A DNA stretch of 64,000 bases. Origin: Planococcus sp. SK3692 (lineage in GTDB: Bacteria; Bacillota; Bacilli; Bacillales_A; Planococcaceae). Numbering within the stretch: position 1 is the stretch's first letter; every line of letters starts with the position of its first letter. The position numbers and the translations under genes are program-made. Under the pieces are notes generated by a model. The model had not been told where the DNA came from, ran no database searches, and saw only the letters and a program-made list of their open reading frames with translations. Shown here one piece after another: positions 1-64,000 of the stretch. The stretch lies in contig NZ_JARCHV010000001.1 in assembly GCF_028890485.2 (NCBI RefSeq), forward strand, positions 372,001-436,000. Reading direction: 5' to 3'.

Positions 1-804
1 ATCAGCTTCAGGAGAAGAAATCAACCCGGTGAAGGAAACTTCATCACCGGAAACCGTTGCATATCCTGCAATTGGCACTTGGCAGCTGCCATTCATGTCT
101 TTCAGGAATTTACGCTCTGCCGTAACAGCCAATTCTGTTTCTTTATCGTTCACTTTTGCCAGTTCCGCCAAAAGCTCTGCGTCGTCTTCACGGCATTCGA
201 TAGCCAATGCGCCTTGGCCGATCGCCGGCAGGCAGTCTTCTGTCGACATGAATTCAGTGACGATGTCATCGCCCCAGCCCATGCGCTTCAATCCGGCTGC
301 TGCCAGGATGATGGCATCGAAATCTCCTGCGTGAAGCTTCGCAAGACGTGTATCGATGTTTCCGCGGATCCACTGGACATCAAGGTCTGGGCGCAGCAAG
401 AGAAGCTGCGAACTCCGACGTAAGCTGCTTGTGCCGACGACAGCGCCGACCGGCAAATCCATCAATTTTACGTGATCATTCGCGATGAATGCATCGCGCG
501 GGTCTTCACGTTCTGGGATACAGCCGATGACAAAACCTTCGGGAAGAACAGCCGGCATGTCTTTCATGCTATGGACGGCAAAATCGATTTCCTTGGCATA
601 AAGCGCCTGCTCGATTTCTTTCACGAAAAGCCCTTTGCCTCCCACTTTCGACAATTGGACATCCAGGATGCGGTCGCCTTTGGTGACGATCTCCTTGATC
701 TCGAATTCAAACGGCGCACCTGCCGCTTTCATTTTCTCGATGAATTGGTTGGTTTGCGTCAACGCAAGCTTGCTTCTTCTTGACCCTACAATGATTTTTC
801 TCAA
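1..804 (-). CDS. hemC: Hydroxymethylbilane synthase (porphobilinogen deaminase), C-terminus cut by window edge
   Basis: Polymerises four porphobilinogens into hydroxymethylbilane in cytoplasmic tetrapyrrole synthesis. The frame starts at a TTG (804-802) behind an AAAGGTAGG ribosome site and reads [13 protein letters not shown] at the N-terminus, as in B. subtilis HemC. It contains VHSMKDMP, the GTSSLRR substrate-binding motif, and [10 protein letters not shown], whose Cys carries the dipyrromethane cofactor. 268 codons are present of about 310 usual; the C-terminus lies beyond position 1. No upstream in-frame ATG fits the alignment, so the TTG start is chosen. It follows hemX by 18 bases and belongs to the hemA-hemX-hemC operon. 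Confidence 0.95.
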
Positions 805-822
805 CTGAATCCTACCTTTCTA

Positions 823-1653
823 TTAATACCAAAAATGAAATTCCGATAAACGGCTGCCGAAAAAGAAATTAAGCAGCAATAACAAAAATGCATACAAATG
901 AGCCCAGGCATAATTCATGCCATTCAAGTTCCCTCGCCGGTGTCGCCATAGAATAAAGCTATAGACAATCAGCAAGATGAACGAACCCACGATTTTCACA
1001 TCCAAGATGGAAAATTCCTCCAGCGACACAACCGCCCACTGAAAGCCGAGAACGAGCGAGACAAACAGCATCGGAATCCCGACTAGGATGGAAATGGTCA
1101 TGCCTTGTTCGGTCTGACCGAGCGACGGCAAGCTGCTCCATTGCTTTGTCCACTTCTTCTGCTTCAATAGCCTATACAGCAGCAAGTGAAGCGCGGAAAA
1201 GACGAACGACAACGAAAATGCCGCATACGACAGAATAGCGAACGTGATGTGGATGAACAACAACTCCGACACCAAAGCTTCCCCGACCGGCGACCGTTCG
1301 ATCTGTACCGGCGCAAATGTATGGATAACCATAAAGATGAATCCGATGATATTGATCAAAAATACCGCAAAGTCGAAGCGGTAAAAAATCCGCAAGACGA
1401 GCGATAGCGTAACGAGTAGCCACGCATAAAAATAAATGCCTTCAAACAAAGTCAGTACCGGGAAGCGCTGCGTCTCTACGATATAGAGCACCAGGAACAC
1501 GGTCTGCAATAACCACACGGCCCCAAGAAGTGACATGGCGATCCGGATGGCTTTTTTCGTAGTATATAAATAATCGACAAAATAAAAGACAAGGCTGATA
1601 GCATATAGTATAACCATAGCTTCATGCAGCCTTGCCATTGTTATATCAGCCAT
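823..1653 (-). CDS. hemX: HemX, cytochrome c assembly (CcsA-like) membrane protein
   Basis: 276-residue polytopic membrane protein with about eight hydrophobic segments from residue 8 to the end, matching HemX of the Bacillus hemAXCDBL operon. In B. subtilis it is reported to lower the level of HemA (family knowledge). The start MADITMARLHEAM follows an AAGGGG site; a longer frame running upstream to 1728 lacks a ribosome site and does not align with HemX. It lies between hemA and hemC in the same direction. The exact biochemical role is not shown by the sequence. Confidence 0.9.
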   Translation of the reverse strand: MADITMARLHEAMVILYAISLVFYFVDYLYTTKKAIRIAMSLLGAVWLLQTVFLVLYIVETQRFPVLTLFEGIYFYAWLLVTLSLVLRIFYRFDFAVFLINIIGFIFMVIHTFAPVQIERSPVGEALVSELLFIHITFAILSYAAFSLSFVFSALHLLLYRLLKQKKWTKQWSSLPSLGQTEQGMTISILVGIPMLFVSLVLGFQWAVVSLEEFSILDVKIVGSFILLIVYSFILWRHRRGNLNGMNYAWAHLYAFLLLLLNFFFGSRLSEFHFWY

Positions 1654-1814
1654 CCTATTCCCCTTCGTTTCCATAATTAAAGGCGTTTCGCCTCTACATT
1701 TTAACATATAGATTCGAAAACGCCTCATTATAAGATAGCTCTATCCCGCAATCGCGGCCCAGTTGGGTCATTTACGGCGATGGAGATGAACATCCATGCC
1801 AATCGGAAATGCTT

Positions 1815-3197
1815 TTATACAGTATAGCCTGGATTTTCTTGCCCTTGCAGCGCTTCTTGCTGCTTTTCAAGACGCGCACGCTCTGCTTTTTGGCGCGTCG
1901 CGAGCGCTTGTTTTTCACGCTGCTCTTCAACTTCATCTTCAATGCCGAAAATCTGCATGAATAATTCAAGCTGCTCACGCGATTTTTTCGCCGTGCCCAT
2001 TTCCTTGGCCTGCAAAATCGGCTCTTTCAACAATTGGTTGATGATCGATTTCGTATGCTTGTTGAGGATCTTCTTCTCGCGATCCGTCAAATCCGGCATC
2101 TTGTTCTCGATGCTTTCCATCGTTTCGGCTTGGATGCCAAGCGCTTTTTCACGCAGAGCAGAAATAACCGGAACAACGCCGAGTGTGCCCAGCCAGTCGT
2201 TGAACTGTTCTGCTTCTAGCTCGATCATGCCGGCGATTTGTTTCGCCGCGCGTTCGCGCTCAGCGAGATTCGCTTCAACGATGCCTTGCATATCATCAAT
2301 ATCATATAGGAAGACATTTTGAAGGTCGCCGATACGTGGATCCATATCACGCGGTACCGCGATATCGACCATGAACAATGGCTTGCCTTTTCTCAACTTC
2401 TCAACAAACTGCATCAACTCAAGGTCGATAACAAAATCCGTCGAGCCGGTAGAAGAAATCAAAATGTCCGCTTCCAATAATGCACATTGCAATTGATTTA
2501 ACGGTTTTGCCATCCCGCCGAATTTATCGGCGAGCACTTCTGCTTTCTCGAAGGTGCGGTTAATGACCGTAATGCGATCAGCGCCGCTTCCTTGCAGGTT
2601 CTTGATGGCAAGTTCGCCCATCTTCCCTGCGCCGAGAATGACGACGTGCTTGTTCTTCAATGAACCAAAGATTTTCTTGCCAAGCTCGACCGCTGCGTAG
2701 GAAACCGATACGGCATTCTCGCCGATCGCTGTTTCATTATGCGCACGTTTTGCCAGTGTCACGGCTTGCTTGAACAATTGATTGAACACGGTTCCTGTCG
2801 TTCCGATTTCCTGACCTGCGAGGAAACTGGATTTCACTTGGCCGAGAATCTGCGTCTCGCCAAGAACCATCGAATCGATTCCGGCAGTGACACGGAACAA
2901 ATGATCAATTGCTTCGTCCTGTTCGTGAAGGAATAAATACTGGGAGAACTCCTCCATTGGAATATCGAAATACGAAGCCAAGAATTGCTTCACGTAAAAA
3001 CGACCGGTATGCAGCTGGTCTACGACGGCATAGATCTCCGTCCGGTTGCATGTCGATACGATGACGTTCTCCAATATGCTTTTTTGTTGTTGCAGGGCTT
3101 GCATCGCTTGTGGAAGCTCGCTTTCAATGAACGACAGCTTCTCGCGAATCGATACAGGCGCTGAACGATAGTTGACCCCGACTACGAGTGTATGCAT
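1815..3197 (-). CDS. hemA: Glutamyl-tRNA reductase
   Basis: First committed step of C5-pathway tetrapyrrole synthesis: NADPH reduction of glutamyl-tRNA(Glu) to glutamate-1-semialdehyde. 460 residues from [14 protein letters not shown]. The catalytic Cys is at about residue 50 in STCNRTEIY, and a Rossmann motif [13 protein letters not shown] lies near residue 180. The C-terminus has the helical dimerisation domain followed by an unusually charged Arg/Glu/Gln tail. The start at 3197 follows GAAAGGTG; an upstream ATG at 3224 has no good site. First gene of hemA-hemX-hemC, with a PerR box and a hairpin upstream. Confidence 0.96.
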
Positions 3198-3322
3198 GGG
3201 TTTAAAACACCTTTCGCGTTCCATTTTTCATTTCCCTAAGTATACCACTTTTCCATCAGATTATGCCTGCGATTTTGTGAACAAGGCATGAACCTGCTTG
3301 AACTTTACTCTATCGTACAAGG

Positions 3323-3339
3323 GTTTCCGCTGTGGAAAC
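3323..3339 (-). promoter_or_regulatory. Small hairpin in the hemA 5' leader
   Basis: A perfect 6-bp stem (GTTTCC/GGAAAC) with a 5-base loop lies between the PerR box and the hemA start, in the expected untranslated leader. No U tract follows it, so it is not a terminator. Its function is unknown; it could affect mRNA stability. Confidence 0.4.
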
Positions 3340-3345
3340 TCTACT

Positions 3346-3360
3346 TTATAATCATTCTAA
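3346..3360 (-). promoter_or_regulatory. PerR box upstream of hemA
   Basis: The plus strand reads TTATAATCATTCTAA, 14 of 15 matches to the PerR consensus TTATAATNATTATAA. In B. subtilis the hemAXCDBL operon is a PerR target (established). The box is about 150 bases upstream of the hemA start and probably overlaps the promoter, but I could not assign a clean -35/-10 pair. It implies derepression of haem synthesis under peroxide stress. Confidence 0.75.
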
Positions 3361-3526
3361 ACTTAACTTAATTACAATTCTAGCAAAGCGATTATGGTGT
3401 CACAAGTATAACGCTCGTAGTCGGAATTGACTGTGAACTTATGCACAATGAATGGTGATTTTCCTAGTGTTGAATTAGGAAAAAGTTATGTGAGTTACCG
3501 AATTTGAATAGGAAATGTATGCGGTG

Positions 3527-3651
3527 GAGATTTCGCTTCAAGGGGACGCTTTCTGAGGGGGCCGGCTTCAGCCGCTTCCCTCGCTAACGCTCAGTCCAGG
3601 GTCTTCAGCTCGTCCTGATCCCTCCAGAGTCGCCCCTTTGCGCTTCATCTC
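3527..3651. repeat. Imperfect 125-bp palindromic intergenic element
   Basis: Left arm AAGGGGACGCTTTCTGAGGG pairs, with a few mismatches, with the right arm CCCTCCAGAGTCGCCCCTT about 60 bases later; the outermost AGAT/ATCT also pair. It resembles, from memory, GC-rich palindromic elements common between Bacillaceae and Planococcaceae genes. Only one copy is in this window, so family membership is unproven here. Confidence 0.55.
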
Positions 3652-3760
3652 TAGTTTTAGAGAGGAAATGAAGTTCATCACACATTGAAGTAAGCTTCAA
3701 TTATTTTAATCATCTTCGCAAATTCGAATTGAACAGCACACGAAACTTCTCTGCAATTAT

Positions 3761-3932
3761 CAAGTCCAGCTAAGCGTCCCCACCAGCGGATGAAGTCAAT
3801 CAACAATGATGCGTCCTCGCTCGCAATATCCAATGAAATCTAAAAGCCGAACCGCGCTCACGGGCGAGCCGAAGCAATGAGACAAGTGTTCTTCTTGGCT
3901 CATTGCAAGAGGCCAGCCCAAAGCGGGAGGCG
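3761..3932 (+). repeat. Repeat family A, tandem unit 1 (172 bp)
   Basis: Starts with CAAGTCCAGCTAAGCGTCCC and is repeated with scattered substitutions at 3977-4149. The last part is an 86-bp core (3846-3931) with a closing stem GCC..CCGC/GCGG..GGC and an inner perfect 8-bp stem GCAATGAG/CTCATTGC. Confidence 0.85.
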
Positions 3933-3976
3933 GTTCCTTTGTGATGGAGTAATCAACGGACCATTCATCCCGCTCA

Positions 3977-4149
3977 CAAGTCCAGCTAAGCGTCCCCACC
4001 AGCGGATGCTTCCAATTAACAGTGACACCTCCTTGCATATAAAATCCAACGGAATCTCAAAGCCGAACCGCGCTCACGGGCGAGCCGAAGCAGTAAGACA
4101 AGTGCCTTTCTTGGCTTATTGCGGGAGGCCAGCCCAAAGCGGGAGGCGA
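3977..4149 (+). repeat. Repeat family A, tandem unit 2 (173 bp)
   Basis: Second tandem copy; its core is 4062-4147, again 86 bp. The inner stem reads GCAGTAAG/CTTATTGC: one base pair changes from G-C (copy 1) to A-T on both sides, and another becomes G-U when read as plus-strand RNA, so pairing is kept while sequence changes. Confidence 0.85.
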
Positions 4150-4239
4150 CTATCTCACGACGAACCCTACAAAAAAACAACCTATCTCGCTCACTCGTCT
4201 AATTATTCCGTTCAGATATTTCAGCTGATCACTATATAT

Positions 4240-4285
4240 AAAACAAAAAACAAGACCCGGAAAATCAATGATTTCCAGGGTCTTG
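4240..4285 (-). terminator. Rho-independent terminator of engB
   Basis: Stem CAAGACCC/GGGTCTTG with inner GGAAA/TTTCC pairing, followed on the minus strand by TTTTTTG. It lies just downstream of the engB stop. Confidence 0.85.
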
Positions 4286-4322
4286 TTTCATTTCAAGCCA
4301 ATCAGGTAAACTGCCTGCTGAT

Positions 4323-4904
4323 TTACATGCGTTTTTCGATTTCCTGCCAAGCGGCTTCTTGGCCAAGGCCTGTTTCGGAAGAAAAGACGATTAATGGATC
4401 GCCTTTCTCCATATCCAGTCCTTCGCGGACGATTTTCTTATGCTTATCCCATTTGCCTTTCGGGATCTTGTCGGCTTTTGTTGCAATGATGATGCACGGA
4501 ATATTGTAATGTTTCATGAAATCATACATCATCTGGTCATCTTTGCTCGGCGGATGGCGAAGATCGACGATTTGGACCACTGCACGCAATTGCTCACGGC
4601 TCGTAATGTATGTTTCGATCATCTTGCCCCATGCTTCGCGCTCGCTTTTCGATACTTTTGCATAACCGTATCCTGGAACATCCACGAAGAATAAATCTTC
4701 TTCGATTTTATAGAAGTTCAAGGTTTGCGTCTTGCCGGGTTTGGAGGAAATACGCGCCATGCTTTTGCGCCCGATCAGCTTATTGATAAAAGATGATTTC
4801 CCGACATTTGAACGCCCTGCTAATGCAAACTCGGGAAGCTCGGTTTCCGGGTATTGTGCTGGACGAACCGCGCTGATTACTAATTCTACGTTATGGACCT
4901 TCAT
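4323..4904 (-). CDS. engB: Ribosome-biogenesis GTPase EngB/YsxC
   Basis: 193-residue TrmE-Era-EngA-EngB family GTPase. Visible motifs are G1 GRSNVGKSS (about residues 30-38), a Thr in the switch region near GKTQTL, G3 DVPGYG (about 75-80) and G4 TKADK (about 142-146). The family acts in late assembly of the 50S subunit. Its start overlaps the lonA stop as ATGA, so translation is probably coupled to lonA, as in B. subtilis. A terminator follows, separating it from the repeat gap before hemA. Confidence 0.95.
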
Positions 4905-7228
4905 TCTTTTGCTCCTTCCAACGCGATTTCAAGCGCCTGTTCCGCTTGGCTGACGAGGTGGAATTCCAATTCTTCACGAATCGTTTCCGGAATATCGTCA
5001 AGGTCACGTTCGTTTTCCGCTGGGACGATAATCGTCTTCAATCCCGCACGATGGGCGCTCAAGGTTTTTTCCTTCAGCCCGCCGATTGGCAAGACGCGTC
5101 CGCGAAGGGTGATTTCTCCAGTCATGCCGACATCACGGCGCACCGGGCGCTTCGTGAGTGCTGAAACGAGCGCTGTCGCAATCGTCACACCGGCGGATGG
5201 GCCGTCTTTTGGAACGGCTCCTTCCGGCACGTGGATATGGATATCGTGCGCTTCCTGGAAATTCGGGTCAATGCCGAGCGACTCCGCCTGTGCACGGACA
5301 AACGATAAAGCCGTCTGTGCAGACTCTTTCATGACATCGCCCAGTTTACCGGTCAATTGCAGCTTGCCTTTTCCTGCAGACAACGACACTTCGATTTGCA
5401 AAGTATCGCCGCCAACAGCGGTATAAGCAAGACCGGTCGCAACGCCCACTTGGTTTTCGCTTTCAGCGACGCCGTAGCGGAATTTCTTCTTGCCGAGATA
5501 GCTCTCGACTTCTTTCGCGCCGACCGTCACATGTTCTTTTTCTTTTGAGACGATTTGTTTGGTCACTTTCCGGCAAACAGAAGCGATTTGGCGTTCCAGC
5601 CCGCGCACACCGGCTTCCCGCGTGTAATAGCGGATCATCGAAACGAATGCGTCTTCTTGGAAGTCCAATTGCTCCGGCGTCAAGCCGTGCTCTTTCAATT
5701 GTTTAGGCGCCAAATGGTTTTTGGCGATCAATTTTTTCTCAAGTTCTGTATAGCCTGCGATCGAAATGACTTCCATGCGGTCACGCAGCGGCCCTGGAAT
5801 CGATCCAAGGTCATTGGCAGTCGCAATGAACAGCACATTCGATAGATCATAGCTTTCTTCAATATAATGGTCACTGAAGGAATTATTTTGTTCCGGGTCC
5901 AATACTTCAAGCATCGCGGACGACGGATCGCCGCGGAAGTCATTGGACATTTTGTCGATTTCATCAAGCAAGAAGACCGGATTGACGGTGCCTGCTTTTT
6001 TCATTCCCTGAATGATACGTCCCGGCATTGCACCGACATATGTGCGGCGGTGGCCACGGATTTCCGATTCATCACGCACGCCGCCAAGTGAGATGCGGAC
6101 GAAATTGCGGTCGAGCGAATCGGCGATCGAACGGGCTAGTGACGTCTTACCGACACCAGGAGGCCCCACAAGGCACAAAATCGGCCCGCGCAGCGATTTG
6201 GTCATCTGCTGGACAGCCAAATACTCAAGCACGCGTTCTTTTACGGTTTCAAGGCCATCGTGATCACGGTTCAACACTTCTTCTGCATAATTGATATCCA
6301 AGCGGTCTTCTGTTGCTTCAGACCAAGGAATCGTTACGAGCCATTCGATGTAATTGCGAATGATGCCGCTTTCCGCCGCAGCTGAAGGCAATTTTTCATA
6401 GCGGTCCAATTCTTTTAACGCTGTCTTTTCGGTCGATTCCGGCATGTCGGCTTCTACGATGCGTTTTTTCAAGTCAGCCACTTCTGCGCCTTTTCCGTCC
6501 TTGTCGCCAAGTTCGGTTTGGATCGCTTTCATCTGCTCACGAAGATAAAACTCTTTTTGGGTTTGCTCCATCGCTTTTTTCACACGGTCGTTGATACGTT
6601 TCTCAATGTCCGCCACTTCCTGCTCATTATGCAGGCGGCTGATCAATAATTCTAAGCGCTTCGTAATATCGAAAGTTTCAAGAATTTCCTGCTTCCCTTG
6701 CAATTTCAGTGAAAGATGAGACGCGATCATATCCGCTAAACGGCCCGGTTCTTCGATGTCCGATACGGTATTGAAGGTTTCAGTCGTCACTTTTTTCGAG
6801 CCTTTGCCGAAGATTTCGAATTGCTCGAGCAAAATACGCATCAAGGCGTCTTGTTCGGCATCGCGCTCCGGCTCATCCGGGAATGAAGTGACTTCCACTT
6901 GCGTGAACTTCTCCCCTTCTTCGTATTGGTTCCACTGGCCGCGTTCAAGACCTTCCACAAGCACACGGATCGTGCCGTTCGGCAATTTCAGCATTTGCTT
7001 TACATACGCCAAGGTGCCGATTTTATGCAAATCGTCTTTATCCGGTTGCTCCACTGCCATATCTTTTTGAGTCGCCAAAAAGACGATTTGGTCATCCATC
7101 ATTGCTTGCTCGAGCGCTGCTACTGAACGCTCCCGGCCGACATCAATATGCAGGACCATCGACGGGAAGACGAGCAGCCCGCGGAGTGGCAAGAGCGGTA
7201 CTTGTTTTGTCACTTTTTTCTTCGCCAT
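4901..7228 (-). CDS. lonA: ATP-dependent protease LonA
   Basis: 775-residue cytoplasmic AAA+ serine protease that degrades misfolded and regulatory proteins. Domain order: N-terminal substrate-binding LAN domain (residues 10-200), coiled coil, AAA+ module with Walker [12 protein letters not shown] and Walker [10 protein letters not shown], then the peptidase domain with catalytic Ser in KDGPSAGVT and Lys in GLKEKTLSA. The start [15 protein letters not shown] follows GGAGGTG; a longer frame to 7249 would contain that site inside the gene. No lonB paralogue lies between clpX and lonA, unlike B. subtilis. Confidence 0.97.
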
Positions 7229-7308
7229 AACTAAGTGCACCTCCGTCATTTCTCTTTCTCTCTGTCAGTCTGCGCCAATTAAATCGAAGACTGTTGCATT
7301 TTTCGTGG

Positions 7309-7359
7309 AAAAAGGGCTGACCCCCATACGCGCGGATGTGCACGATTCAGAGTCAGCCC
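7309..7359 (-). terminator. Terminator after clpX
   Basis: Minus strand GGGCTGAC ... GTCAGCCC with a 30-base loop region, followed by TTTTT. It lies 34 bases past the clpX stop and separates clpX from lonA. Confidence 0.75.
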
Positions 7360-7392
7360 GTATCATCCTATTCTTGTGCATCCGCTCAAAAG

Positions 7393-8664
7393 TTAAGCAG
7401 ATGTTTTTTCGTTATTGCCGTTATCGTACTCAGTGCCATCTTCCAGCATCAATTTCGGCTGTGAATTCTCGGTCACTGTTTCTTTTGTAATGATGCATTC
7501 GACAATATCTTCACGCGAAGGCAAATCATACATCACATCAAGCATGATGTTCTCGATGATTGAGCGCAATCCGCGCGCGCCTGTTTTCCGCTCGATCGCG
7601 AGGCGGGAAATTTCGATCAGCGCGTCATGTTCGAACGTCAATGTAACGCCATCAAGCTCCATCATCTTCTGGTATTGCTTGATAAGGGCGTTTTTCGGCT
7701 CTGTCAAAATTTGCACAAGTGCATTTTCATCCAATTGCTCAAGGCTTGCGAGCACTGGCAGACGGCCGATAAATTCAGGGATCAAGCCGAATTTCAACAA
7801 GTCCTCTGGAATCAATTGGCTAAGAAGGGATTTTTCATCCATTTCTTCTTTGTTCGGATCTGCGCCGAAGCCGATGATTTTATTGCCGAGACGGCGTTTG
7901 ATGATTTGGTCGACTCCGTCAAACGCACCGCCTACGATGAACAGGACGTTCGTCGTATCGATTTGGATGAATTCCTGATGAGGGTGCTTGCGCCCGCCTT
8001 GTGGAGGAACGCTTGCTGTTGTGCCTTCCAGGATTTTCAATAAAGCTTGCTGTACGCCTTCACCGGAAACGTCGCGTGTGATCGACGGGTTTTCGGATTT
8101 GCGTGCCACTTTATCGATTTCATCGATGTAAATGATGCCTTTTTCTGCACGGTCGACATCGTAGTCTGCAGCTTGGATCAGTTTGAGCAAGATGTTCTCG
8201 ACATCTTCCCCGACGTAACCAGCTTCAGTAAGCGATGTAGCATCCGCAATGGCAAACGGCACGTTCAGGATGCGCGCGAGTGTTTGCGCGAGCAAAGTTT
8301 TCCCGCTTCCCGTTGGCCCGATCAAGACGATATTCGATTTCGAAAGCTCGACATCGTCAATCTTGCTTTGGGAATTGACGCGTTTGTAATGGTTGTAAAC
8401 CGCGACTGCCAAGGATTTTTTCGCCTTGTCCTGGCCGATTACATAGCCGCCAAGGATATCCATGATTTCTTTTGGTTTCGGTACTTCCTTGAACTCAGTT
8501 TCTTCTTCTGTTCCGAGTTCCTCTTCTACGATTTCCGTGCAAAGCTCGATGCACTCGTCGCAAATATATACACCTGGCCCTGCGACCAGTTTACGAACTT
8601 GTTCCTGCGGCTTACCGCAAAACGAACATTTCAAATGCTCTTTTTCATCATTGAATTTGAACAA
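7393..8664 (-). CDS. clpX: ClpX, ATP-dependent unfoldase subunit of ClpXP
   Basis: 423-residue AAA+ unfoldase that feeds tagged substrates to ClpP. It has an N-terminal zinc-binding domain CSFCGK...CDECIELC (residues 12-40), Walker [13 protein letters not shown], pore loop GYVGEDVEN, Walker [10 protein letters not shown] and the C-terminal sensor domain. I chose the TTG at 8664-8662 because AGGGGTG sits six bases upstream and the protein then aligns with [12 protein letters not shown]; a GTG at 8673 would overlap that site. It follows tig after a terminator and has its own promoter. Confidence 0.95.
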
Positions 8665-8708
8665 TGTAGTCACCCCTATTCAAGCCATTATGTTACAAGA
8701 TTATTTTG

Positions 8709-8737
8709 ATTGTATCAACTAATTAGAACTATGCCAA
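8709..8737 (-). promoter_or_regulatory. Sigma-A promoter of clpX
   Basis: -35 TTGGCA (8732-8737), 17-base spacer, extended -10 TGATACAAT (hexamer 8709-8714). It lies 45 bases upstream of the TTG start. Confidence 0.75.
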
Positions 8738-8785
8738 AGAAACTGACTTTATATGTAGGAACTTGAATTTGTTTGCCATTATGTA

Positions 8786-8816
8786 TAGAAAACAAGGTGC
8801 GGTTGCCGCACCTTGT
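8786..8816 (-). terminator. Terminator of tig
   Basis: Perfect 11-bp stem ACAAGGTGCGG/CCGCACCTTGT with a three-base loop, followed by TTTTC on the minus strand, 20 bases beyond the tig stop. Confidence 0.9.
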
Positions 8817-8836
8817 TCTATTAAAAACCTTATGTG

Positions 8837-10138
8837 TTATTCAGCAGCTTTAGCGTCAGTAACTTTAGCGTTCTCTACTAGGAACTCAACCGTGTTCTGC
8901 ATACGGATGTCGTTTTCTAGCATTTCAGTGCCGCCTAGAGCTGTTTTGATCTGTTCAGCGTCCATGTTGAATTGGCCAGCCATTTTCTCAAGCTCTTTGT
9001 CGATGTCTTCAGAAGTGACTTCCATGTTTTCTGCTTTCGCGATCGCTTCAAGCGTCAATGATACGCGTACACGTGTTTCAGCGTCAGCTTTCATTTGCTC
9101 GCGAAGTGCATCTTCGTCTTGGCCTGAGAACTGGAAGTACAATTCCTTGTTCATGCCTTGTTGGCTTAGACGTTGCTCGAAGTCTTGCATCATGCGGTCG
9201 ATTTCAGAATCGATCATCGCTTGCGGGATTTCAACTGTAGCGTTTTCTGCTGCTTTTTGTACAAGCTGATCGCGCATTTGTGTTTCAGAAGCGTTTTCTT
9301 TCTCCGCTTTCAAGTTTTCTTTCATTTTCGTGCGAAGCGCGTCAAGGCCTTCTACTTCTTCGTCAAGTTCTTTAGCGAACTCGTCGTTTAGTTCAGGAAG
9401 TTCTTTCGCTTTCACTTCGTTTACCGTCACTTTGAATGTTGCTGATTTTCCAGCAAGTTCTTCAGCGTGGTATTCTTCAGGGAAAGTGACTTCCACGTCT
9501 TTTTGTTCGCCTGTTTTAGCGCCAACCAATTGCTCTTCGAAGCCTGGGATGAATGAGTTAGACCCGATTTCTAGGGAGTAGTCGTTGCCTGCTCCGCCTT
9601 CAAACGCTTCTCCGTCTACGAATCCTTCGAAGTCGATGACAGCTGTGTCGCCGTTTTCAACTTGCCCGTCTTCTTTGACAGTCAATTCAGCCATGCGTTC
9701 TTGGCTTTCTTTCAATTGCTCTTCGATTTCCTCATCCGTCACGTTCGTGTCTTCTTTAGAAACTTCAAGCCCTTTGTATTCGCCGAGTTCCACTTCAGGC
9801 TTCACTGTTACTTTGGCAGTGAAGACCAATGGCTCGTTCTTTTCCAATTTTTCGATGTCGATTTCAGGGCGGTCAACCGGGTTGATGCCTGCTTCTTCGA
9901 CTGCATTCGCGTAAGCGTCAGGCAGGATGAAATCAAGTGCATCCTGGTAAAGAGATTCTACACCGAAACGTTTTTCGAACATTTGGCGAGGCATTTTCCC
10001 TTTGCGGAATCCTGGTACGTTAATTTCTTTAACGACTTTTTTGAACGCTTTATCAAGCGCGCCGTTTACTTCTTCAGCCGGCACTTCTACTGTAAGAACT
10101 CCGACATTACCTTCTTGCTTTTCCCATTTTGCTGACAT
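8837..10138 (-). CDS. tig: Trigger factor, ribosome-associated chaperone and peptidyl-prolyl isomerase
   Basis: 433 residues. N-terminal ribosome-binding domain with the signature [17 protein letters not shown] (about residues 43-59), central FKBP-type PPIase domain (about 150-245), and a helical C-terminal chaperone domain. It binds at the exit tunnel and folds nascent chains. The start [11 protein letters not shown] follows GGAGGGC at six bases; a longer frame to 10207 lacks a site. It is followed by clpX, the usual Bacillales pairing. Confidence 0.97.
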
Positions 10139-10207
10139 GTATAAGCCCTCCAAACATTTTTTTACAAAGTCATGTACGATATTTGTACGATTTTTGACAA
10201 CCTCCAC

Positions 10208-10235
10208 ATTATATCACACATATGAGCAGGTTCAA
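10208..10235 (-). promoter_or_regulatory. Sigma-A promoter of tig
   Basis: -35 TTGAAC (10230-10235), 16-base spacer, extended -10 TGATATAAT (hexamer 10208-10213). Confidence 0.75.
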
Positions 10236-10241
10236 CTATTT

Positions 10242-11222
10242 CTATCCATTGCGCAATTCTATGTATGCCTCGGCCTGCATGAGCATTTCCAGCAGTTTCG
10301 GATCAGCTTTTACATCGGCGTCGCCGCTGAACAAACTATCGAGATACGCATGGTAGGCTTCAGCGATTTCCGCTTCCTCAAACTCTTCAAAGAAAAACGG
10401 ATACAGCAGATAAATATGCCGGTCGACCAGTTCCATCACCATCTGCAGCTTGGCCGGCTCTTTTTCCAACGCCTCTTCCAAACGCTTGCGAATCCCGAGG
10501 AGGCGTTCGTCCTTCAGCGGATCCGGCAACTCGCTGATGGCAAGCTCGTTTTTGTAATGGAATTTTTCAACACGCACAGTCCCGCTTACTTGCTGTTCAC
10601 GCAGCATGAGCAAAAGATAAGATTTCGCCACCCAATCCACTTCCGGATGCCTAATCAATTCGATCAATTGTTTCTTCATGGCAGGATACGCTTCTTTTGG
10701 CAACTCTGTCACCCGTTGCTCCTGTTCAGACGCACTTAGCGGCAAAAATTGATCCAAGCCGAATTGACCCGTTTCCCGTTTGGCAGAGGCTGCACTTTCA
10801 GCGATTCGTTCATTGAGGTCGCGCAATTGATGGAATTGCTCCAAACGTTCTTTCGGCAAAACATTTTCCTCGATGAGCACTTCGATCATCTTCTCCGCTT
10901 CTTCGAATTGCTTTACTTGCATTAAAATGCTTATGTATAGCTCCATCGTCTCCAAATAATGAATCGGCCCGACGCGCAGCAATTCCTGCACAACTTCAAG
11001 CGCTTCTTCGAATTCTCCCAGCTCATACAAGCTGTACGCATATCCGCCGAGCGCTGCCGCATGGTCCGGCTCGTAGACGAGCACTTGATACAGTTTATCG
11101 CGTGCATCGGCGTATTGTTCATTCTTTAAACTGGTCATCCCCTCCGAAAGCAAACGTGTGACCGTTGTTGGAAAGACGATGACATTGCCCTTGCGCTTCA
11201 AATCCCCAAACTTCTTCCGCAT
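10242..11222 (-). CDS. Tetratricopeptide-repeat protein, YsoA-like
   Basis: 326 residues, soluble, no signal peptide or membrane segment. Helical TPR-like repeats around residues 28-125 (ALGGYAYSLYELGEFEEALEVV pattern) are followed by a less regular helical region. B. subtilis has a TPR protein (YsoA) next to tig, so it is likely the orthologue; function unknown. The start MRKKFGDLKRKGN follows AAAGAGGTGG. It lies between the OsmC gene (64 bases upstream) and the tig promoter, whose -35 lies just past this stop. Confidence 0.8.
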   Translation of the reverse strand: MRKKFGDLKRKGNVIVFPTTVTRLLSEGMTSLKNEQYADARDKLYQVLVYEPDHAAALGGYAYSLYELGEFEEALEVVQELLRVGPIHYLETMELYISILMQVKQFEEAEKMIEVLIEENVLPKERLEQFHQLRDLNERIAESAASAKRETGQFGLDQFLPLSASEQEQRVTELPKEAYPAMKKQLIELIRHPEVDWVAKSYLLLMLREQQVSGTVRVEKFHYKNELAISELPDPLKDERLLGIRKRLEEALEKEPAKLQMVMELVDRHIYLLYPFFFEEFEEAEIAEAYHAYLDSLFSGDADVKADPKLLEMLMQAEAYIELRNG

Positions 11223-11286
11223 GTTACCACCTCTTTGTCCATTCATCATACCATAGGAAAATACACTGTGAAAATGAAAGCCGGCG

Positions 11287-11721
11287 CTAGTCTGCGCCAG
11301 CCAGTTCACCGTTCAGAAACAGTTTATACGAGACTTCTGCTTTTAAAGAATGGGCGACCGGGCAATATTTCTCCCCACTCACTTCGATAGCATGCCAGAC
11401 TTTAGCTGCGTCGATGTCCCCTTCAACGATAAAGCTTACCGTAATCGCTAAAAATTCCTTCGGCGGGTTTCGGCGTTTGTCTCCTTCCGTGACGATTTCG
11501 ATAGAGCGCACCTCTTTCATCTTGGCACGCAGAATCATCACGACGTCCATGCCAACGCATCCCGCAAGCGAGCCGAGCAAAGCCTGCATCGGAAGCAAGC
11601 CTTGGTCATTCCCAACTCCCTGATGGGCATCCATCCGGAGCGTGTGCCCACCCTGTCCCGCAGCTTCAAATACAAAATCCCCTTGCCATTTCGTGCTGAG
11701 CTTCAGTTGATCGGTTTCCAT
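11287..11721 (-). CDS. OsmC/Ohr family protein
   Basis: 144 residues, consistent with the OsmC-like fold (peroxide-detoxification related). The conserved resolving-Cys context MQALLGSLAGCVGMDVV (about residues 44-60) and the second Cys in EKYCPVAHSL (about residue 118) are both present, so the redox-active pair is intact. The start METDQLKLSTK follows GAGGAG; an upstream GTG at 11739 would overlap that site. Substrate cannot be read from sequence. Confidence 0.85.
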   Translation of the reverse strand: METDQLKLSTKWQGDFVFEAAGQGGHTLRMDAHQGVGNDQGLLPMQALLGSLAGCVGMDVVMILRAKMKEVRSIEIVTEGDKRRNPPKEFLAITVSFIVEGDIDAAKVWHAIEVSGEKYCPVAHSLKAEVSYKLFLNGELAGAD

Positions 11722-11790
11722 ATTCAACACACTCCTCACAGCTTTTCATTAGTTTATCACTGAGGGCTTTCGCATTCATCTGTTAAATTA

Positions 11791-11820
11791 AAAAACTGCC
11801 CACGCTTCAGCGGGACAGTT
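11791..11820 (-). terminator. Terminator of the DUF218 gene
   Basis: Minus strand ACTGTCCCGC / GCGTGGGCAGT stem with one bulge and a TGAA loop, followed by TTTTTT, immediately after the stop at 11821. Confidence 0.8.
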
Positions 11821-12420
11821 TCATGAAATGATAGTATGCATAGCAACGTAAGCCATATAGCAAACGACTTCACGCGCAAAGAATGGTGCGACGCTCGAAA
11901 ATCCTTTAAATTCAGTCGTCGGCGTCGGCGAAGAATGGGCATCGATTCCTGCGTGTTCCGCCATTAACAGCGCACGCTTCATATGTAAGGGATCGCTGAC
12001 AACAAGAAAACTCGACAAATCGTTTTCTTCCGCCACCTCACCAGCGAAGAGAAAGTTCTCTTCTGTAATGAGTGATTGAGTCTCGATCAAAATATCTTCT
12101 TCAGGAATGTTATTGCGAATTGCGAAATCACGGCTTACGACCGACTCGGCAAGATCCGCTCCATCTGTGATACCGCCTGTAAAGATGATTTTTTCGACAT
12201 AGCCCGCCTCGTATAGATCGATGGCGTGGCGAATGCGCTGCTCAAGCACCGGCGAAGGCTCCCCGCCGATGACTTTCGTGCCGAGCACAATCGCCGCATC
12301 GGCTTGTATCACCTCGGATTCACTGGCAAACGTCCAAATGCTTGTCGCCGTCGCCGCAATTAAAATCGCTTGAATAAGGGAAAGTACGATCAAAATCTGT
12401 TTCCATTTGTTTCTGAACAC
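11821..12420 (-). CDS. YdcF/SanA-like DUF218 membrane-anchored protein
   Basis: 199 residues: one N-terminal transmembrane helix (about 8-30), then the DUF218 Rossmann-like domain with AAIVLGTKVIGGEPSP, IIFTGGITDGADLAES and VVSDPLHMKRA. Members such as SanA and ElyC affect envelope integrity in Gram-negatives; the role in Gram-positives is unclear. It starts with GTG (12420) behind AAAGGTGG at nine bases; the nearby ATG is out of frame. Monocistronic between tRNA-Arg and the OsmC gene. Confidence 0.8.
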   Translation of the reverse strand: MFRNKWKQILIVLSLIQAILIAATATSIWTFASESEVIQADAAIVLGTKVIGGEPSPVLEQRIRHAIDLYEAGYVEKIIFTGGITDGADLAESVVSRDFAIRNNIPEEDILIETQSLITEENFLFAGEVAEENDLSSFLVVSDPLHMKRALLMAEHAGIDAHSSPTPTTEFKGFSSVAPFFAREVVCYMAYVAMHTIIS

Positions 12421-12535
12421 GTTTCATTTCCACCTTTAGGTCTGTTTTTTCTCTATCTTTTTCCATTATACGATATGTTTCTCAAATAAACAGCGAAAAA
12501 TCAAATGTCCATCATTTCTTCACAAGCGTTTATGG

Positions 12536-12579
12536 AAAATAAAAAACCTTGCTTTCCCGATGGGGGAAAACAAGGTTTT
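12536..12579 (-). terminator. Terminator downstream of tRNA-Arg
   Basis: Minus strand AAAACCTTG..TTCCC / GGGAA..CAAGGTTTT stem ending in TTTTTT, five bases after the tRNA 3' end. Confidence 0.85.
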
Positions 12580-12583
12580 GGGA

Positions 12584-12657
<74 letters not shown>

Positions 12658-12685
12658 ATGACTTTCCTCACGAAAGACAATTTTA

Positions 12686-12714
12686 ATTATAGAAATCATC
12701 CGAGGAAAAGTCAA
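12686..12714 (-). promoter_or_regulatory. Sigma-A promoter of tRNA-Arg
   Basis: -35 TTGACT (12709-12714), 17-base spacer, -10 TATAAT (12686-12691), 28 bases upstream of the mature 5' end. Confidence 0.85.
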
Positions 12715-12741
12715 TGCTATTTCAAAAAAATATCTAATTTC

Positions 12742-13338
12742 TTATTTCAGCCACTCTGGCATTGCTTCACTGAGCTTGCTGAGCGCTTGCCCGCGGTGGG
12801 AGATGGCGGCTTTTTCTTCGGGTTCGAGTTCCGCCATGGCACGCTCTTGTGCCGGAACGTAAAAGATCGGGTCGTAGCCGAAACCATTGTCGCCTCTGCG
12901 CAAGCGCAGAATCTCGCCTTCGCATGATCCCGAGAAAGTTTGTGTTTGTTCCCCCGGTGCAGCAACTGCCAGGACGCAGCGGAATCGCGCGGTGCGCTCT
13001 CCGTCAGGCACGCCGGATAATTTCTCCAGCACTTTGTCGATATTGGCATCGTCGCTCTTTTCGCCTCCCGCATAGCGTGCGGAATAGACGCCTGGTTCTC
13101 CGTCCAATGCATCGATCTCGAGGCCGCTATCGTCGGCGATCACCGGGATGCCGAGTTCTTTGGCGACGCCTTCCGCTTTCAGGATGGCATTGGCTTCGAA
13201 TGTCGTGCCGGTTTCTTCGATGTCGAGGTCTTGTGCGACATCTCTCAAGGTCAATACTTCATAGCCTAGCGGGGACAACAAAGTTTCGAAGTCTTTGGCT
13301 TTTCCTTTGTTCTGTGTCGCAATGACGATTTTTTTCAT
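12742..13338 (-). CDS. rdgB: XTP/dITP diphosphatase (RdgB/HAM1 family)
   Basis: 198 residues. Hydrolyses dITP, XTP and related non-canonical purine nucleotides to monophosphates, keeping them out of DNA and RNA. Motifs: the N-terminal nucleotide-binding [13 protein letters not shown] (residues 6-18), [19 protein letters not shown] (about 69-87) and GFGYDPIF (about 152-159), with ISHRG near the end. Its start overlaps the rph stop as ATGA, indicating coupling; rph-rdgB pairing is standard in Bacillales. Confidence 0.95.
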
Positions 13339-14087
13339 AGGGCGGATTCCACCTTTTCGCCGATCCGCGACGACAATTCGCCGATCGCTTGTTGTTGGAT
13401 TTTGATCAATTGCTGGATCCCCGCTTCACCGAGGTCGAGCATTTCGTTCAATTCCTTGCGGCTGAATGTTGCTTCTTCGCCTGTGCCTTGCATTTCGACA
13501 AATTCGCCGGACCCTGTCATAACCAGGTTCATATCGACCGCAGCCGTTGAATCCTCTTCATAGTTCAAGTCCAGGATGGCTTGCTTGCTGCTGTTAATCC
13601 CAACGCTTGTGGCGGCCAGATAATCCGTCACAGGGAATACTGGTACATCCAACTTGCCGAGCGCGATTGCCATGGCGATAAAGGCGCCGGTAATGGAAGC
13701 CGTACGCGTTCCTCCATCTGCCTGGATGACGTCACAGTCGATCCACAGTGTGCGTTCGCCGATCTTCTCGAGATCTACGACAGCGCGCAAGGAACGGCCA
13801 ATCAGGCGCTGGATTTCCATCGTCCGCCCGCCGAGCTTGCCGCGTGTCGCTTCGCGTTGGTTGCGGCTGCCTGTCGCGCGTGGCAGCATGGAATATTCCG
13901 CTGTGACCCATCCTTTGCCTTGACCTCTTAAGAAACTCGGGACACGTGATTCAATCGTTGCTGTGCAAATCACTTTCGTCTGGCCGACCGTAATCAGGAC
14001 CGATCCTTCTGGATGGATCAAATAATCTGTCTCTACTTCCACCGGGCGCAGTTCATTTGCTTGTCTATTATCAATTCTTGTCATCAT
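13335..14087 (-). CDS. rph: Ribonuclease PH
   Basis: 250 residues. Phosphorolytic 3'-5' exoribonuclease for tRNA 3'-end maturation. Conserved regions: [39 protein letters not shown] and [18 protein letters not shown]. Two adjacent ATGs (14087 and 14084) follow GGAGG at five and eight bases, so either may be used. In B. subtilis gerM lies between murI and rph; here rph follows murI directly. Confidence 0.95.
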
Positions 14088-14136
14088 TGAATCCTCCTCA
14101 TGTACTCAAAAAATCTTACCATAATTCTGCCTGAAC

Positions 14137-14169
14137 GACAAAAACCCGGCGGCTATGCCGTCAGGTTTT
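14137..14169 (-). terminator. Terminator after murI
   Basis: Minus strand AAACCTGACGGC / GCCGCCGGGTTT hairpin overlapping the last codons of murI, then TTTTTG. It separates murI from rph. Confidence 0.75.
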
Positions 14170-14970
14170 CGGGAATTGAATCGAACGGATGCATGGATCG
14201 TCAATGGCAAGCCATTTTTTGATGATTGTGCGGAAAATCTCCGTCGAACCGGATGTATAAAATTGATGGACGGGCGGTTTGCGGCGAACCGCGAACTTGT
14301 CCTGGTAGCTCAAGTGCCGCGATACGTCTTTCGCCGTCTCCTGCGCCGAAGACAGAACCGTCACGGTATCGCCAAGCTCTTGCTCGATAAAGCCCTGCAA
14401 TAGGGGATAATGAGTGCATCCGAGGATGGCGGTGTCGAATTCCTTCGATTTGATCGCCGATAAGGTCTCCGCTACCATGCGGCGCGCGAAGTCCCCTTCA
14501 TACTCATCACTTTCCACGAGCGGAACAAAACGCGGACACGCCAATTGAATGACGTCCGAAGCCGAAACAAGCGATTTGATGGCTTTTTCATAAGCGCCGC
14601 TCTTGACGGTTCCGGATGTGCCGAGCACGGCAATCTTTTTCGTCGAAGAGGACTTGATGGCAGCGCGGGCTCCAGGGAAAATGACGCCGATGACTGGGAT
14701 CGGCAATTTCTTCTGTAAGGAATTGAGCGCTGCCGCTGTTGCCGTATTGCAGGCAATGACCAGCATTTTAATATTCATTTTCATGAGCGCTTCTGCCATC
14801 TGCCACGTATAGCGCCGAACTTCCGCAAGCGGACGGGGGCCGTACGGGCAGCGCGCATTGTCGCCGATATAACAGATTTTTTCATTAGGCAAAAGTTTCA
14901 TGATTTCTTTGGCGACGGTCAATCCGCCGACGCCCGAATCAATGACTCCGATTGGCGCATTCAATGTCAT
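14161..14970 (-). CDS. murI: Glutamate racemase
   Basis: 269 residues. Interconverts L- and D-glutamate for peptidoglycan. Both catalytic cysteines are present, in VIACNTATAAAL (about residue 75) and GCTHYPLL (about 185), with the N-terminal DSGVGGLTV motif. B. subtilis has this gene (racE) at the same place. It lies 10 bases after the MarR gene. D-Glu is needed for the stem peptide and, if the wall has a D-Glu bridge, also for the ligase at 59418-60638. Confidence 0.95.
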   Translation of the reverse strand: MTLNAPIGVIDSGVGGLTVAKEIMKLLPNEKICYIGDNARCPYGPRPLAEVRRYTWQMAEALMKMNIKMLVIACNTATAAALNSLQKKLPIPVIGVIFPGARAAIKSSSTKKIAVLGTSGTVKSGAYEKAIKSLVSASDVIQLACPRFVPLVESDEYEGDFARRMVAETLSAIKSKEFDTAILGCTHYPLLQGFIEQELGDTVTVLSSAQETAKDVSRHLSYQDKFAVRRKPPVHQFYTSGSTEIFRTIIKKWLAIDDPCIRSIQFPKT

Positions 14971-14980
14971 AGCCCCGCTC

Positions 14981-15433
14981 CTATTTCATGTTGATGTGCA
15001 TTTTCTCCAACAAGCTTGAAAATTGCTCGACTTCTTCTTCACTGAAGTCTTCAAGTACTGCTTCTAAATAATCCTGGCGCTTCTTGATCACCTCTTCGAT
15101 GATCCGCTCGCCTTCTTTCAATAATTTAATGCGCACTACCCGGCGATCCTGCTCTTCTCGGATGCGAACGACCAAATCGTTCTTTTCCATCCGGTCAACC
15201 AGGTCGGTCGTTGTGCTGAATGCCAAAAACATTTTATTCGACAAATCGCCGATTGTCATATCGCCATGTTCAAACAGCCATTGAAGCGCCACGAACTGCG
15301 GCGGTGTGATGGTATACGAATTTAAGATTTCACGGCCTTTTTGCTTGATGATCCCGGATATATAACGCAATTCCTTTTCCATAAATGCCACACGCTCCAA
15401 GTCGTGGCGGCGGTTTAAGTTGTCTTCAGTCAT
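14981..15433 (-). CDS. MarR-family transcriptional regulator (YsmB-like)
   Basis: 150 residues, winged-helix MarR fold: the core helix-turn-helix spans about residues 55-80 (MTIGDLSNKMFLAFSTTTDLVDRM), followed by the wing with REEQDRRVVRIKL. Nearest known relative by position and sequence is B. subtilis YsmB, located upstream of racE. Ligand and targets are unknown; it could regulate murI, which follows after 10 bases. The ribosome site GGGAG is about 12 bases from the ATG, a long spacing. Confidence 0.85.
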   Translation of the reverse strand: MTEDNLNRRHDLERVAFMEKELRYISGIIKQKGREILNSYTITPPQFVALQWLFEHGDMTIGDLSNKMFLAFSTTTDLVDRMEKNDLVVRIREEQDRRVVRIKLLKEGERIIEEVIKKRQDYLEAVLEDFSEEEVEQFSSLLEKMHINMK

Positions 15434-15507
15434 GGACTTGGTTCACTCCCTAGCTACTGGTATTTGTTCCATAGTGACGCTTTCGCTCCCATAAGGCAAG
15501 AGCCGCA

Positions 15508-15975
15508 TTATTTACCCGAAGAAGTCAGACTTCCACTTTTCAGCATCGCCTTGTCCGCGTCGCTCCAAGGGTGGCCTTTGCCGCTCGTTTTGGAGATCTG
15601 GACAACGGCGCCTCTGCCGGTGAAGCAGGTTTCCTGCTTGTCGTTCACCGCCCAATAATGGATATCTGCCGAAGAGTTTCCGATCGATTCCACTTTCACG
15701 TATACCTTCAATTGTTCATCGAAGAATACTTGGCGGACGAAATCGACCTGCATGTCCGCCACCACGGGAATCAAGTCGCTGCCTTTTGACAGCCACGCTT
15801 GCATCAAGCCGATTTCTTTCATGAATTCGATTCTGGCGTATTCAAAATATGCAATTGGCACCGTGTTGTTGACGTGCCCGAACATATCCGTTTCCGAAAA
15901 GCGCACGTGCACCGATGCGTAAAACGTAAAATCTTGCTGCCATTTTGTGAAATCCTCTATGTATGCCGCTCTCAT
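15508..15975 (-). CDS. Acyl-CoA thioesterase, hotdog fold (YsmA-like)
   Basis: 155 residues of the 4-hydroxybenzoyl-CoA thioesterase (YbgC-like) family. The signature VRFSETDMFGHVNNTVPIAYFEYARI (about residues 24-49) carries the catalytic Asp before the FGHVNN motif. It is predicted to hydrolyse acyl-CoAs; the specific acyl chain is not determinable. The MarR regulator follows after 74 bases. B. subtilis gerE, which lies nearby in that genome, is absent between this gene and sdhB. Confidence 0.8.
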   Translation of the reverse strand: MRAAYIEDFTKWQQDFTFYASVHVRFSETDMFGHVNNTVPIAYFEYARIEFMKEIGLMQAWLSKGSDLIPVVADMQVDFVRQVFFDEQLKVYVKVESIGNSSADIHYWAVNDKQETCFTGRGAVVQISKTSGKGHPWSDADKAMLKSGSLTSSGK

Positions 15976-16074
15976 TCCAGTTCCCCCTGTAAATCAGTTC
16001 TCATTTTGTTAGTATAGCAAAAACTGGCGCAAAGGACATCTGTTTCAACCAAGCTCGAGTATTTTCAGCTGAAA

Positions 16075-16102
16075 CAAAAAAACTCCGCCATAAAGGCGGA
16101 GT
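16075..16102 (-). terminator. Terminator of the sdhCAB operon
   Basis: Perfect 8-bp stem ACTCCGCC/GGCGGAGT with a 5-base loop, followed by TTTTTTTG on the minus strand, right after the sdhB stop. Confidence 0.9.
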
Positions 16103-16107
16103 GTAAA

Positions 16108-16878
16108 TTAGTCGACCATGTGATCGCTTCCGAAGAAGTTACGGAACATTTGGATGCTCACGTCGCGGTTCAAAGCTGCGATGGAAGTGGTCAAAGGAAT
16201 GCCTTTCGGGCACGATTCCACACAGTTTTGGGAGTTACCGCAATCCGCAAGGCCGCCTTCGCCCATGATAGCGTTCAAACGCTCGTCACGGTTCATGGCA
16301 CCTGTTGGATGCGCGTTCATCAAGCGGACTTGAGAAAGCGGAGCTGCACCGATAAAGTCGGATTTCTCGTTGACGTTCGGGCAAGCTTCAAGGCATACGC
16401 CGCACGTCATACATTTAGACAATTCATAAGCCCATTGGCGTTTGCGCTCAGGCATGCGTGGACCTTCGCCAAGATCATGCGTACCGTCGATCGGCACCCA
16501 CGCTTTGACTTTTTTCAGCGAATCGAACATGCGGCTGCGGTCTACGATCAAATCGCGGACTACAGGGAATGTTCTCATCGGCTGAAGACGGATCGGTTGT
16601 TCCAGCTGATCGACAAGAGCTGTACACGACTGGCGTGCTTTGCCGTTGATGACCATCGAACATGCGCCACAAACTTCCTCGAGGCAGTTCATGTCCCAGT
16701 TGACTGGAGTTGTTTTCTTTCCTTCTATATTGACCGGGTTGCGTCGGATTTCCATCAATGCCGAGATGACATTCATGTTGGCGCGATATGGCAATTCGAA
16801 CTTTTCCCAGTACGAGCTTTCGTCCGTAGAGTTCTGGCGTTCGATTTCGAAAATAACCGTTTTTGCTGCTTCACCCAT
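16108..16878 (-). CDS. sdhB: Succinate dehydrogenase iron-sulfur subunit
   Basis: 256 residues. Carries electrons from the flavoprotein to cytochrome b558 in complex II. A plant-type [2Fe-2S] region with CLEEVCGAC and a later Cys (about residues 65-85), and a bacterial ferredoxin-type CMTCGVCLEACPN (about 156-168) plus CGNSQNCVESCPKG, supply ligands for the 2Fe-2S, 4Fe-4S and 3Fe-4S clusters. Last gene of sdhC-sdhA-sdhB, 24 bases after sdhA. Confidence 0.97.
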   Translation of the reverse strand: MGEAAKTVIFEIERQNSTDESSYWEKFELPYRANMNVISALMEIRRNPVNIEGKKTTPVNWDMNCLEEVCGACSMVINGKARQSCTALVDQLEQPIRLQPMRTFPVVRDLIVDRSRMFDSLKKVKAWVPIDGTHDLGEGPRMPERKRQWAYELSKCMTCGVCLEACPNVNEKSDFIGAAPLSQVRLMNAHPTGAMNRDERLNAIMGEGGLADCGNSQNCVESCPKGIPLTTSIAALNRDVSIQMFRNFFGSDHMVD

Positions 16879-16902
16879 GGTAAATTAGCTCCCTTCTTAT
16901 TG

Positions 16903-18651
16903 CTATGCTTTCGCGGAATAGTCGCGTTTGCGTGGCGGGATCAAGCCAGTGTCGACTTCTTCATAATGGAAGATCGGCGCATCGTAACCGTTGAACTTCG
17001 CCATAGTCGTCTTCAGGAATTCCTCGTCATTACGTTCCGGGAATTCCGGTTTGTAATGAGCGCCGCGGCTTTCGTTGCGTTTTAACGCACCGATCGTGAT
17101 GACACGTGCTAAATGTAGCATATTTTTCAACTGACGGGTAAACATGGCACCTTGGTTGCTCCAAAGTTGCGTATCCGTCATGCTGATGTGGTTAAAGCGT
17201 TCAAGCAGCTCCTGGATTTTACGGTCTGTTTCTTCGAGGCGGTCATTATAGCGTACGACCGTCACGTTGTCCGTCATCCATTCGCCTAGTTCCTTGTGCA
17301 AGACGTATGCATTTTCAGTTCCGTCAAGCGCCAGGATTTCATCCCATTTACGTTGCTCTTCAGCTTCGTGCTTCGCGTAAATATCATTCGGCAAGTCTTC
17401 CGCTAGGACCTCAAGGCCTTTGACATAATCAAGGGCATTCGGTCCAGCGACCATGCCGCCGTAGATCGCTGACAATAGGGAGTTTGCGCCGAGACGGTTC
17501 GCACCGTGCTGGGAATAATCGCATTCGCCTGCTGCCAAAACGCCAGGGATGTTCGTCATCTGATGATCGTCGACCCATAGCCCCCCCATTGAATAATGGA
17601 CAGCCGGGAAGATTTTCATCGGAACTTTGCGCGGATCGTCGCCTGTGAATTTCTCATAGATTTCGATGATACCGCCAAGTTTGATGTCGAGTTCTTTCGA
17701 ATCTTTATGGGAAAGGTCCAAGTACACCATGTTCTCGCCGTTGATGCCGAGTTTTTGGTTAACGCACACGTCGAAGATTTCGCGTGTAGCGATATCACGT
17801 GGGACCAGGTTTCCGTAAGCCGGATATTTTTCTTCTAGGAAGTACCAAGGCTTGCCGTCTTTATACGTCCAGATTCGCCCACCTTCACCGCGTGCAGATT
17901 CTGACATCAAGCGGAGCTTGTCGTCGCCAGGAATCGCTGTCGGGTGGATTTGGATGAATTCGCCGTTCGCATAATAAGCGCCTTGCTGATAGACGATCGA
18001 TGCAGCAGATCCTGTGTTAATGACAGAGTTCGTAGATTTCCCGAAGATAATCCCTGGTCCGCCAGTTGCCATGATAACAGCATCCGAACGGAACGATTTG
18101 ATCTCCATCGTCGTCAAGTTCTGTGCAGTGATTCCTCTTGAAACGCCTTCATCATCAATGACGAGGCCAAGGAATTCCCAGCCTTCATATTTCGTGATAA
18201 GCCCAGCCACTTCATAGCGGCGAACTTGCTCATCGAGTGCATATAGCAATTGCTGGCCAGTTGTTGCGCCGGCAAATGCCGTTCTATGGTGCATCGTGCC
18301 GCCGAAACGACGGAAGTCAAGAAGGCCTTCAGGCGTCCGGTTGAACATGACGCCCATGCGGTCAAGCAGGCGGATGATGCCAGGTGCTGCGTCAGCCATC
18401 GCTTTAACCGGCTTTTGGTTAGCTAGGAAGTCGCCGCCGTAAACGGTGTCATCCAAGTGAATTGCCGGGGAATCCCCTTCACCTTTTGTATTCACCGCTC
18501 CGTTAATGCCGCCCTGTGCGCACACAGAGTGAGACCGTTTAACTGGAACGATGGAAAATAGATCGGCAGGTGCTCCTGCTTCGGCAACTTTGATCGCTGC
18601 CATTAGGCCAGCTAGGCCCCCACCGACGATAGAAATTTTGCCTTTCGCCAT
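16903..18651 (-). CDS. sdhA: Succinate dehydrogenase flavoprotein subunit
   Basis: 582 residues. Oxidises succinate to fumarate. FAD-binding GGGLAGLMAA near the N-terminus; FGGTMHHRTAFAGATTG contains the His for covalent FAD; catalytic-site segments HPTAIPGD and SESARGEGGRIW are present. The start MAKGKISIVGGG (18651) is preferred because GAGGAG lies upstream; the GTG at 18663 would overlap that site. Very similar throughout to B. subtilis SdhA. Confidence 0.97.
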   Translation of the reverse strand: MAKGKISIVGGGLAGLMAAIKVAEAGAPADLFSIVPVKRSHSVCAQGGINGAVNTKGEGDSPAIHLDDTVYGGDFLANQKPVKAMADAAPGIIRLLDRMGVMFNRTPEGLLDFRRFGGTMHHRTAFAGATTGQQLLYALDEQVRRYEVAGLITKYEGWEFLGLVIDDEGVSRGITAQNLTTMEIKSFRSDAVIMATGGPGIIFGKSTNSVINTGSAASIVYQQGAYYANGEFIQIHPTAIPGDDKLRLMSESARGEGGRIWTYKDGKPWYFLEEKYPAYGNLVPRDIATREIFDVCVNQKLGINGENMVYLDLSHKDSKELDIKLGGIIEIYEKFTGDDPRKVPMKIFPAVHYSMGGLWVDDHQMTNIPGVLAAGECDYSQHGANRLGANSLLSAIYGGMVAGPNALDYVKGLEVLAEDLPNDIYAKHEAEEQRKWDEILALDGTENAYVLHKELGEWMTDNVTVVRYNDRLEETDRKIQELLERFNHISMTDTQLWSNQGAMFTRQLKNMLHLARVITIGALKRNESRGAHYKPEFPERNDEEFLKTTMAKFNGYDAPIFHYEEVDTGLIPPRKRDYSAKA

Positions 18652-18696
18652 TGTAGTGTTCACTCCTCTTTTAATTCACCAATGTTTGGGACATCC

Positions 18697-19308
18697 TTAA
18701 ACGAATGCAAACAATGCTCTGATACCAATGATCGATAATACAATAAAGACTAGAAGTGTGAAGTAAGTTGAGTAGCGCTGTGCCTTTTCTGAAACCGTGA
18801 TTCCCCACGTTACAAAGAAAGACCACAATCCGTTCGCCAAGTGGAACGTCGCGGACAGGACACCCAATACGTAGAAGGCGAACATGAACGGATTCGACAG
18901 GATGTTTTCCATCATGTTGAAATCTGCCTCTGCTGCACCAATCGCAACTTGGAATCTTGTCTCAAACACGTGCCATGCGATAAAGACCACAAGGAAAATA
19001 CCGGTGTAACGCTGTGCAACAAATAAGATGTTGCGCATGTAGCTGTAATGCCCCGGGTTGTTTTTCGCTGTGAACGCTATGTATAATCCGTAGAAAGCAT
19101 GATACATGAGCGGCAAGTAAATGACGAAAATCTCCAGGAAGATGACGAATGGAAGATTTGCCATGAAGTGGGCAGCTTGGTTAAACGCTTCCACGCCTTG
19201 CGTAGCGAAATGGTTGACGATCAAATGCTGCGTCAAGAACAATCCGATTGGAATGACCCCGAGTAAAGAGTGCAGCCTGCGCATTAAAAATTCACGATTG
19301 TTATCCAA
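18697..19308 (-). CDS. sdhC: Succinate dehydrogenase cytochrome b558 subunit
   Basis: 203-residue membrane anchor with five hydrophobic segments (about residues 12-30, 55-78, 92-112, 135-155, 175-198) and conserved His residues (RRLHSLLGVIP, QHLIVNHFA, YHAFYGLY, AWHVFETR) consistent with haem b ligation. The start is TTG at 19308-19306, reading LDNNREFLMRRLHS as in other Bacillus SdhC, behind AGGGGGG; a GTG at 19344 lies upstream of that site and is rejected. First gene of the sdh operon. Confidence 0.93.
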   Translation of the reverse strand: MDNNREFLMRRLHSLLGVIPIGLFLTQHLIVNHFATQGVEAFNQAAHFMANLPFVIFLEIFVIYLPLMYHAFYGLYIAFTAKNNPGHYSYMRNILFVAQRYTGIFLVVFIAWHVFETRFQVAIGAAEADFNMMENILSNPFMFAFYVLGVLSATFHLANGLWSFFVTWGITVSEKAQRYSTYFTLLVFIVLSIIGIRALFAFV

Positions 19309-19414
19309 AAATTTTACCCCCCTCAAAACATTAGTTGGCAGCACAAAGTTTTCCTATATCAGGAAAATATCTTTGCGATGCTATAAGCATCATGTACAAG
19401 AATATGACATATTT

Positions 19415-19443
19415 ATTGTACTCCCCCCCTCTAGGAGCGTCAA
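19415..19443 (-). promoter_or_regulatory. Sigma-A promoter of the sdh operon
   Basis: -35 TTGACG (19438-19443), 17-base spacer including a run of seven G, -10 TACAAT (19415-19420). The roughly 100-base leader carries two small hairpins (GATGC/GCATC and TTTTCCT/AGGAAAA). The rest of the gap to lysC (19444-19657) shows nothing clear. Confidence 0.7.
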
Positions 19444-19657
19444 GGCAAGGAAGCCTTTTTGAGGGCATCAAGTCTAGGATCTGCGAGAGTTTTTGCCGAT
19501 ATTAAATAGGAAAGAATTCATGAAAAGCTATATTTTTATTTCAAAACAGGCGAGATATAGGCATCCGTTTCGCTGTTTTATAAGCTCATATAGGACCGCA
19601 ATGGCATCATATCAAATTTGAACAAATTGTGAATTTTTGCACAAACTCTCAGGAACG

Positions 19658-19684
19658 CAAAAAAGCCCAGCTCGGCTGGGCTTT
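19658..19684 (-). terminator. Terminator of lysC
   Basis: Stem AAGCCCAGC / GCTGGGCTT followed by TTTTTTG on the minus strand, just after the lysC stop. Confidence 0.9.
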
Positions 19685-19688
19685 TAGC

Positions 19689-20915
19689 TTATCTGACAGA
19701 CGCTGGCGTCAAGCCGTATGCATCGTGGAGGGCATTTGCTGAGCGTTCCATTTCACTTGCCGGCACAACGACAGATACTTTGATTTCAGACGTGCTGACC
19801 ATCTTCACCGGTACATCCTGCGCACGGAGAATATCAAACATTTTGGCAGCGACGCCTGGATTCGACACCATGCCGGATCCGACGATCGACACTTTTGCCA
19901 AACCGGTTTCGATATCGATGGCGTTATAGCCAATTTGCTCCTGAGCTTCCGACAACACGCGCTGCGCTTCTGCCAGGCTGTCTTCTTTGATGGAGAAAGA
20001 AACAGAAGGCGGAAACTCTTCGCTGATGCTTTGTACGATGATATCGACATCGATCAAATGATCTGCCAGAGTCGTGAAGATATGGGCAAGCGATCCGTTA
20101 AAGGGTTTGGTATAACTGATAGTGATGCGGGCGATGTCTTTTTCGAATGCCACACCGCGCACGATTAGATTTTTTTCCACAGTGATCACCTCTTGTATGA
20201 TAGTTCCCGGTTCATCCGAGTAGCTGGCCCTTACAGAGAGGGGCACTTGGTTATTCTTGGCAAATTCAACGGCGCGCGGATGAAGCACTCCCGCCCCGAG
20301 ATTGGCCAGTTCGAGCATTTCGTCGTATGAAATCTGTTCGAGTTTGCGGGCGCCCGTGACATAACGCGGGTCGGAAGTGTAGACACCGTCGACATCCGTG
20401 TAAATCTCGCATTTGTCTGCGCCTAAAGCAGCCGCCAGCGCCACAGCAGTCGTATCGGATCCGCCGCGGCCGAGCGTCGTGATGTTGCCGCTCTTGTCGA
20501 CACCTTGGAAACCTGCGACTACACAGAACATGCCGGGGTCGAGCGCTTCTTCCAAACGCTGCGTATGAATCGTTTCGATGCGCGCATTGCGTGGGACGGA
20601 TTCCGTTTCGATGCCCGCCTGCCATCCTGTAAAGCTTAAGGCATCATGACCGAGTTCTTTAAACGCCATCGCCAATAGCGAAATGGTTACTTGTTCACCT
20701 GTCGCGAGCAGCATGTCCATTTCACGCTTTGACGGCTCAGCGGAAATCTCGCCGGCGAGGCCGAGCAGCGTGTCTGTCGTTTTGCCCATTGCCGAGACGA
20801 CGATGACAACGCGCTTGCCTTGTTGTTTTTCACGGATGGCGCGCTTTGCTACACCTACGATTTTCTCAGGAGACGCCACAGACGTCCCACCGAATTTCAT
20901 TACGATTGTTGTCAT
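19689..20915 (-). CDS. lysC: Aspartate kinase (aspartokinase II, lysine-regulated type)
   Basis: 408 residues, same length as B. subtilis LysC. Phosphorylates aspartate, the first step to lysine, diaminopimelate, threonine and methionine. N-terminal kinase motif VMKFGGTSV, GRGGSDTTA (about residues 150-158) and TDVDGVYTSDPR; two ACT domains occupy the last ~150 residues. The start at 20915 follows GGGAG; the longer GTG start at 20930 overlaps that site. An internal start for a beta subunit, known in B. subtilis, is possible but unverified. Controlled by the lysine riboswitch upstream. Confidence 0.96.
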   Translation of the reverse strand: MTTIVMKFGGTSVASPEKIVGVAKRAIREKQQGKRVVIVVSAMGKTTDTLLGLAGEISAEPSKREMDMLLATGEQVTISLLAMAFKELGHDALSFTGWQAGIETESVPRNARIETIHTQRLEEALDPGMFCVVAGFQGVDKSGNITTLGRGGSDTTAVALAAALGADKCEIYTDVDGVYTSDPRYVTGARKLEQISYDEMLELANLGAGVLHPRAVEFAKNNQVPLSVRASYSDEPGTIIQEVITVEKNLIVRGVAFEKDIARITISYTKPFNGSLAHIFTTLADHLIDVDIIVQSISEEFPPSVSFSIKEDSLAEAQRVLSEAQEQIGYNAIDIETGLAKVSIVGSGMVSNPGVAAKMFDILRAQDVPVKMVSTSEIKVSVVVPASEMERSANALHDAYGLTPASVR

Positions 20916-20950
20916 TTTCTTCACTCCCACTTAAAGTAAGTGGCCCTCAA

Positions 20951-21187
20951 TAAAAAAGAGGCAACTCGCCGATTGCCCGGCAAGCTACCTCTCTTCTCAT
21001 GTACGATTTCAAACGTCCATGTGAGATAGCCCTCCAGAGTCAAACTCTGACAGCCCTGCATCTCTTAAATGCAGGACCAGCATACACGCAAGCAGTGCGC
21101 GTAAACTTCGGCGGGCGTCCCTTTCGGCATCCTTCACAGATTCTGCAAATCTCGGAATGCTTACTTTTGACGTCCGCTCCTCTATCA
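20951..21187 (-). promoter_or_regulatory. Lysine riboswitch (L-box) with regulatory terminator
   Basis: Aptamer 21025-21187, closed by P1 GATAG (5' side, about 21182-21186) with CTATC (21025-21029). Conserved L-box pieces GAGGAGCGGACG, AAGGATGCCGAAAGGG, GGTCCTGCA..TGCAGGGCTGTC and GGAGGGCTATCTC are present. The expression platform is a 15-bp stem (20957-20971 with 20978-20992) followed by TTTTTT. High lysine should cause early termination before lysC. Confidence 0.93.
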
Positions 21188-21219
21188 TCACTTTTTACAA
21201 GTGATTCAATTGTGTTCTT

Positions 21220-21248
21220 ACAATACCACGAAGTTATTCCTGTTGCAA
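21220..21248 (-). promoter_or_regulatory. Probable promoter of the lysC riboswitch
   Basis: -35 TTGCAA (21243-21248), 17-base spacer, -10 TATTGT (21220-21225, four of six). It overlaps the 3' end of uvrC and lies about 30 bases upstream of the aptamer. Confidence 0.5.
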
Positions 21249-23027
21249 CGGCTGTTCCTTGAAATGCCGTTCAATTTCAGCAGCCAGCTTCTCGGGAATT
21301 CCCGCTTCTTGGATCTCGCCGGCGTTCGCTTCTTTGATTTTACGGACGGAACCGAAATGCTTAAGCAATTGCTGTTTGCGTTTCGGGCCCACGCCTTGAA
21401 GCCCGTCGAGCGCGGATTGAATTGAGTTCTTGCCGCGCAATTGGCGGTGGAACGTGATAACGAAGCGGTGAACTTCGTCTTGGATACGCTGCAATAAATA
21501 AAACGCTTCACTTGTGCGTTTAAGTTCCACCATTTCAATCGGGCTGCCGTACAAAAGTTGAGACGTTTGGTGCTTGGCATCTTTTGCAAGGCCTGCAATC
21601 GGGATATCGAGGCCGAGTTCGTCTTCAACGATTTCTCGCGCCGATTCAATCTGGCCTTTGCCCCCATCAATGATGATCAAGTCGGGCAGCGGCAAGCCAT
21701 CTTTTAGTACACGGCTGTAGCGCCTGCGGACCACTTCACGCATGGCCGCATAATCATCGGGCTTTTGTGCGGAGCGTGTTTTGTATTTCCGGTAATCTTT
21801 CTTTGACGGTTTGCCGTCGATAAAGACGACCATCGCAGAAACAGCGTCCGCTCCTTGGATATGTGAGTTGTCGAATGCTTCAATGCGCAGCGGCGTATGG
21901 ATGTTCATCGCTTCGCCCAGTTCGTTGCAAGCTCCAATTGTGCGTTCTTCCTGGCGCTCGAGCAGCTGGAATTTTTCCTTAATGGCAATTTCAGCGTTCT
22001 TGCGCGCAAGCAACACCAAATCCTTTTTCTTGCCGCGCTGCGGAACGAGCACTTTCGCACCGAGCCATTCTTTTAGGAATTCTTCATCTTCCGCTTCCTG
22101 CAGCAGGATCTCATTCGGTTTGATATGGTCCGGCTTTTCATAGAATTGGCCGAGGAAAGTCAAAAACTCTTCTTCCGGGTCGCGATACAACGGAAACATC
22201 GACACTTCGCGCTCGATCAATTTTCCTTGGCGCACGAAAAACACTTGCACGCACATCCAGCCCTTGTCAACAGCATAAGCAAAAACGTCGCGGTTGGTAA
22301 AATCGTTCATGGCCATTTTTTGTTTTTCCATGACCGATTCGATATGGCTGATCTGATCGCGGTATTCTTTCGCCCGTTCAAACTCCAGATTCTCTGCCGC
22401 CTCGCTCATCTTCTCGGTCAGCTCCTGCTTCACTTCACGGAAGCCACCGTTTAAGAAGCGGCTGATGCCGTCGATCATTTCACGGTACGTATCCTTTTCC
22501 ACCGGCTTGACACAAGGCGCAAGACACTGGCCAAGATGGTAATACAGGCAGACGCGATCCGGCATCGTATGGCATTTGCGGAGCGGATATAAACGATCCA
22601 GCAGCTTTTTTGTCTCGCTTGCTGCATAGGCATTCGGATAAGGGCCGAAGTATTTGCCTTTGTCTTTTTTCACTTGCCGCGTGATGACCAATTTCGGATG
22701 GCGTTCGCCTGTAATTTTCAAATACGGATAGGTCTTATTGTCTTTCAGGCGAATATTGTATTTCGGGTCATGTTTTTTGATGAGTGTCAATTCAAGGATA
22801 AGCGCTTCCTTATCCGAGGAGGTAACGATGTATTCAAAGTCTTCGATCTCGTTCACGAGCCTTTGTGTTTTCGTATCGTGGCTGCCCGTAAAATAAGAAC
22901 GCACACGATTTTTCAATACTTTTGCTTTGCCTACATAGATAATCGTCCCTTGTCGGTCTTTCATCAAATAACAGCCCGGTTGGTCAGGTAACACCGCGAG
23001 TTTATGTTGCATCATTTGACTTTTCAT
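21234..23027 (-). CDS. uvrC: UvrABC system protein C
   Basis: 597 residues. Makes the dual incisions of nucleotide-excision repair. N-terminal GIY-YIG nuclease ([19 protein letters not shown], about residues 18-36), UVR domain around 200-235 ([12 protein letters not shown]), RNase H-like C-terminal nuclease ([10 protein letters not shown] and IIIDGGKGQ), and a terminal helix-hairpin-helix pair ([16 protein letters not shown]). The start has AGGGTG six bases upstream. It follows trxA after a strong terminator, as in B. subtilis. Confidence 0.96.
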
Positions 23028-23039
23028 TTTATCACCCTA

Positions 23040-23076
23040 TTTAAAAAACCGGGTTCCACGAATGGGACCCGGTTTT
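23040..23076 (-). terminator. Terminator of trxA
   Basis: Long stem AAAACCGGGT..CC / GG..ACCCGGTTTT followed by TTTTTT on the minus strand. It lies only about 12 bases upstream of the uvrC start, so uvrC may depend on read-through. Confidence 0.9.
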
Positions 23077-23080
23077 GGAA

Positions 23081-23395
23081 TTATGCGTGTTTTTCAACCA
23101 ATTCAGCCAAAGCTTCTTTCGGACGGAAGCCGACGACTTTATCGACTGTTTCGCCGTTTTTCATCAAAAGAAGTGTCGGGATGGACATGATGCCGTATTC
23201 GCTAGCTGTTTGTTGGTTTTCATCAACATCCAATTTCACGATTTTCACTTTGTCGTCCATATCTGCATCGAGTTCTTCAAGAACTGGAGCGATCATTTTA
23301 CAAGGCCCACACCATGCTGCCCAAAAGTCTACCAATACGAGTCCTTCTGAAACTTCTTGTTTGAAATTCTGATCTGTACCTTTAACGATTGCCAT
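23081..23395 (-). CDS. trxA: Thioredoxin
   Basis: 104-residue cytoplasmic thioredoxin with the redox motif WAAWCGPCK (Cys at about 29 and 32) and the conserved cis-Pro in SIPTL. General disulfide reductant for ribonucleotide reductase and others. Start has AAGGAGG. Own promoter and terminator; in B. subtilis trxA is essential and stress-induced (family knowledge). It follows etfA after a terminator. Confidence 0.97.
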
Positions 23396-23434
23396 GTATA
23401 ATTCCTCCTTAAGTGATAACCAAACTATATTTCG

Positions 23435-23440
23435 ATTATA
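23435..23440 (-). promoter_or_regulatory. Extended -10 promoter element of trxA
   Basis: Minus strand TGCTATAAT, an extended -10 matching TGNTATAAT, 40 bases upstream of the trxA ATG. No good -35 lies 16-18 bases upstream, which fits an extended-10 or activator-dependent promoter (Spx is the known trxA activator in B. subtilis; not shown here). Confidence 0.6.
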
Positions 23441-23585
23441 GCAGACGTGATTTACGCTAGCTATTTATTTGCCTAGTCCTTCCATACCCGGCTGTTGTTG
23501 CAAGTAAACGGGCTAAAAGAGATGAAGAGAAAGTATCTTAAGTAAGGATCGATACAGTGGAATTGATTCCGCTCCAATCGCAGGC

Positions 23586-23614
23586 AAAAAAACAGCCCGC
23601 ATAAATGCGGGCTG
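23586..23614 (-). terminator. Terminator of the fad/etf operon
   Basis: Perfect stem CAGCCCGC/GCGGGCTG with a 6-base loop, followed by TTTTTTT on the minus strand, right after the etfA stop. Confidence 0.92.
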
Positions 23615-23620
23615 CCGTGA

Positions 23621-24589
23621 TTACATAACTTTCTTGAATTCTTCTGTGAGCAGCGGGATGACGTCGAATAGGTCTCCGACGATTCCGTAGTCTGCCACTT
23701 TGAAGATGTTCGCTTCCGGGTCTTTATTGATCGCGACGATGACTTTGGAATTGGACATTCCTGCCATGTGCTGGATCGCGCCGGAAATTCCTGCTGCGAT
23801 GTACAAATCAGGTGTAACGACTTTCCCTGTCTGTCCGATCTGCAAGGAATAATCGCAGTAATCTGCGTCACATGCACCGCGTGATGCTCCGACTGCGCCG
23901 CCTAGAAGGTCAGCCAGTTCTTGCAATGGCTCGAATCCCTCTTTGCTCTTGACGCCGCGTCCGCCGGCGATGATGACTTTCGCTTCAGAAAGATCGACGC
24001 CTTCTGCGGATTTACGGACGACATTTTTGATGATCGTGCGCAAGTTCGTGATATCGACCGACAAGCTCGACACATCGCCAGAACGCTCTTCGCGCTCAAG
24101 CGGCGCGATATTGTTCGGGCGTACCGTAATGAAGACCACTCCGTCTTCTTTCAGCTTCACTTTTTCGAATGCTTTACCGGAATAGATCGGGCGGATAAAG
24201 ACAGCGTCAGCACCTTCCCCTTCGATATCCGTCACATCGGAAATCAAGCCAGTTTGTAATTTCGATGCAATTTTTGGCGACAAGTCCTTGCCGACTGCCG
24301 TATGGCCGAAGACGATTGCTTCTGGCTGTTCCTGGTCCACAACCGCCATGAATGCTTGGCCGTAGCCGTCAGATGTGTATGATTTCAAGTGTGGGTGCTC
24401 AACTGTGATAACGCGGTCTGCTCCGTAAGCTACCAATTCGTTTCCGAACTCGCTCACCGCTTCTCCAAGCAAGACAGCAACGACTTCCCCGCCGCCTGAA
24501 ATTTTCTTGGCTGCGGCAATTGCTTCAAATGATACGTTACGCAAAGCGCCTTCACGCGTTTCGCCCAATACTAATACTTTTTTCGACAT
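23621..24589 (-). CDS. etfA: Electron transfer flavoprotein alpha subunit
   Basis: 322 residues. Pairs with EtfB to accept electrons from acyl-CoA dehydrogenases. The C-terminal FAD-binding domain shows GGRGVKSKEGFEPLQELA, GASRGACDADY and the signature LYIAAGISGAIQHMAGM. Last gene of the beta-oxidation cluster, 49 bases after etfB. Confidence 0.95.
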   Translation of the reverse strand: MSKKVLVLGETREGALRNVSFEAIAAAKKISGGGEVVAVLLGEAVSEFGNELVAYGADRVITVEHPHLKSYTSDGYGQAFMAVVDQEQPEAIVFGHTAVGKDLSPKIASKLQTGLISDVTDIEGEGADAVFIRPIYSGKAFEKVKLKEDGVVFITVRPNNIAPLEREERSGDVSSLSVDITNLRTIIKNVVRKSAEGVDLSEAKVIIAGGRGVKSKEGFEPLQELADLLGGAVGASRGACDADYCDYSLQIGQTGKVVTPDLYIAAGISGAIQHMAGMSNSKVIVAINKDPEANIFKVADYGIVGDLFDVIPLLTEEFKKVM

Positions 24590-24638
24590 AGTCCGTTAAC
24601 CCCCTAAGTAGATGTGAAAATGAATGATTGGCGTACGT

Positions 24639-25412
24639 TTATATAACTTTCGCTTCAGAGCGAAGCAAGCTGACCAGTTCAGAAACTTGGCTTGGAATTT
24701 CGCCTTCCAAAATACGGCCGGCTTGTTTTTTCGGCGGCAAGTAAACTTCAATTGTTTCCGTTTTCGCTTCTACATCTTCTTCGTCGATATCCAGGTCATC
24801 GAGCTCAAGCTCTTCAAGCGGTTTTTTCTTCGCTTTCATGATTCCCGGAAGCGATGGATAGCGCGGCTCGTTCAAGCCTTGCTGTGCTGTAACCAATAAA
24901 GGCAATGAAGTTTCAAGTTCTTCTGCATCTCCTTCGATATCACGAACGATTTTCACTGTTTCGCCTTCGATTTCAAGGCTGGTGATCGTCGTCACGTAGT
25001 TGATATCAAGCAAGTCTGCAACGCGTGGGCCGACTTGGCCGGATCCGCCATCGATGGCCACGTTGCCTGCCAAGATGAGATCCGCTTCTTTGTCTTTCAA
25101 GTACTCTGCCAGTATGTAAGCTGCCGTAAACTGGTCCATTTCCTCCACATCGTCTTCTGTATTGATCAAGACTGCTTTATCGGCACCCATGGCAAGTGCT
25201 GTGCGCAATTGCTTCTCAGCTTCCTCGTCACCGATTGTGACTACCGTTACTTCGCCGCCATGAGCGTCGCGGACCGTAATCGCTTCTTCAATTGCATACT
25301 CGTCATATGGGTTGATGATGAATTCAGCGCCATCTTCTTGAATCTGGCCACCGGAGACAACCAGCTTTTCTTCTGTGTCAAACGTACGTTTTACCAATAC
25401 ATAAATGTTCAT
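24639..25412 (-). CDS. etfB: Electron transfer flavoprotein beta subunit
   Basis: 257 residues. Binds AMP and completes the ETF heterodimer that shuttles electrons to the quinone pool. Typical segments NPYDEYAIEEA, AMGADKAVLI, and the beta signature region VTAQQGLNEPRYPSLPGIMKAKKKP (about residues 185-209). 20 bases downstream of the enoyl-CoA hydratase gene in the same operon. Confidence 0.95.
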   Translation of the reverse strand: MNIYVLVKRTFDTEEKLVVSGGQIQEDGAEFIINPYDEYAIEEAITVRDAHGGEVTVVTIGDEEAEKQLRTALAMGADKAVLINTEDDVEEMDQFTAAYILAEYLKDKEADLILAGNVAIDGGSGQVGPRVADLLDINYVTTITSLEIEGETVKIVRDIEGDAEELETSLPLLVTAQQGLNEPRYPSLPGIMKAKKKPLEELELDDLDIDEEDVEAKTETIEVYLPPKKQAGRILEGEIPSQVSELVSLLRSEAKVI

Positions 25413-25432
25413 GAACGTAAACCTCCCAAGTA

Positions 25433-26206
25433 TTATTTCCCTTTAAATTGTGCTTCGCGTTTTTCCAGAAAAGCGCTAATGCCTTCCTTCGCGTCTTCCG
25501 ATACGAAAACTGTACCGAACGAATCCGCTTCTGCTTTGACCCCTTCTTCAAAAGCCCCGTGCTTCGAATACTGAAGCATGTCGATAGCCGCCTTAACGGA
25601 TACCGGGCTCTTTTTTGCAATTTTCTTCGCAATTGAAAGCGTTTGCGAAAGAAGGTCTTCTTCGCCGAAAGAACGGTTGGCAAGGCCGAGCTGCACTGCT
25701 TCTTTGCCAGTGATCGGATCGCTCGTCAAGAGCATTTCCGCGGCTTTTGCCACTCCGACATAACGCGGCAATCGCTGCGTCCCTGCAAATCCAGGAATCA
25801 AGCCCAGCTGCAATTCCGGCAATCCCAGTTTAGCATTTTCTGTGACAAAACGCATATGGCAGCTCATAGCCAGTTCCAATCCACCGCCGAGTGCGGCGCC
25901 GTGAATGGCGGCAATGACCGGCTTGTGGAATGTTTCCACGCGTTCGAATACCGCTTGGCCGCTTGCTGACAGTTTCGAGAATTCTTCCCCTGAAGTTACT
26001 TCCGTGAACTCCTTGATATCGGCGCCTGCCGAGAAGAAACGACCTTCCCCGTGTAAGACGATCGCACGGACATCTGAGTCATTTTTCACTTCATCCAGAA
26101 GTGCATCGACTTCCAAAATCAGCGCGCGGGACAATGCGTTTGCCGGCGGCCGGTTGATTGTCGCAATCGCTACCCCATCTTCTTTTTTCCAACTGATAAA
26201 TTCCAC
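25433..26206 (-). CDS. fadB: Enoyl-CoA hydratase/isomerase family protein
   Basis: 257-residue crotonase-fold enzyme. Hydrates trans-2-enoyl-CoA in beta-oxidation. The oxyanion-hole segments [10 protein letters not shown] (about residues 58-67) and [16 protein letters not shown] (about 100-115) and the catalytic Glu in [16 protein letters not shown] are present. It follows fadR by 17 bases and precedes etfB by 20, the same order as the B. subtilis lcfA operon. Confidence 0.9.
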
Positions 26207-26223
26207 CTGCTCATCCCCTCCTT

Positions 26224-26808
26224 TTACGCTTGCATGCCTTTCAGCAATAAGCGTTGCACTTTCGGTGCGAGTTCGACCAAATCATACTTGTGATCGTTCA
26301 TCACCCAGGTAGTAATGGTCTCATCCATTGTACCAAAAACCATCTGGCGGGCTAAACGAATATCCATATCTTGATCAAATTCTCCTGACTCGATGCCGCT
26401 TATCAGGATTCGGTCCATTAATTTCAAATACCCCCGCAATACATTGTTGATCTTCATGCGGATCTCATGATTGGACTGACGGAGTTCCAACTGCGTGACA
26501 ATCGCCAGATGCAGATCGCTTGCGAGCAAGGTGAAATGACTGTTGATCATCATGCCAAGCTGGTCGGCAGCACTTGCGTCTTTTGCGATGATTTTCTCCA
26601 ATTCACTGACGAACACGCCCATCTTCTCCTGGAAGACGGAAATGAGAATGTCTTCTTTATTCTTGAAATACAAATAAATTGTACCGTCTGCTACACCGGC
26701 TTGTTTGGCAATTTTCGAAACTTGCGCTTGGTGATAACCATTTTCTGCGATCACGATAACCGCAGCGTCGATGATTTGCTTATATTTCGGTTTATCCTTT
26801 TTTACCAT
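26224..26808 (-). CDS. fadR: Fatty-acid-responsive TetR regulator FadR
   Basis: 194 residues. TetR helix-turn-helix at about residues 25-55 ([35 protein letters not shown]). In B. subtilis FadR represses beta-oxidation genes and is released by long-chain acyl-CoA. Start [12 protein letters not shown] (26808) has GGGTGGTG five bases upstream; longer frames have none. It has its own strong promoter with a near-consensus FadR operator over the start point, so autoregulation is expected. Confidence 0.93.
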
Positions 26809-26826
26809 CCTGTCACCACCCAAAAA

Positions 26827-26868
26827 AATATGAAAATATGAATGGCGATTCATTCATATTTTCATATT
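26827..26868 (-). promoter_or_regulatory. FadR operator inside an 18-bp-arm perfect palindrome, also terminator-like
   Basis: The core TGAATGGCGATTCATTCA matches the FadR consensus TGAATGANTANTCATTCA at all but one specified base. It is embedded in a perfect inverted repeat with 18-bp arms and a 6-base centre (26845-26850). On the minus strand the repeat is followed by TTTTT, so it may also terminate lcfA transcripts. Confidence 0.85.
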
Positions 26869-26892
26869 ATCGTTTTGTTTAAATTGTGTCAA
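26864..26892 (-). promoter_or_regulatory. Strong sigma-A promoter of fadR-fadB-etfB-etfA
   Basis: -35 TTGACA (26887-26892, consensus), 17-base spacer, -10 TAATAT (26864-26869). The FadR palindrome begins at the -10 and covers the start point, the expected position for repression. Confidence 0.85.
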
Positions 26893-26904
26893 GCTTTTGC
26901 TTAG

Positions 26905-28596
26905 TTAAGAAGGAACCGCTTCATTGCGTTTGGCGATTTCTTCATCCACCAGCGATCTGCGCAATATTTTACCGACTGCAGTTTTTGGAAGTTCTTTTCG
27001 GAACTCATAGATGCGCGGCACTTTAAATGCAGCGAGGTGTTCCCGGCAATGTTTGTCCAATTGTTCTTCTGTAACAGTATACCCTTCTTTCAGCACGATG
27101 TATGCCTTAACTGTTTCGCCGCGGTACGGGTCTGGGATTCCGGCGACGACACATTCCTGGATCGCTTCGTGTTCATACAGCACTTCTTCGATTTCTCTCG
27201 GATAGATATTGAAGCCTCCGGCGATGATCATGTCTTTTTTGCGGTCGACGATAAAGAATTGCCCTTCGTCGTCCATATAGCCAAGATCCCCCGTCAATAA
27301 CCAGCCGTCGACAATCGTAGCCGCCGTCGCGTCCGGACGGTTCCAGTAGCCTTTCATCACCTGCGGCCCTTGAATCGCGATTTCACCGATCTGCCCGTTC
27401 GGTACAGGATCAGTCGTTCCCGGAAGGAAAATTTCACAATCCGTATCCGGATACGGCATGCCGATCGATCCTTTTGTCCGCTCGCCCCATACGAGATTTG
27501 AGTGGGTGACCGGTGAGGTTTCGGTCAGGCCATACCCTTCGACCAGCTTGCCTCCCGTGATGCGTTCGAATTTCTCCTGCACTTCCGTCGGCAGCGGCGC
27601 TGATCCGCTTAAGCATGCTTCAATGGAAGACAAATCGTATTTTTTGATATCCGGATGGTTCAATAAACCGATGTAAAGCGTCGGTGCACCAGGGAATAGT
27701 GTCGGCTTTTGCTTATTGATGGTCTTCAAGGCCTGTTCTGGGTCGAACTTCGGCAATAGCACCATCTTATTGCCTTGCATGACAGACAAGATCAAGACAG
27801 TCGTCAATCCGTATACATGGAATAATGGAATGATGCCCATGATCGTCTCTTCGCCGCGCTTCGATTTATAGAGCCAAGCGTCGCACATCGTCGCATTGGA
27901 GATTAAATTGCGATGCGTCAACATGACGCCTTTTGGCGATCCAGTCGTTCCGCCAGTGTATTGCAAAAGCGCCAAATCTTCGTCGAAATCAAATGGCGGC
28001 TGTGTAATTTGCGGCGAAGCTGTTTTCATGATTTCCGTGAAGAGGTGATTGATCCCCCGATGTTCGACTTTCACCGTCATGCCATATTGCTTTTTTTGGA
28101 TGAACGGGTACACGAGGTTTTTCGGGAATGTTAGATAATCCTTGATGCCCGTGACGATAACGTTCTCAAGATCCGTTTCTTTGATCACTTTGTTGATCCG
28201 CGGGAATAAAATATCAAGTGCAATGATCGCTTTGGCACCGGAATCTTTCATCTGGTAGGAAATTTCCCGCTCCGTATAAAGCGGATTTGTCATAACGACG
28301 ACGCCCCCAGCATAAAGAATCCCATAAAAACTGATGACGGCCTGCGGACAGTTCGGCAACATGATGGATACCCGGTCGCCTTTTTGGATGCCTAGCTTCT
28401 GAAGGTAATTGGCCATCTTCATGGCAGATTGATACAACTCTTCGTAGCTAAGGTCCTTGCCCAGGAAATGGATTGCGGTCTTTTGCGGAAAGTCTTCATA
28501 GGCTTTCGTCAAATATTCCTGGACTGGCATGCTCGGATACGTTAGCGTGTGCGGTACTTCCGCCGGATAATGAGCTAACCACGGTTTTTCGGACAT
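26905..28596 (-). CDS. lcfA: Long-chain acyl-CoA synthetase
   Basis: 563-residue adenylate-forming enzyme. Activates fatty acids to acyl-CoA for beta-oxidation. P-loop-like YTGGTTGSPKGVML (about residues 217-230), VEGYGLTETSP, the hinge/ATP motif DGWLLTGDLGYMD, and the C-terminal Lys in KTAVGKILRR. It heads the fatty-acid degradation cluster as in B. subtilis. A sigma-A promoter with an overlapping cre lies upstream, so glucose repression by CcpA is likely. Confidence 0.94.
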   Translation of the reverse strand: MSEKPWLAHYPAEVPHTLTYPSMPVQEYLTKAYEDFPQKTAIHFLGKDLSYEELYQSAMKMANYLQKLGIQKGDRVSIMLPNCPQAVISFYGILYAGGVVVMTNPLYTEREISYQMKDSGAKAIIALDILFPRINKVIKETDLENVIVTGIKDYLTFPKNLVYPFIQKKQYGMTVKVEHRGINHLFTEIMKTASPQITQPPFDFDEDLALLQYTGGTTGSPKGVMLTHRNLISNATMCDAWLYKSKRGEETIMGIIPLFHVYGLTTVLILSVMQGNKMVLLPKFDPEQALKTINKQKPTLFPGAPTLYIGLLNHPDIKKYDLSSIEACLSGSAPLPTEVQEKFERITGGKLVEGYGLTETSPVTHSNLVWGERTKGSIGMPYPDTDCEIFLPGTTDPVPNGQIGEIAIQGPQVMKGYWNRPDATAATIVDGWLLTGDLGYMDDEGQFFIVDRKKDMIIAGGFNIYPREIEEVLYEHEAIQECVVAGIPDPYRGETVKAYIVLKEGYTVTEEQLDKHCREHLAAFKVPRIYEFRKELPKTAVGKILRRSLVDEEIAKRNEAVPS

Positions 28597-28647
28597 ACTT
28601 TCTACCTCCCCCTCTTTTATCGGAATCGTGAGAATATTCCTACTTTA

Positions 28648-28676
28648 AGTATAAAGAATTATGATAACGCTTTCAA
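28648..28676 (-). promoter_or_regulatory. Sigma-A promoter of lcfA
   Basis: -35 TTGAAA (28671-28676), 17-base spacer, -10 TATACT (28648-28653). A degenerate FadR-like site around GAATATTC lies just downstream (about 28629-28646) but matches only about half of the specified bases. Confidence 0.85.
28662..28675. promoter_or_regulatory. cre site (CcpA) in the lcfA promoter
   Basis: TGATAACGCTTTCA matches 13 of 14 positions of the cre consensus TGWAARCGYTWWCA. It overlaps the -35 and spacer of the lcfA promoter, a classic repressing position. Catabolite repression of the FadR regulon is established in B. subtilis. Confidence 0.75.
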
Positions 28677-28703
28677 ACATTATTTTCTATGAGGTTTTAA
28701 TCC

Positions 28704-28731
28704 ATGAAAAAAACGGCGCACTGGCCGTTTT
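28704..28731 (-). terminator. Terminator after the 26-residue peptide gene
   Basis: Stem AAAACGGC/GCCGTTTT with a 6-base loop, followed by TTT(T) on the minus strand, directly at the stop codon. Confidence 0.85.
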
Positions 28732-28811
28732 TAAAACACGAATAGGAAGACGATTCCTACAAGCACAAACAAGATGCAAAAAACGATTAAGATTTTGATC
28801 AGGTTCTCCAT
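28731..28811 (-). CDS. 26-residue single-pass membrane peptide
   Basis: Translates as MENLIKILIVFCILFVLVGI then VFLFVF. Two charged residues near the N-terminus (Glu2, Lys6) precede an uninterrupted 20-residue hydrophobic stretch. AGGAG lies about nine bases before the ATG, and a terminator begins at the stop codon. It sits 12 bases after the DUF350 gene, implying co-transcription. I do not recognise the family. Possible roles are a small partner of the DUF350 protein or another membrane regulator; it could also resemble a type I toxin peptide, though no antisense RNA is evident. Confidence 0.6.
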   Translation of the reverse strand: MENLIKILIVFCILFVLVGIVFLFVF

Positions 28812-28823
28812 TCGTTCCAACTC

Positions 28824-29237
28824 CTATGAAATACTGGCTCCGATAACATACGACAAGCCGACTGAGATGGTCATCGAAATCAAGCCGACCGAACGGTTAT
28901 CGCGGGCGATTTCTTCGTCCACTTTGAATTTCGGCGTCAGAAATTCAAAAAGGATGTAAGCAAAAATCAACAACACGAACCCAAACAGCCCCCAGCCGAT
29001 CATCTCAAACAGCGTTGTGTGCTGTTCAATCGAAAAGCGGAAAATATTTGTGACGCCAAAAATCTTTCCGCCAGTAGCCATCGCCACGGCCAAATTGCCG
29101 CTTTTGATTTCTTCCCAGTTCTTGTATTTTGTTACGACTTCAAAAATAACCATCGCTACGATCAAGCATAAGACCACTACACTGAAATAGCCAGCTGTCT
29201 CGACGAGCGGATGGGTCCAAAATCCTTCTTCGAACAT
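28824..29237 (-). CDS. DUF350 integral membrane protein (YshE-like)
   Basis: 137 residues with four hydrophobic segments (about residues 17-35, 49-65, 78-98, 116-136), the DUF350 arrangement. B. subtilis has YshE at the same place between mutSB and lcfA. Function unknown; DUF350 proteins elsewhere co-occur with polyamine-synthesis-like genes. The start ATG at 29237 has GGGGAG seven bases upstream, better than the TTG at 29243. It is 21 bases after mutS2 and is followed by the 26-residue peptide. Confidence 0.8.
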   Translation of the reverse strand: MFEEGFWTHPLVETAGYFSVVVLCLIVAMVIFEVVTKYKNWEEIKSGNLAVAMATGGKIFGVTNIFRFSIEQHTTLFEMIGWGLFGFVLLIFAYILFEFLTPKFKVDEEIARDNRSVGLISMTISVGLSYVIGASIS

Positions 29238-29258
29238 TTGCAAACTCCCCTTCCGCCC

Positions 29259-31619
29259 TTACTTCAATTCAGCGACTGTGACACCCGAGCCGCCTTCACC
29301 CGGTTCGCCAAAGCGGTAGCTCTTAACACGCGGATGTTTCTTTAAGTATTGCTGCACGCCTTGTCGTAGCGCGCCAGTCCCTTTGCCGTGAATAATGGAA
29401 ACTTGGTGGTAATTCGCCAATAAGGCATCATCCAAATATTTCTCCACGCGCGAAAGGGCATCCTCGTAGCGCTCACCGCGAAGGTCCAACTCCATTTTCG
29501 TATAGCCTTCACGGCCTTTCAAGCTGGTCATTGTGCGGGTTTCTTTTTGCTTTTCGGGTTTCGTGTAGCTGAGGTCGGATTCCGGCAGCTTCATTTTCAA
29601 GATGCCGACTTGGACGATCCATTCCGTGTCGGAAACTTTTTCGACCAAGCTGCCCTTTTGTCCGTAAGACAACACTTTTACTTCGTCGTTCGGCTTTAAA
29701 GCAACCGGCTCGTTTTGCTTTTTCGCTTTTTTCAAGACACGGTTTTCCGGCATGGCATTTTCCAGCCGTTTTTTCGCGTCGATCAACTGATGTTCTTTGA
29801 CGCCGGTCTGTTGGGTCAGCTGCATTTGGCGCAGCTCCTTAATGACCGCTTCCGCTTCTGCACGTGCCTGGTCGACGATTTTGCGTGCTTTTTCTTTCGC
29901 TTTGTCTTCGAGCAGCTCTTTGCGGCTGTCGTATTCCGCGAGACGTTTTGCCAAATCTTCTTTTAAGGTTTCGGACTCTTCGAGGACCGATCGGGTTTCT
30001 TCTGCATCCCGTTCGGCTTCTCGCCGGCTCTTCTCAAGCGAGGCAATCATCGAGTCGACTTCTTTGCGGTCGGTTCCCGTGAAACTTTTCGCGTGTGAAA
30101 TGATGTGTTCTGGCAAGCCGAGACGCTTGGAGATTTCGAACGCGTTGCTGCGCCCTGGCACACCGATCAGCAAACGGTAAGTCGGGCTCAATGTTTCCAC
30201 ATCAAATTCAACGCTGGCATTAGCGACGCCATCCCGGTTGTAGCCATAAGCTTTCAGTTCCGGGTAATGGGTCGTCGCGATGACACGAGCACCTCTGCCA
30301 TGCACTTCATCTAGCAAGGAAATGGCAAGCGCCGCCCCTTCTTGCGGGTCGGTTCCGGCACCAAGCTCATCGAAAATGACCAATGAGTTTTCATCGAACT
30401 TCTCCAAGATGTCGACAATATTGACCATATGGGAAGAAAACGTACTTAAGCTTTGCTCAATCGACTGCTCATCGCCAATATCGGCAAAGATCTGATCGAA
30501 TACGGCCAGTTCCGATCCTTCCAGTGCCGGCACTGGAAGTCCTGCCTGTGCCATCAAAGTCGACAAGCCAACCGTTTTCAAGGTGACCGTCTTGCCTCCT
30601 GTATTCGGACCTGTGATGACGATCGCGGTGATGTCCCGGCCAAATTCGATATCGTTCGGCACCACTTCATCTTGAGGAATGAGCGGATGGCGGGCTTTTT
30701 TCAAATTGATATAGCCTTCTGTGTTCATTTCAGGCTTCGAGCATTTATGGGCTTGGCCGTATTTTGCTTTCGCCAAGATCAAATCGACTTCCGCCAATAC
30801 GCCGACCAAAGTGAACAATTCGTGTGAGACTTCCTGTACTTTCAAAGACAACATCAGCAAGATGCGGTCGATTTCTTCACGTTCTTTCAGCTTCAGCCGG
30901 CGCACTTCATTGTTTGCCTGCACGACGGCATCCGGTTCGATGAACAGTGTCTGGCCCGATGAGGATTGGTCATGGACGATACCGCCGTAATGGCTTCTGT
31001 ATTCCTGTTTGACCGGGATCACGAAGCGATCGTTGCGAATGGTCACAATCGAGTCCGACAGCATTTTCGAGGCATTGCGCCCGCGGATGAGGCTCTCGAG
31101 CTTTTCACGCACGCGGCTTTCCTGTGCACGGAGCGATTGGCGGATGCTGCGCAGTTCGGAGCTGGCGCTATCGACCACTGTCCCGTTATCATCGATGCAG
31201 GCATTGATATCGTGCTCAAGCTGCGTCAATATCGGCATGCTTTCTTTTTTCTCCATGAAATGCGGAATGTCGATATCTTCTTCGGCATCGATGGCTTCAA
31301 GGAAATGGCGCAAAATACGGCTCGCACGGATCGTTGAGGAGACTTCCATCAATTCTACCGGACTCAAAGAACCGCCAATTTGTGCGCGTTTCGCGTGGGG
31401 GCGAATATCGGAAATCCCGCCCATTGGGACATTATTCTTGATGCGCAACACTTGTGCTGCTTCATCCATTTCTTCCAACAAGCGGTTCACTTCCGCGATG
31501 TCAGTAGACGGCAGCAATTCTTTCACTAATCCTTTTCCAAGTGATGAGGTGCAGAATGCCGCCACTTCTTCGCGGATTTTATAAAATTCGAGAGTTCGTA
31601 ATGCGCGCTCTGCGATCAT
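29259..31619 (-). CDS. mutS2: MutS2, ribosome-collision and recombination ATPase with Smr domain
   Basis: 786 residues. MutS core and clamp helices, Walker [14 protein letters not shown] (about residues 333-345), Walker [13 protein letters not shown], signature ATTHYPELK, a long coiled-coil region (about 520-640) and a C-terminal Smr nuclease domain [11 protein letters not shown]...[11 protein letters not shown] (about 712-786). The family suppresses homologous recombination and, in B. subtilis, splits collided ribosomes. GGAGG precedes the start. 13 bases after polX. Confidence 0.95.
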
Positions 31620-31632
31620 ATAAACTCCTCCT

Positions 31633-33336
31633 TTATCGTTTCAAGAAATCTCTTAACTTCTCAAGTGGCCATGTATTGACCACATTGTCTTTTTTCAGCC
31701 ATGCTTTCTGTGCGTGACGGACGCCTGTTGCCATAACATCCAATCCCTCGATTGCATGGGCGTCGGTATTGATGGCGACCGGGACGCCTTTTTCCTGTGC
31801 CATGACGAGCCATTCTACTGCAAGGTCGAGGCGGTACGGGCTCGCGTTCAACTCGACGATTTTGCCGTATTCCTTTGCCCAATCGAGGATTTGTTCAACA
31901 TCCGGGTTATAGCCGTCTCGTTTCCCGACGATGCGGCCGGTCGGATGCGCGATCATATGGACATAAGGGTTTTTCATCGCCGTCAAAATGCGCGCCATGA
32001 TCTGCTCTTGAGGCTGTTGGAAACTTGAGTGGATGCTCGCAATGACAAAATCCAATTGCGCAAGTACATCGTCATCAAAATCCAAACTGCCATCCGGCAA
32101 TATGTCCATCTCCGTTCCAGACCACACTTCGATGCCTTCGTGGCGTTTATTTGCTTCGCGTAATTTTCCATTCTGTTCAATCAAGCGCTCTGGCGTCAAC
32201 CCATTCGCGACTTTCAAGTATTGTGAATGGTCAGTAATGACCATGTATTCGTAACCGCGGTCTTGGCAGGCATTGATCATTTCATCGATGGAATGCGCGC
32301 CGTCCGACCAAGTCGTATGCATATGCAAGTCGCCGCGGATATCATCGAGCGAGACGAGCGACGGCAATTCATCAATCCGATCGATTTCACGGCCGTCTTC
32401 GCGGACGGTCGGCGGAATGAACGGCAGATTAAAATGAGCGAAAAATGCCTCTTCCGAATCGAAAGTCAACACGGAACCGTCTTCCTGCTCCACACCGTAT
32501 TCACTGATTTTTTCTTTTTTCCCTTTAGCCAGCTGTCGCATACGCACATTATGATCTTTTGAACCCGTAAAATGATGCAGCGCCGTTGCGAATTCCTTTG
32601 GTGCAACCAGGCGGAAATCGACATCGATCGGTTCGACCACTTCTACGGCGACTGACACCTTTGTATCTCCTGAAGCAATCGTTTCTTTTATCGGCAAGCC
32701 GGCGAGCAGCTGCTCTTTCACTTTGGCCGGTTGATCTGTCGCCACGATAAAGTCGAGGTCTTTGCTCGTTTCTTTCGTGCGGCGGAAACTACCGGCAACT
32801 GAAAACTCCGCAACATCGGAAATCGTCGTCAACAAGTTTTCGATGAAAGCCACGGTTTCTTCTGTTTTCCAGATTGGATGTCTCCCAGGGTCGGTTTCGA
32901 AGTTTTCCAGTTCGAGTAGGATTTTCTCTTCGGATTTTGCGCCGAATCCTGGAAGCGCTTGGACACGCCCATCGATACACGCCTGCTTTAAGGATTCCAT
33001 CGAATCCACGCCGAGTTCTTTGTAAAGTTTGGCAATCTTCTTGCCGCCAAGCCCTTGCAGCTTGAGCATGGGCACAAGCCCTTTCGGCACTTCTTCCTGA
33101 AGCTCCTCGAGAACAGACGATTTGCCTTCAGTAAGCAATTCCGTGATGACATCGCCCGTCCCTTTCCCGATGCCTTTTAGCTTGGTGACATCTTCAATCT
33201 CATCCAAACTGCGCTGGTCGAGTTCAAGTGCTTGGGCAGCTTTGCGGAAAGCGGATACTTTAAATGGGTTGTCCCCTTTTAATTCCATATATAATGCGAT
33301 ATTTTCCAAAGTACGGATAATGATTTTTTTATTCAT
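31633..33336 (-). CDS. polX: Family X DNA polymerase with PHP domain
   Basis: 567 residues. N-terminal 8-kDa and helix-hairpin-helix region ([29 protein letters not shown]), nucleotidyltransferase palm [18 protein letters not shown] (about residues 180-197) with the catalytic Asp pair, and a C-terminal PHP phosphoesterase domain beginning [15 protein letters not shown] (about 335). Acts in gap filling and base-excision repair, with 3'-5' exonuclease from PHP in the family. Start [11 protein letters not shown] has GGGAGG 10 bases upstream; the TTG at 33345 is too close to it. Confidence 0.94.
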
Positions 33337-33363
33337 GCGAAACAAACCTCCCTAATCGGTTCA

Positions 33364-33393
33364 TAAAAAAACTTCCCTCGTAAGAGAGAAGTT
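33364..33393 (-). terminator. Terminator after cvpA
   Basis: Stem AACTTCTCTC/GAGGGAAGTT (one G-U) with a 4-base loop, followed by TTTTTTT. It lies between cvpA and polX. Confidence 0.88.
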
Positions 33394-33397
33394 CCTA

Positions 33398-33934
33398 CTA
33401 CATATAAATATACCACCATTCCTTTACTTTCTCAGAGAAATAAGGCGTGTGTTCGAGGATGGCACGGGCGATCCCGGAATTTTCGATTTGGTTTTGAATC
33501 ACATCGATCGGCAATAACGCAAATACGTAGAGACCGATGAACAATAGGATATGTGCTTCGATGAGTCCAAGGATTGCACCAAAAATGCGGCTCAAGAAGC
33601 CAAGCACCGGTATGTATTTGATAAAATCAAACATCGATGCAATCAATGTCAGCAAAAATTTCACGACAAAGAAAATGAGTGCGAATGCCAACAGCTGATA
33701 AAAAGTTTGGTCGAGGTTCAATTGTTCAAAAGCCATCGCAAAACGCGAAGTTTCGTCGACCGTCGGGTATGGAACCCACAACACAAAGTTTTCCGATAGC
33801 GGTTTATAATACGTGTAGGCGACAATGAGCGCGACGATAAAGCCGACCATGTGCAAAAACTGCAGCACGAGCCCTCGTTTAAAGCCAACCAGAATTCCCG
33901 CCAGAAGCAATACCAATAAGATTAAATCAAGCAT
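33398..33934 (-). CDS. cvpA: CvpA family membrane protein (YshB)
   Basis: 178 residues with four hydrophobic segments (about 1-18, 25-44, 78-100, 118-143), the CvpA/colicin V production family. B. subtilis YshB is at the same place between zapA and polX. Precise role unknown; CvpA in enterobacteria affects envelope stress resistance. Five bases after zapA, so the two are translated from one transcript ending at the terminator below. Confidence 0.85.
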   Translation of the reverse strand: MLDLILLVLLLAGILVGFKRGLVLQFLHMVGFIVALIVAYTYYKPLSENFVLWVPYPTVDETSRFAMAFEQLNLDQTFYQLLAFALIFFVVKFLLTLIASMFDFIKYIPVLGFLSRIFGAILGLIEAHILLFIGLYVFALLPIDVIQNQIENSGIARAILEHTPYFSEKVKEWWYIYM

Positions 33935-33939
33935 ATCCG

Positions 33940-34200
33940 TCAGCCCTTCAAGTTATTCAATTCAATTTCCATTTGTTCTAGCTGCTCTTTCAGTTTAAGA
34001 TATTCATGTGTCGCATTTACCGCGGTCAATACGGCTAGTTTCGCTTGGTCAAGCGATGGATTGGCGGCGTTGATCTCCCGCATCTTGCTGTCGACCATGG
34101 AAGCGACAAGCCTCATATGGCCGGATGTCTCAGTACCGAGCATCTTGTATGTATGGCCATATATATCAACGACAGTGCGAATTTTATGCTGCTCTTGCAA
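33940..34200 (-). CDS. zapA: Cell division protein ZapA
   Basis: 86 residues. Binds FtsZ and promotes Z-ring bundling. [33 protein letters not shown] (about residues 10-42) is typical ZapA, followed by a dimerising coiled coil ([23 protein letters not shown]). I chose the TTG at 34200-34198: GGGGG lies eight bases upstream and the length matches B. subtilis YshA. The longer frame to 34293 would run through the ribosome site. Confidence 0.9.
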
Positions 34201-34282
34201 TGCGCGTTCCCCCTTTGGAATTCTATAGACCATCATAACACGAACACGAGCGGATTGTGAATCATAAGAAAGGGGACTCCCA

Positions 34283-35218
34283 ATGACCAACAACGTCTTG
34301 AAACTGCCAGAAGAAGCCTTAAAAAGCTTGATTGAACATTACCGAAATAAGGAAATAACCACCAAGAATCCCCATGCACGCTTTGCCGCCAAGCTGCCGG
34401 ATGCGATGATCACCGTCTACTCATCGGGAAAAGTCATGTTTCAGGGCGCCGGCGCTGAACGGGAAACGGCCAAATGGGGTGCTGTCCACAGCAGCAAGGA
34501 AAAAACAGACAAAACAAAAGGCAATGAACTGCCTCCTGATTTCGCCAAACGCTCCGTGCTCGGCTCCGATGAAACCGGTACGGGCGATTTTTTCGGCCCG
34601 ATAACGGTCGCCGCATGTTACGTCCCCGCACAGCAAGTCGAACTCGCCAAAGAACTCGGCGTCAAAGATTCCAAGCAATTGACGGATGACTATATGCGGA
34701 AAATCACACCCGATTTGAAAGCAGCATTCACTCACAGCGTGCTGACCTTGGACAACGAGAAATACAATCAAGTGCAGGCACAGGGCTGGTCGCAAGGCAA
34801 AATCAAAGCCTTGCTCCATAACCAGGCGCTGAAGCATGTCTTGCGAAAAATGGCACCGGAAAAACCCGAAGCGATTCTAATCGACCAATTCGCAGAGCGC
34901 GGCATCTATTATCGGCACATCGCACAAGAACCGGACATCATCCGTGAAAATGTGCTGTTTTCCACGAAAGCGGAAAATCTTCATGTATCTGTCGCCTGTG
35001 CATCGATCATTGCTCGTGTCGCTTTCTTAGAGGAAATGGACCGGCTTAGCAAGGTTGCAGGTGTCTCCTTGCCAAAAGGCGCCGGTGCGATCGTCGATAA
35101 AGCAGCAGCGAAGATCTTGTTGTCTCGTGGTGAAGCCTTCTTGAAAAGCATCACGAAAGCTCATTTTGCCAACACGAAAAAAGCGCAAGCCTTGGCCGCA
35201 AAGAAAACAAGCACATAA
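34283..35218 (+). CDS. rnhC: Ribonuclease HIII
   Basis: 311 residues. Cleaves RNA in RNA-DNA hybrids. N-terminal TBP-like substrate-binding domain (residues 1-85) typical of HIII, then the catalytic domain with [13 protein letters not shown] (about 92-104), KDSKQLTD and [10 protein letters not shown] supplying the acidic residues. Plus strand, divergent from zapA with 82 bases between starts; AAAGGGG precedes the ATG. One of only two plus-strand genes here. Confidence 0.95.
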
Positions 35219-35220
35219 AA

Positions 35221-35257
35221 AAACAGTCATAGGCTCACGATGAGCCCATGACTGTTT
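35221..35257. terminator. Bidirectional terminator between rnhC and pheT
   Basis: Long stem AAACAGTCAT.GGCTCA / TGAGCC.ATGACTGTTT with a 3-base loop, flanked by A-rich sequence on the left and TTTTT on the right, so it can serve both converging genes. Confidence 0.92.
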
Positions 35258-35263
35258 TTGATT

Positions 35264-37663
35264 TTAGCGGAGTTCTGCTCCTGATTCCGTGAGCGCTTGG
35301 ATGATTTTCTCATGCGCTGCATTCACTTCGTCATCAGTCAAGGTTTTCTCCGGGTCGAAATATCTTAGCGAGAATGCCAAGGATTTCTTGCCTTGTTCCA
35401 TACGATCGCCTTCGTATAGATCGAAGACGCGTACATCTTTCAAAAGCTTGCCGCCCGCTTTGCGGATGACGCCTTCAATCGTCTGCGCTTCCACGATATT
35501 CGACAAGACCAAAGCCACGTCGCGTGAAATTGTCGGATAGCGGGATACTTGGGTATAGACAAGTGCTTGCGTTTCGCGCGTCAACAAAGTCGCCAAGTTC
35601 AGTTCCACGGCAATCGTTTCTTTCAAATCGCGCTTTTTCTGCTCGGACGGGTGCAATGCGCCGATGACACCGATGCGTTTGCCATCAAGCAGGATAAAAG
35701 CGGTTCTGCCTGGATGCAAGCCGTCCATTTCGCCGCGTTCGAACGTTAATTCAAGGCCCAACTTTTCAGCCAGCCCTTCCACGATGCCTTTTGCCACGAA
35801 AAAGTCGACAGCTTTCTTTTCGCCCTGCCAGCTGTGATCGACCCATAATCCTGTCATGACGATCGCCAAATGTTCTTGCTCATCGAGCAGTTCCTCCTGC
35901 CCTTTCAAGAACACCGACCCTGTTTCATACAAAGCTGCCGAATCGATGCGGCGTGCCGTGTTATATGAAAGCGATTCGAGCAAATGAGGCAATAAGCTTT
36001 GGCGTAAAATGCTGCGCTCTTCGCTCATTGGCATCAACAAGCGTGTCGTTTCAGTCGGCTCCAATGCAAATTGCGTCGCTGCCGCTTCAGAGGTCAAAGA
36101 ATACGTTGTAGCCTGAAGCAAGCCAGTGCCTTCTAGGAAATGGCGCACGATGCGGCGTTTTGCCTGGTAAGGGCTCAACCCGCCCGGTGTGGCATCGGTA
36201 CGCGGCAAAGTAGCCGGAATCTCGTCATAACCATAAAGCCGTGCAATTTCTTCTACGACATCCTCTTCGATCTGGATGTCTTGACGGCGTGTCGGCACTT
36301 CGATGATCAATTGATTATTCGCCGCTTCCGTATTGAACTTCAAACGGCTCAGGATATCAAGCATGTCTTCCAAGCGGATCTTCATGCCAAGGCGGCTATT
36401 GATGAAGTCTGGAGAAACTTTGACGATGCGCTCTTGTTTATCAAGCTGATCGAATACGAGCGATCCGCCGAGCACTTCCCCCTCTGCCAGTTCAGCCAGC
36501 AATTGAGCAGCACGTTCCGCAGCTGGGATGACGCGGTTCGGGTCGACGCCTTTTTCATAGCGTGAACTCGCATCGCTTCTCAAATTATGGTCTTTCGACG
36601 TACGGCGAATCGAATCGGAAGCGAAATAAGCGGACTCGATAACGACCGTTGTCGTCTCGTCGCTCACTTCTGAATTCGCGCCGCCCATGACGCCTGCAAG
36701 TGCGACAGGATCCGTGCCGTTGGTGATGACCAATTGATGCGCAGATAATGTGCGTTCTGTGTCATCCAGCGTCGTGATCTTTTCGCCTTCTTTGGCGTGG
36801 CGCACGGTGATGTTTCCGGAACCAAGGGAATCGTAGTCAAACGCATGGAGCGGCTGGCCGTATTCCATCAAAATATAGTTCGTCACGTCGACGACATTAT
36901 TATGCGGGCGGACGCCAGCAGCCATCAAGCGCTGCTGCAGCCATAACGGAGATTCCTTCACTTTGACGTTGCGCACGACTTTCGCGACATAGAGAGGATT
37001 CGCTTCAGGCGCATCCACTTCAAGTGACAACATACTTTCCGCACGATCTGCCACTTCAGTGTAGCTGATTGCCGGCAAGCTGACGTCTTCTCCCAAAATG
37101 GCGCCGACCTCATAAGCGACCCCGAGCATGCTCATCGCATCCGCACGGTTCGGCGTCAAGCCCAGTTCAAGGACCGTATCGTCCAAGTCTAGATAGGACA
37201 GCACATCTGTGCCAGGCTCCGCTTTTTCAGGCAAAACACAAATGCCTTCTGCATAGCTTTTCGGCACCAGTTTCGTTTCGATGCCAAGCTCTTGCAATGA
37301 GCAGATCATGCCGTTCGACACTTCCCCGCGCAGCTTCGCTTTTTTGATCTTCATGCCGCCTGGAAGTTTCGCCCCTGGACGTGCCACGATGACCGACTGT
37401 CCTTGTGCGATATTCGGTGCGCCACAGATGATCTGGTCGATTTCCCCGCCGCCGACATCCACTTGGCAGATTGACAGTTTATCGGCTTCCGGATGCTTCA
37501 CGCATTCCGTCACGTAGCCGACGACCACATTGGCTAATCCTTCCGAACGATCAATCACGGCTTCGACTTCAATTCCAGCGCGTGTGATTTTCTCCCCGAG
37601 TTCTGCTGGGGGCAAATCTTGTGTATTTACATATTCTTTCAACCATTTTGTTGATACTAACAT
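35264..37663 (-). CDS. pheT: Phenylalanyl-tRNA synthetase beta subunit
   Basis: 799 residues. tRNA-binding OB domain at the N-terminus (about 40-150), B3/B4 editing domain (about 210-390), B5, catalytic-like core, and a C-terminal anticodon-binding FDX domain (about 705-799, VSRYPTISRDVALVL). Works with PheS as an alpha2beta2 enzyme. 12 bases after pheS and under the same T-box. Confidence 0.96.
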   Translation of the reverse strand: MLVSTKWLKEYVNTQDLPPAELGEKITRAGIEVEAVIDRSEGLANVVVGYVTECVKHPEADKLSICQVDVGGGEIDQIICGAPNIAQGQSVIVARPGAKLPGGMKIKKAKLRGEVSNGMICSLQELGIETKLVPKSYAEGICVLPEKAEPGTDVLSYLDLDDTVLELGLTPNRADAMSMLGVAYEVGAILGEDVSLPAISYTEVADRAESMLSLEVDAPEANPLYVAKVVRNVKVKESPLWLQQRLMAAGVRPHNNVVDVTNYILMEYGQPLHAFDYDSLGSGNITVRHAKEGEKITTLDDTERTLSAHQLVITNGTDPVALAGVMGGANSEVSDETTTVVIESAYFASDSIRRTSKDHNLRSDASSRYEKGVDPNRVIPAAERAAQLLAELAEGEVLGGSLVFDQLDKQERIVKVSPDFINSRLGMKIRLEDMLDILSRLKFNTEAANNQLIIEVPTRRQDIQIEEDVVEEIARLYGYDEIPATLPRTDATPGGLSPYQAKRRIVRHFLEGTGLLQATTYSLTSEAAATQFALEPTETTRLLMPMSEERSILRQSLLPHLLESLSYNTARRIDSAALYETGSVFLKGQEELLDEQEHLAIVMTGLWVDHSWQGEKKAVDFFVAKGIVEGLAEKLGLELTFERGEMDGLHPGRTAFILLDGKRIGVIGALHPSEQKKRDLKETIAVELNLATLLTRETQALVYTQVSRYPTISRDVALVLSNIVEAQTIEGVIRKAGGKLLKDVRVFDLYEGDRMEQGKKSLAFSLRYFDPEKTLTDDEVNAAHEKIIQALTESGAELR

Positions 37664-37675
37664 GAAAGTTCCTCC

Positions 37676-38713
37676 TTAAAGTTCCGTCCGTTGAAATTGC
37701 GTCAAGAAACGCACGTCGTTCGTGTAGAAATGGCGGATGTCCTCGATGCCGTATTTCAGCATCGCAATTCGCTCAGGCCCCATGCCGAAAGCGAACCCTG
37801 TCAGGCGCTTCGAATCATAGCCGGCCATTTCCAGTACGTTTGGATGCACCATGCCCGCTCCAAGAATTTCGATCCAGCCAGTCTTTTTGCAGACATTGCA
37901 CCCGTCGCCGCCACATTTAAAGCAAGAGATATCCATTTCAACAGAAGGCTCCGTGAATGGGAAGAAGCTCGGGCGCAGGCGAATTTCGCGGTCTTCGCCG
38001 AACATCTTCTTGGCAAAAACCGACAAAGTCCCTTTCAAATCGCTCATGCGGATATCTTCTCCGACTACGAGCCCTTCGATTTGCGTGAACTGATGCGAAT
38101 GCGTCGCGTCATCGTTATCCCGGCGGTACACTTTGCCTGGGCAGATGATCTTGATCGGCTCTCCGCCTTTTGCTTCCATCGTGCGCGCTTGCACCGGTGA
38201 GGTATGCGTGCGCAGTAAAATGTCTTCCGTTATATAGAAGGAATCCTGCATATCGCGCGCTGGATGGCCTTTTGGCAAATTCAGCGCTTCGAAATTATAA
38301 TAATCCTTTTCGACTTCTGGGCCTTCAGCGATTTCATAGCCCATCGATAGGAATAAATCTTCAATCTCCTCGACGACGCGCGTCAATGGATGTGGATTGC
38401 CCGTTTTCGCTGGACGTCCTGGCAAGGAAATATCGATTGTTTCGCTTTGCAGTTTTTCATTGATTGCCTGTTCTTCCAACAGGACCATACGCTCATCGAG
38501 TGATTCTGTCACTTCAGCGCGTACTACGTTTACGAGTGCTCCCATTTTCGGACGTTCTTCTGCCGGTAATTTCCCCATGCCTTTCAAGACATCGGTGATC
38601 GGCCCTTTTTTTCCTAAATACGCTACGCGCACGTCCGTCAATTCTTTGACCGTTTGCGCTGCTTGGATTTTCTCCAAGGCTTCATTTTTTAACTCCTGCA
38701 ATCTTGCTTCCAT
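37676..38713 (-). CDS. pheS: Phenylalanyl-tRNA synthetase alpha subunit
   Basis: 345 residues. Class II aminoacyl-tRNA synthetase catalytic subunit: an N-terminal coiled coil (1-85), motif 1 near [14 protein letters not shown], motif 2 [15 protein letters not shown] (about 205-219), and motif 3 [18 protein letters not shown] (about 310-327). Start [13 protein letters not shown] follows GGAGGAG. Expression controlled by the T-box leader. Confidence 0.97.
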
Positions 38714-38732
38714 TTTCTCTCCTCCTTGAACA

Positions 38733-38984
38733 TAAAAAAGCCCCGCCCCCAAAAAGGGACGAGGCATTGATTCGCGGTACCACCCTAGTTATCGCACGCA
38801 TGCGATCACTTCATTGAATAACGGCTCATCACCGGCCAGACTTTACGGCACTCGGCCGGTCCCCGTCTAGCAGCTCGCGGGGTGAACTTCCGGAGTTCCT
38901 GCATATCCGCGCTTTCAGTCGAGGGCGGACTTCCTTGGATGCAGGGGAACTACGTACTTTTCCCGGTCAACGCTTGTTTATTTC
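38733..38984 (-). promoter_or_regulatory. T-box leader of pheST
   Basis: The canonical T-box AGGGTGGTACCGCG lies at 38773-38786, followed by the terminator stem GCCTCGTCCC/GGGGGCGGGGC (38740-38765) and TTTTTT. Stem I upstream has GTAC/AG-bulge-like segments; a UUC codon with a following A at 38884-38886 is a good candidate Phe specifier. Uncharged tRNA-Phe should favour the antiterminator. Confidence 0.93.
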
Positions 38985-38990
38985 TCTTCT

Positions 38991-39019
38991 ATTATAATGA
39001 ACTTTCGCCGGTTAATCAA
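38991..39019 (-). promoter_or_regulatory. Sigma-A promoter of pheST
   Basis: -35 TTGATT (39014-39019), 17-base spacer, -10 TATAAT (38991-38996). It overlaps the 3' end of the upstream methyltransferase gene. Confidence 0.85.
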
Positions 39020-39789
39020 ACACCAGTTTTGGGAACAAGGCTATACAATAGAATTCCAGTCGCCACAGCTACGTTCAGTGATTCTGCAGGACCGTAAAGC
39101 GGCACCATGAGATTCTGGTCGGTCTGCTCGAGTAGCTGCGGCTCAACGCCGCTTCCTTCATTTCCGACGATGAGCGCAAAACGCTCTTTCGACTCTGCCT
39201 CATACATCGGCACCGATTGGTATAGCGCTGTACCATAAACCGGAATGTCCCGCCCTTTCAAGCGTTCGACCCAGTCGAACAAATCACCTTTGACGATTGG
39301 CACCTGGAAATGGGCGCCTTGCGCTGAACGTACCGTTTTCGGATTGTAGGCATCTGCCGAACCTTTGCCAAGAACGACAGCATCAATCCCGGCTGCTGCT
39401 GCGGTGCGAATCATCGTCCCGACATTGCCTGGATCCTGTACGGCGTCGATCAACAGCAGCGTCTGCCATTGTTCTTGGATAGACTCATCGTAATCCGGCT
39501 GTGCGCAATGCGCGAAAATGCCTTGCGTATGCTCGGTTTCCGCAATCTCTTTGGCAATCTGTGCCGTCACCACATAAAGCGTGAGGCCCTCGATATCCCA
39601 AGCATCCGGAATTTCGGTGCCTTCGCGGACGATCAAGCCTTTAATCCCGTCTTTCTTATTCAACGCCTCTTCCGTCAAATGAAAGCCTTCGATAAGAAAT
39701 TCCCCGAATTTATCGCGCTCTTTTCGGGTCGTGCTCAGTTTCTTCCAATGTTTGACGAGCGAGTTCTGCAATGATTCAATTCGTTTCAT
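39016..39789 (-). CDS. TrmH/SpoU family RNA 2'-O-methyltransferase (YsgA-like)
   Basis: 257 residues. N-terminal L7Ae-like substrate-binding domain (about 1-95), then the SpoU knot domain with motif 1 LIDAVQDPGNVGTMIRTAAAAGIDAV (about 111-136), motif 2 ALIVGNEGSGVE and motif 3 VPLYGPAESLNVAVAT. Methylates ribose in rRNA or tRNA; the target is unknown. Same location as B. subtilis ysgA upstream of pheS; the spore gene sspI that follows ysgA there is missing. Confidence 0.9.
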   Translation of the reverse strand: MKRIESLQNSLVKHWKKLSTTRKERDKFGEFLIEGFHLTEEALNKKDGIKGLIVREGTEIPDAWDIEGLTLYVVTAQIAKEIAETEHTQGIFAHCAQPDYDESIQEQWQTLLLIDAVQDPGNVGTMIRTAAAAGIDAVVLGKGSADAYNPKTVRSAQGAHFQVPIVKGDLFDWVERLKGRDIPVYGTALYQSVPMYEAESKERFALIVGNEGSGVEPQLLEQTDQNLMVPLYGPAESLNVAVATGILLYSLVPKTGV

Positions 39790-39840
39790 AATACGTTCAC
39801 CACTTTTTTCAGAATAGCTCCAGTATAGCATAGGGCCGTT

Positions 39841-40284
39841 TTACGCAGTAAAGAAATCAAAGCCAAGTGCTGTCAAAATCCCGAACGCGAGGGTCCAGAC
39901 CCCGATGCTGATAATCATCCAGACGGTCGTATTGCGCTTCGTCGCACCTAGCGTCATGCCGATAAATGCCGCGATATGCGTGCCGATCAAGATTGGCCCT
40001 AAAAGCGACAGCCCCGGGAGCCCGTATTTATTCCAAATGCGCACAGCGCGTTCATTTTTCTTCGATGGCTCTTTGCCTTTTGCTGCCTGGCGCTTATCAT
40101 ACCAGATGCGGAATTTGTCGAAGCCGATAATAAGCAACATCACCGTCAGCATATTCCCAACAAACGCCGTGATCATGACCCATACCGGCGACAAGCCCCA
40201 GACAATGCCAAGTGGGATGACGAGCGCGATTTCAAACCACGGAATCGCCGCCCCGATAAATATCAATGCGTATTCATAAATCAT
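39841..40284 (-). CDS. Small multidrug-export family membrane protein (COG2426)
   Basis: 147 residues with about four hydrophobic segments (3-30, 36-53, 88-112, 119-140). PWFEIALVIPLGIVWGLSPVWVMITAFVGN and GLPGLSLLGPILIGTHIAAF resemble the Sm_multidrug_ex family. Transport activity has not been shown for most members. Its start overlaps the preceding membrane-protein stop as ATGA, so it belongs to the XRE module. Confidence 0.7.
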   Translation of the reverse strand: MIYEYALIFIGAAIPWFEIALVIPLGIVWGLSPVWVMITAFVGNMLTVMLLIIGFDKFRIWYDKRQAAKGKEPSKKNERAVRIWNKYGLPGLSLLGPILIGTHIAAFIGMTLGATKRNTTVWMIISIGVWTLAFGILTALGFDFFTA

Positions 40285-40775
40285 TCAGCCGCCTCCTTCA
40301 GATGCCTGCGCATTTCCATATAATAAATCAGGTTCTGTCCGAATGCGACCGCAAGGATTCCCCAAACGATGAAAAGTCTCGGGATCGGGAAAAGCATCAC
40401 GATCAATGCAAAGAACGGCAATGTCCAGGTGATGAATGTATACACTTTCTGTACTGCTTTTCTTGTGATGAACGTCATCCCCTCGTCTTGTTCCATGTAT
40501 TCAGGAGGGCGCATTGAAAATGGAGAAATTTTCTTACCTGGATTTTTTCGGTTGTACGATTGCAAAGCAATCAAATAGATCGTGATTAATACTAAATACG
40601 CGATCAGTGCCGCGAACAGCAAGAACCCTTCCACCGCTTGCGTTTCGATGCTCAAGCTCGAATCAGTCTTCGTGACATTGACTAAGCTTGAAGTGAACCC
40701 AACCGCCATCACTGCCAAAATCAAGATAAATGCCATATTCCAAAGCGGGTATGTCATGCGAAAATCCTGTTTCAT
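40281..40775 (-). CDS. Four-helix membrane protein of unknown function in an XRE-regulated module
   Basis: 164 residues with four hydrophobic segments (about 12-32, 48-72, 110-128, 131-150) and a cytosolic loop between helices 2 and 3. I do not recognise the family. Start MKQDFRMTYP has GGAGGAG five bases upstream and lies two bases after the XRE stop; its stop overlaps the next gene. Small XRE regulators paired with a polytopic membrane protein are common in Firmicutes, with mostly unknown roles. Confidence 0.7.
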   Translation of the reverse strand: MKQDFRMTYPLWNMAFILILAVMAVGFTSSLVNVTKTDSSLSIETQAVEGFLLFAALIAYLVLITIYLIALQSYNRKNPGKKISPFSMRPPEYMEQDEGMTFITRKAVQKVYTFITWTLPFFALIVMLFPIPRLFIVWGILAVAFGQNLIYYMEMRRHLKEAAE

Positions 40776-40777
40776 CT

Positions 40778-40978
40778 CTACTCCTCCTCCAACCAAAATA
40801 AGTCGCCTACTTCCACTTGCAAGACCTTAGCGAGCTTCAAAGACAATGTAATCGATGGTGAAAATTCGCCTTTCTCGATAAACGCGATCGTCTGCCGCGT
40901 TACATCCACTTGCTTGCCCAGCTCGCTTTGCGTGTACCCATAACGCGCCCTAAGCTCTTTCACACGGTTTTTCAGCAT
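40778..40978 (-). CDS. Small XRE-family (Cro/CI-like) transcriptional regulator
   Basis: 66 residues, almost entirely a helix-turn-helix: LKNRVKELRARYGYTQSELGKQVDVTRQTIAFIEKGEFSPSI, with recognition helix around residues 28-38. Start ATG at 40978 has GAGGG six bases upstream; upstream in-frame ATGs lack a site and lie in the operator region. First gene of a three-gene set with two membrane proteins; probably autoregulatory through the 21-bp-spaced repeats upstream. Confidence 0.88.
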   Translation of the reverse strand: MLKNRVKELRARYGYTQSELGKQVDVTRQTIAFIEKGEFSPSITLSLKLAKVLQVEVGDLFWLEEE

Positions 40979-41008
40979 CCGCAGCCCTCGTTTCATGTAT
41001 AGTTTATA

Positions 41009-41056
41009 TAACATAATGTAATGTATAATTAACATTAAGTCAAGTTTACCTAACAT
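41009..41056 (-). promoter_or_regulatory. Three ATGTTA direct repeats at exact 21-bp spacing upstream of the XRE gene
   Basis: TAACAT on plus (ATGTTA on minus) at 41009-41014, 41030-41035 and 41051-41056. A promoter TTGACT-17-TACATT lies within the array (the -35 falls between the second and third repeats). Two-helical-turn spacing places all repeats on one DNA face, as expected for an operator. Confidence 0.6.
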
Positions 41057-41059
41057 AAA

Positions 41060-41405
41060 CTAATTTTATTAATGTGTAGTGTGAAAATGAATCTAGTTTT
41101 CATCGAGCGTCAAATTTCAAATCGCCGCCCGGCTTTGGGTTGGCCTCATGCAGCAAGCCAGGAAGAACGCCCGTCTTACTGCGTCGGCTCACCCTTGGCG
41201 CTGGGCGGCTGAAAACGCGACGTCCTGTCGCATCAGCTGCATGACTCGCTTCCTGCGAGCCTCAAGCAGCATCTTCCCTGCAGTCGAATAGTGTTAGCTA
41301 ATCCTATCTATTCACCTAAGATTCGCAAGTCATTTTCGCAGTAATTCCACAACCAATTTACTGCAGCCACAATAAGGAGCTACTCTCCTAAAATCTGCTG
41401 GAGTC
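41060..41405. other. Gene-free region with a third copy of repeat family A
   Basis: No reading frame with a ribosome site. It holds the inverted family A core (41124-41209), then TGCGACAGGACGTCG on the minus strand (41218-41232), shared with a hairpin in the thrS leader. The remainder (41233-41405) shows nothing recognisable. Confidence 0.7.
41124..41209 (-). repeat. Repeat family A core, third copy (86 bp, inverted)
   Basis: Read on minus it starts GCCGCCC and ends GGGCGGC, a perfect 7-bp closing stem where the copies near hemA have a different, partly interrupted one. It keeps GAGCCGA, GCAGTAAGAC, CTGGCTTGCTGC and GAGGCCAACCCAAAGC. The inner stem GCAGTAAG/CTTGCTGC remains paired through G-C and G-U replacements. 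Confidence 0.8.
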
Positions 41406-41407
41406 AA

Positions 41408-41435
41408 TAAAAAAAGCCCGGCATATGCCGGGCTT
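41408..41435 (-). terminator. Terminator of the M42 peptidase gene
   Basis: Perfect stem AAGCCCGGC/GCCGGGCTT with a 4-base loop and TTTTTTT on the minus strand. Confidence 0.92.
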
Positions 41436-41441
41436 AGAATA

Positions 41442-42530
41442 TCAGTCGAATGTAATTTTCGTTACTGTGTCGCGATCTAGCTTTTTGATTACTTCGATGA
41501 TCAATTTAACTGCATTCTCATAATCGTCACGGTGCAGGATGCCTGCGTGTGAATGGATGTAGCGCGTCGCTACACCGATCGATAAGGCCGGTACGCCGTT
41601 TGCCGTCAAATGGATCGAGCCGGCATCGGTTCCGCCGCCTGCAATCGTTTCGAACTGGTAAGGGATTCCTGATTCTTCCGCTGTATCGACAACCAACTCA
41701 CGCAAGCCACGGTGAGATACCATCGAGGCGTCGAACAACAGGATTTGCGGGCCGTCACCCATCTTGCTGTTGGATTCTTTTGAAGTAACGCCTGGTGTAT
41801 CGCCTGCGATGCCGACATCCACTGCAAAACCGATATCCGGCTGGATGAATGAAGTTGCCGTTTTCGCGCCGCGTAGGCCAACTTCTTCTTGGACTGTTCC
41901 GACGCCATAGACGACATTCGGGTGGTCGACGCCTTTCAAACCTTTCAAGACGTCAATTGCAATGGCGCAGCCGATGCGGTTGTCCCAAGCTTTCGCCATC
42001 AATAGTTTATCGTTGTTCATGACCGTGAACTCGAAATAAGGAGTGACCATATCACCTGGTGTGACACCCCATTCTTTTGCTTCTTCACGTGAAGAGGCGC
42101 CGATGTCGATGAACATGTCCTTGATTTCCACTGGTTTTTTGCGTGCTTCCGGAGACAGGATATGCGGCGGTTTTGATCCAATAACGCCAGTGATTTCTTT
42201 CCCGCTGCGCGTCGTGATCGTCACGCGCTGAGCAAGCATGACCTGGTTCCACCAGCCGCCGACCGTCTGGAATTTCAGGAATCCTTTGTCGTCGATTTGG
42301 GAAATCATGAAGCCGACCTCATCCAAATGGCCAGCGACCATGATTTTCGGGCCATCTGCAAGTCCTTCTTTTTTGGCGATCAAGCTGCCGAGGTTATCCG
42401 TCTCAATCGTGTCGGCAAACGGCTCTATGTATTTCTTCATAACCTCGCGGGATTGGCGTTCATTGCCAGGGATGCCATTCGCGTCTGTCAAATCTTTTAA
42501 CATTTGTTGTGTATCATCTAATTTCACCAT
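41442..42530 (-). CDS. M42-family metallopeptidase (YsdC-like aminopeptidase)
   Basis: 362 residues, cytoplasmic. Di-metal ligands are visible: His and Asp in [10 protein letters not shown] (about residues 66-75), Asp in AWDNRIGCA (about 181), the catalytic and metal-binding Glu pair in [10 protein letters not shown] (about 212-221), Asp in AVDVG and the C-terminal His in [14 protein letters not shown]-type aminopeptidases and deblocking or glucanase activities occur in the family; the substrate here is unknown. Same place as B. subtilis ysdC. Confidence 0.9.
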
Positions 42531-42563
42531 TATTTCGACCTCCTAAATAGTCATTGCTTTTTC

Positions 42564-42592
42564 AGTATATAGGAAAGCGGTTACGTTATCAA
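42564..42592 (-). promoter_or_regulatory. Sigma-A promoter of the M42 gene, with a weak cre-like site
   Basis: -35 TTGATA (42587-42592), 17-base spacer, -10 TATACT (42564-42569). Within the spacer, CGTAACCGCTTTCC on minus (42572-42585) resembles a cre at 11-12 of 14 positions depending on the consensus used; CcpA control is only a possibility. Confidence 0.75.
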
Positions 42593-42601
42593 AAGATTCA
42601 T

Positions 42602-43087
42602 TCAATACCCTTGCTGCTGGCGCTTGTAATTGATTTCATTCTTTTCTACGTAAGCTGTCAGCACTTCCTCATAGCTGAAACCGAGCGCATTCGCTAATGC
42701 CCCGAAGATCTGCCACAAGCTCAAATACTCTTCATGCGTTGCTTGTTGTGCAAAGCGCCCGACTCCTTGATGCGCTGAGAGGAACAGTTCCGTCAGGTCT
42801 TGTTCACTCGTTGGGGCTGGCCATTGCTCCAGTGAATCAAAGCCCTTCTCAATACCGAGCGACAGGATGAAATGAATGCAATCGACATATTCCTCAAGCA
42901 AAGTACTTTTAGCTGAAGGGCCTTTTGTGCTCCAGAATTTAAAGCATCTTGTCTCGTTTGCAAGCTCCGATAATTCTACTTGAAGGGCCAACACTTTCTT
43001 GCGGAATACGGATTCCTCGACGCTTCGGTTCGATTGGATATAGCGGTCAAGCTCCCGCTGCATGTGAAATAATTCCTGAAGGTTCAT
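42602..43087 (-). CDS. Dimeric all-alpha dUTP diphosphatase (dUTPase_2/MazG-like)
   Basis: 161 residues. Hydrolyses dUTP to dUMP, limiting uracil in DNA and supplying thymidylate synthesis. LQVELSELANETRCFKFWSTKGPSAKSTLLEEYVDCIHFIL (about residues 33-73) carries the ExxE and ExxD metal-binding pairs of the all-alpha NTP pyrophosphatase superfamily. This differs from the trimeric beta-type dUTPases of B. subtilis. Divergent from the ysdB-like gene. Confidence 0.85.
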   Translation of the reverse strand: MNLQELFHMQRELDRYIQSNRSVEESVFRKKVLALQVELSELANETRCFKFWSTKGPSAKSTLLEEYVDCIHFILSLGIEKGFDSLEQWPAPTSEQDLTELFLSAHQGVGRFAQQATHEEYLSLWQIFGALANALGFSYEEVLTAYVEKNEINYKRQQQGY

Positions 43088-43114
43088 AGTCTTTCTCCTT
43101 TTTGATCAAATTAG

Positions 43115-43140
43115 TGAAACTTCCAAGCTTCTGTTACGTA
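43115..43140 (+). promoter_or_regulatory. Sigma-W promoter of the ysdB-like gene
   Basis: TGAAAC (43115-43120), exactly 16 bases, then CGTA (43137-43140): a perfect match to the sigma-W consensus. B. subtilis ysdB is a known sigma-W target. The start would fall about 30 bases before the ATG, which has AAGGGGGG. Confidence 0.85.
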
Positions 43141-43177
43141 TTATACATAAGACTATCCTAGTAAGGGGGGCAATCCG

Positions 43178-43570
43178 ATGGCATTTTTGATCCGTTTGAT
43201 CATCATCGCCTTGATCATCTATCTGTTTTACCGTCTCCTGAAATTCATTTTCGACCCGAAGCGCAAGCTTGATGCCGCGCTTGAATCCGGCACTTATTAT
43301 TTTCATGACGACGTGGGGAATGTACGCAGAAACTTTTTCATCGCCATGCGCGGCGTCCTTTTTGAAGGCGAGAAATATTTAGGGACGACGAAAGAGGCAT
43401 TTGATGTCGTGTCCATTTTCGTTTGGACTGAGACGCCCGACAAACTAATTGGTTTCTCAAAAGAAGATTTTCATTTTCTGGAGAAGGAAATCCGCATGAA
43501 TTATCCGGATGCAGATATCTCCTGGAAAAGCCCAATTGAACAATTGATGAAAAAAGAGGAAGAAGCCTGA
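43178..43570 (+). CDS. ysdB: YsdB-like membrane-anchored protein, sigma-W regulon
   Basis: 130 residues, same length as B. subtilis YsdB. One N-terminal transmembrane helix (about residues 3-23) followed by a basic segment and a soluble domain (RRNFFIAMRGVLFEGEKYLGTTKEAFDVVSIFVW). Function unknown; the sigma-W promoter suggests a role in response to envelope-active compounds. Plus strand, convergent with the DUF1294 gene. Confidence 0.85.
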   Translation: MAFLIRLIIIALIIYLFYRLLKFIFDPKRKLDAALESGTYYFHDDVGNVRRNFFIAMRGVLFEGEKYLGTTKEAFDVVSIFVWTETPDKLIGFSKEDFHFLEKEIRMNYPDADISWKSPIEQLMKKEEEA

Positions 43571-43588
43571 GCTTCTTCCTCTTTTCTT
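43550..43588. terminator. Bidirectional terminator between ysdB and the DUF1294 gene
   Basis: Perfect 11-bp stem GAGGAAGAAGC/GCTTCTTCCTC (43556-43566 with 43571-43581) with a 4-base loop, TTTTCTT on plus and TTTTTT on minus. It includes the ysdB stop codon. Confidence 0.9.
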
Positions 43589-43850
43589 ATGCCATTGCGA
43601 ACCATATGAGCAAGCCAGCCTGGACTACTGCCAAAGCAAAAAATCCGATGCGGAAATTCGTGTGCTTTGTTTTATGCCTGAACAGCATCATGCCTGCGTA
43701 TGCCCCGATGCCGCCGCCGATTGCCGCGACAAGCCATAAGCGTTTTTCAGGGATGCGCGGCCCACGTGCTTGCGCCTGCCTTTTGTCTGCCCACATCATG
43801 ATAAAGGCAAAACTCGACAAGGCCGCTAAATATGCTGCCAGAATGATCAT
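43587..43850 (-). CDS. DUF1294 family small membrane protein (YsdA-like)
   Basis: 87 residues with three hydrophobic segments (about 2-19, 38-57, 65-86) and the DUF1294 motif MWADKRQAQARGPRIPEKRLWLVAAIGGGIGAYAGMMLFRHKTKH. B. subtilis YsdA is at the same place next to rplT. Function unknown. Convergent with ysdB and about 90 bases past the rplT stop. Confidence 0.88.
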   Translation of the reverse strand: MIILAAYLAALSSFAFIMMWADKRQAQARGPRIPEKRLWLVAAIGGGIGAYAGMMLFRHKTKHTNFRIGFFALAVVQAGLLIWFAMA

Positions 43851-43939
43851 TGTCTTCCCTCCCGATCAACTTCAACAAAAAAAGGCCGGCAATTAGCCGG
43901 CCTTCCTTCTATTGAACTAAGCGCTAGGCCCAGTATGAA

Positions 43940-44299
43940 TTAGTTGTTAGATGCTTTTTTCGCTTGGTCAACCAAAGCTGTGAAAGCAGCTGCATCAGAT
44001 ACAGCGATTTCAGCTAGCATTTTGCGGTTGATGTCGATGCCAGCAAGTTTCAATCCGTGCATCAAGCGGCTGTAAGAAATATCGTTCAAACGAGCTGCTG
44101 CGTTGATGCGAGTGATCCACAATTTGCGGAAATCACGTTTTTTGTTGCGACGGTCACGGTAAGCATAGTTACCTGACTTCATGACTTGTTGGTTCGCTAC
44201 TTTAAATAGTAAGTGTTTCGAACCGTAATAACCTTTAGCTAATTTTAATACTCTTTTACGACGCTTGCGCGTCACTGTTCCGCCTTTTACGCGTGGCAT
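43940..44299 (-). CDS. rplT: 50S ribosomal protein L20
   Basis: 119 residues, basic N-terminal extension [29 protein letters not shown], then the globular rRNA-binding domain ([27 protein letters not shown]). Needed for early 50S assembly; in Bacillus L20 also represses its operon by binding the infC leader. It is separated from rpmI by 177 bases holding a repeat element, longer than the usual short spacer. Confidence 0.98.
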
Positions 44300-44352
44300 A
44301 TTGAATTACCTCCTGCTTGAATATGAAAAATTCGATTTTTGTAGTTGTGGGT

Positions 44353-44472
44353 GTTGTCTAGACTTCAACGGCCAACTCCTCGGCCTTAAGCTGCCCTTCC
44401 TGTTCGACATAAAGCGCCGCTTCGGAAGTACATCTTAAGTCGGCCGGAGCTGAGCGGCCGTTTCCGCTTTTC
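44353..44472 (-). repeat. Repeat family B, copy 5, inside the infC-rpmI-rplT operon
   Basis: 120 bp between rpmI and rplT. Outer arms AACGGCC/GGCCGTT, middle stem CTTCC/GGAAG, CTTAAG on both sides, and the shared ATAAAGCGCCGC and CGCTTTTC segments. The arm sequences differ from the thrS-leader copies but remain complementary. Confidence 0.85.
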
Positions 44473-44476
44473 GTTC

Positions 44477-44677
44477 TTACTTCATGTTGTAGATCAATGA
44501 TTTGATGCGTTTCAAGTCGCCTGCAGAAACCAATGAGCCCTTACGGAGCTTACGTTTTTGCTTAGTTGACTTGTTTGCGAACAAGTGGCTTGTGTGGGAA
44601 CGGTTGCGTTTTACTTTACCAGTTCCAGTTTTCTTGAAGCGTTTAGACGCTCCACTGTGGCTTTTCATTTTCGGCAT
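44477..44677 (-). CDS. rpmI: 50S ribosomal protein L35
   Basis: 66 residues, strongly basic: [20 protein letters not shown] and the typical C-terminal [12 protein letters not shown]. 28 bases after infC; GGAGG precedes the start. A family B repeat begins 4 bases after its stop and lies between it and rplT. Confidence 0.97.
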
Positions 44678-44705
44678 TTCGGGTTCCTCCTAAACAATTA
44701 TGCTA

Positions 44706-45227
44706 TTATTCCTTCTCGTTGACCGGGTTCAGCATCAAGAACATACTGCGGCCTTCCATTTTCGGGCGCTGTTCAACCGTCGCGACTTCCTTGCACTCTT
44801 CTGCGAAGCGCTCAAGGACGCGTTGTCCGATTTCTTTGTGCGTGATCGCACGGCCTTTGAAACGGATTGAAGCTTTCACTTTGTCGCCTTTTTCAAGGAA
44901 CTTGATGGCATTGCGGAGCTTCGTGTTAAAATCGTGGTCATCGATGCCAGGGCTCAAACGAACCTCTTTGACGTTGATGATCTTTTGGTTTTTACGAATT
45001 TCGCGCTCTTTCTTTTGCTGTTCAAATTTGAACTTGCCGTGGTCCATGATCCGTGCGACCGGCGGCTTAGCTTGAGGAGCCACTAGTACTAGATCCAAGT
45101 TGACACGAGCTGCAATCTCGAGCGCCTCGTTGCGTGATTTGATTCCGAGCTGTTCACCATTTTGGTCAATAACCCGTAATTCACGTGCACGAATGCCTTC
45201 GTTTACATTGTTGTCTCTGCTAATAAT
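44706..45227 (-). CDS. infC: Translation initiation factor IF-3, AUU start
   Basis: 173 residues. Binds the 30S subunit and checks start-codon pairing. N-domain [22 protein letters not shown], linker and C-domain with [14 protein letters not shown] and [11 protein letters not shown]. No ATG, GTG or TTG fits; the frame opens with ATT ATT AGC six bases after GGAGG, so the start is AUU at 45227, the autoregulated start known for infC. First gene of infC-rpmI-rplT. Confidence 0.95.
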
Positions 45228-45291
45228 GATCCACCTCCGGGTAGTGTCGCGAATAGCTTAAATGTGTAAACCGGACGATCCGGTTCACAGG

Positions 45292-45446
45292 CGCAAACAA
45301 AAAGCGGGCGAACCCCGAGGAGTTCGCCCGCCATAATATGACACATGCTAGATGCATGTAAAAGTCAATCGTGTCTACCTGCCAACAATCGGTCGATCAG
45401 GTGAGAAGCGGGCGCTCCTGCTTGCACATATAAGTATTCAATAACC
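45292..45446 (-). promoter_or_regulatory. L20-type leader of infC-rpmI-rplT with attenuator
   Basis: Terminator stem GCGGGCGAAC / GTTCGCCCGC (45304-45331) followed by TTTTTG. An upstream GCGCCCGC can pair with its 5' arm as an antiterminator. Location and layout match the L20 leader of B. subtilis, where L20 binding promotes termination. Confidence 0.8.
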
Positions 45447-45452
45447 TAAATA

Positions 45453-45481
45453 AGAATATCACGCAGTACTTTTACTGTCAA
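45453..45481 (-). promoter_or_regulatory. Sigma-A promoter of infC-rpmI-rplT
   Basis: -35 TTGACA (45476-45481, consensus), 17-base spacer, -10 TATTCT (45453-45458), starting five bases after the thrS stop. Confidence 0.85.
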
Positions 45482-45486
45482 GCACT

Positions 45487-47415
45487 TTAGCGAAGTTCGG
45501 ATTGAACGAGTTTAAGGAAGTCTTCGAACGGCATGCTCTCCGAGTTCTGCTCGCCGTATTTGCGGACATTGACCGAGCCGCTTTCAAGTTCCTTATCGCC
45601 GATAACGAGCATATAAGGAACTTTCTGCATTTGTGCTTCGCGGATTTTATACCCCAGTTTTTCATCGCGCTCATCGATGTCGACGCGCAATTTATGCTGC
45701 TGCATTTTTTCCTGAAGCTCTTTTGCGTATTCGCTGTGCACATCGAGCGATACCGGGATGATTTCCACTTGTACCGGCGCGAGCCATGTCGGGAATGCGC
45801 CTTTGTATTCTTCGATCAAGAATGCGACGAAACGCTCCATAGTCGAGACGACCCCACGGTGGATAACAACCGGACGGTGCTGTTTGCCATCTTCCCCGAT
45901 ATACGTTAAATCGAATTTCTCAGGCAATAGGAAGTCGAGCTGGACAGTCGATAAAGTCTCTTCTTTGCCAAGCGCTGTTTTCACTTGAACGTCGAGTTTC
46001 GGCCCGTAGAACGCCGCTTCGCCTTCTGCTTCAAAATAATCGAGGCCAAGTTCATCCATCGCTTCTTTCAGCATCGATTGTGCACGGTCCCACATGGCGT
46101 CATCGTCGTAGTACTTTTCTTTATCAGCTGGGTCGCGGTAGGAAACGCGGAACGAATAATCTTTCAAATCGAAGTCTTTGTATACTTCAATGACGAGATT
46201 AACGACGCGCTTGAATTCTTCTTTGATTTGATCCGGACGCACGAACAAGTGAGCATCGTTCAATGTCATGCCGCGTACACGTTGCAAGCCGGACAAGGCA
46301 CCTGACATCTCATAGCGATGCATCAAGCCAAGTTCTGCGATGCGGATCGGCAATTGGCGGTAGGAGTGAATGCCTTGCTTGTAGATCATCATATGATGCG
46401 GGCAGTTCATTGGGCGCAGAACGAGATCCTCATTGTCCATTTGCATGACCGGGAACATGTTCTCTTGGTAATGATCCCAGTGTCCGCTTGTTTTATACAA
46501 TTCGACACTGCCCATAACCGGTGTGTAGACATGGTCATAGCCCATACGCTCTTCTTTGTCGACGATATAGCGTTCGATGATGCGGCGGATTGTTGCACCC
46601 TTCGGCAGCCACATCGGCAGACCTTGGCCGACTTTTTGGGAGTTCATGAACAAATTGAGCTCTTTGCCGATTTTTCGGTGGTCGCGTTCTTTCGCTTCTT
46701 CCAGCATTTCAAGATGGGCTTTCAGTTCTTCTTTTTTGAAGAAAGCCGTGCCGTAAATGCGCTGTAGCATTTTATTGTCACTATCGCCGCGCCAGTAAGC
46801 ACCAGCAACACTCAGTAATTTGAATTCCTTCAATTTTCCAGTCGATGGCACGTGAATGCCGCGGCATAGGTCAAAAAATTCACCTTGTTCGTAGATCGAT
46901 ACTTGCTCATCTTCTGGAATCGCTTCAAGCAATTCTAATTTATAAGGATCGCTGATTGCCTCGAAACGTTGTTGTGCTTCGTTTCTTGATACTTCCACAC
47001 GGACGATGTCCAAGTTTTCATTGATGATTTTCTTCATTTCTTTTTCAATGACCGGTAGATCTTCAGCTGTAATCGCCGATTCTGTATCAATATCGTAATA
47101 GAAGCCGTTTTCGATGACCGGCCCAACACCCAGCTTGGCATCCGGGTATAGGCGTTTGACTGCTTGAGCCATCAAATGCGCTGAGCTGTGGCGAAGTACT
47201 TCCAATGCTTCTTCAGACTCCGGTGTGATGATCGCGATCTCGCCGTTTTCTTCAAGCGGCGCTTTCAAGTCAACTAGGTTGCCGGAAAGTTTTCCCGCTA
47301 CTGCTTTTTTACGAAGACCTGGGCTGATCGATTGTGCGATTTCTTCAGTGGATGTTCCTTTAGCGAACTCTTTTACTGCGCCATCTGGGAATGTTAGTTG
47401 AATCATGTCTGCCAT
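45487..47415 (-). CDS. thrS: Threonyl-tRNA synthetase
   Basis: 642 residues. TGS domain (1-65), N2 editing domain with [18 protein letters not shown] and the His/Cys site (about 70-220), class II catalytic core with motif 2 [17 protein letters not shown] and zinc ligands including the Cys in [12 protein letters not shown], and a C-terminal anticodon-binding domain (about 535-642). Start [12 protein letters not shown] follows GGAGAG. The leader is about 900 bases: a T-box, then a 560-bp array of family B repeats. Confidence 0.97.
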
Positions 47416-47490
47416 ATGAATCTCTCCTTTAAATGATATTGGGGGTGAGTCGCGAACCACAGGGTCTGGTTCAGCTCTTCGGCTTTTGCT

Positions 47491-47610
47491 GGTGCTAACT
47501 TCGGCTGCCTGCTCCTCGGGGTCTTAAGTCCCCCTGGCTGTGCGGCATAAAGCGCCGCTTCGCCAGGGCGCCTTATGCCTGTCAGAGCTGAACAGGCGCT
47601 TCCGCTTTTC
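47491..47610 (-). repeat. Repeat family B, copy 1 of the thrS-leader array
   Basis: Nearest the thrS start. Middle stem CTGGC/GCCAG and apical stem GCGGC/GCCGC. Its left outer arm resembles other copies but the right arm (AGGCGCTT) matches copy 4, so this copy looks like a recombinant of two units. Confidence 0.8.
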
Positions 47611-47796
47611 TTGGTGTCTAGCTTCGGCAGCCAGACCCTCGAGGTCACAAGCCAATTTGCTATTGCGGCAAAGAGCGCCGCTTCAGCAAACAGTCTTGTG
47701 CTTGTCGGAGGGCCACAGGATGTGGGTCAGCTAACCGTTGCGACAGGACGTCGAGCTTTTAGGTTAGCTTCCTCTTTCAGGCTGCCTTCGCTTTTC
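47611..47796 (-). repeat. Repeat family B, copy 2, with a nested 41-bp hairpin insertion
   Basis: Outer arms GGCAGCC/GGCTGCC, middle stem TTTGCT/AGCAAA, apical GCGGC/GCCGC. An extra hairpin AGCTAACC/GGTTAGCT (47729-47769) interrupts the right half and contains TGCGACAGGACGTCG, also found at 41218-41232. Confidence 0.8.
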
Positions 47797-47920
47797 TCGG
47801 TGTCTAGCTCCAGCTGCCTGCTCCTCGGGTCATAAGCCACTCCGGCTGTGCGGTTGAAAATACACCGCTTCGCCGAATCGTCTTATGCCTGTCGGAGCAT
47901 AACGGCAGCTTTCGCTTTTC
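47797..47920 (-). repeat. Repeat family B, copy 3
   Basis: Outer arms AGCTGCC/GGCAGCT, inner TGCTCC/GGAGCA, apical stem GCGGT/ACCGC where other copies have GCGGC/GCCGC: a compensatory change. Confidence 0.85.
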
Positions 47921-48043
47921 TCGGTGTCTAGCTTCAGCGCCTAGCTCCTCGGGGACTTAAGTCACCCTGGCTGTGCGGCATAAAGCGCCGCTTCGCCAGT
48001 GCGCCTTAAGCCTGTCAGAGCTGAACAGGCGCTTCAGCTTTTC
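47921..48043 (-). repeat. Repeat family B, copy 4
   Basis: Outer arms AGCGCCT/AGGCGCT, inner AGCTC/GAGCT, CTTAAG on both sides, middle CTGGC/GCCAG, apical GCGGC/GCCGC. It begins 12 bases after the T-box terminator in transcript order. Confidence 0.85.
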
Positions 48044-48055
48044 TTTTTTCCCACA

Positions 48056-48315
48056 CAAAAAGCCCCATCCCAAAAGGGACGAAGCTCTGTTCGTGGTTCC
48101 ACCCTTCTTCTCTTCCGCACAATTTTTGCGCGCGGAATGAAGCTCTGCATCGGCTAACGGGCCGGTACCGTCGCCTGCTACTAAAGTTCGCAGGCGCTGC
48201 TCGAAGGGGGTAAACAAAAACGCTGTGCCGGGAAGCTTTCAGCCGAGTCTTCCCTCTCTGTATGCCATGCGTGATCGCTCATGTCCTTGTCGTTGCATGT
48301 AAATCATTAATGATG
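48056..48315 (-). promoter_or_regulatory. T-box leader of thrS
   Basis: T-box AGGGTGGAACCACG on minus near 48092-48105, followed by the terminator stem CGTCCC/GGGATG with GGGGCTTTTT (48056-48086). Stem I has AGAGAGGGAAGACTCGG. An ACC in UUUACCCCC near 48210 may be the Thr specifier, but I could not fix it with confidence. Confidence 0.88.
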
Positions 48316-48321
48316 ATTCTT

Positions 48322-48350
48322 ACTATACGATGAAAAAAATCAAAAGGCAA
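48322..48350 (-). promoter_or_regulatory. Promoter of the thrS leader
   Basis: -35 TTGCCT (48345-48350), 17-base spacer, -10 TATAGT (48322-48327), just after the dnaI stop. Confidence 0.7.
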
Positions 48351-48359
48351 TAGTTTCTC

Positions 48360-49298
48360 CTACTTGTTGCGGCGGTTTTCGCCTTCAAGTTTGACTGGGA
48401 CGGTCAATGCCTGGATCCGCTCCATAATGCGAGCTGCTTTCAAATCTTCTTTTTCGCCACGTTGTGAATAAGTTAAATGGTGTGCGAGTTCAGAATAGCT
48501 GAAGTTCGAGCTCATGAAAGTCGGCAATTTCTCCGCCATCCGGTAATGAAGGATCGTTCCAAGCACTTCGTCCCGCGTCCAACTAGACATTGCTTCAGCT
48601 CCGATATCATCGAGCATGAGCACATCGGCCCGTTTGACGTATTCGATTTTCTCCTGAAGTGTATGGTCGCCGATCGCTTGCTTCATTTCACGCATGAATT
48701 CCGGCACGAATACAAGAACCGTTTTCACATTGATTTCCGCAAGTTCATTTGCAACTGCGCTTAGCAAATAAGATTTGCCGGTGCCGAATTTGCCATATAA
48801 GTACAAGCCTTTTTCCGGAAGCGAATCCGGTCCTGTCGCTTTCTCGAGAAATTCGTCGACTGCACGAAAAGCAGGGAGCCTGCGGTCGTCCAGCTCGAAG
48901 TTTTCGATTCGCGCAGCCATCACTTCTTTTGGCATATACATGCTGTGGATCAAAGAGGAAGCATGCCGCTTATTGTCTTCGGCGGTCTTCAACCGGCATT
49001 TGGTGTATGAGATGCCAATATTGCCGCGCTCCAAGACAAGATTCGGCTCAAACCCTTTGAGGTGATTGATGCAGCCGCCGAGATTCGGGCATTTATTGCA
49101 GTCATGCGATTGGTCGATATATTCGTATAGCTTGCCCATGCCTTTTTCCACTGTCGGTCCGTCAATATCCTGTTCGTGTTCTTTCAGGAACTTGAGGACG
49201 CCGGGATGTTCCAGTACTTCTTTCTTCATCGCGTCGTAGCGCTCGGAAAATGAGGGCGCATTGACCACTCGCTTCATCGTTTCACGAATCGGTTCCAT
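48360..49298 (-). CDS. dnaI: DnaI, helicase loader
   Basis: 312 residues. AAA+ protein that loads the replicative helicase DnaC at oriC and at restart sites. N-terminal helicase-binding region with a Cys-rich CNKCPNLGGC zinc site (about residues 67-76), then AAA+ with Walker A GKFGTGKSYL (about 169-178) and Walker B VLMLDDIGAE. It begins directly after the dnaB stop codon, indicating tight coupling. In B. subtilis ytxC and ytxB lie between thrS and dnaI; neither is here. Confidence 0.95.
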   Translation of the reverse strand: MEPIRETMKRVVNAPSFSERYDAMKKEVLEHPGVLKFLKEHEQDIDGPTVEKGMGKLYEYIDQSHDCNKCPNLGGCINHLKGFEPNLVLERGNIGISYTKCRLKTAEDNKRHASSLIHSMYMPKEVMAARIENFELDDRRLPAFRAVDEFLEKATGPDSLPEKGLYLYGKFGTGKSYLLSAVANELAEINVKTVLVFVPEFMREMKQAIGDHTLQEKIEYVKRADVLMLDDIGAEAMSSWTRDEVLGTILHYRMAEKLPTFMSSNFSYSELAHHLTYSQRGEKEDLKAARIMERIQALTVPVKLEGENRRNK

Positions 49299-50669
49299 CT
49301 AATCACCCTTTCTTTTCTTCAACGCAAGCTTCGCAAGCAATTTCTGCTTTTCCTGTTCAAGCTGTTCACTTGAAGCTCCTTGGCCAGGCGTTTCCACTTC
49401 GTCTTTCTTATTAAACCATTCAGGCAGCTTTTCTTCGCGGATCGGCTTGCGTCCGGAAGATGCTGCGCGTTTCGGTGCGGCGCTTGATTCATTTTTCCAT
49501 TTCATATACTGCGTATGTTCGATGCGTGCAAATTCCATCGCCTGCTTGGCTGTCGTGACATTTTTTCTCAGCCAATGCGATGCTATTTTTTCTACATACG
49601 CTTTTGTTAGTTTCATATCGGTGCGCAATAAAACATATTGAAGCAATACGTTGACGACAGCCGGTTCCATGCCATGCTGCGTCACCAATTGATTCGCCAA
49701 CTGTACGTCAGCCGGCAGCGGTTCTTTGCCGTCTGCGATATCGCGCAGCACTTGAAGCGGTGATGCCGACTCCAAATATGCGATCAATTCGTCTTCTTTA
49801 TTTACAGGCGCTTGTTGTGCGTCTGGTTGCGTCGTTTTGGGTTCTGCCGTTTTGACGGGCTCGAGTTTAGGCGCAGTCGTCGTGACGGTCATTTTATAAT
49901 AATCGGAAGCAGCTTTACGCAACCCTTCTTCATCTATCCGGTAATCGTCTTCGATCGCCAGCAATACGACTTTTTGCATTTCAAGCGGGCCGAAACCGTA
50001 GAGGAACGACAGCTTCACGATAAAATTGCGGATGGATGGGGTCAATACGCGCTTTGGCACGAGTTGTTCAGACAGGCCTTGGCGCAGCAACGCAAAATCA
50101 AAGTCTTGATCCATTTCATATTCCCCGTCCGTCCGTGATTCAAGCTCTTTTTCGTCTGCCGGATAACCCGACTTCGCGTGTACCGGCTGGAAGATATCTG
50201 TGAAAGTCCTGGAGACTTCTGCATATCCTTCAGCAAGCGGCGCCTGGATGACAAAACGATCGCGGACACGGCGATACGACGATTCACCGATTTTACTGAA
50301 CAGGAACATCGACAATAACGGGTCGGCAAAAAAGTTTTTCGGGTCGAGCGGCGGGCATAGTTCATATACAAACGAACGGTTTTCCCCGTCTTTTCGAAAA
50401 GTCTTCAATAAACCGATTGCTTCGAGTTGAATGCGGGATTCGAAAATCGCTTTGACCGGTTTTCCGAGCGTGTTCATCAATGTATAATGCGTCGAATCCT
50501 CAGACCGCATTTCGCCATCTGCCCAAAGTGTCAAGTAGAGGGAGATGGCATCTGACCCGACCATCGGCTGATAAAGGAGCGTCAGCAACTGGCGGTCGTA
50601 ATTGGAAAATGGATATGGCATGCGAATCCGGTAAAAGTCGGCGGGCTGAAGTTCTTTGTACATTGTCAT
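49299..50669 (-). CDS. dnaB: DnaB, replication initiation and membrane attachment protein
   Basis: 456 residues. Firmicute DnaB (not the E. coli helicase) works with DnaD and DnaI in helicase loading. N-terminal winged-helix region (about 1-120), a central segment, a low-complexity Pro/Thr/Gln linker (about 265-295), and the DnaB/DnaD C-terminal module (about 300-390). Operon order nrdR-dnaB-dnaI as in B. subtilis. AAGGCGGTG lies five bases before the ATG. Confidence 0.93.
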   Translation of the reverse strand: MTMYKELQPADFYRIRMPYPFSNYDRQLLTLLYQPMVGSDAISLYLTLWADGEMRSEDSTHYTLMNTLGKPVKAIFESRIQLEAIGLLKTFRKDGENRSFVYELCPPLDPKNFFADPLLSMFLFSKIGESSYRRVRDRFVIQAPLAEGYAEVSRTFTDIFQPVHAKSGYPADEKELESRTDGEYEMDQDFDFALLRQGLSEQLVPKRVLTPSIRNFIVKLSFLYGFGPLEMQKVVLLAIEDDYRIDEEGLRKAASDYYKMTVTTTAPKLEPVKTAEPKTTQPDAQQAPVNKEDELIAYLESASPLQVLRDIADGKEPLPADVQLANQLVTQHGMEPAVVNVLLQYVLLRTDMKLTKAYVEKIASHWLRKNVTTAKQAMEFARIEHTQYMKWKNESSAAPKRAASSGRKPIREEKLPEWFNKKDEVETPGQGASSEQLEQEKQKLLAKLALKKRKGD

Positions 50670-50681
50670 GTGGTCACCGCC

Positions 50682-51158
50682 TTATTTGCTGTCCTTGTCA
50701 CCGGGATTGCGGTCAAGCAGATCCTTCAGTTCATCGATAAAGACCGTAATGTCTTTGAACTGGCGATAGACCGAAGCAAAGCGGACATAGGCCACTTCAT
50801 CGATATCCGCCAACCGGTTCATGACCAATTCACCGACTTCTTCCGATTTCACTTCAGGATTGCCACTCCGGCGCAATTCTTTTTCAATATCGAAAACGAC
50901 TGCTTCGAGCATGTCAAGCGACACTGGCCGTTTTTCACACGCGCGGATCAAGCCGCGCAATACTTTCTCGCGGCTGAATTCTTCGCGGGAACCATCTTTT
51001 TTCACGACGATCAGCGGCATCTCTTCTACTTTCTCGAATGTGGTGAACCGGTAACCGCATGCTTCACATTCACGACGCCTGCGGATTGATTTCATTTCAT
51101 CTATTGGCCGCGAATCTACAACGCGGGTGCCGTTATGCTGGCAAGCTGGACATTTCAT
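50682..51158 (-). CDS. nrdR: NrdR, ribonucleotide reductase regulator
   Basis: 158 residues. Zinc ribbon CPACQHNG...CEACGYRF (residues 3-39) and an ATP-cone (about 46-136) that binds ATP/dATP to control repression of ribonucleotide reductase genes. Start [10 protein letters not shown] (51158) is chosen because GGGGAG sits nine bases upstream; the ATG at 51167 touches that site. First gene of nrdR-dnaB-dnaI. Confidence 0.95.
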
Positions 51159-51225
51159 GGTAGACATCTCCCCGAAAATTCTCTATCTGGTAGTAACAGT
51201 ATAACAAAAAAATTCCCCATACATT

Positions 51226-51254
51226 AGAAAAAGCAGAGGATTTTCTCCTCTGCT
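51226..51254 (-). terminator. Terminator of speD
   Basis: Perfect stem AGCAGAGGA/TCCTCTGCT with a 5-base loop, followed by TTTTTC on the minus strand. Confidence 0.9.
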
Positions 51255-51279
51255 TGTGTTTTGCGTTATTAGTGGTCAG

Positions 51280-51663
51280 TTACACCGTTAGTGATACTTT
51301 TGTCGCTCCGGCGCCGACTGGTCCCATGCCGCGTGGCAATTCAGTTACTTCGCTTTGCTTTGAATCCAAAGCTTGTGCAATGTAATCTGCTGCAATTGTT
51401 GGATCAAGATCTCCGCAAGTGTACACATCGACACTAGCGTACCCGTGTTCCGGGAAGCTGTGGATAGTCAGGTGTGATTCCGAAATAATGACTACGCCGC
51501 TAACACCCTGTGGTGCAAATTTATGAAAAGCGACTTCGCGGATTTCCGCACCTGATTTGAGTGCTGCATCAACAAAAGTCTTTTCGATATAGTCCATATC
51601 GTTTAATTTGTCAAAATCACACTGCCAAAGTTCTGCGATTACGTGACGTCCCATAGTTTCCAT
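51280..51663 (-). CDS. speD: S-adenosylmethionine decarboxylase proenzyme
   Basis: 127 residues. Makes decarboxylated SAM for spermidine synthesis. Autocleavage between Glu62 and Ser63 in [24 protein letters not shown] generates the pyruvoyl cofactor; His68 and Cys83 positions are conserved. GGGGG is nine bases before the ATG. Preceded by a leader of about 190 bases containing a perfect complement of its ribosome site. Confidence 0.96.
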
Positions 51664-51669
51664 GGTTCG

Positions 51670-51733
51670 TTTCCCCCTTTGATAACATTTTGGTTTTGCG
51701 CAAAATATTCAAAGTTGACTACCACGGGGGAAA
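51670..51733 (-). promoter_or_regulatory. Candidate ribosome-site-sequestering element in the speD leader
   Basis: The speD ribosome-site region GGGGGAAA (51670-51677 on minus) is fully complementary to TTTCCCCC 48 bases upstream (51726-51733). A GTTAG/CTAAC hairpin precedes the anti-site. This arrangement could switch translation; no known riboswitch is recognised. Confidence 0.45.
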
Positions 51734-51855
51734 GTTAGTCCAGAGAGGTCCTAACCCTTTAAGCAGTCATAAGAATAATAATATACGCTCCTAATTCCTT
51801 GCTCTACATACTAAATAGAATTGAGAAGTGGCAGCCGTTTTTGGCTACGATTCAT

Positions 51856-51884
51856 AGTATATGATGAATGTTTTCGAAATGCAA
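51856..51884 (-). promoter_or_regulatory. Sigma-A promoter of speD
   Basis: -35 TTGCAT (51879-51884), 17-base spacer, -10 TATACT (51856-51861). It leaves a leader of about 190 bases. Confidence 0.8.
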
Positions 51885-51922
51885 TAAATAAATGCTTTTG
51901 TGGACAATTTTTTTCAATACAA

Positions 51923-51968
51923 TAAAAAAAAGATTCCGCTTTCCTATAAGAAGAAAAGCGGAATCTTT
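51923..51968 (-). terminator. Terminator of gapB
   Basis: Long stem AGATTCCGCTTTTC / AGGAAAGCGGAATCT followed by TTTTTTTT on the minus strand, overlapping the final gapB sequence. Confidence 0.92.
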
Positions 51969-51973
51969 TTGCA

Positions 51974-52993
51974 TTATTTTGAAGCGACAGCCATAGAATT
52001 GGCTACCTTCTTCATTAAGTCTACAACGCGTGCAGAGTAGCCCCATTCGTTATCGTACCAAGCAAGCACTTTCACTTTGCGGTCTCCCATAACAATGGTC
52101 GTCAAACCATCAACAATTGCAGAACTCGGGTTGGTATTAAAGTCGATCGACACAAGCGGCTCCATCGTCAAATCGAGGATGCCTGAAAGCGCGCCTTGTG
52201 ATGCATCCATGAATGCACGGTTGACGTCTTCCACCGTCACGTCCTGTTGGACATCGACAACGAGGTCGACGAGTGACACGTTCGGCGTTGGGACACGCAG
52301 CGCCAAACCGTGCACTTTCCCTTCAAGTTCCGGAAGAACCAATGACAAAGCTTTAGCAGCCCCCGTTGAAGTCGGGATGATCGACTGTCCGCAAGCACGG
52401 GCGCGTCGAAGATCCTTGTGTGGGTTATCTAAATTCTTTTGGTCATTAGTGTACGCATGGACAGTCGTCATCAATCCGTTTTCGATGCCGAATGCATCAT
52501 TCAAAACTTTCGCGACAGGAGCCAAGCAATTCGTCGTGCAGCTGGCGTTTGAGATGATGTGGTGTTTGTCGACATCCAATTTATCGTCATTGACACCCAT
52601 GACGATCGTGATGTCTTCGTTTTTACCAGGAGCCGTCAAGATGACTTTCTTCGCTCCTGCGTCCAAATGAAGCGCAGCTTTATCGCGCGAGTTGAACTTG
52701 CCCGTTGCTTCAATGACGATATCGACACCCATCTCCCCCCAAGGGAGTTCCAATGGATCGCGCTCGTTAACCAATTGAATACGCTTTCCGTTTACAACCA
52801 ACGCATTTTCTTCTGCTTTCACTTCACCGGAGAAGGTACCGTGATTTGTGTCATACTTAATCAAGTGAGCAAGTGTTTCTGCCGGATAACTGGCGTTGAC
52901 TGCCGAAATTGTCACGTCATCCATCAAAACTGCTTGTCTGAAAACCATACGGCCGATGCGGCCAAATCCGTTAATTGCAATCGAAACTGTCAT
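51974..52993 (-). CDS. gapB: Gluconeogenic, NADP-type glyceraldehyde-3-phosphate dehydrogenase GapB
   Basis: 339 residues. N-terminal INGFGRIGRMVFR; catalytic SNASCTTNCLAP (Cys about residue 152) and THAYTNDQKNLDNPHKDLRRARA. The cofactor segment reads AVNASYPAETLAHLIKYD as in B. subtilis GapB, rather than the Asp-containing NAD segment of GapA, so a gluconeogenic role is likely. Start ATG at 52993 has GGGGG eight bases upstream. Two CcpN-like boxes lie upstream. Confidence 0.93.
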   Translation of the reverse strand: MTVSIAINGFGRIGRMVFRQAVLMDDVTISAVNASYPAETLAHLIKYDTNHGTFSGEVKAEENALVVNGKRIQLVNERDPLELPWGEMGVDIVIEATGKFNSRDKAALHLDAGAKKVILTAPGKNEDITIVMGVNDDKLDVDKHHIISNASCTTNCLAPVAKVLNDAFGIENGLMTTVHAYTNDQKNLDNPHKDLRRARACGQSIIPTSTGAAKALSLVLPELEGKVHGLALRVPTPNVSLVDLVVDVQQDVTVEDVNRAFMDASQGALSGILDLTMEPLVSIDFNTNPSSAIVDGLTTIVMGDRKVKVLAWYDNEWGYSARVVDLMKKVANSMAVASK

Positions 52994-53011
52994 GTATTTG
53001 TCCCCCAATTA

Positions 53012-53073
53012 AATAAGTCATACTTATATTTTTAATTCGTTATATAGTATAACACATTATTTACTTGTGAGAA
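53012..53073 (-). promoter_or_regulatory. gapB promoter with two CcpN-like boxes
   Basis: -10 TATACT (53046-53051) and a weak -35 TTCTCA (53068-53073), 16-base spacer. TGTGTTATACT (53046-53056) fits the CcpN consensus TRTGHYATAYW (as I recall it) at 11 of 11; TATGACTTATT (53012-53022) fits at 10 of 11. CcpN represses B. subtilis gapB on glucose. Confidence 0.65.
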
Positions 53074-53102
53074 CCTGAAAACAAAAGAAAGCGCATACTT
53101 TT

Positions 53103-53699
53103 TTAAGGTCGTGTCTGCCAATTGTCCAATATGCGCATTAATTGGCGCCTTGTGTGATCAATAGAACCGTTGTTGTCCAATACTTCATCTGCCCCTTGTT
53201 CTTTGACGCTTAGCGGCAATTGTGAAGCAATCCGCGCTTTCGCTTCTTTTTCCGCCAATCCATTGCGTTCCATGAGGCGCTTTAATTGCTCTTGCTCCGA
53301 TACACTAACGACCAAGATCTTGTCGACCATATGCTGGAGCTTGCTTTCGAATAACAGCGGAATGTCCATGATAACGGTTTCATATCCTTCAGCCGAAAAT
53401 GCTTGGCGCTGCCTAAGCATTTCCCGGCGTATTGCCGGGTGGATGATGTCATTTAATTTTTTTCGGCTCGCTGGGTCGTTGAAGATGATTGCCCCGACTT
53501 TCTCGCGGTCCATCGACCCGTCAGCCCGTATCACTTCCGTGCCAAAAGCTTGCACAATATTGTTCAATGTTTCCGTTCCGGGCTCGACCACTTGCCTGGC
53601 GACCAGATCTGCGTCAACGACTGGATAACCCAATTCCTTGAGCATCTGCGAGACGGTGCTTTTGCCGCTCGCGATGCTACCGGTCAATCCGATGATCAT
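53103..53699 (-). CDS. coaE: Dephospho-CoA kinase
   Basis: 198 residues. Last step of coenzyme A synthesis. P-loop GLTGSIASGKST (residues 4-15), DADLVARQVVEPGT (about 30-43) and VMDIPLLFE (about 109-117) are typical. Nine bases after the mutM stop; B. subtilis has ytaF between these two genes, absent here. No terminator seen before gapB. Confidence 0.95.
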   Translation of the reverse strand: MIIGLTGSIASGKSTVSQMLKELGYPVVDADLVARQVVEPGTETLNNIVQAFGTEVIRADGSMDREKVGAIIFNDPASRKKLNDIIHPAIRREMLRQRQAFSAEGYETVIMDIPLLFESKLQHMVDKILVVSVSEQEQLKRLMERNGLAEKEAKARIASQLPLSVKEQGADEVLDNNGSIDHTRRQLMRILDNWQTRP

Positions 53700-53708
53700 G
53701 TAAATTCC

Positions 53709-54578
53709 TCATTTCTGGCAAGACGGGCAGTAAACGGACGCCCGGCTCGCGATTTTTACTGTTTTCGTCTCTGTGCCGCAAATCGTGCACACTTTTTTGC
53801 CGTACATGCCAAAACGATTCTGCATGCTGCCCGACTCCCCGTTAATATTGCGATAATCGGAAATTGTGCTGCCGCCTGCGTCAATACTCTCAAGCAAAAT
53901 GGCGGCTATTGCCTGAAACAATTCAATTTTGCGCTTGCGGCTGATGCGGCTAGCAGCACGCTTCGGGTGGATCTTCATGCGAAACAGCGCTTCAGTGGCG
54001 TATATATTGCCGCATCCCGAGATGACCGTGCCATCCATTATGACTTCTTTGATTGGCTTGTTGCGGAATTTCGGGCTTCCTGATTGCTGCAAAAACCATT
54101 CAAGTGCCTCGTCGGCAAACGGTTCCGGCGCCATCAATAGGAGCGGCGGGAAATCCGCTTCGGTTTCGAGCACACGCATTTCCCCGAAACGCCGGATATC
54201 GGAGAACGCCAGCAAGTTGCCATCATCAAGTGTCAGCACCACATGGACGTGGCGCCTGAACTTATCTTCCGGGATTGCCAGCAGGCTATCGACGAAAAAC
54301 CATGCCCCTGACATGCCCAGATGGTTGACCAGCAGGAATTCCTGCTCGTTTTTCATGGTCATGTAAATATACTTGCTGCGCCGTTCGACGGCGAGTATTT
54401 GGGAACCGGTCAGGCGCTCTTGAAAATCATCCGCTTCGATGCGCTTCAAGATCGCTTCTTTGCCCGATTGCTTTGATTTTCGGATCGTATCGGACACATC
54501 GACGGAGACAATGCGTTTGCCGATCGACACGGGGCGGATTTGCCGGACCACCCCTTCTACTTCCGGAAGTTCCGGCAT
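53709..54578 (-). CDS. mutM: Formamidopyrimidine-DNA glycosylase
   Basis: 289 residues. Removes 8-oxoguanine and formamidopyrimidines. After Met removal Pro2 is the catalytic nucleophile (MPELPEVEGV). Conserved Lys region RRSKYIYM, H2TH segment SGCGNIYATEALF and C-terminal zinc finger CTICGTET...CPSC are present. Start at 54578 has AGGAGG; the frame to 54617 is longer but lacks MPELP at its start. 13 bases after polA. Confidence 0.95.
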   Translation of the reverse strand: MPELPEVEGVVRQIRPVSIGKRIVSVDVSDTIRKSKQSGKEAILKRIEADDFQERLTGSQILAVERRSKYIYMTMKNEQEFLLVNHLGMSGAWFFVDSLLAIPEDKFRRHVHVVLTLDDGNLLAFSDIRRFGEMRVLETEADFPPLLLMAPEPFADEALEWFLQQSGSPKFRNKPIKEVIMDGTVISGCGNIYATEALFRMKIHPKRAASRISRKRKIELFQAIAAILLESIDAGGSTISDYRNINGESGSMQNRFGMYGKKVCTICGTETKTVKIASRASVYCPSCQK

Positions 54579-54591
54579 CACAAATTCCTCC

Positions 54592-57210
54592 TTATTTTGT
54601 ATCGTACCAAGTATCACCTGAAGCGATATCGACTTTCAATGGCACATTGAGTTTCACGGCAGACTCCATCACTTCTGGAACCAATTCCATGAGTTTTTCG
54701 AGTTCTTCGGCAGGTGCTTCAAAGATCAGTTCATCGTGCACTTGCAAGATCATCTTCGACTGCAAGCCTTCACGTTCAAGCGCAATGTCCATCTCGATCA
54801 TCGCCTGCTTGATGACATCAGCCGCACTTCCTTGAATCGGCGTATTCATTGCAGTACGTTCCGCAAAACTGCGCAAATTGAAATTCGAGCTGTTGATGTC
54901 CGGCAAATAGCGGCGGCGGTTCATTAATGTCGTGACAAAACCGTCTTTTTTCGCCTGTTCCACAATCGACGTCATATAGCCTTGTACGCCTGGAAAACTC
55001 GCCAAATATCGTTCGATAAAGTCAGCCGCATCTTTGCGGGTGATATTCAAATTTTGCGATAAGCCGTAGTCGCTGATGCCGTAAACGATGCCGAAATTAA
55101 CCGCTTTGGCAGCACGGCGCATGTCGGAAGTCACTTCTTCGAGCGACACATTGAAGACATCGCTGGCCGTTTTCGTATGAATGTCCAGATCCGATTGGAA
55201 GGCTTCGATCAAGCTTTCGTCTTTCGACATATGGGCAAGTACGCGCAATTCGATCTGTGAATAATCTGCCGCGACCATGACCCAGCCAGGTTGTGACGGG
55301 ACAAACGCTTTGCGGATTTTACGCCCTTCTTCTAAGCGCACTGGGATATTTTGCAAGTTCGGGTTCGTGGAACTAAGCCTGCCAGTCGTTGTCAAGGCTT
55401 GTTGGAAACGGGTATGAACCTTGCCATCTTCGTGAATTTCTTTCAATAAACCTTCAATATACGTCGATAGCAATTTGCCGAGCTGGCGGTACATCAAGAT
55501 ATGATGAATGATTTCGTGTTTGCCTTCCAATTTCTCAAGCACATCCGCTGCAGTCGAGTAGCCGGTTTTGGTTTTTTTGATTGCCGGCAAGTCCAATTGC
55601 TCGAAAAGTATAACGCCAAGTTGCTTCGGCGAATTGATATTGAATTCCTGTCCAGCAAGCGCATAGATTTCCAGTTCGATCATGCCAAGCTTGCGCTTCA
55701 ATTCCACACCCATGTCCGCCAATTGGCCGCGGTCTACATTGACGCCGAGCGATTCCATTTGGCCGAGCACTTTTGCGAGCGGCAGTTCCAATTTATCGTA
55801 CAAATCGAATTGTTCATTTTCCTCGAGCTTTTTGACCACGACTGGGCGCACATTGAAAATGGCCCTCGCCTTTCTCGCCATGTGCTCATTCAAATCAGCT
55901 GCTTCCGGGACTTTCTTCTTCGCCCCTTTGCCGTAGACTTGTTCGTTGGTCGATACGTCCGAATAGCCGTATTCACGGACAATATCAGCCAAGTCCGTGT
56001 ACTTCAGCGATGGATTGACGATATAAGCGCCCAGCATCAAATCAAAGTCGACACCATCGATCTTAATGCCTTTTCGGAGGAATGCTGCTGTCGCCGCTTT
56101 TGAATCGGACATGTATTTATGGGCAGACGAATCTTCGAGCCACATCTTCAGTGCTTCGGATTGTTCCGCCACTTCCATCGGGATGACATATGTCGCTTTC
56201 TCCGACGCCAACGAAACGCCAAGCAAATCACAACTATGGTAATGCTCATCGTACAGTTCCAGGTGGACCGCCATGCCGTTTTCCAAGTGACTCTCATCGA
56301 CTGTATCTAGCACCTCGAAATGCAGTTCTTCTTTCTCTGTTTCCTCAGCCGTATAATCCAGCTTTTCCAGCAAAGATTTAAAGGCGAGTTCGTTCCAAAT
56401 GCGCACCAACTCATCTTGGTCTGGCCCTGCATAATCGAGTTCATCGATCGACACTTCTACCGGCGCTTGCCGCTCAATTGTCGCCAGCTTTTTGGATAAA
56501 TAGGCAAGTTCTTCATTTTCCACGAGCTTTTCTTTCATTTTGCCTTTTTGTTCCTCGATCGCTTCGTAAACGCCTTCCACCGATCCGTGTTTAGCGAGCA
56601 ACTTTAAAGCCGTCTTTTCTCCGACACCTGGAACGCCCGGAATGTTATCGGAAGAATCGCCCATCAAGCCTTTCATGTCGATAATCTGCAGCGGCGTCAG
56701 GCCGTATTTTTCTTGGATATGTTCCACCGTATATTTCTCGATATCGGTGATGCCTTTTCGTGTAATGTAGACGACTGTCGAATCTGAAGCGAGTTGCGTC
56801 AAGTCCTTGTCTCCCGAGACGACAACGACCTGATCGCCTGCCTGTTCGGCTTGAAGGCTCAGCGTGCCGATAATATCATCCGCTTCGTAATTATCAAGTT
56901 CATATTGTTTGATTTGGTAGGCTGAAAGCAGCTTGCGCAAATACGGGAATTGCTCAGATAGTTCAGGCGGAGTTTTTTGCCGACCGCCTTTGTATTCTTT
57001 ATAGGCTTCGTTGCGGAATGTGGTTTTCCCGGCATCGAATGCCACCATCATATGGGTCGGCTTTTCTTCCTCCAATAGCTTTTGCAGCATCGTCGTGAAG
57101 CCGTAGACTGCATTTGTATGCACGCCGTTGTCGTTCGTCAATAATGGCAGCGCGAAAAATGCGCGGTATGCCAAGCTGTTGCCATCGAGCAGTAAAATTT
57201 TCTTTGACAC
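54592..57210 (-). CDS. polA: DNA polymerase I
   Basis: 872 residues. 5' nuclease domain (about 1-300, with GDKDLTQL and GLMGDSSDNIPGVPGVGEKTA), a 3'-5' exonuclease-like domain lacking the DxE catalytic motif (about 310-475), and polymerase domain with motif A ADYSQIELR, motif B RRAAKAVNFGIVYG and motif C QVHDELIFE. Like B. subtilis and G. stearothermophilus Pol I it should lack proofreading. It starts with GTG (57210) seven bases after AAAGGGG; longer frames lack a site. Confidence 0.95.
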   Translation of the reverse strand: MSKKILLLDGNSLAYRAFFALPLLTNDNGVHTNAVYGFTTMLQKLLEEEKPTHMMVAFDAGKTTFRNEAYKEYKGGRQKTPPELSEQFPYLRKLLSAYQIKQYELDNYEADDIIGTLSLQAEQAGDQVVVVSGDKDLTQLASDSTVVYITRKGITDIEKYTVEHIQEKYGLTPLQIIDMKGLMGDSSDNIPGVPGVGEKTALKLLAKHGSVEGVYEAIEEQKGKMKEKLVENEELAYLSKKLATIERQAPVEVSIDELDYAGPDQDELVRIWNELAFKSLLEKLDYTAEETEKEELHFEVLDTVDESHLENGMAVHLELYDEHYHSCDLLGVSLASEKATYVIPMEVAEQSEALKMWLEDSSAHKYMSDSKAATAAFLRKGIKIDGVDFDLMLGAYIVNPSLKYTDLADIVREYGYSDVSTNEQVYGKGAKKKVPEAADLNEHMARKARAIFNVRPVVVKKLEENEQFDLYDKLELPLAKVLGQMESLGVNVDRGQLADMGVELKRKLGMIELEIYALAGQEFNINSPKQLGVILFEQLDLPAIKKTKTGYSTAADVLEKLEGKHEIIHHILMYRQLGKLLSTYIEGLLKEIHEDGKVHTRFQQALTTTGRLSSTNPNLQNIPVRLEEGRKIRKAFVPSQPGWVMVAADYSQIELRVLAHMSKDESLIEAFQSDLDIHTKTASDVFNVSLEEVTSDMRRAAKAVNFGIVYGISDYGLSQNLNITRKDAADFIERYLASFPGVQGYMTSIVEQAKKDGFVTTLMNRRRYLPDINSSNFNLRSFAERTAMNTPIQGSAADVIKQAMIEMDIALEREGLQSKMILQVHDELIFEAPAEELEKLMELVPEVMESAVKLNVPLKVDIASGDTWYDTK

Positions 57211-57227
57211 AAAATTACCCCTTTCCA

Positions 57228-57287
57228 TAAAAAAAGCCGTCATTCCCTTTATTTTACCACGCAGGCAAATAGAAGAGAAATGACGAC
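57228..57287 (-). terminator. Terminator between hflC and polA
   Basis: Long imperfect stem GTCGTCATTTCTCTT..TATTT / AAAATA..AGGGAATGACGGC ending in TTTTTTT on the minus strand. Confidence 0.8.
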
Positions 57288-57294
57288 TCATCAG

Positions 57295-58275
57295 CTATTC
57301 AAGATTTCCGGATAACAGTCTTGCATAAGGTGAATCGGACGGCATGATGATAACCGTGTCTTCACCAACCGTTTTCGAATACGATTCGAGTGAACGGTAT
57401 AGCTCATAAAACTCTGGATCTTTCGAAAATGATTCGTTATAGATTTGTGCGGCTTCTGATTCCCCGTCCGCTTGAATTAAGGCGGCTTCTTTTTTGGCCG
57501 TTGCAATGACTTCTTGCGCTTCGCGATCGGCTTGCGCTTCGATTTCACGTTTGCGCGCATCACCTTGCGACAAATAATCCTGTGCAGTCGAATCCCGTTC
57601 CGAAATCATGCGCGTAAAGACAGCTTGCTCGTTTTCCGCCGGTAAATCGGTGCGCTTCATGCGGACATCGACAACTTCGATGCCGTACTGATCGTTATTG
57701 AGCAATTCATTGACTCTTTCCGTTACCGTGTCATTCAAACTTCCTCGCGAGGAATTTTCATCGTTGATGATTTCATCGTAATTCAGTTGGCCAAGCTCGG
57801 TGCGCACGACGGAATAAATGAACTCTTCCATGCGCGATTCAGCATTGACGATTGTGCCGGCATTTGAAATCATGCTCAACGGGTCGGTCACTCGCCATAC
57901 GGCATAATTGTCGATCAAAATGCGCTTTTTGTCTCTCGTGTTGATTTCTGCTTCAGTCACATCATAAGTCATTTGGTATTTCGGGATCGTCGTGACGCTT
58001 TGGATGAACGGAATTTTCATTTTGATGCCTGGATCTTCCTGGACTTTGACAACTTCGCCGAACTGCCGGACAACGCGGTATTCGTTTTCTTTCACGACGT
58101 ACGTATTGGTCAACACAATCAACAAAGCAAAAAAGATGAGCGTCGAGATAAGGATGGGTTTCCAGTACTTCCGATAATTGATTGGTTCTCTCGGCTCTCT
58201 CGGTTTTTTGGCCCGGTTTTTATTGCCGAAAATATCTGTTGTATTGGAATTGCCGAATGGCTGTTTTGGATCCAT
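57295..58275 (-). CDS. hflC: HflC-like SPFH (prohibitin-family) membrane protein
   Basis: 326 residues. A 38-residue Lys/Arg/Pro-rich N-terminal tail, one transmembrane helix (about 42-60), the SPFH domain (about 60-220) and a coiled-coil/Ala-rich stretch with QGDARKREIEAQADREAQEVIATAKKEAALIQADGESEAAQIY typical of HflC. HflKC modulates the FtsH protease in E. coli. Its start overlaps the hflK stop by one base (TGATG). A terminator follows. Confidence 0.88.
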   Translation of the reverse strand: MDPKQPFGNSNTTDIFGNKNRAKKPREPREPINYRKYWKPILISTLIFFALLIVLTNTYVVKENEYRVVRQFGEVVKVQEDPGIKMKIPFIQSVTTIPKYQMTYDVTEAEINTRDKKRILIDNYAVWRVTDPLSMISNAGTIVNAESRMEEFIYSVVRTELGQLNYDEIINDENSSRGSLNDTVTERVNELLNNDQYGIEVVDVRMKRTDLPAENEQAVFTRMISERDSTAQDYLSQGDARKREIEAQADREAQEVIATAKKEAALIQADGESEAAQIYNESFSKDPEFYELYRSLESYSKTVGEDTVIIMPSDSPYARLLSGNLE

Positions 58276-59246
58276 CAGTTGCCGCCCCCTTCTTCAGTTT
58301 GTTCTTCTGTTGCCGGCGGTACCGCCGTTTGCATTTCACCGAGCGGCAAATACTTCATCGTTCCTTCGTCGTCATTCATTATATACAATTTGGCATTCGG
58401 CAGCACCGACTCCAAGGTTTCCATGATCAAGCGCTGCTTGGTCACTTCGGGATTCCCTTCGTATTCAGCATACAATTTATCGAATACCGCCACGTCGCCT
58501 CGCGCTTGCTCTACGCGTTCCACTTTCTGCGCTTCCGCACGGGAATTGATGGCCGATTTCTCGCCTAAGGCTTCGTTGCGTTTCTGGTTTTCGTATTTAT
58601 TCGCTTCGTTGATTTTGGTGTTCATTGTTTCCCTTGCGTCCGTCACGTTCGTGAACGCTGCACGGACTTCTTCGTTCGGCAGCTCCACGTCCTGAAGCTT
58701 CACGGCCAAGACGGAAATGCCGATATCATATTCTTCGATAAGCGATGACAATAGGTCGCGTGTTTCCGCTTCAATCTCCGCTTTTCCGGAAGTCAAAGCA
58801 TCATCGATTAAAGAACTTCCGATGATTGACCGGATGGATGCGGACGTTGCGTCATGAAGCATTTCCCGAGGGTCTTCCGCATTGAAGAGAAATTTTTTCG
58901 GGTCGGTGATTTTCCACTGGACGACAAGATCCGTCAAGACGATGTTCTCGTCGCCTGTGATCATTTTTGTCTCTTTGTCGTAGGAAGTAACTTCGCCATC
59001 CTCGTTTTGGTCATAACCAAATTGGAGGCTATACGTTTCTTTTGACATCACTTCCGCTTTTTGAACCGGCCAAGGCATCTTGAAATGAAGGCCTGATTCC
59101 GTAACTGGCTCACCTGCTTCGCCAAATGTAATAATGACTGCCTGCTCCGATTCATCAACCGTATACCAGGAAGTAAAGACGGCAACCAATAAAAGTATGC
59201 CTGCAATCGATAAGCCGATAATCGACAGCACTCGTTTTGTAGTCAT
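58275..59246 (-). CDS. hflK: HflK-like SPFH membrane protein
   Basis: 323 residues. Transmembrane helix at about 7-27, SPFH domain (about 35-225) with VDESEQAVIITFGEAGEPVTESGLHFKMPWPVQKA, then a coiled coil and an acidic Gly-rich end. Compared with E. coli HflK it lacks the Gly-rich cytosolic N-terminus. Start MTTKRVLSIIGLS has GGGGG seven bases upstream; a longer frame to 59345 runs through the upstream terminator. Co-transcribed with hflC. Confidence 0.88.
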   Translation of the reverse strand: MTTKRVLSIIGLSIAGILLLVAVFTSWYTVDESEQAVIITFGEAGEPVTESGLHFKMPWPVQKAEVMSKETYSLQFGYDQNEDGEVTSYDKETKMITGDENIVLTDLVVQWKITDPKKFLFNAEDPREMLHDATSASIRSIIGSSLIDDALTSGKAEIEAETRDLLSSLIEEYDIGISVLAVKLQDVELPNEEVRAAFTNVTDARETMNTKINEANKYENQKRNEALGEKSAINSRAEAQKVERVEQARGDVAVFDKLYAEYEGNPEVTKQRLIMETLESVLPNAKLYIMNDDEGTMKYLPLGEMQTAVPPATEEQTEEGGGN

Positions 59247-59314
59247 GGTGTTTCCCCCTTTTATCTTTATGACTATGTATACGGAATAATAGTGAAATAG
59301 TTTCAGTAAAATAG

Positions 59315-59342
59315 AAAAAGAGCCCGGGGAGGGGCTCTTTTT
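59315..59342. terminator. Terminator after the ATP-grasp ligase
   Basis: Stem AAAAAGAGCCC / GGGCTCTTTTT with a short GGGGAG-type loop; U tracts on both strands. It ends the maoC-phoP-phoR-ligase cluster and separates it from hflKC. Confidence 0.88.
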
Positions 59343-59417
59343 CAAGTCATGCGGTTGAAGGGGGTTCTATTAAAGAATAGCACCTGATTGTGAAGCTGGT
59401 GTTAAGCCTTTGTAAAC

Positions 59418-60638
59418 TTACCATTGATTGTTTTTGTATTTTTTATAATAATTCACTTGGCGCGCAAAAAGATACAGTTTGCGCTTCATATGGGTATCTT
59501 TTTTGTAAAATAGCGGATTGCCCCATTTCTTTTCCTTGATCAAGCGCTTGATGTCTTTTTGGACCGCTTGGTTCTGAACGAAATTGCGCAAGACTACTTT
59601 CGGGACGACGGTGAACAAGAAGTCTTCATTCAAATAAGTGATCGGCTTGTCTGCTTTATAGATCAAATCATCGACCAAATACTCCGCCATGTTGTGGCCA
59701 AGTGCTGTCACGTAATAACTCGAGCGTCCTTGACGGATATTCACTTCAAAGACCTTGAATTTCTTATCGCGCGAATCATATTTTAAATCGAAATTGGCAA
59801 ATCCGGTATAGCCAACCGCTTCAAGGAAATGCTGAAGCTTTTGCATCATTTCCTTGTCAAAGCGGGTAATGAGCGCCGTGTAATTGCCGATAGCTGTTAC
59901 GGTGTGTTCTTGCAAGACAACTTGCGCGAACGTCACCAATTGTGTCTGGCCTTTTGAATTCGCGTAAATGACAGAATCCCACATGTATGTATCATCGCCT
60001 GGAATAAAATCCTGAATGATTAATTCATCGCGGTATCCGCTTGCTTTGATTTTCTGGACGACTTCGAACAATTCTTTCGGGCTGTCCACTTTATAGACTT
60101 TTTCCTGACCTTCGAACTTATTGCGGCTGTATTCGATGCCATTGCTCGGCTTGACGACGACTGGATACATCATATCGCTATCGTCGAACGGGACATCCTG
60201 GCTGCAATCATAAAAATAAGTCGTTGGCGTATCAATGCCGTGCTCTTTGCATAATTCATAGAAATTCGCTTTCATCTGCAGCTGGTTCATCAATGCTTCA
60301 TTCGGATAGTTGAAAACATAATGCTCGCGCAGCACTCTGGCATTCTCAATGATCAAGCGCACATATAAATCATTCGTGCCGACCAACAGCAAGGTTTTGC
60401 CGGGAGCTCTGTACTTATCCGCCAGGCCAATCAAAATATCAGCAAAATGTTCCGGCTCGGATATTTTTTTATCGAATTCGATGGTTTCAGTGATTGAGCT
60501 CATCTCCGTAAATGACAAGGGCTCTTTGCCGATCAAAATTGGCTTGATGCCGTATGCTTCGTGAAATGAAATTGCCATATTATACGCGTTCATATCGGTG
60601 CCGACGATAATCGGCAAAAAAGGGTGTTTGGTTTCCAT
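59418..60638 (-). CDS. ATP-grasp D-amino-acid ligase, Asl-fm-like (peptidoglycan D-Asp/D-Glu cross-bridge)
   Basis: 406 residues. The order of features matches Enterococcus faecium D-aspartate ligase Asl-fm as I know it: an N-terminal VGTDMNAYNMAISFHEAYG, ATP-grasp strand PVVVKPSNGIEYSR, IIQDFIPGDDTYMW, TAIGNYTALI, and the metal-binding GFANFDLKYD...FEVNIRQGRSSYY (about residues 285-312). Asl-fm adds D-Asp to the lysine of the stem peptide. Planococcaceae walls are of the A4-alpha type (L-Lys-D-Glu or L-Lys-D-Asp), so this is a strong candidate bridge ligase; D-Glu versus D-Asp is unresolved. It starts 9 bases after phoR. Confidence 0.75.
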   Translation of the reverse strand: METKHPFLPIIVGTDMNAYNMAISFHEAYGIKPILIGKEPLSFTEMSSITETIEFDKKISEPEHFADILIGLADKYRAPGKTLLLVGTNDLYVRLIIENARVLREHYVFNYPNEALMNQLQMKANFYELCKEHGIDTPTTYFYDCSQDVPFDDSDMMYPVVVKPSNGIEYSRNKFEGQEKVYKVDSPKELFEVVQKIKASGYRDELIIQDFIPGDDTYMWDSVIYANSKGQTQLVTFAQVVLQEHTVTAIGNYTALITRFDKEMMQKLQHFLEAVGYTGFANFDLKYDSRDKKFKVFEVNIRQGRSSYYVTALGHNMAEYLVDDLIYKADKPITYLNEDFLFTVVPKVVLRNFVQNQAVQKDIKRLIKEKKWGNPLFYKKDTHMKRKLYLFARQVNYYKKYKNNQW

Positions 60639-60647
60639 ATGTTCCTC

Positions 60648-62048
60648 CTAAATTTCTTCCGCAAGCGGCAAATGAACGGTAAAGGTCGTTCCAACGCCGA
60701 CTTCACTTTCCACTTCGACATTGCCATGATGCGCTTCAATGATGTGTTTGACGATCGAAAGACCAAGTCCCGTGCCTCCCGAATTCCTGCTGCGCGCCCG
60801 GTCGACTCGGTAAAAACGTTCAAACAAACGGCCGATTTCAGATGCTTCGATGCCAATGCCTTGATCTTCCACTTTGACGATGGCCTCGTGCCCTTCAGCG
60901 TAAAGCTTTAGTGACACTTTAGTATTTTCTTGTGAATACGTACAAGCATTGATCAATAAATTGACGATTACTTGGATGAGTCGGTTCCCATCACCGTTCA
61001 CGATAACTGGCGCTATATCCAATTCAAGGCCAATATTTTTTTCTGCGAGTTTCGGATGCACCGTTTCGACGGCCCGTTCAATGACAGCTTTCATGTCAGT
61101 CGGCTCTAATTCGATATGAAAAGCAGAACGCTCCATATTCGACAAATTCAATAAATCGTTGATGAGCATTTCCAGGCGGTTACTTTCCGTATGGATAATT
61201 TCCAGAAACGACAATAAAGTATCCTTATCCTGATAAGCCCCATCCAGCAAGGTTTCAGAAAAACCTTTTATGGAAGTGACGGGCGTGCGCAATTCGTGTG
61301 AAACATTCGCCACGAAATCTTTGCGCACTTGCTCCAACTTTTTCAACTCGGTAATGTCGTGGAACACAATGACCACTCCGAGCCAGCGCTCATGTTCCCC
61401 GATGACCGGTGCACCGTAGACGTCCAGATTCTTCATTTTCAGCCCTTCAGTGAACTCGATTTGATCGCGTGAACGCGTCTCTGTCATGAACACTGTTTCA
61501 ATGAAGGATTTCAGTTCCGGCGCAATGTTGATTTCACGGTACAAACTGCCAAGAACTGCTTCACTGCTCAACCCTGTTTCTTCAAGAAAAGCACGGTTGA
61601 CCAATGAAATTGTGCCTTGCCGGTCAATCATAACCAATGCGCTGCCCATATTCTCAATCAATGTTTTCAGCCGCTCTTGTTCCATAAGTCGGACAGTGGC
61701 GATTTCCTGCAGATTGCGGGCAAGCACATTGATCGTCTTATTCAACTCCAAGCTGCCCTGTGCATCAGATTCATAAGCACGTGCGCGGTAATTTCCTTTT
61801 ACAAGCTCCACTGCAGTGGCCGTGGCATTTTCTACCGGTTCTACTTGCAAGCGAATGATGCGGTTTCCAATGACGGCGGATGCCCCGAGCCCTACTAGGA
61901 AAATAAGCCCCAGCGCCAGCCACACGGCGGATTTATTTGCCGTTTCTTCGTATAAAGGCAGAAACTGAAGCACGATCAGGTAGAGCCCAACGAGCAGCGT
62001 GCCGATCCATAGCAACAAGGAAATCAACAGGCGGCGCCTGAAAGTCAT
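60648..62048 (-). CDS. phoR: PhoR-like sensor histidine kinase lacking the large extracytoplasmic domain
   Basis: 466 residues against about 580 in B. subtilis PhoR. TM1 about 8-30 and TM2 about 41-60 leave only some ten residues outside the cell. Then HAMP (about 61-113), PAS (about 120-235), phosphoacceptor VSHELRTP with His251, and the ATPase with N box NLLINACTYS, DQGIGI and GTGLGLSIVKHI. It overlaps phoP as ATGA. In B. subtilis the cognate system responds to phosphate limitation and wall teichoic acid intermediates. Confidence 0.9.
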   Translation of the reverse strand: MTFRRRLLISLLLWIGTLLVGLYLIVLQFLPLYEETANKSAVWLALGLIFLVGLGASAVIGNRIIRLQVEPVENATATAVELVKGNYRARAYESDAQGSLELNKTINVLARNLQEIATVRLMEQERLKTLIENMGSALVMIDRQGTISLVNRAFLEETGLSSEAVLGSLYREINIAPELKSFIETVFMTETRSRDQIEFTEGLKMKNLDVYGAPVIGEHERWLGVVIVFHDITELKKLEQVRKDFVANVSHELRTPVTSIKGFSETLLDGAYQDKDTLLSFLEIIHTESNRLEMLINDLLNLSNMERSAFHIELEPTDMKAVIERAVETVHPKLAEKNIGLELDIAPVIVNGDGNRLIQVIVNLLINACTYSQENTKVSLKLYAEGHEAIVKVEDQGIGIEASEIGRLFERFYRVDRARSRNSGGTGLGLSIVKHIIEAHHGNVEVESEVGVGTTFTVHLPLAEEI

Positions 62049-62752
62049 GAACTCTTCGGCTCCTCGAATTTATAGCCCAAGCCACGAATCGTTTTAATAT
62101 AAGTCGGCTTGCGCGTGTTCTCTTCAATCTTTTCGCGCAAATGGCTGACATGGACATCGACGATGCGCGTATCGCCTGCAAAATCATATTTCCATACAGC
62201 GCTTAATAATTGATCGCGCGTCAAAACCCTATTTTTGTTTTCCGCCAAGTAGACGAGCAGCTCGAATTCTTTAGGCGTAAATTCTAATTGTTTTTCATCC
62301 AAAAACACTTCGAATCGATCCGGGAAAATTTGCAGCTTGCCAAATATATATGGGGCAGACCCATCTTGCTGGATAACAGGGCTTGTCTCTGCCCGGCGCA
62401 AAACTGCCTTGATGCGTGCAACCACTTCACGCGGGCTGAATGGCTTAGTCATATAATCATCAGCGCCCAGTTCAAGGCCCAGCACTTTATCAAACTCATC
62501 GCCTTTTGCCGTCAGCATGATGATGGGCGTGTTCACTTTCTGCTGCCGCAGTGATTTGCACACTTCCACTCCATCCATTGTGGGCAACATTAAATCCAAC
62601 ACGATCAAATCCGGCTTTTCGCTCAACGCAAGATCGTAGCCTTGTTTGCCATCATTCGCGATAATTGTTTCATACCCCGCCTGTACCAAATTATACGATA
62701 ACAGCGTTGCAATCGAATGTTCATCTTCAATGATCAAAAGTTTCTTCGGCAT
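62045..62752 (-). CDS. phoP: Response regulator PhoP
   Basis: 235 residues, OmpR family. Receiver with acidic pocket Glu9-Asp10, phosphoacceptor Asp53 in VLDLMLPTMDG and Lys in MTKPFSPRE; C-terminal winged helix with VLTRDQLLSAVWKYDFAGDTRIVDVHVSHLREKIE. Directly upstream of phoR and downstream of mdh, as in B. subtilis. Start MPKKLLIIED has GGAGG seven bases upstream. Cannot formally be told from WalR-type regulators without a tree, but location supports PhoP. Confidence 0.9.
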   Translation of the reverse strand: MPKKLLIIEDEHSIATLLSYNLVQAGYETIIANDGKQGYDLALSEKPDLIVLDLMLPTMDGVEVCKSLRQQKVNTPIIMLTAKGDEFDKVLGLELGADDYMTKPFSPREVVARIKAVLRRAETSPVIQQDGSAPYIFGKLQIFPDRFEVFLDEKQLEFTPKEFELLVYLAENKNRVLTRDQLLSAVWKYDFAGDTRIVDVHVSHLREKIEENTRKPTYIKTIRGLGYKFEEPKSS

Positions 62753-62797
62753 TTTGCATCCTCCACACTCAATTTGGAACCCCCATCCCAAACCGCT

Positions 62798-63301
62798 TTA
62801 GAAATTCTCCATCGCCTGTGTCGTCAATTTGTTCGACGTCTTCGGCGGTTGTGCCACGATTTTCCCTTCTATACAAACGGCGCCTTCCTCATCCGTGCCT
62901 TCAACACGAATTGTCGCCAAATTCCCTCTTACATCCACATCGGTCACTTCCAACAGAAAATCAACGGTTGCGTAATGGTAAACCGGCTTTTTAAAAACCA
63001 AATGCTGTTCACAAATATACGAACCTGGCCCTGGCATATACTTGGATACCGCTGATGTGACAATGCCCGTCAACATGATGTTTGGGACGACCGGCTTTTC
63101 AAAATGGGTCGTTGATGCAAAATCATGCTGGATATACAAGGGATTTCCATCGTTCGTCAAGCCGAGATACAACAGCAAATCCTTATCCTCGACTTTTTCC
63201 GTCAACTTCAACTTTTCGCCGACTGTAATGTCTTCAATCTTTCTGCCTAATTTGCGTTTTTTCCCGAGCAACACAGGCGTTCCCTCCCCTAAGTGGTTCA
63301 T
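62798..63301 (-). CDS. MaoC-like hotdog-fold protein
   Basis: 167 residues. MaoC/(R)-hydratase-like: IEDITVGEKLKLTEKVEDKDLLLYLGLTNDGNPLYIQHDFA (about residues 22-62) carries the Asp/Asn-Pro-x-x-His-like hydratase region, though the catalytic His is shifted (IQHDFA). It may act on acyl-CoA or acyl-ACP; the substrate is unknown. 45 bases before phoP, with no terminator between, so it probably heads the phoPR transcript. Confidence 0.75.
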   Translation of the reverse strand: MNHLGEGTPVLLGKKRKLGRKIEDITVGEKLKLTEKVEDKDLLLYLGLTNDGNPLYIQHDFASTTHFEKPVVPNIMLTGIVTSAVSKYMPGPGSYICEQHLVFKKPVYHYATVDFLLEVTDVDVRGNLATIRVEGTDEEGAVCIEGKIVAQPPKTSNKLTTQAMENF

Positions 63302-63307
63302 ATCCTT

Positions 63308-63337
63308 ATAGTATCAATTTCATGAGTACAAGTGCAA
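63308..63337 (-). promoter_or_regulatory. Probable promoter of the maoC-phoPR-ligase cluster
   Basis: -35 TTGCAC (63332-63337), 18-base spacer, -10 TACTAT preceded by TGA (63308-63313). It falls very close to the start codon (63301), so the leader would be short. Confidence 0.45.
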
Positions 63338-63390
63338 GTTCGCTTTCATGCCCGCCGAATATATGTCCGAATTTGGCTTCCGTACGTATA

Positions 63391-63424
63391 AAGAAAAAGC
63401 CGGGCAGGAAATCCCTGCCCGGCT
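63391..63424 (-). terminator. Terminator of mdh
   Basis: Perfect stem AGCCGGGCAGG/CCTGCCCGGCT with a 5-base loop, followed by TTTTTC on the minus strand. Confidence 0.92.
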
Positions 63425-63431
63425 CCGTGTT

Positions 63432-64000
<569 letters not shown>

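Follow-up and report, generated by a model that had tools for sequence, protein, structure and literature searches.

The repeat described here appears to have its nearest kin in kind, as judged by descriptions and not by sequence comparison, in the BOX, YPAL and bcr elements. In the accounts available to us, BOX elements of Streptococcus pneumoniae are modular dispersed repeats with a variable number of inner modules and predicted RNA hairpins; they are judged parasitic, and one copy forms a composite RNA with two T-boxes (PMC3049150). YPAL, or RU-2, of Yersinia is described as ~168 bp long, with internal inverted repeats and no terminal TA, expressed with upstream genes and represented by filled and empty sites (PMC2229807). 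The bcr1–bcr18 repeats of the Bacillus cereus group are, by their summaries, small and intergenic, often within untranslated regions and some with conserved structures, bcr1 reaching up to 130 copies (PMC3446304, PMC6542083). REP elements are dispersed palindromes of 20–40 bp that flank a rayt gene, and in GTAG REPs the TAG often serves as the stop codon of a flanking gene (PMC2817692, PMC3733652). In Bacillus halodurans, the 74-bp Bhal-1 repeat occurs in 36 copies with a conserved stem-loop (PMC2267715).

Set against these accounts, our repeat is like BOX in being modular and dispersed, with variable copy number and RNA hairpins, but differs in that BOX is streptococcal and built as boxA–boxBn–boxC, whereas here whole hairpin units stand head to tail in many families; the part of the BOX description available to us does not mention stop-codon placement (PMC3049150). 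With YPAL it shares size class, internal inverted repeats and filled and empty sites, whereas YPAL occurs in other bacteria, makes target duplications of 3–26 bp at or next to dyad symmetry and, in the description at hand, forms no tandem arrays (PMC2229807). Like bcr elements it is small, intergenic, structured and often in untranslated regions, but bcr mobility is linked to a TTTAT motif, which lay within 25 bases of 3 of 88 5′ and 0 of 88 3′ array ends here, against a background of 4% over 526 windows (PMC3446304, PMC6542083). REP elements, as far as described, are alike in being dispersed palindromes associated with stop codons; unlike them, our element has a 120-base fold and a sense orientation, and no link to rayt was found at the one locus inspected (PMC2817692, PMC3733652). 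Bhal-1, likened by its description and not by sequence, could be an inner part of this hairpin (PMC2267715), and Bacillaceae-1 RNA (RF01690), a repeat-like RNA of the same bacteria (PMC2864571), is nested in one of our units but is a separate family. A literature search outside subscription papers and supplements found no published description of this repeat family. EFAR repeats of Enterococcus faecalis, again compared by description and not by sequence, are alike in their variable assembly of modules, hairpins and empty and filled sites, but integrate into stem-loop targets.

The window, by which we mean the whole 64,000-nucleotide stretch of the Planococcus sp. SK3692 genome that was analysed, holds five units (Table 1), all in the same sense as thrS and the rpmI–rplT genes (the latter two identified by NCBIfam matches). 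Four run head to tail from the T-box terminator to the thrS ribosome-binding site. A preliminary description of this DNA had reported these four tandem hairpins and a fifth copy at 44353–44472; covariance model R1, built from 11 of the 14 copies that a DNA search had turned up (L009, L010 and L014 were omitted as short or partial), recovers all five there on the minus strand, and the sequence confirms the outer arms given for copies 2–4 as well as the middle and apical stems. The T-box placed before the array also matches its Rfam model, with a score below the gathering score. Unit 2 is 186 bases long because Bacillaceae-1 RNA is nested inside it. The claim of more than 550 bases of structure after the attenuator fits the predicted fold of the 621-base leader, at −262 kcal/mol (z = −8.8 against 20 shuffles).

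Table 1. Features of the thrS leader and the rpmI–rplT intergenic region (window coordinates).
Feature	Position	Strand	Evidence	Folding z
thrS coding sequence	45487..47415	−	NCBIfam TIGR00418, 806 bits; ATG at 47415, ribosome-binding site AAAGGAG upstream	
Unit 1, nearest thrS; type A hairpin, outer arms mismatched (no pairing with each other)	47491..47612	−	R1, 104.7 bits	−2.5
Unit 2; type A hairpin with Bacillaceae-1 RNA between 5′ outer arm and inner stem	47614..47798 (end approximate)	−	R1, 64.2 bits over 47614–47726; alignment	
Bacillaceae-1 RNA (RF01690) nested in unit 2	47712..47778	−	Rfam, 66.8 bits (gathering score 35)	
Unit 3; type A hairpin	47800..47922	−	R1, 129.3 bits	−6.1
Unit 4; type A hairpin, first after T-box terminator	47924..48045	−	R1, 133.5 bits	−5.4
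T-box leader of thrS	48072..48302	−	RF00230, 85.5 bits (below gathering score 93)	
Fifth unit, rpmI–rplT intergenic region, directly after rpmI stop codon (44477–44479)	44354..44474	−	R1, 109.0 bits	−2.6

Each unit of ~120 bases starts with a segment that we call X (consensus AGAAAAGCGGAAGCGCC), is predicted to fold as RNA into one long hairpin and ends in CTAGACA. The unit ends, GAAAAGCGG and CTAGACA, are largely kept, and the sequence of the inner stem is lineage-specific. The outer arms AGCGCC and GGCGCT pair 12 bases inside the ends, with only 2–3 predicted pairs further out, and conserved loop strands (CGACA against CCGAG, and GAA against ACA in Planococcus) face each other within the hairpin. 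Parsing by the end motifs yielded 157 stretches: 108 of type A, 4 of type A with Bacillaceae-1, 19 of type C, 1 mixed and 25 unclassified, some of these last being chance occurrences. Type C units (for example in arrays L105, L125, L145 and L164) have the same outer stem and ends with a different distal hairpin (GACAAGCGCTGGA...), which makes the element modular. Bacillaceae-1 RNA was ruled out as a fixed component: of its 17 matches in this genome, 2 fall within 100 bases of the start of an R1 match and 15 lie at least 3 kb from any. After the last unit, the start of X recurs (X′) in 72 of 101 arrays; the direct repeats flanking arrays, X and X′, contain element sequence. Over positions +8 to +18, the X and X′ of one array are identical at 68% of positions (68 arrays), compared with 55% when shuffled among arrays, and none of 2,000 shuffles reached the observed value.

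Conservation of the fold was strong. Across 149 distinct rows, 95.7% of cells were paired and 35 of 37 pairs showed two-sided changes, and 52 distinct rows from five genomes of other families gave 95.1% and again 35 of 37, with none of 500 shuffles reaching any measure in either set; both alignments were fitted to the covariance model and are thus biased towards its structure. When structures were slid along the alignment, paired cells dropped to 28–47% and only 11–18 pairs retained two-sided changes, while a MAFFT alignment of 12 copies showed such changes at 20 of 37 predicted pairs. The covariance model, genome search and covariation test proposed in the preliminary description thus came out in its favour against shuffles and slid structures alike, and with them its claim that the fold and not the sequence is kept. 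Mean identity at unpaired positions (0.78) was hardly above that at paired positions (0.75).

Strand was addressed through wobble pairs. Pairs taken from one strand's fold lean towards that strand (G–U against A–C cells, 173 versus 26 for sense-fold pairs and 50 versus 69 for antisense-fold pairs), so only shared pairs were used. At the 23 pairs with Watson–Crick consensus predicted on both strands, 41 G–U faced 15 A–C cells among 74 sequences less than 85% alike (two-sided binomial 0.0007 assuming independent cells, which these are not). The sense alignment also folded at −52.5 kcal/mol and the antisense alignment at −34.2. Under these predicted structures, the G–U counts favour a sense-strand RNA; the excess could partly reflect transcription-linked mutation, and copies that are related do not count as independent.

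The family is widespread. This genome has at least 19 R1 matches with an E value no higher than 0.1, including 16 with E < 1e-12 (150 of 1,519 candidates scored), and at least 44 genomes of the genus have matches, each from 5 to at least 18. In the window's order, matches were found for 147 of 200 genomes (13 of 17 genera), and in class Bacilli for 60 of 398 (33 of 145 genera). Of these 60, 31 belong to 15 families other than the window's, and in six other-family genomes we counted 12, 18, 42, 81, 99 and 113 matches (E up to 1e-6); the preliminary description had mentioned similar elements in other Bacillales, and the element does occur in other families of the class. R1 was also run on 80 of at least 114 named stretches, the 34 others being BLAST targets and comparison loci only. 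Planococcus, Planomicrobium or Sporosarcina accounted for 76 of the 80, and the four under other names (Agathobaculum, Rhodobacteraceae, Pseudomonas and Desulfobacterales) had no R1 match. From 170 matches in the named stretches 154 were kept, after removal of 15 opposite-strand shadows and a weak partial match at L136; the named and G-numbered genomes overlap. Phage or plasmid carriage was considered and set aside: the exact core pattern occurred in no viral contig and distant BLAST of one unit returned no plasmid or phage match, searches that diverged copies would escape.

The earlier remark that the element has no assigned function agrees with Rfam, in which no family covers the unit. Above gathering score nothing but the nested Bacillaceae-1 RNA falls over the window units, and at E up to 1 no further family does so in window positions 44300–48400; no family lies over units in 12 other-family loci, and in 14 loci only Bacillaceae-1 was found in or beside them. 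An abundant structured repeat of class Bacilli is absent from Rfam, with copies in untranslated regions of essential genes (thrS and the rpmI–rplT operon). We think it probable, with moderate confidence, that this is a mobile-like, RNA-structured, dispersed non-coding repeat of ~120 bases found across Bacilli families, the thrS array being one of its many sites.

Its position relative to genes is distinctive. In a non-redundant set of 85 sites, 52 have a sense frame, open for 60 codons or more, that ends −4 to +6 bases from the 5′ end of the element, with TAA (37), TAG (9) or TGA (6) as stop codon. The mirror control at the element's 3′ end gave 1 of 85, test windows shifted upstream by 20, 40, 60, 80 and 100 bases gave 3, 2, 2, 8 and 2 of 85, and 3.2% of random positions were stop-adjacent. 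By this test 33 of the 85 sites are not stop-adjacent. The sites are grouped by source and are not a random sample: 58 were named loci picked by core pattern in Planococcus, Planomicrobium and Sporosarcina (38 stop-adjacent), 18 were best-scoring loci of five other-family genomes (10 stop-adjacent) and 9 came from G000, G149 and G194 (4 stop-adjacent); 25 of the 30 other-family loci were used, the five of G279 being left out. A recount on 23 arrays, redundant ones included, placed 12 at −4 to +6 of a sense stop. With open reading frames of at least 80 codons and a set of 87 sites, 41 of 62 sites with a sense gene upstream lay at −4 to +5 and only 1 at 6 to 60. That set left out 15 of 136 arrays because they come after another unit and combined sites with similar upstream sequence, with an ORF caller that missed short genes; the 85-site set, which superseded it, applied a stricter locus-edge rule, and one array count took 83 of 91 arrays, omitting 8 at locus edges.

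In 43 of the 52 stop-adjacent cases the main stem (model position 13) begins 10–15 bases past the stop codon. This is about where the edge of a terminating ribosome would lie, which suggests that the element is tolerated there. Some sites that are not stop-adjacent lie right behind attenuators or other terminators (thrS, a cobalamin riboswitch and L237). As a general target, terminators were rejected: a T-tract resembling that of a terminator ends no more than 30 bases before the element at 4 of 18 far sense sites, 3 of 43 stop-adjacent sites and 0 of 24 antisense sites. The link to stop codons is shown as one of position, with three candidate causes: insertion targeted to such sites, selection for position, or a route through RNA; it offers a handle on how small non-autonomous repeats choose their sites and on whether RNA or translation is involved. 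As a separate observation, some frames, at L142, L172 and L249, run into the element and stop 11 or 24 bases inside it, so a few proteins end in element-coded residues.

Selection for position is the core of a possible, if rather unlikely, explanation in which the post-stop hairpin is a functional mRNA 3′ element that stabilises or processes the upstream message, its placement owing nothing to insertion targeting. Orientation and placement tied to the sense stop codon, a fold kept across families and the presence, in 22 of 30 genus loci, of an rpmI–rplT match scoring over 40 bits would all suit such an element. Against it, unit number and even presence differ at the same gene between relatives, and arrays also stand behind attenuator terminators and upstream of the starts of divergent genes (an antisense gene lies upstream at 24 of the 87 sites, its start 30–72 bases away in 15). 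Under the mobile-like reading that we prefer, an element behind a stop codon would be tolerated in the mRNA and may also protect the upstream message from 3′ exonucleases.

Variation among relatives points to gain and loss of units. At one gene end other than thrS, genus genomes 88–100% identical upstream carry no unit, a solo X, one unit or several, with fully empty sites only in genomes 79–82% identical. There, this genome has one unit (L293), relatives 88–97% identical upstream have a solo X (L297, L298 and L304) or further units, and the more distant L306, L307, L309 and L310 have no unit in 330 bases. Between upp and wecB (named by NCBIfam), L145 has two units and L103, L038, L174 and L132, 76–80% identical to it over 120 bases upstream, have none. 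In L090 a unit is split by another one, inserted between CACAGGA and AGGGCAG with no target duplication; a second nested case, in L234, lacks a clean junction, which leaves L090 as the single example of insertion without duplication. We suggest that single units spread by insertion, helped by a putative factor that would read the conserved ends and the fold in RNA or single-stranded DNA, and that slippage or recombination at the repeated X segments subsequently lengthens or shortens arrays. Separately, genomes almost identical on either side of the rpmI–rplT element (window 44354–44474; L063–L075) carry two clearly distinct sequence versions of it, as if one had been replaced by conversion.

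A conventional MITE, moved by a DNA transposase acting on terminal inverted repeats, making target duplications and having a hairpin that is merely its palindrome, would account for a small, dispersed element with no evident gene whose outer arms form inverted repeats. We consider it unlikely, given the one clean nested insertion without duplication, direct repeats at array ends that contain element sequence, two-sided changes and a G–U excess that point to RNA, and the one unit that had no BLAST match in plasmids or phages. The preliminary description had named as its own counter-case a transposon-derived MITE with target duplications and no RNA conservation; at most half of that picture holds, in that the repeat looks mobile, but the one clean insertion left no duplication and RNA conservation is strong. 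Equally doubtful in our view is a mobile element acting at the RNA level, its insertion coupled to translation termination or mRNA 3′ ends. By this route a folded RNA unit would be joined to an mRNA close to or at its stop codon, then copied back into DNA, from which sense orientation, stop-codon junctions, post-attenuator sites, selection on the fold and insertion without duplication would all follow.

Y1 transposases characteristically act on hairpin ends and insert without duplication, features that fit our repeat, and this one enzyme family was searched for as a candidate mover. Of 46 genus genomes, 28 encode a Y1 transposase. It is nonetheless very unlikely that our repeat is a REP-type element mobilised by such an enzyme (RAYT, IS200/IS605-like): the other 18 genomes have no Y1, 17 of them have 5 to at least 18 R1 matches (at least 18 each in G194, G109 and G155), no R1 match lies in the 4.5 kb around the single Y1 gene of this genome, and REPs measure 20–40 bp (PMC3733652) against our unit of ~120. 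That single RAYT-like gene (G000 C5:794464–794799; L207) may serve another repeat.

Compensatory changes might also arise with no selection on RNA, since long inverted repeats can be corrected by template switching on DNA, a route known in general for such palindromes. Correction of this kind should erase mismatched internal loops, yet the loop positions GAA, ACA, GACA and CGA stay 70–100% identical among the 74 sequences, and G–U exceeds A–C in the shared pairs; we regard it as very improbable here.

The thrS leaders themselves bear on the role in thrS control that the preliminary description implied. All 46 genus genomes have a thrS match, and in 30 the leader was compared (that of L067 is cut by a contig end): R1 scores above 40 bits in 21 of them, finds no more than weak remnants in 3 and nothing in 6, although ThrS identity across the 30 is 88–100%; even 13 loci with ThrS 97–100% identical have 1–4 matches per leader. 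A thrS-specific second control layer behind the T-box, for which the extent of leader structure and the similar array behind a cobalamin riboswitch might speak, is rejected as highly improbable because unit number varies and can be zero. The implied role was not supported, the leader being one site among 16 strong matches of a repeat that also stands behind a cobalamin riboswitch terminator and many stop codons, with four units to none before similar thrS genes. The array would be transcribed only on T-box read-through and is probably tolerated rather than regulatory, which counsels caution before a leader's hairpin array is assumed to regulate the gene that follows.

Several neighbouring RNA features were recorded as observations in their own right. 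The cobalamin riboswitch of this genome (L209 5794–6180) has the same hairpin array directly behind its terminator, and an array precedes the same cobalamin-riboswitch gene in most genus relatives examined (L312–L325), in the layout seen behind the thrS T-box. Besides the copy nested in unit 2, the window holds a Bacillaceae-1 RNA at 41194–41259 (+). On the opposite strand, the RUCCU loops of this family become hairpin loops with AGGAY, which we take to resemble CsrA sites, and the strand annotated for RF01690 may merit checking. The window also contains a ribosomal protein L20 leader at 45290–45429 (−; 54.6 bits, just below the gathering score of 58.7), a second T-box leader at 38752–38979 (−) and a lysine riboswitch at 21019–21192 (−).
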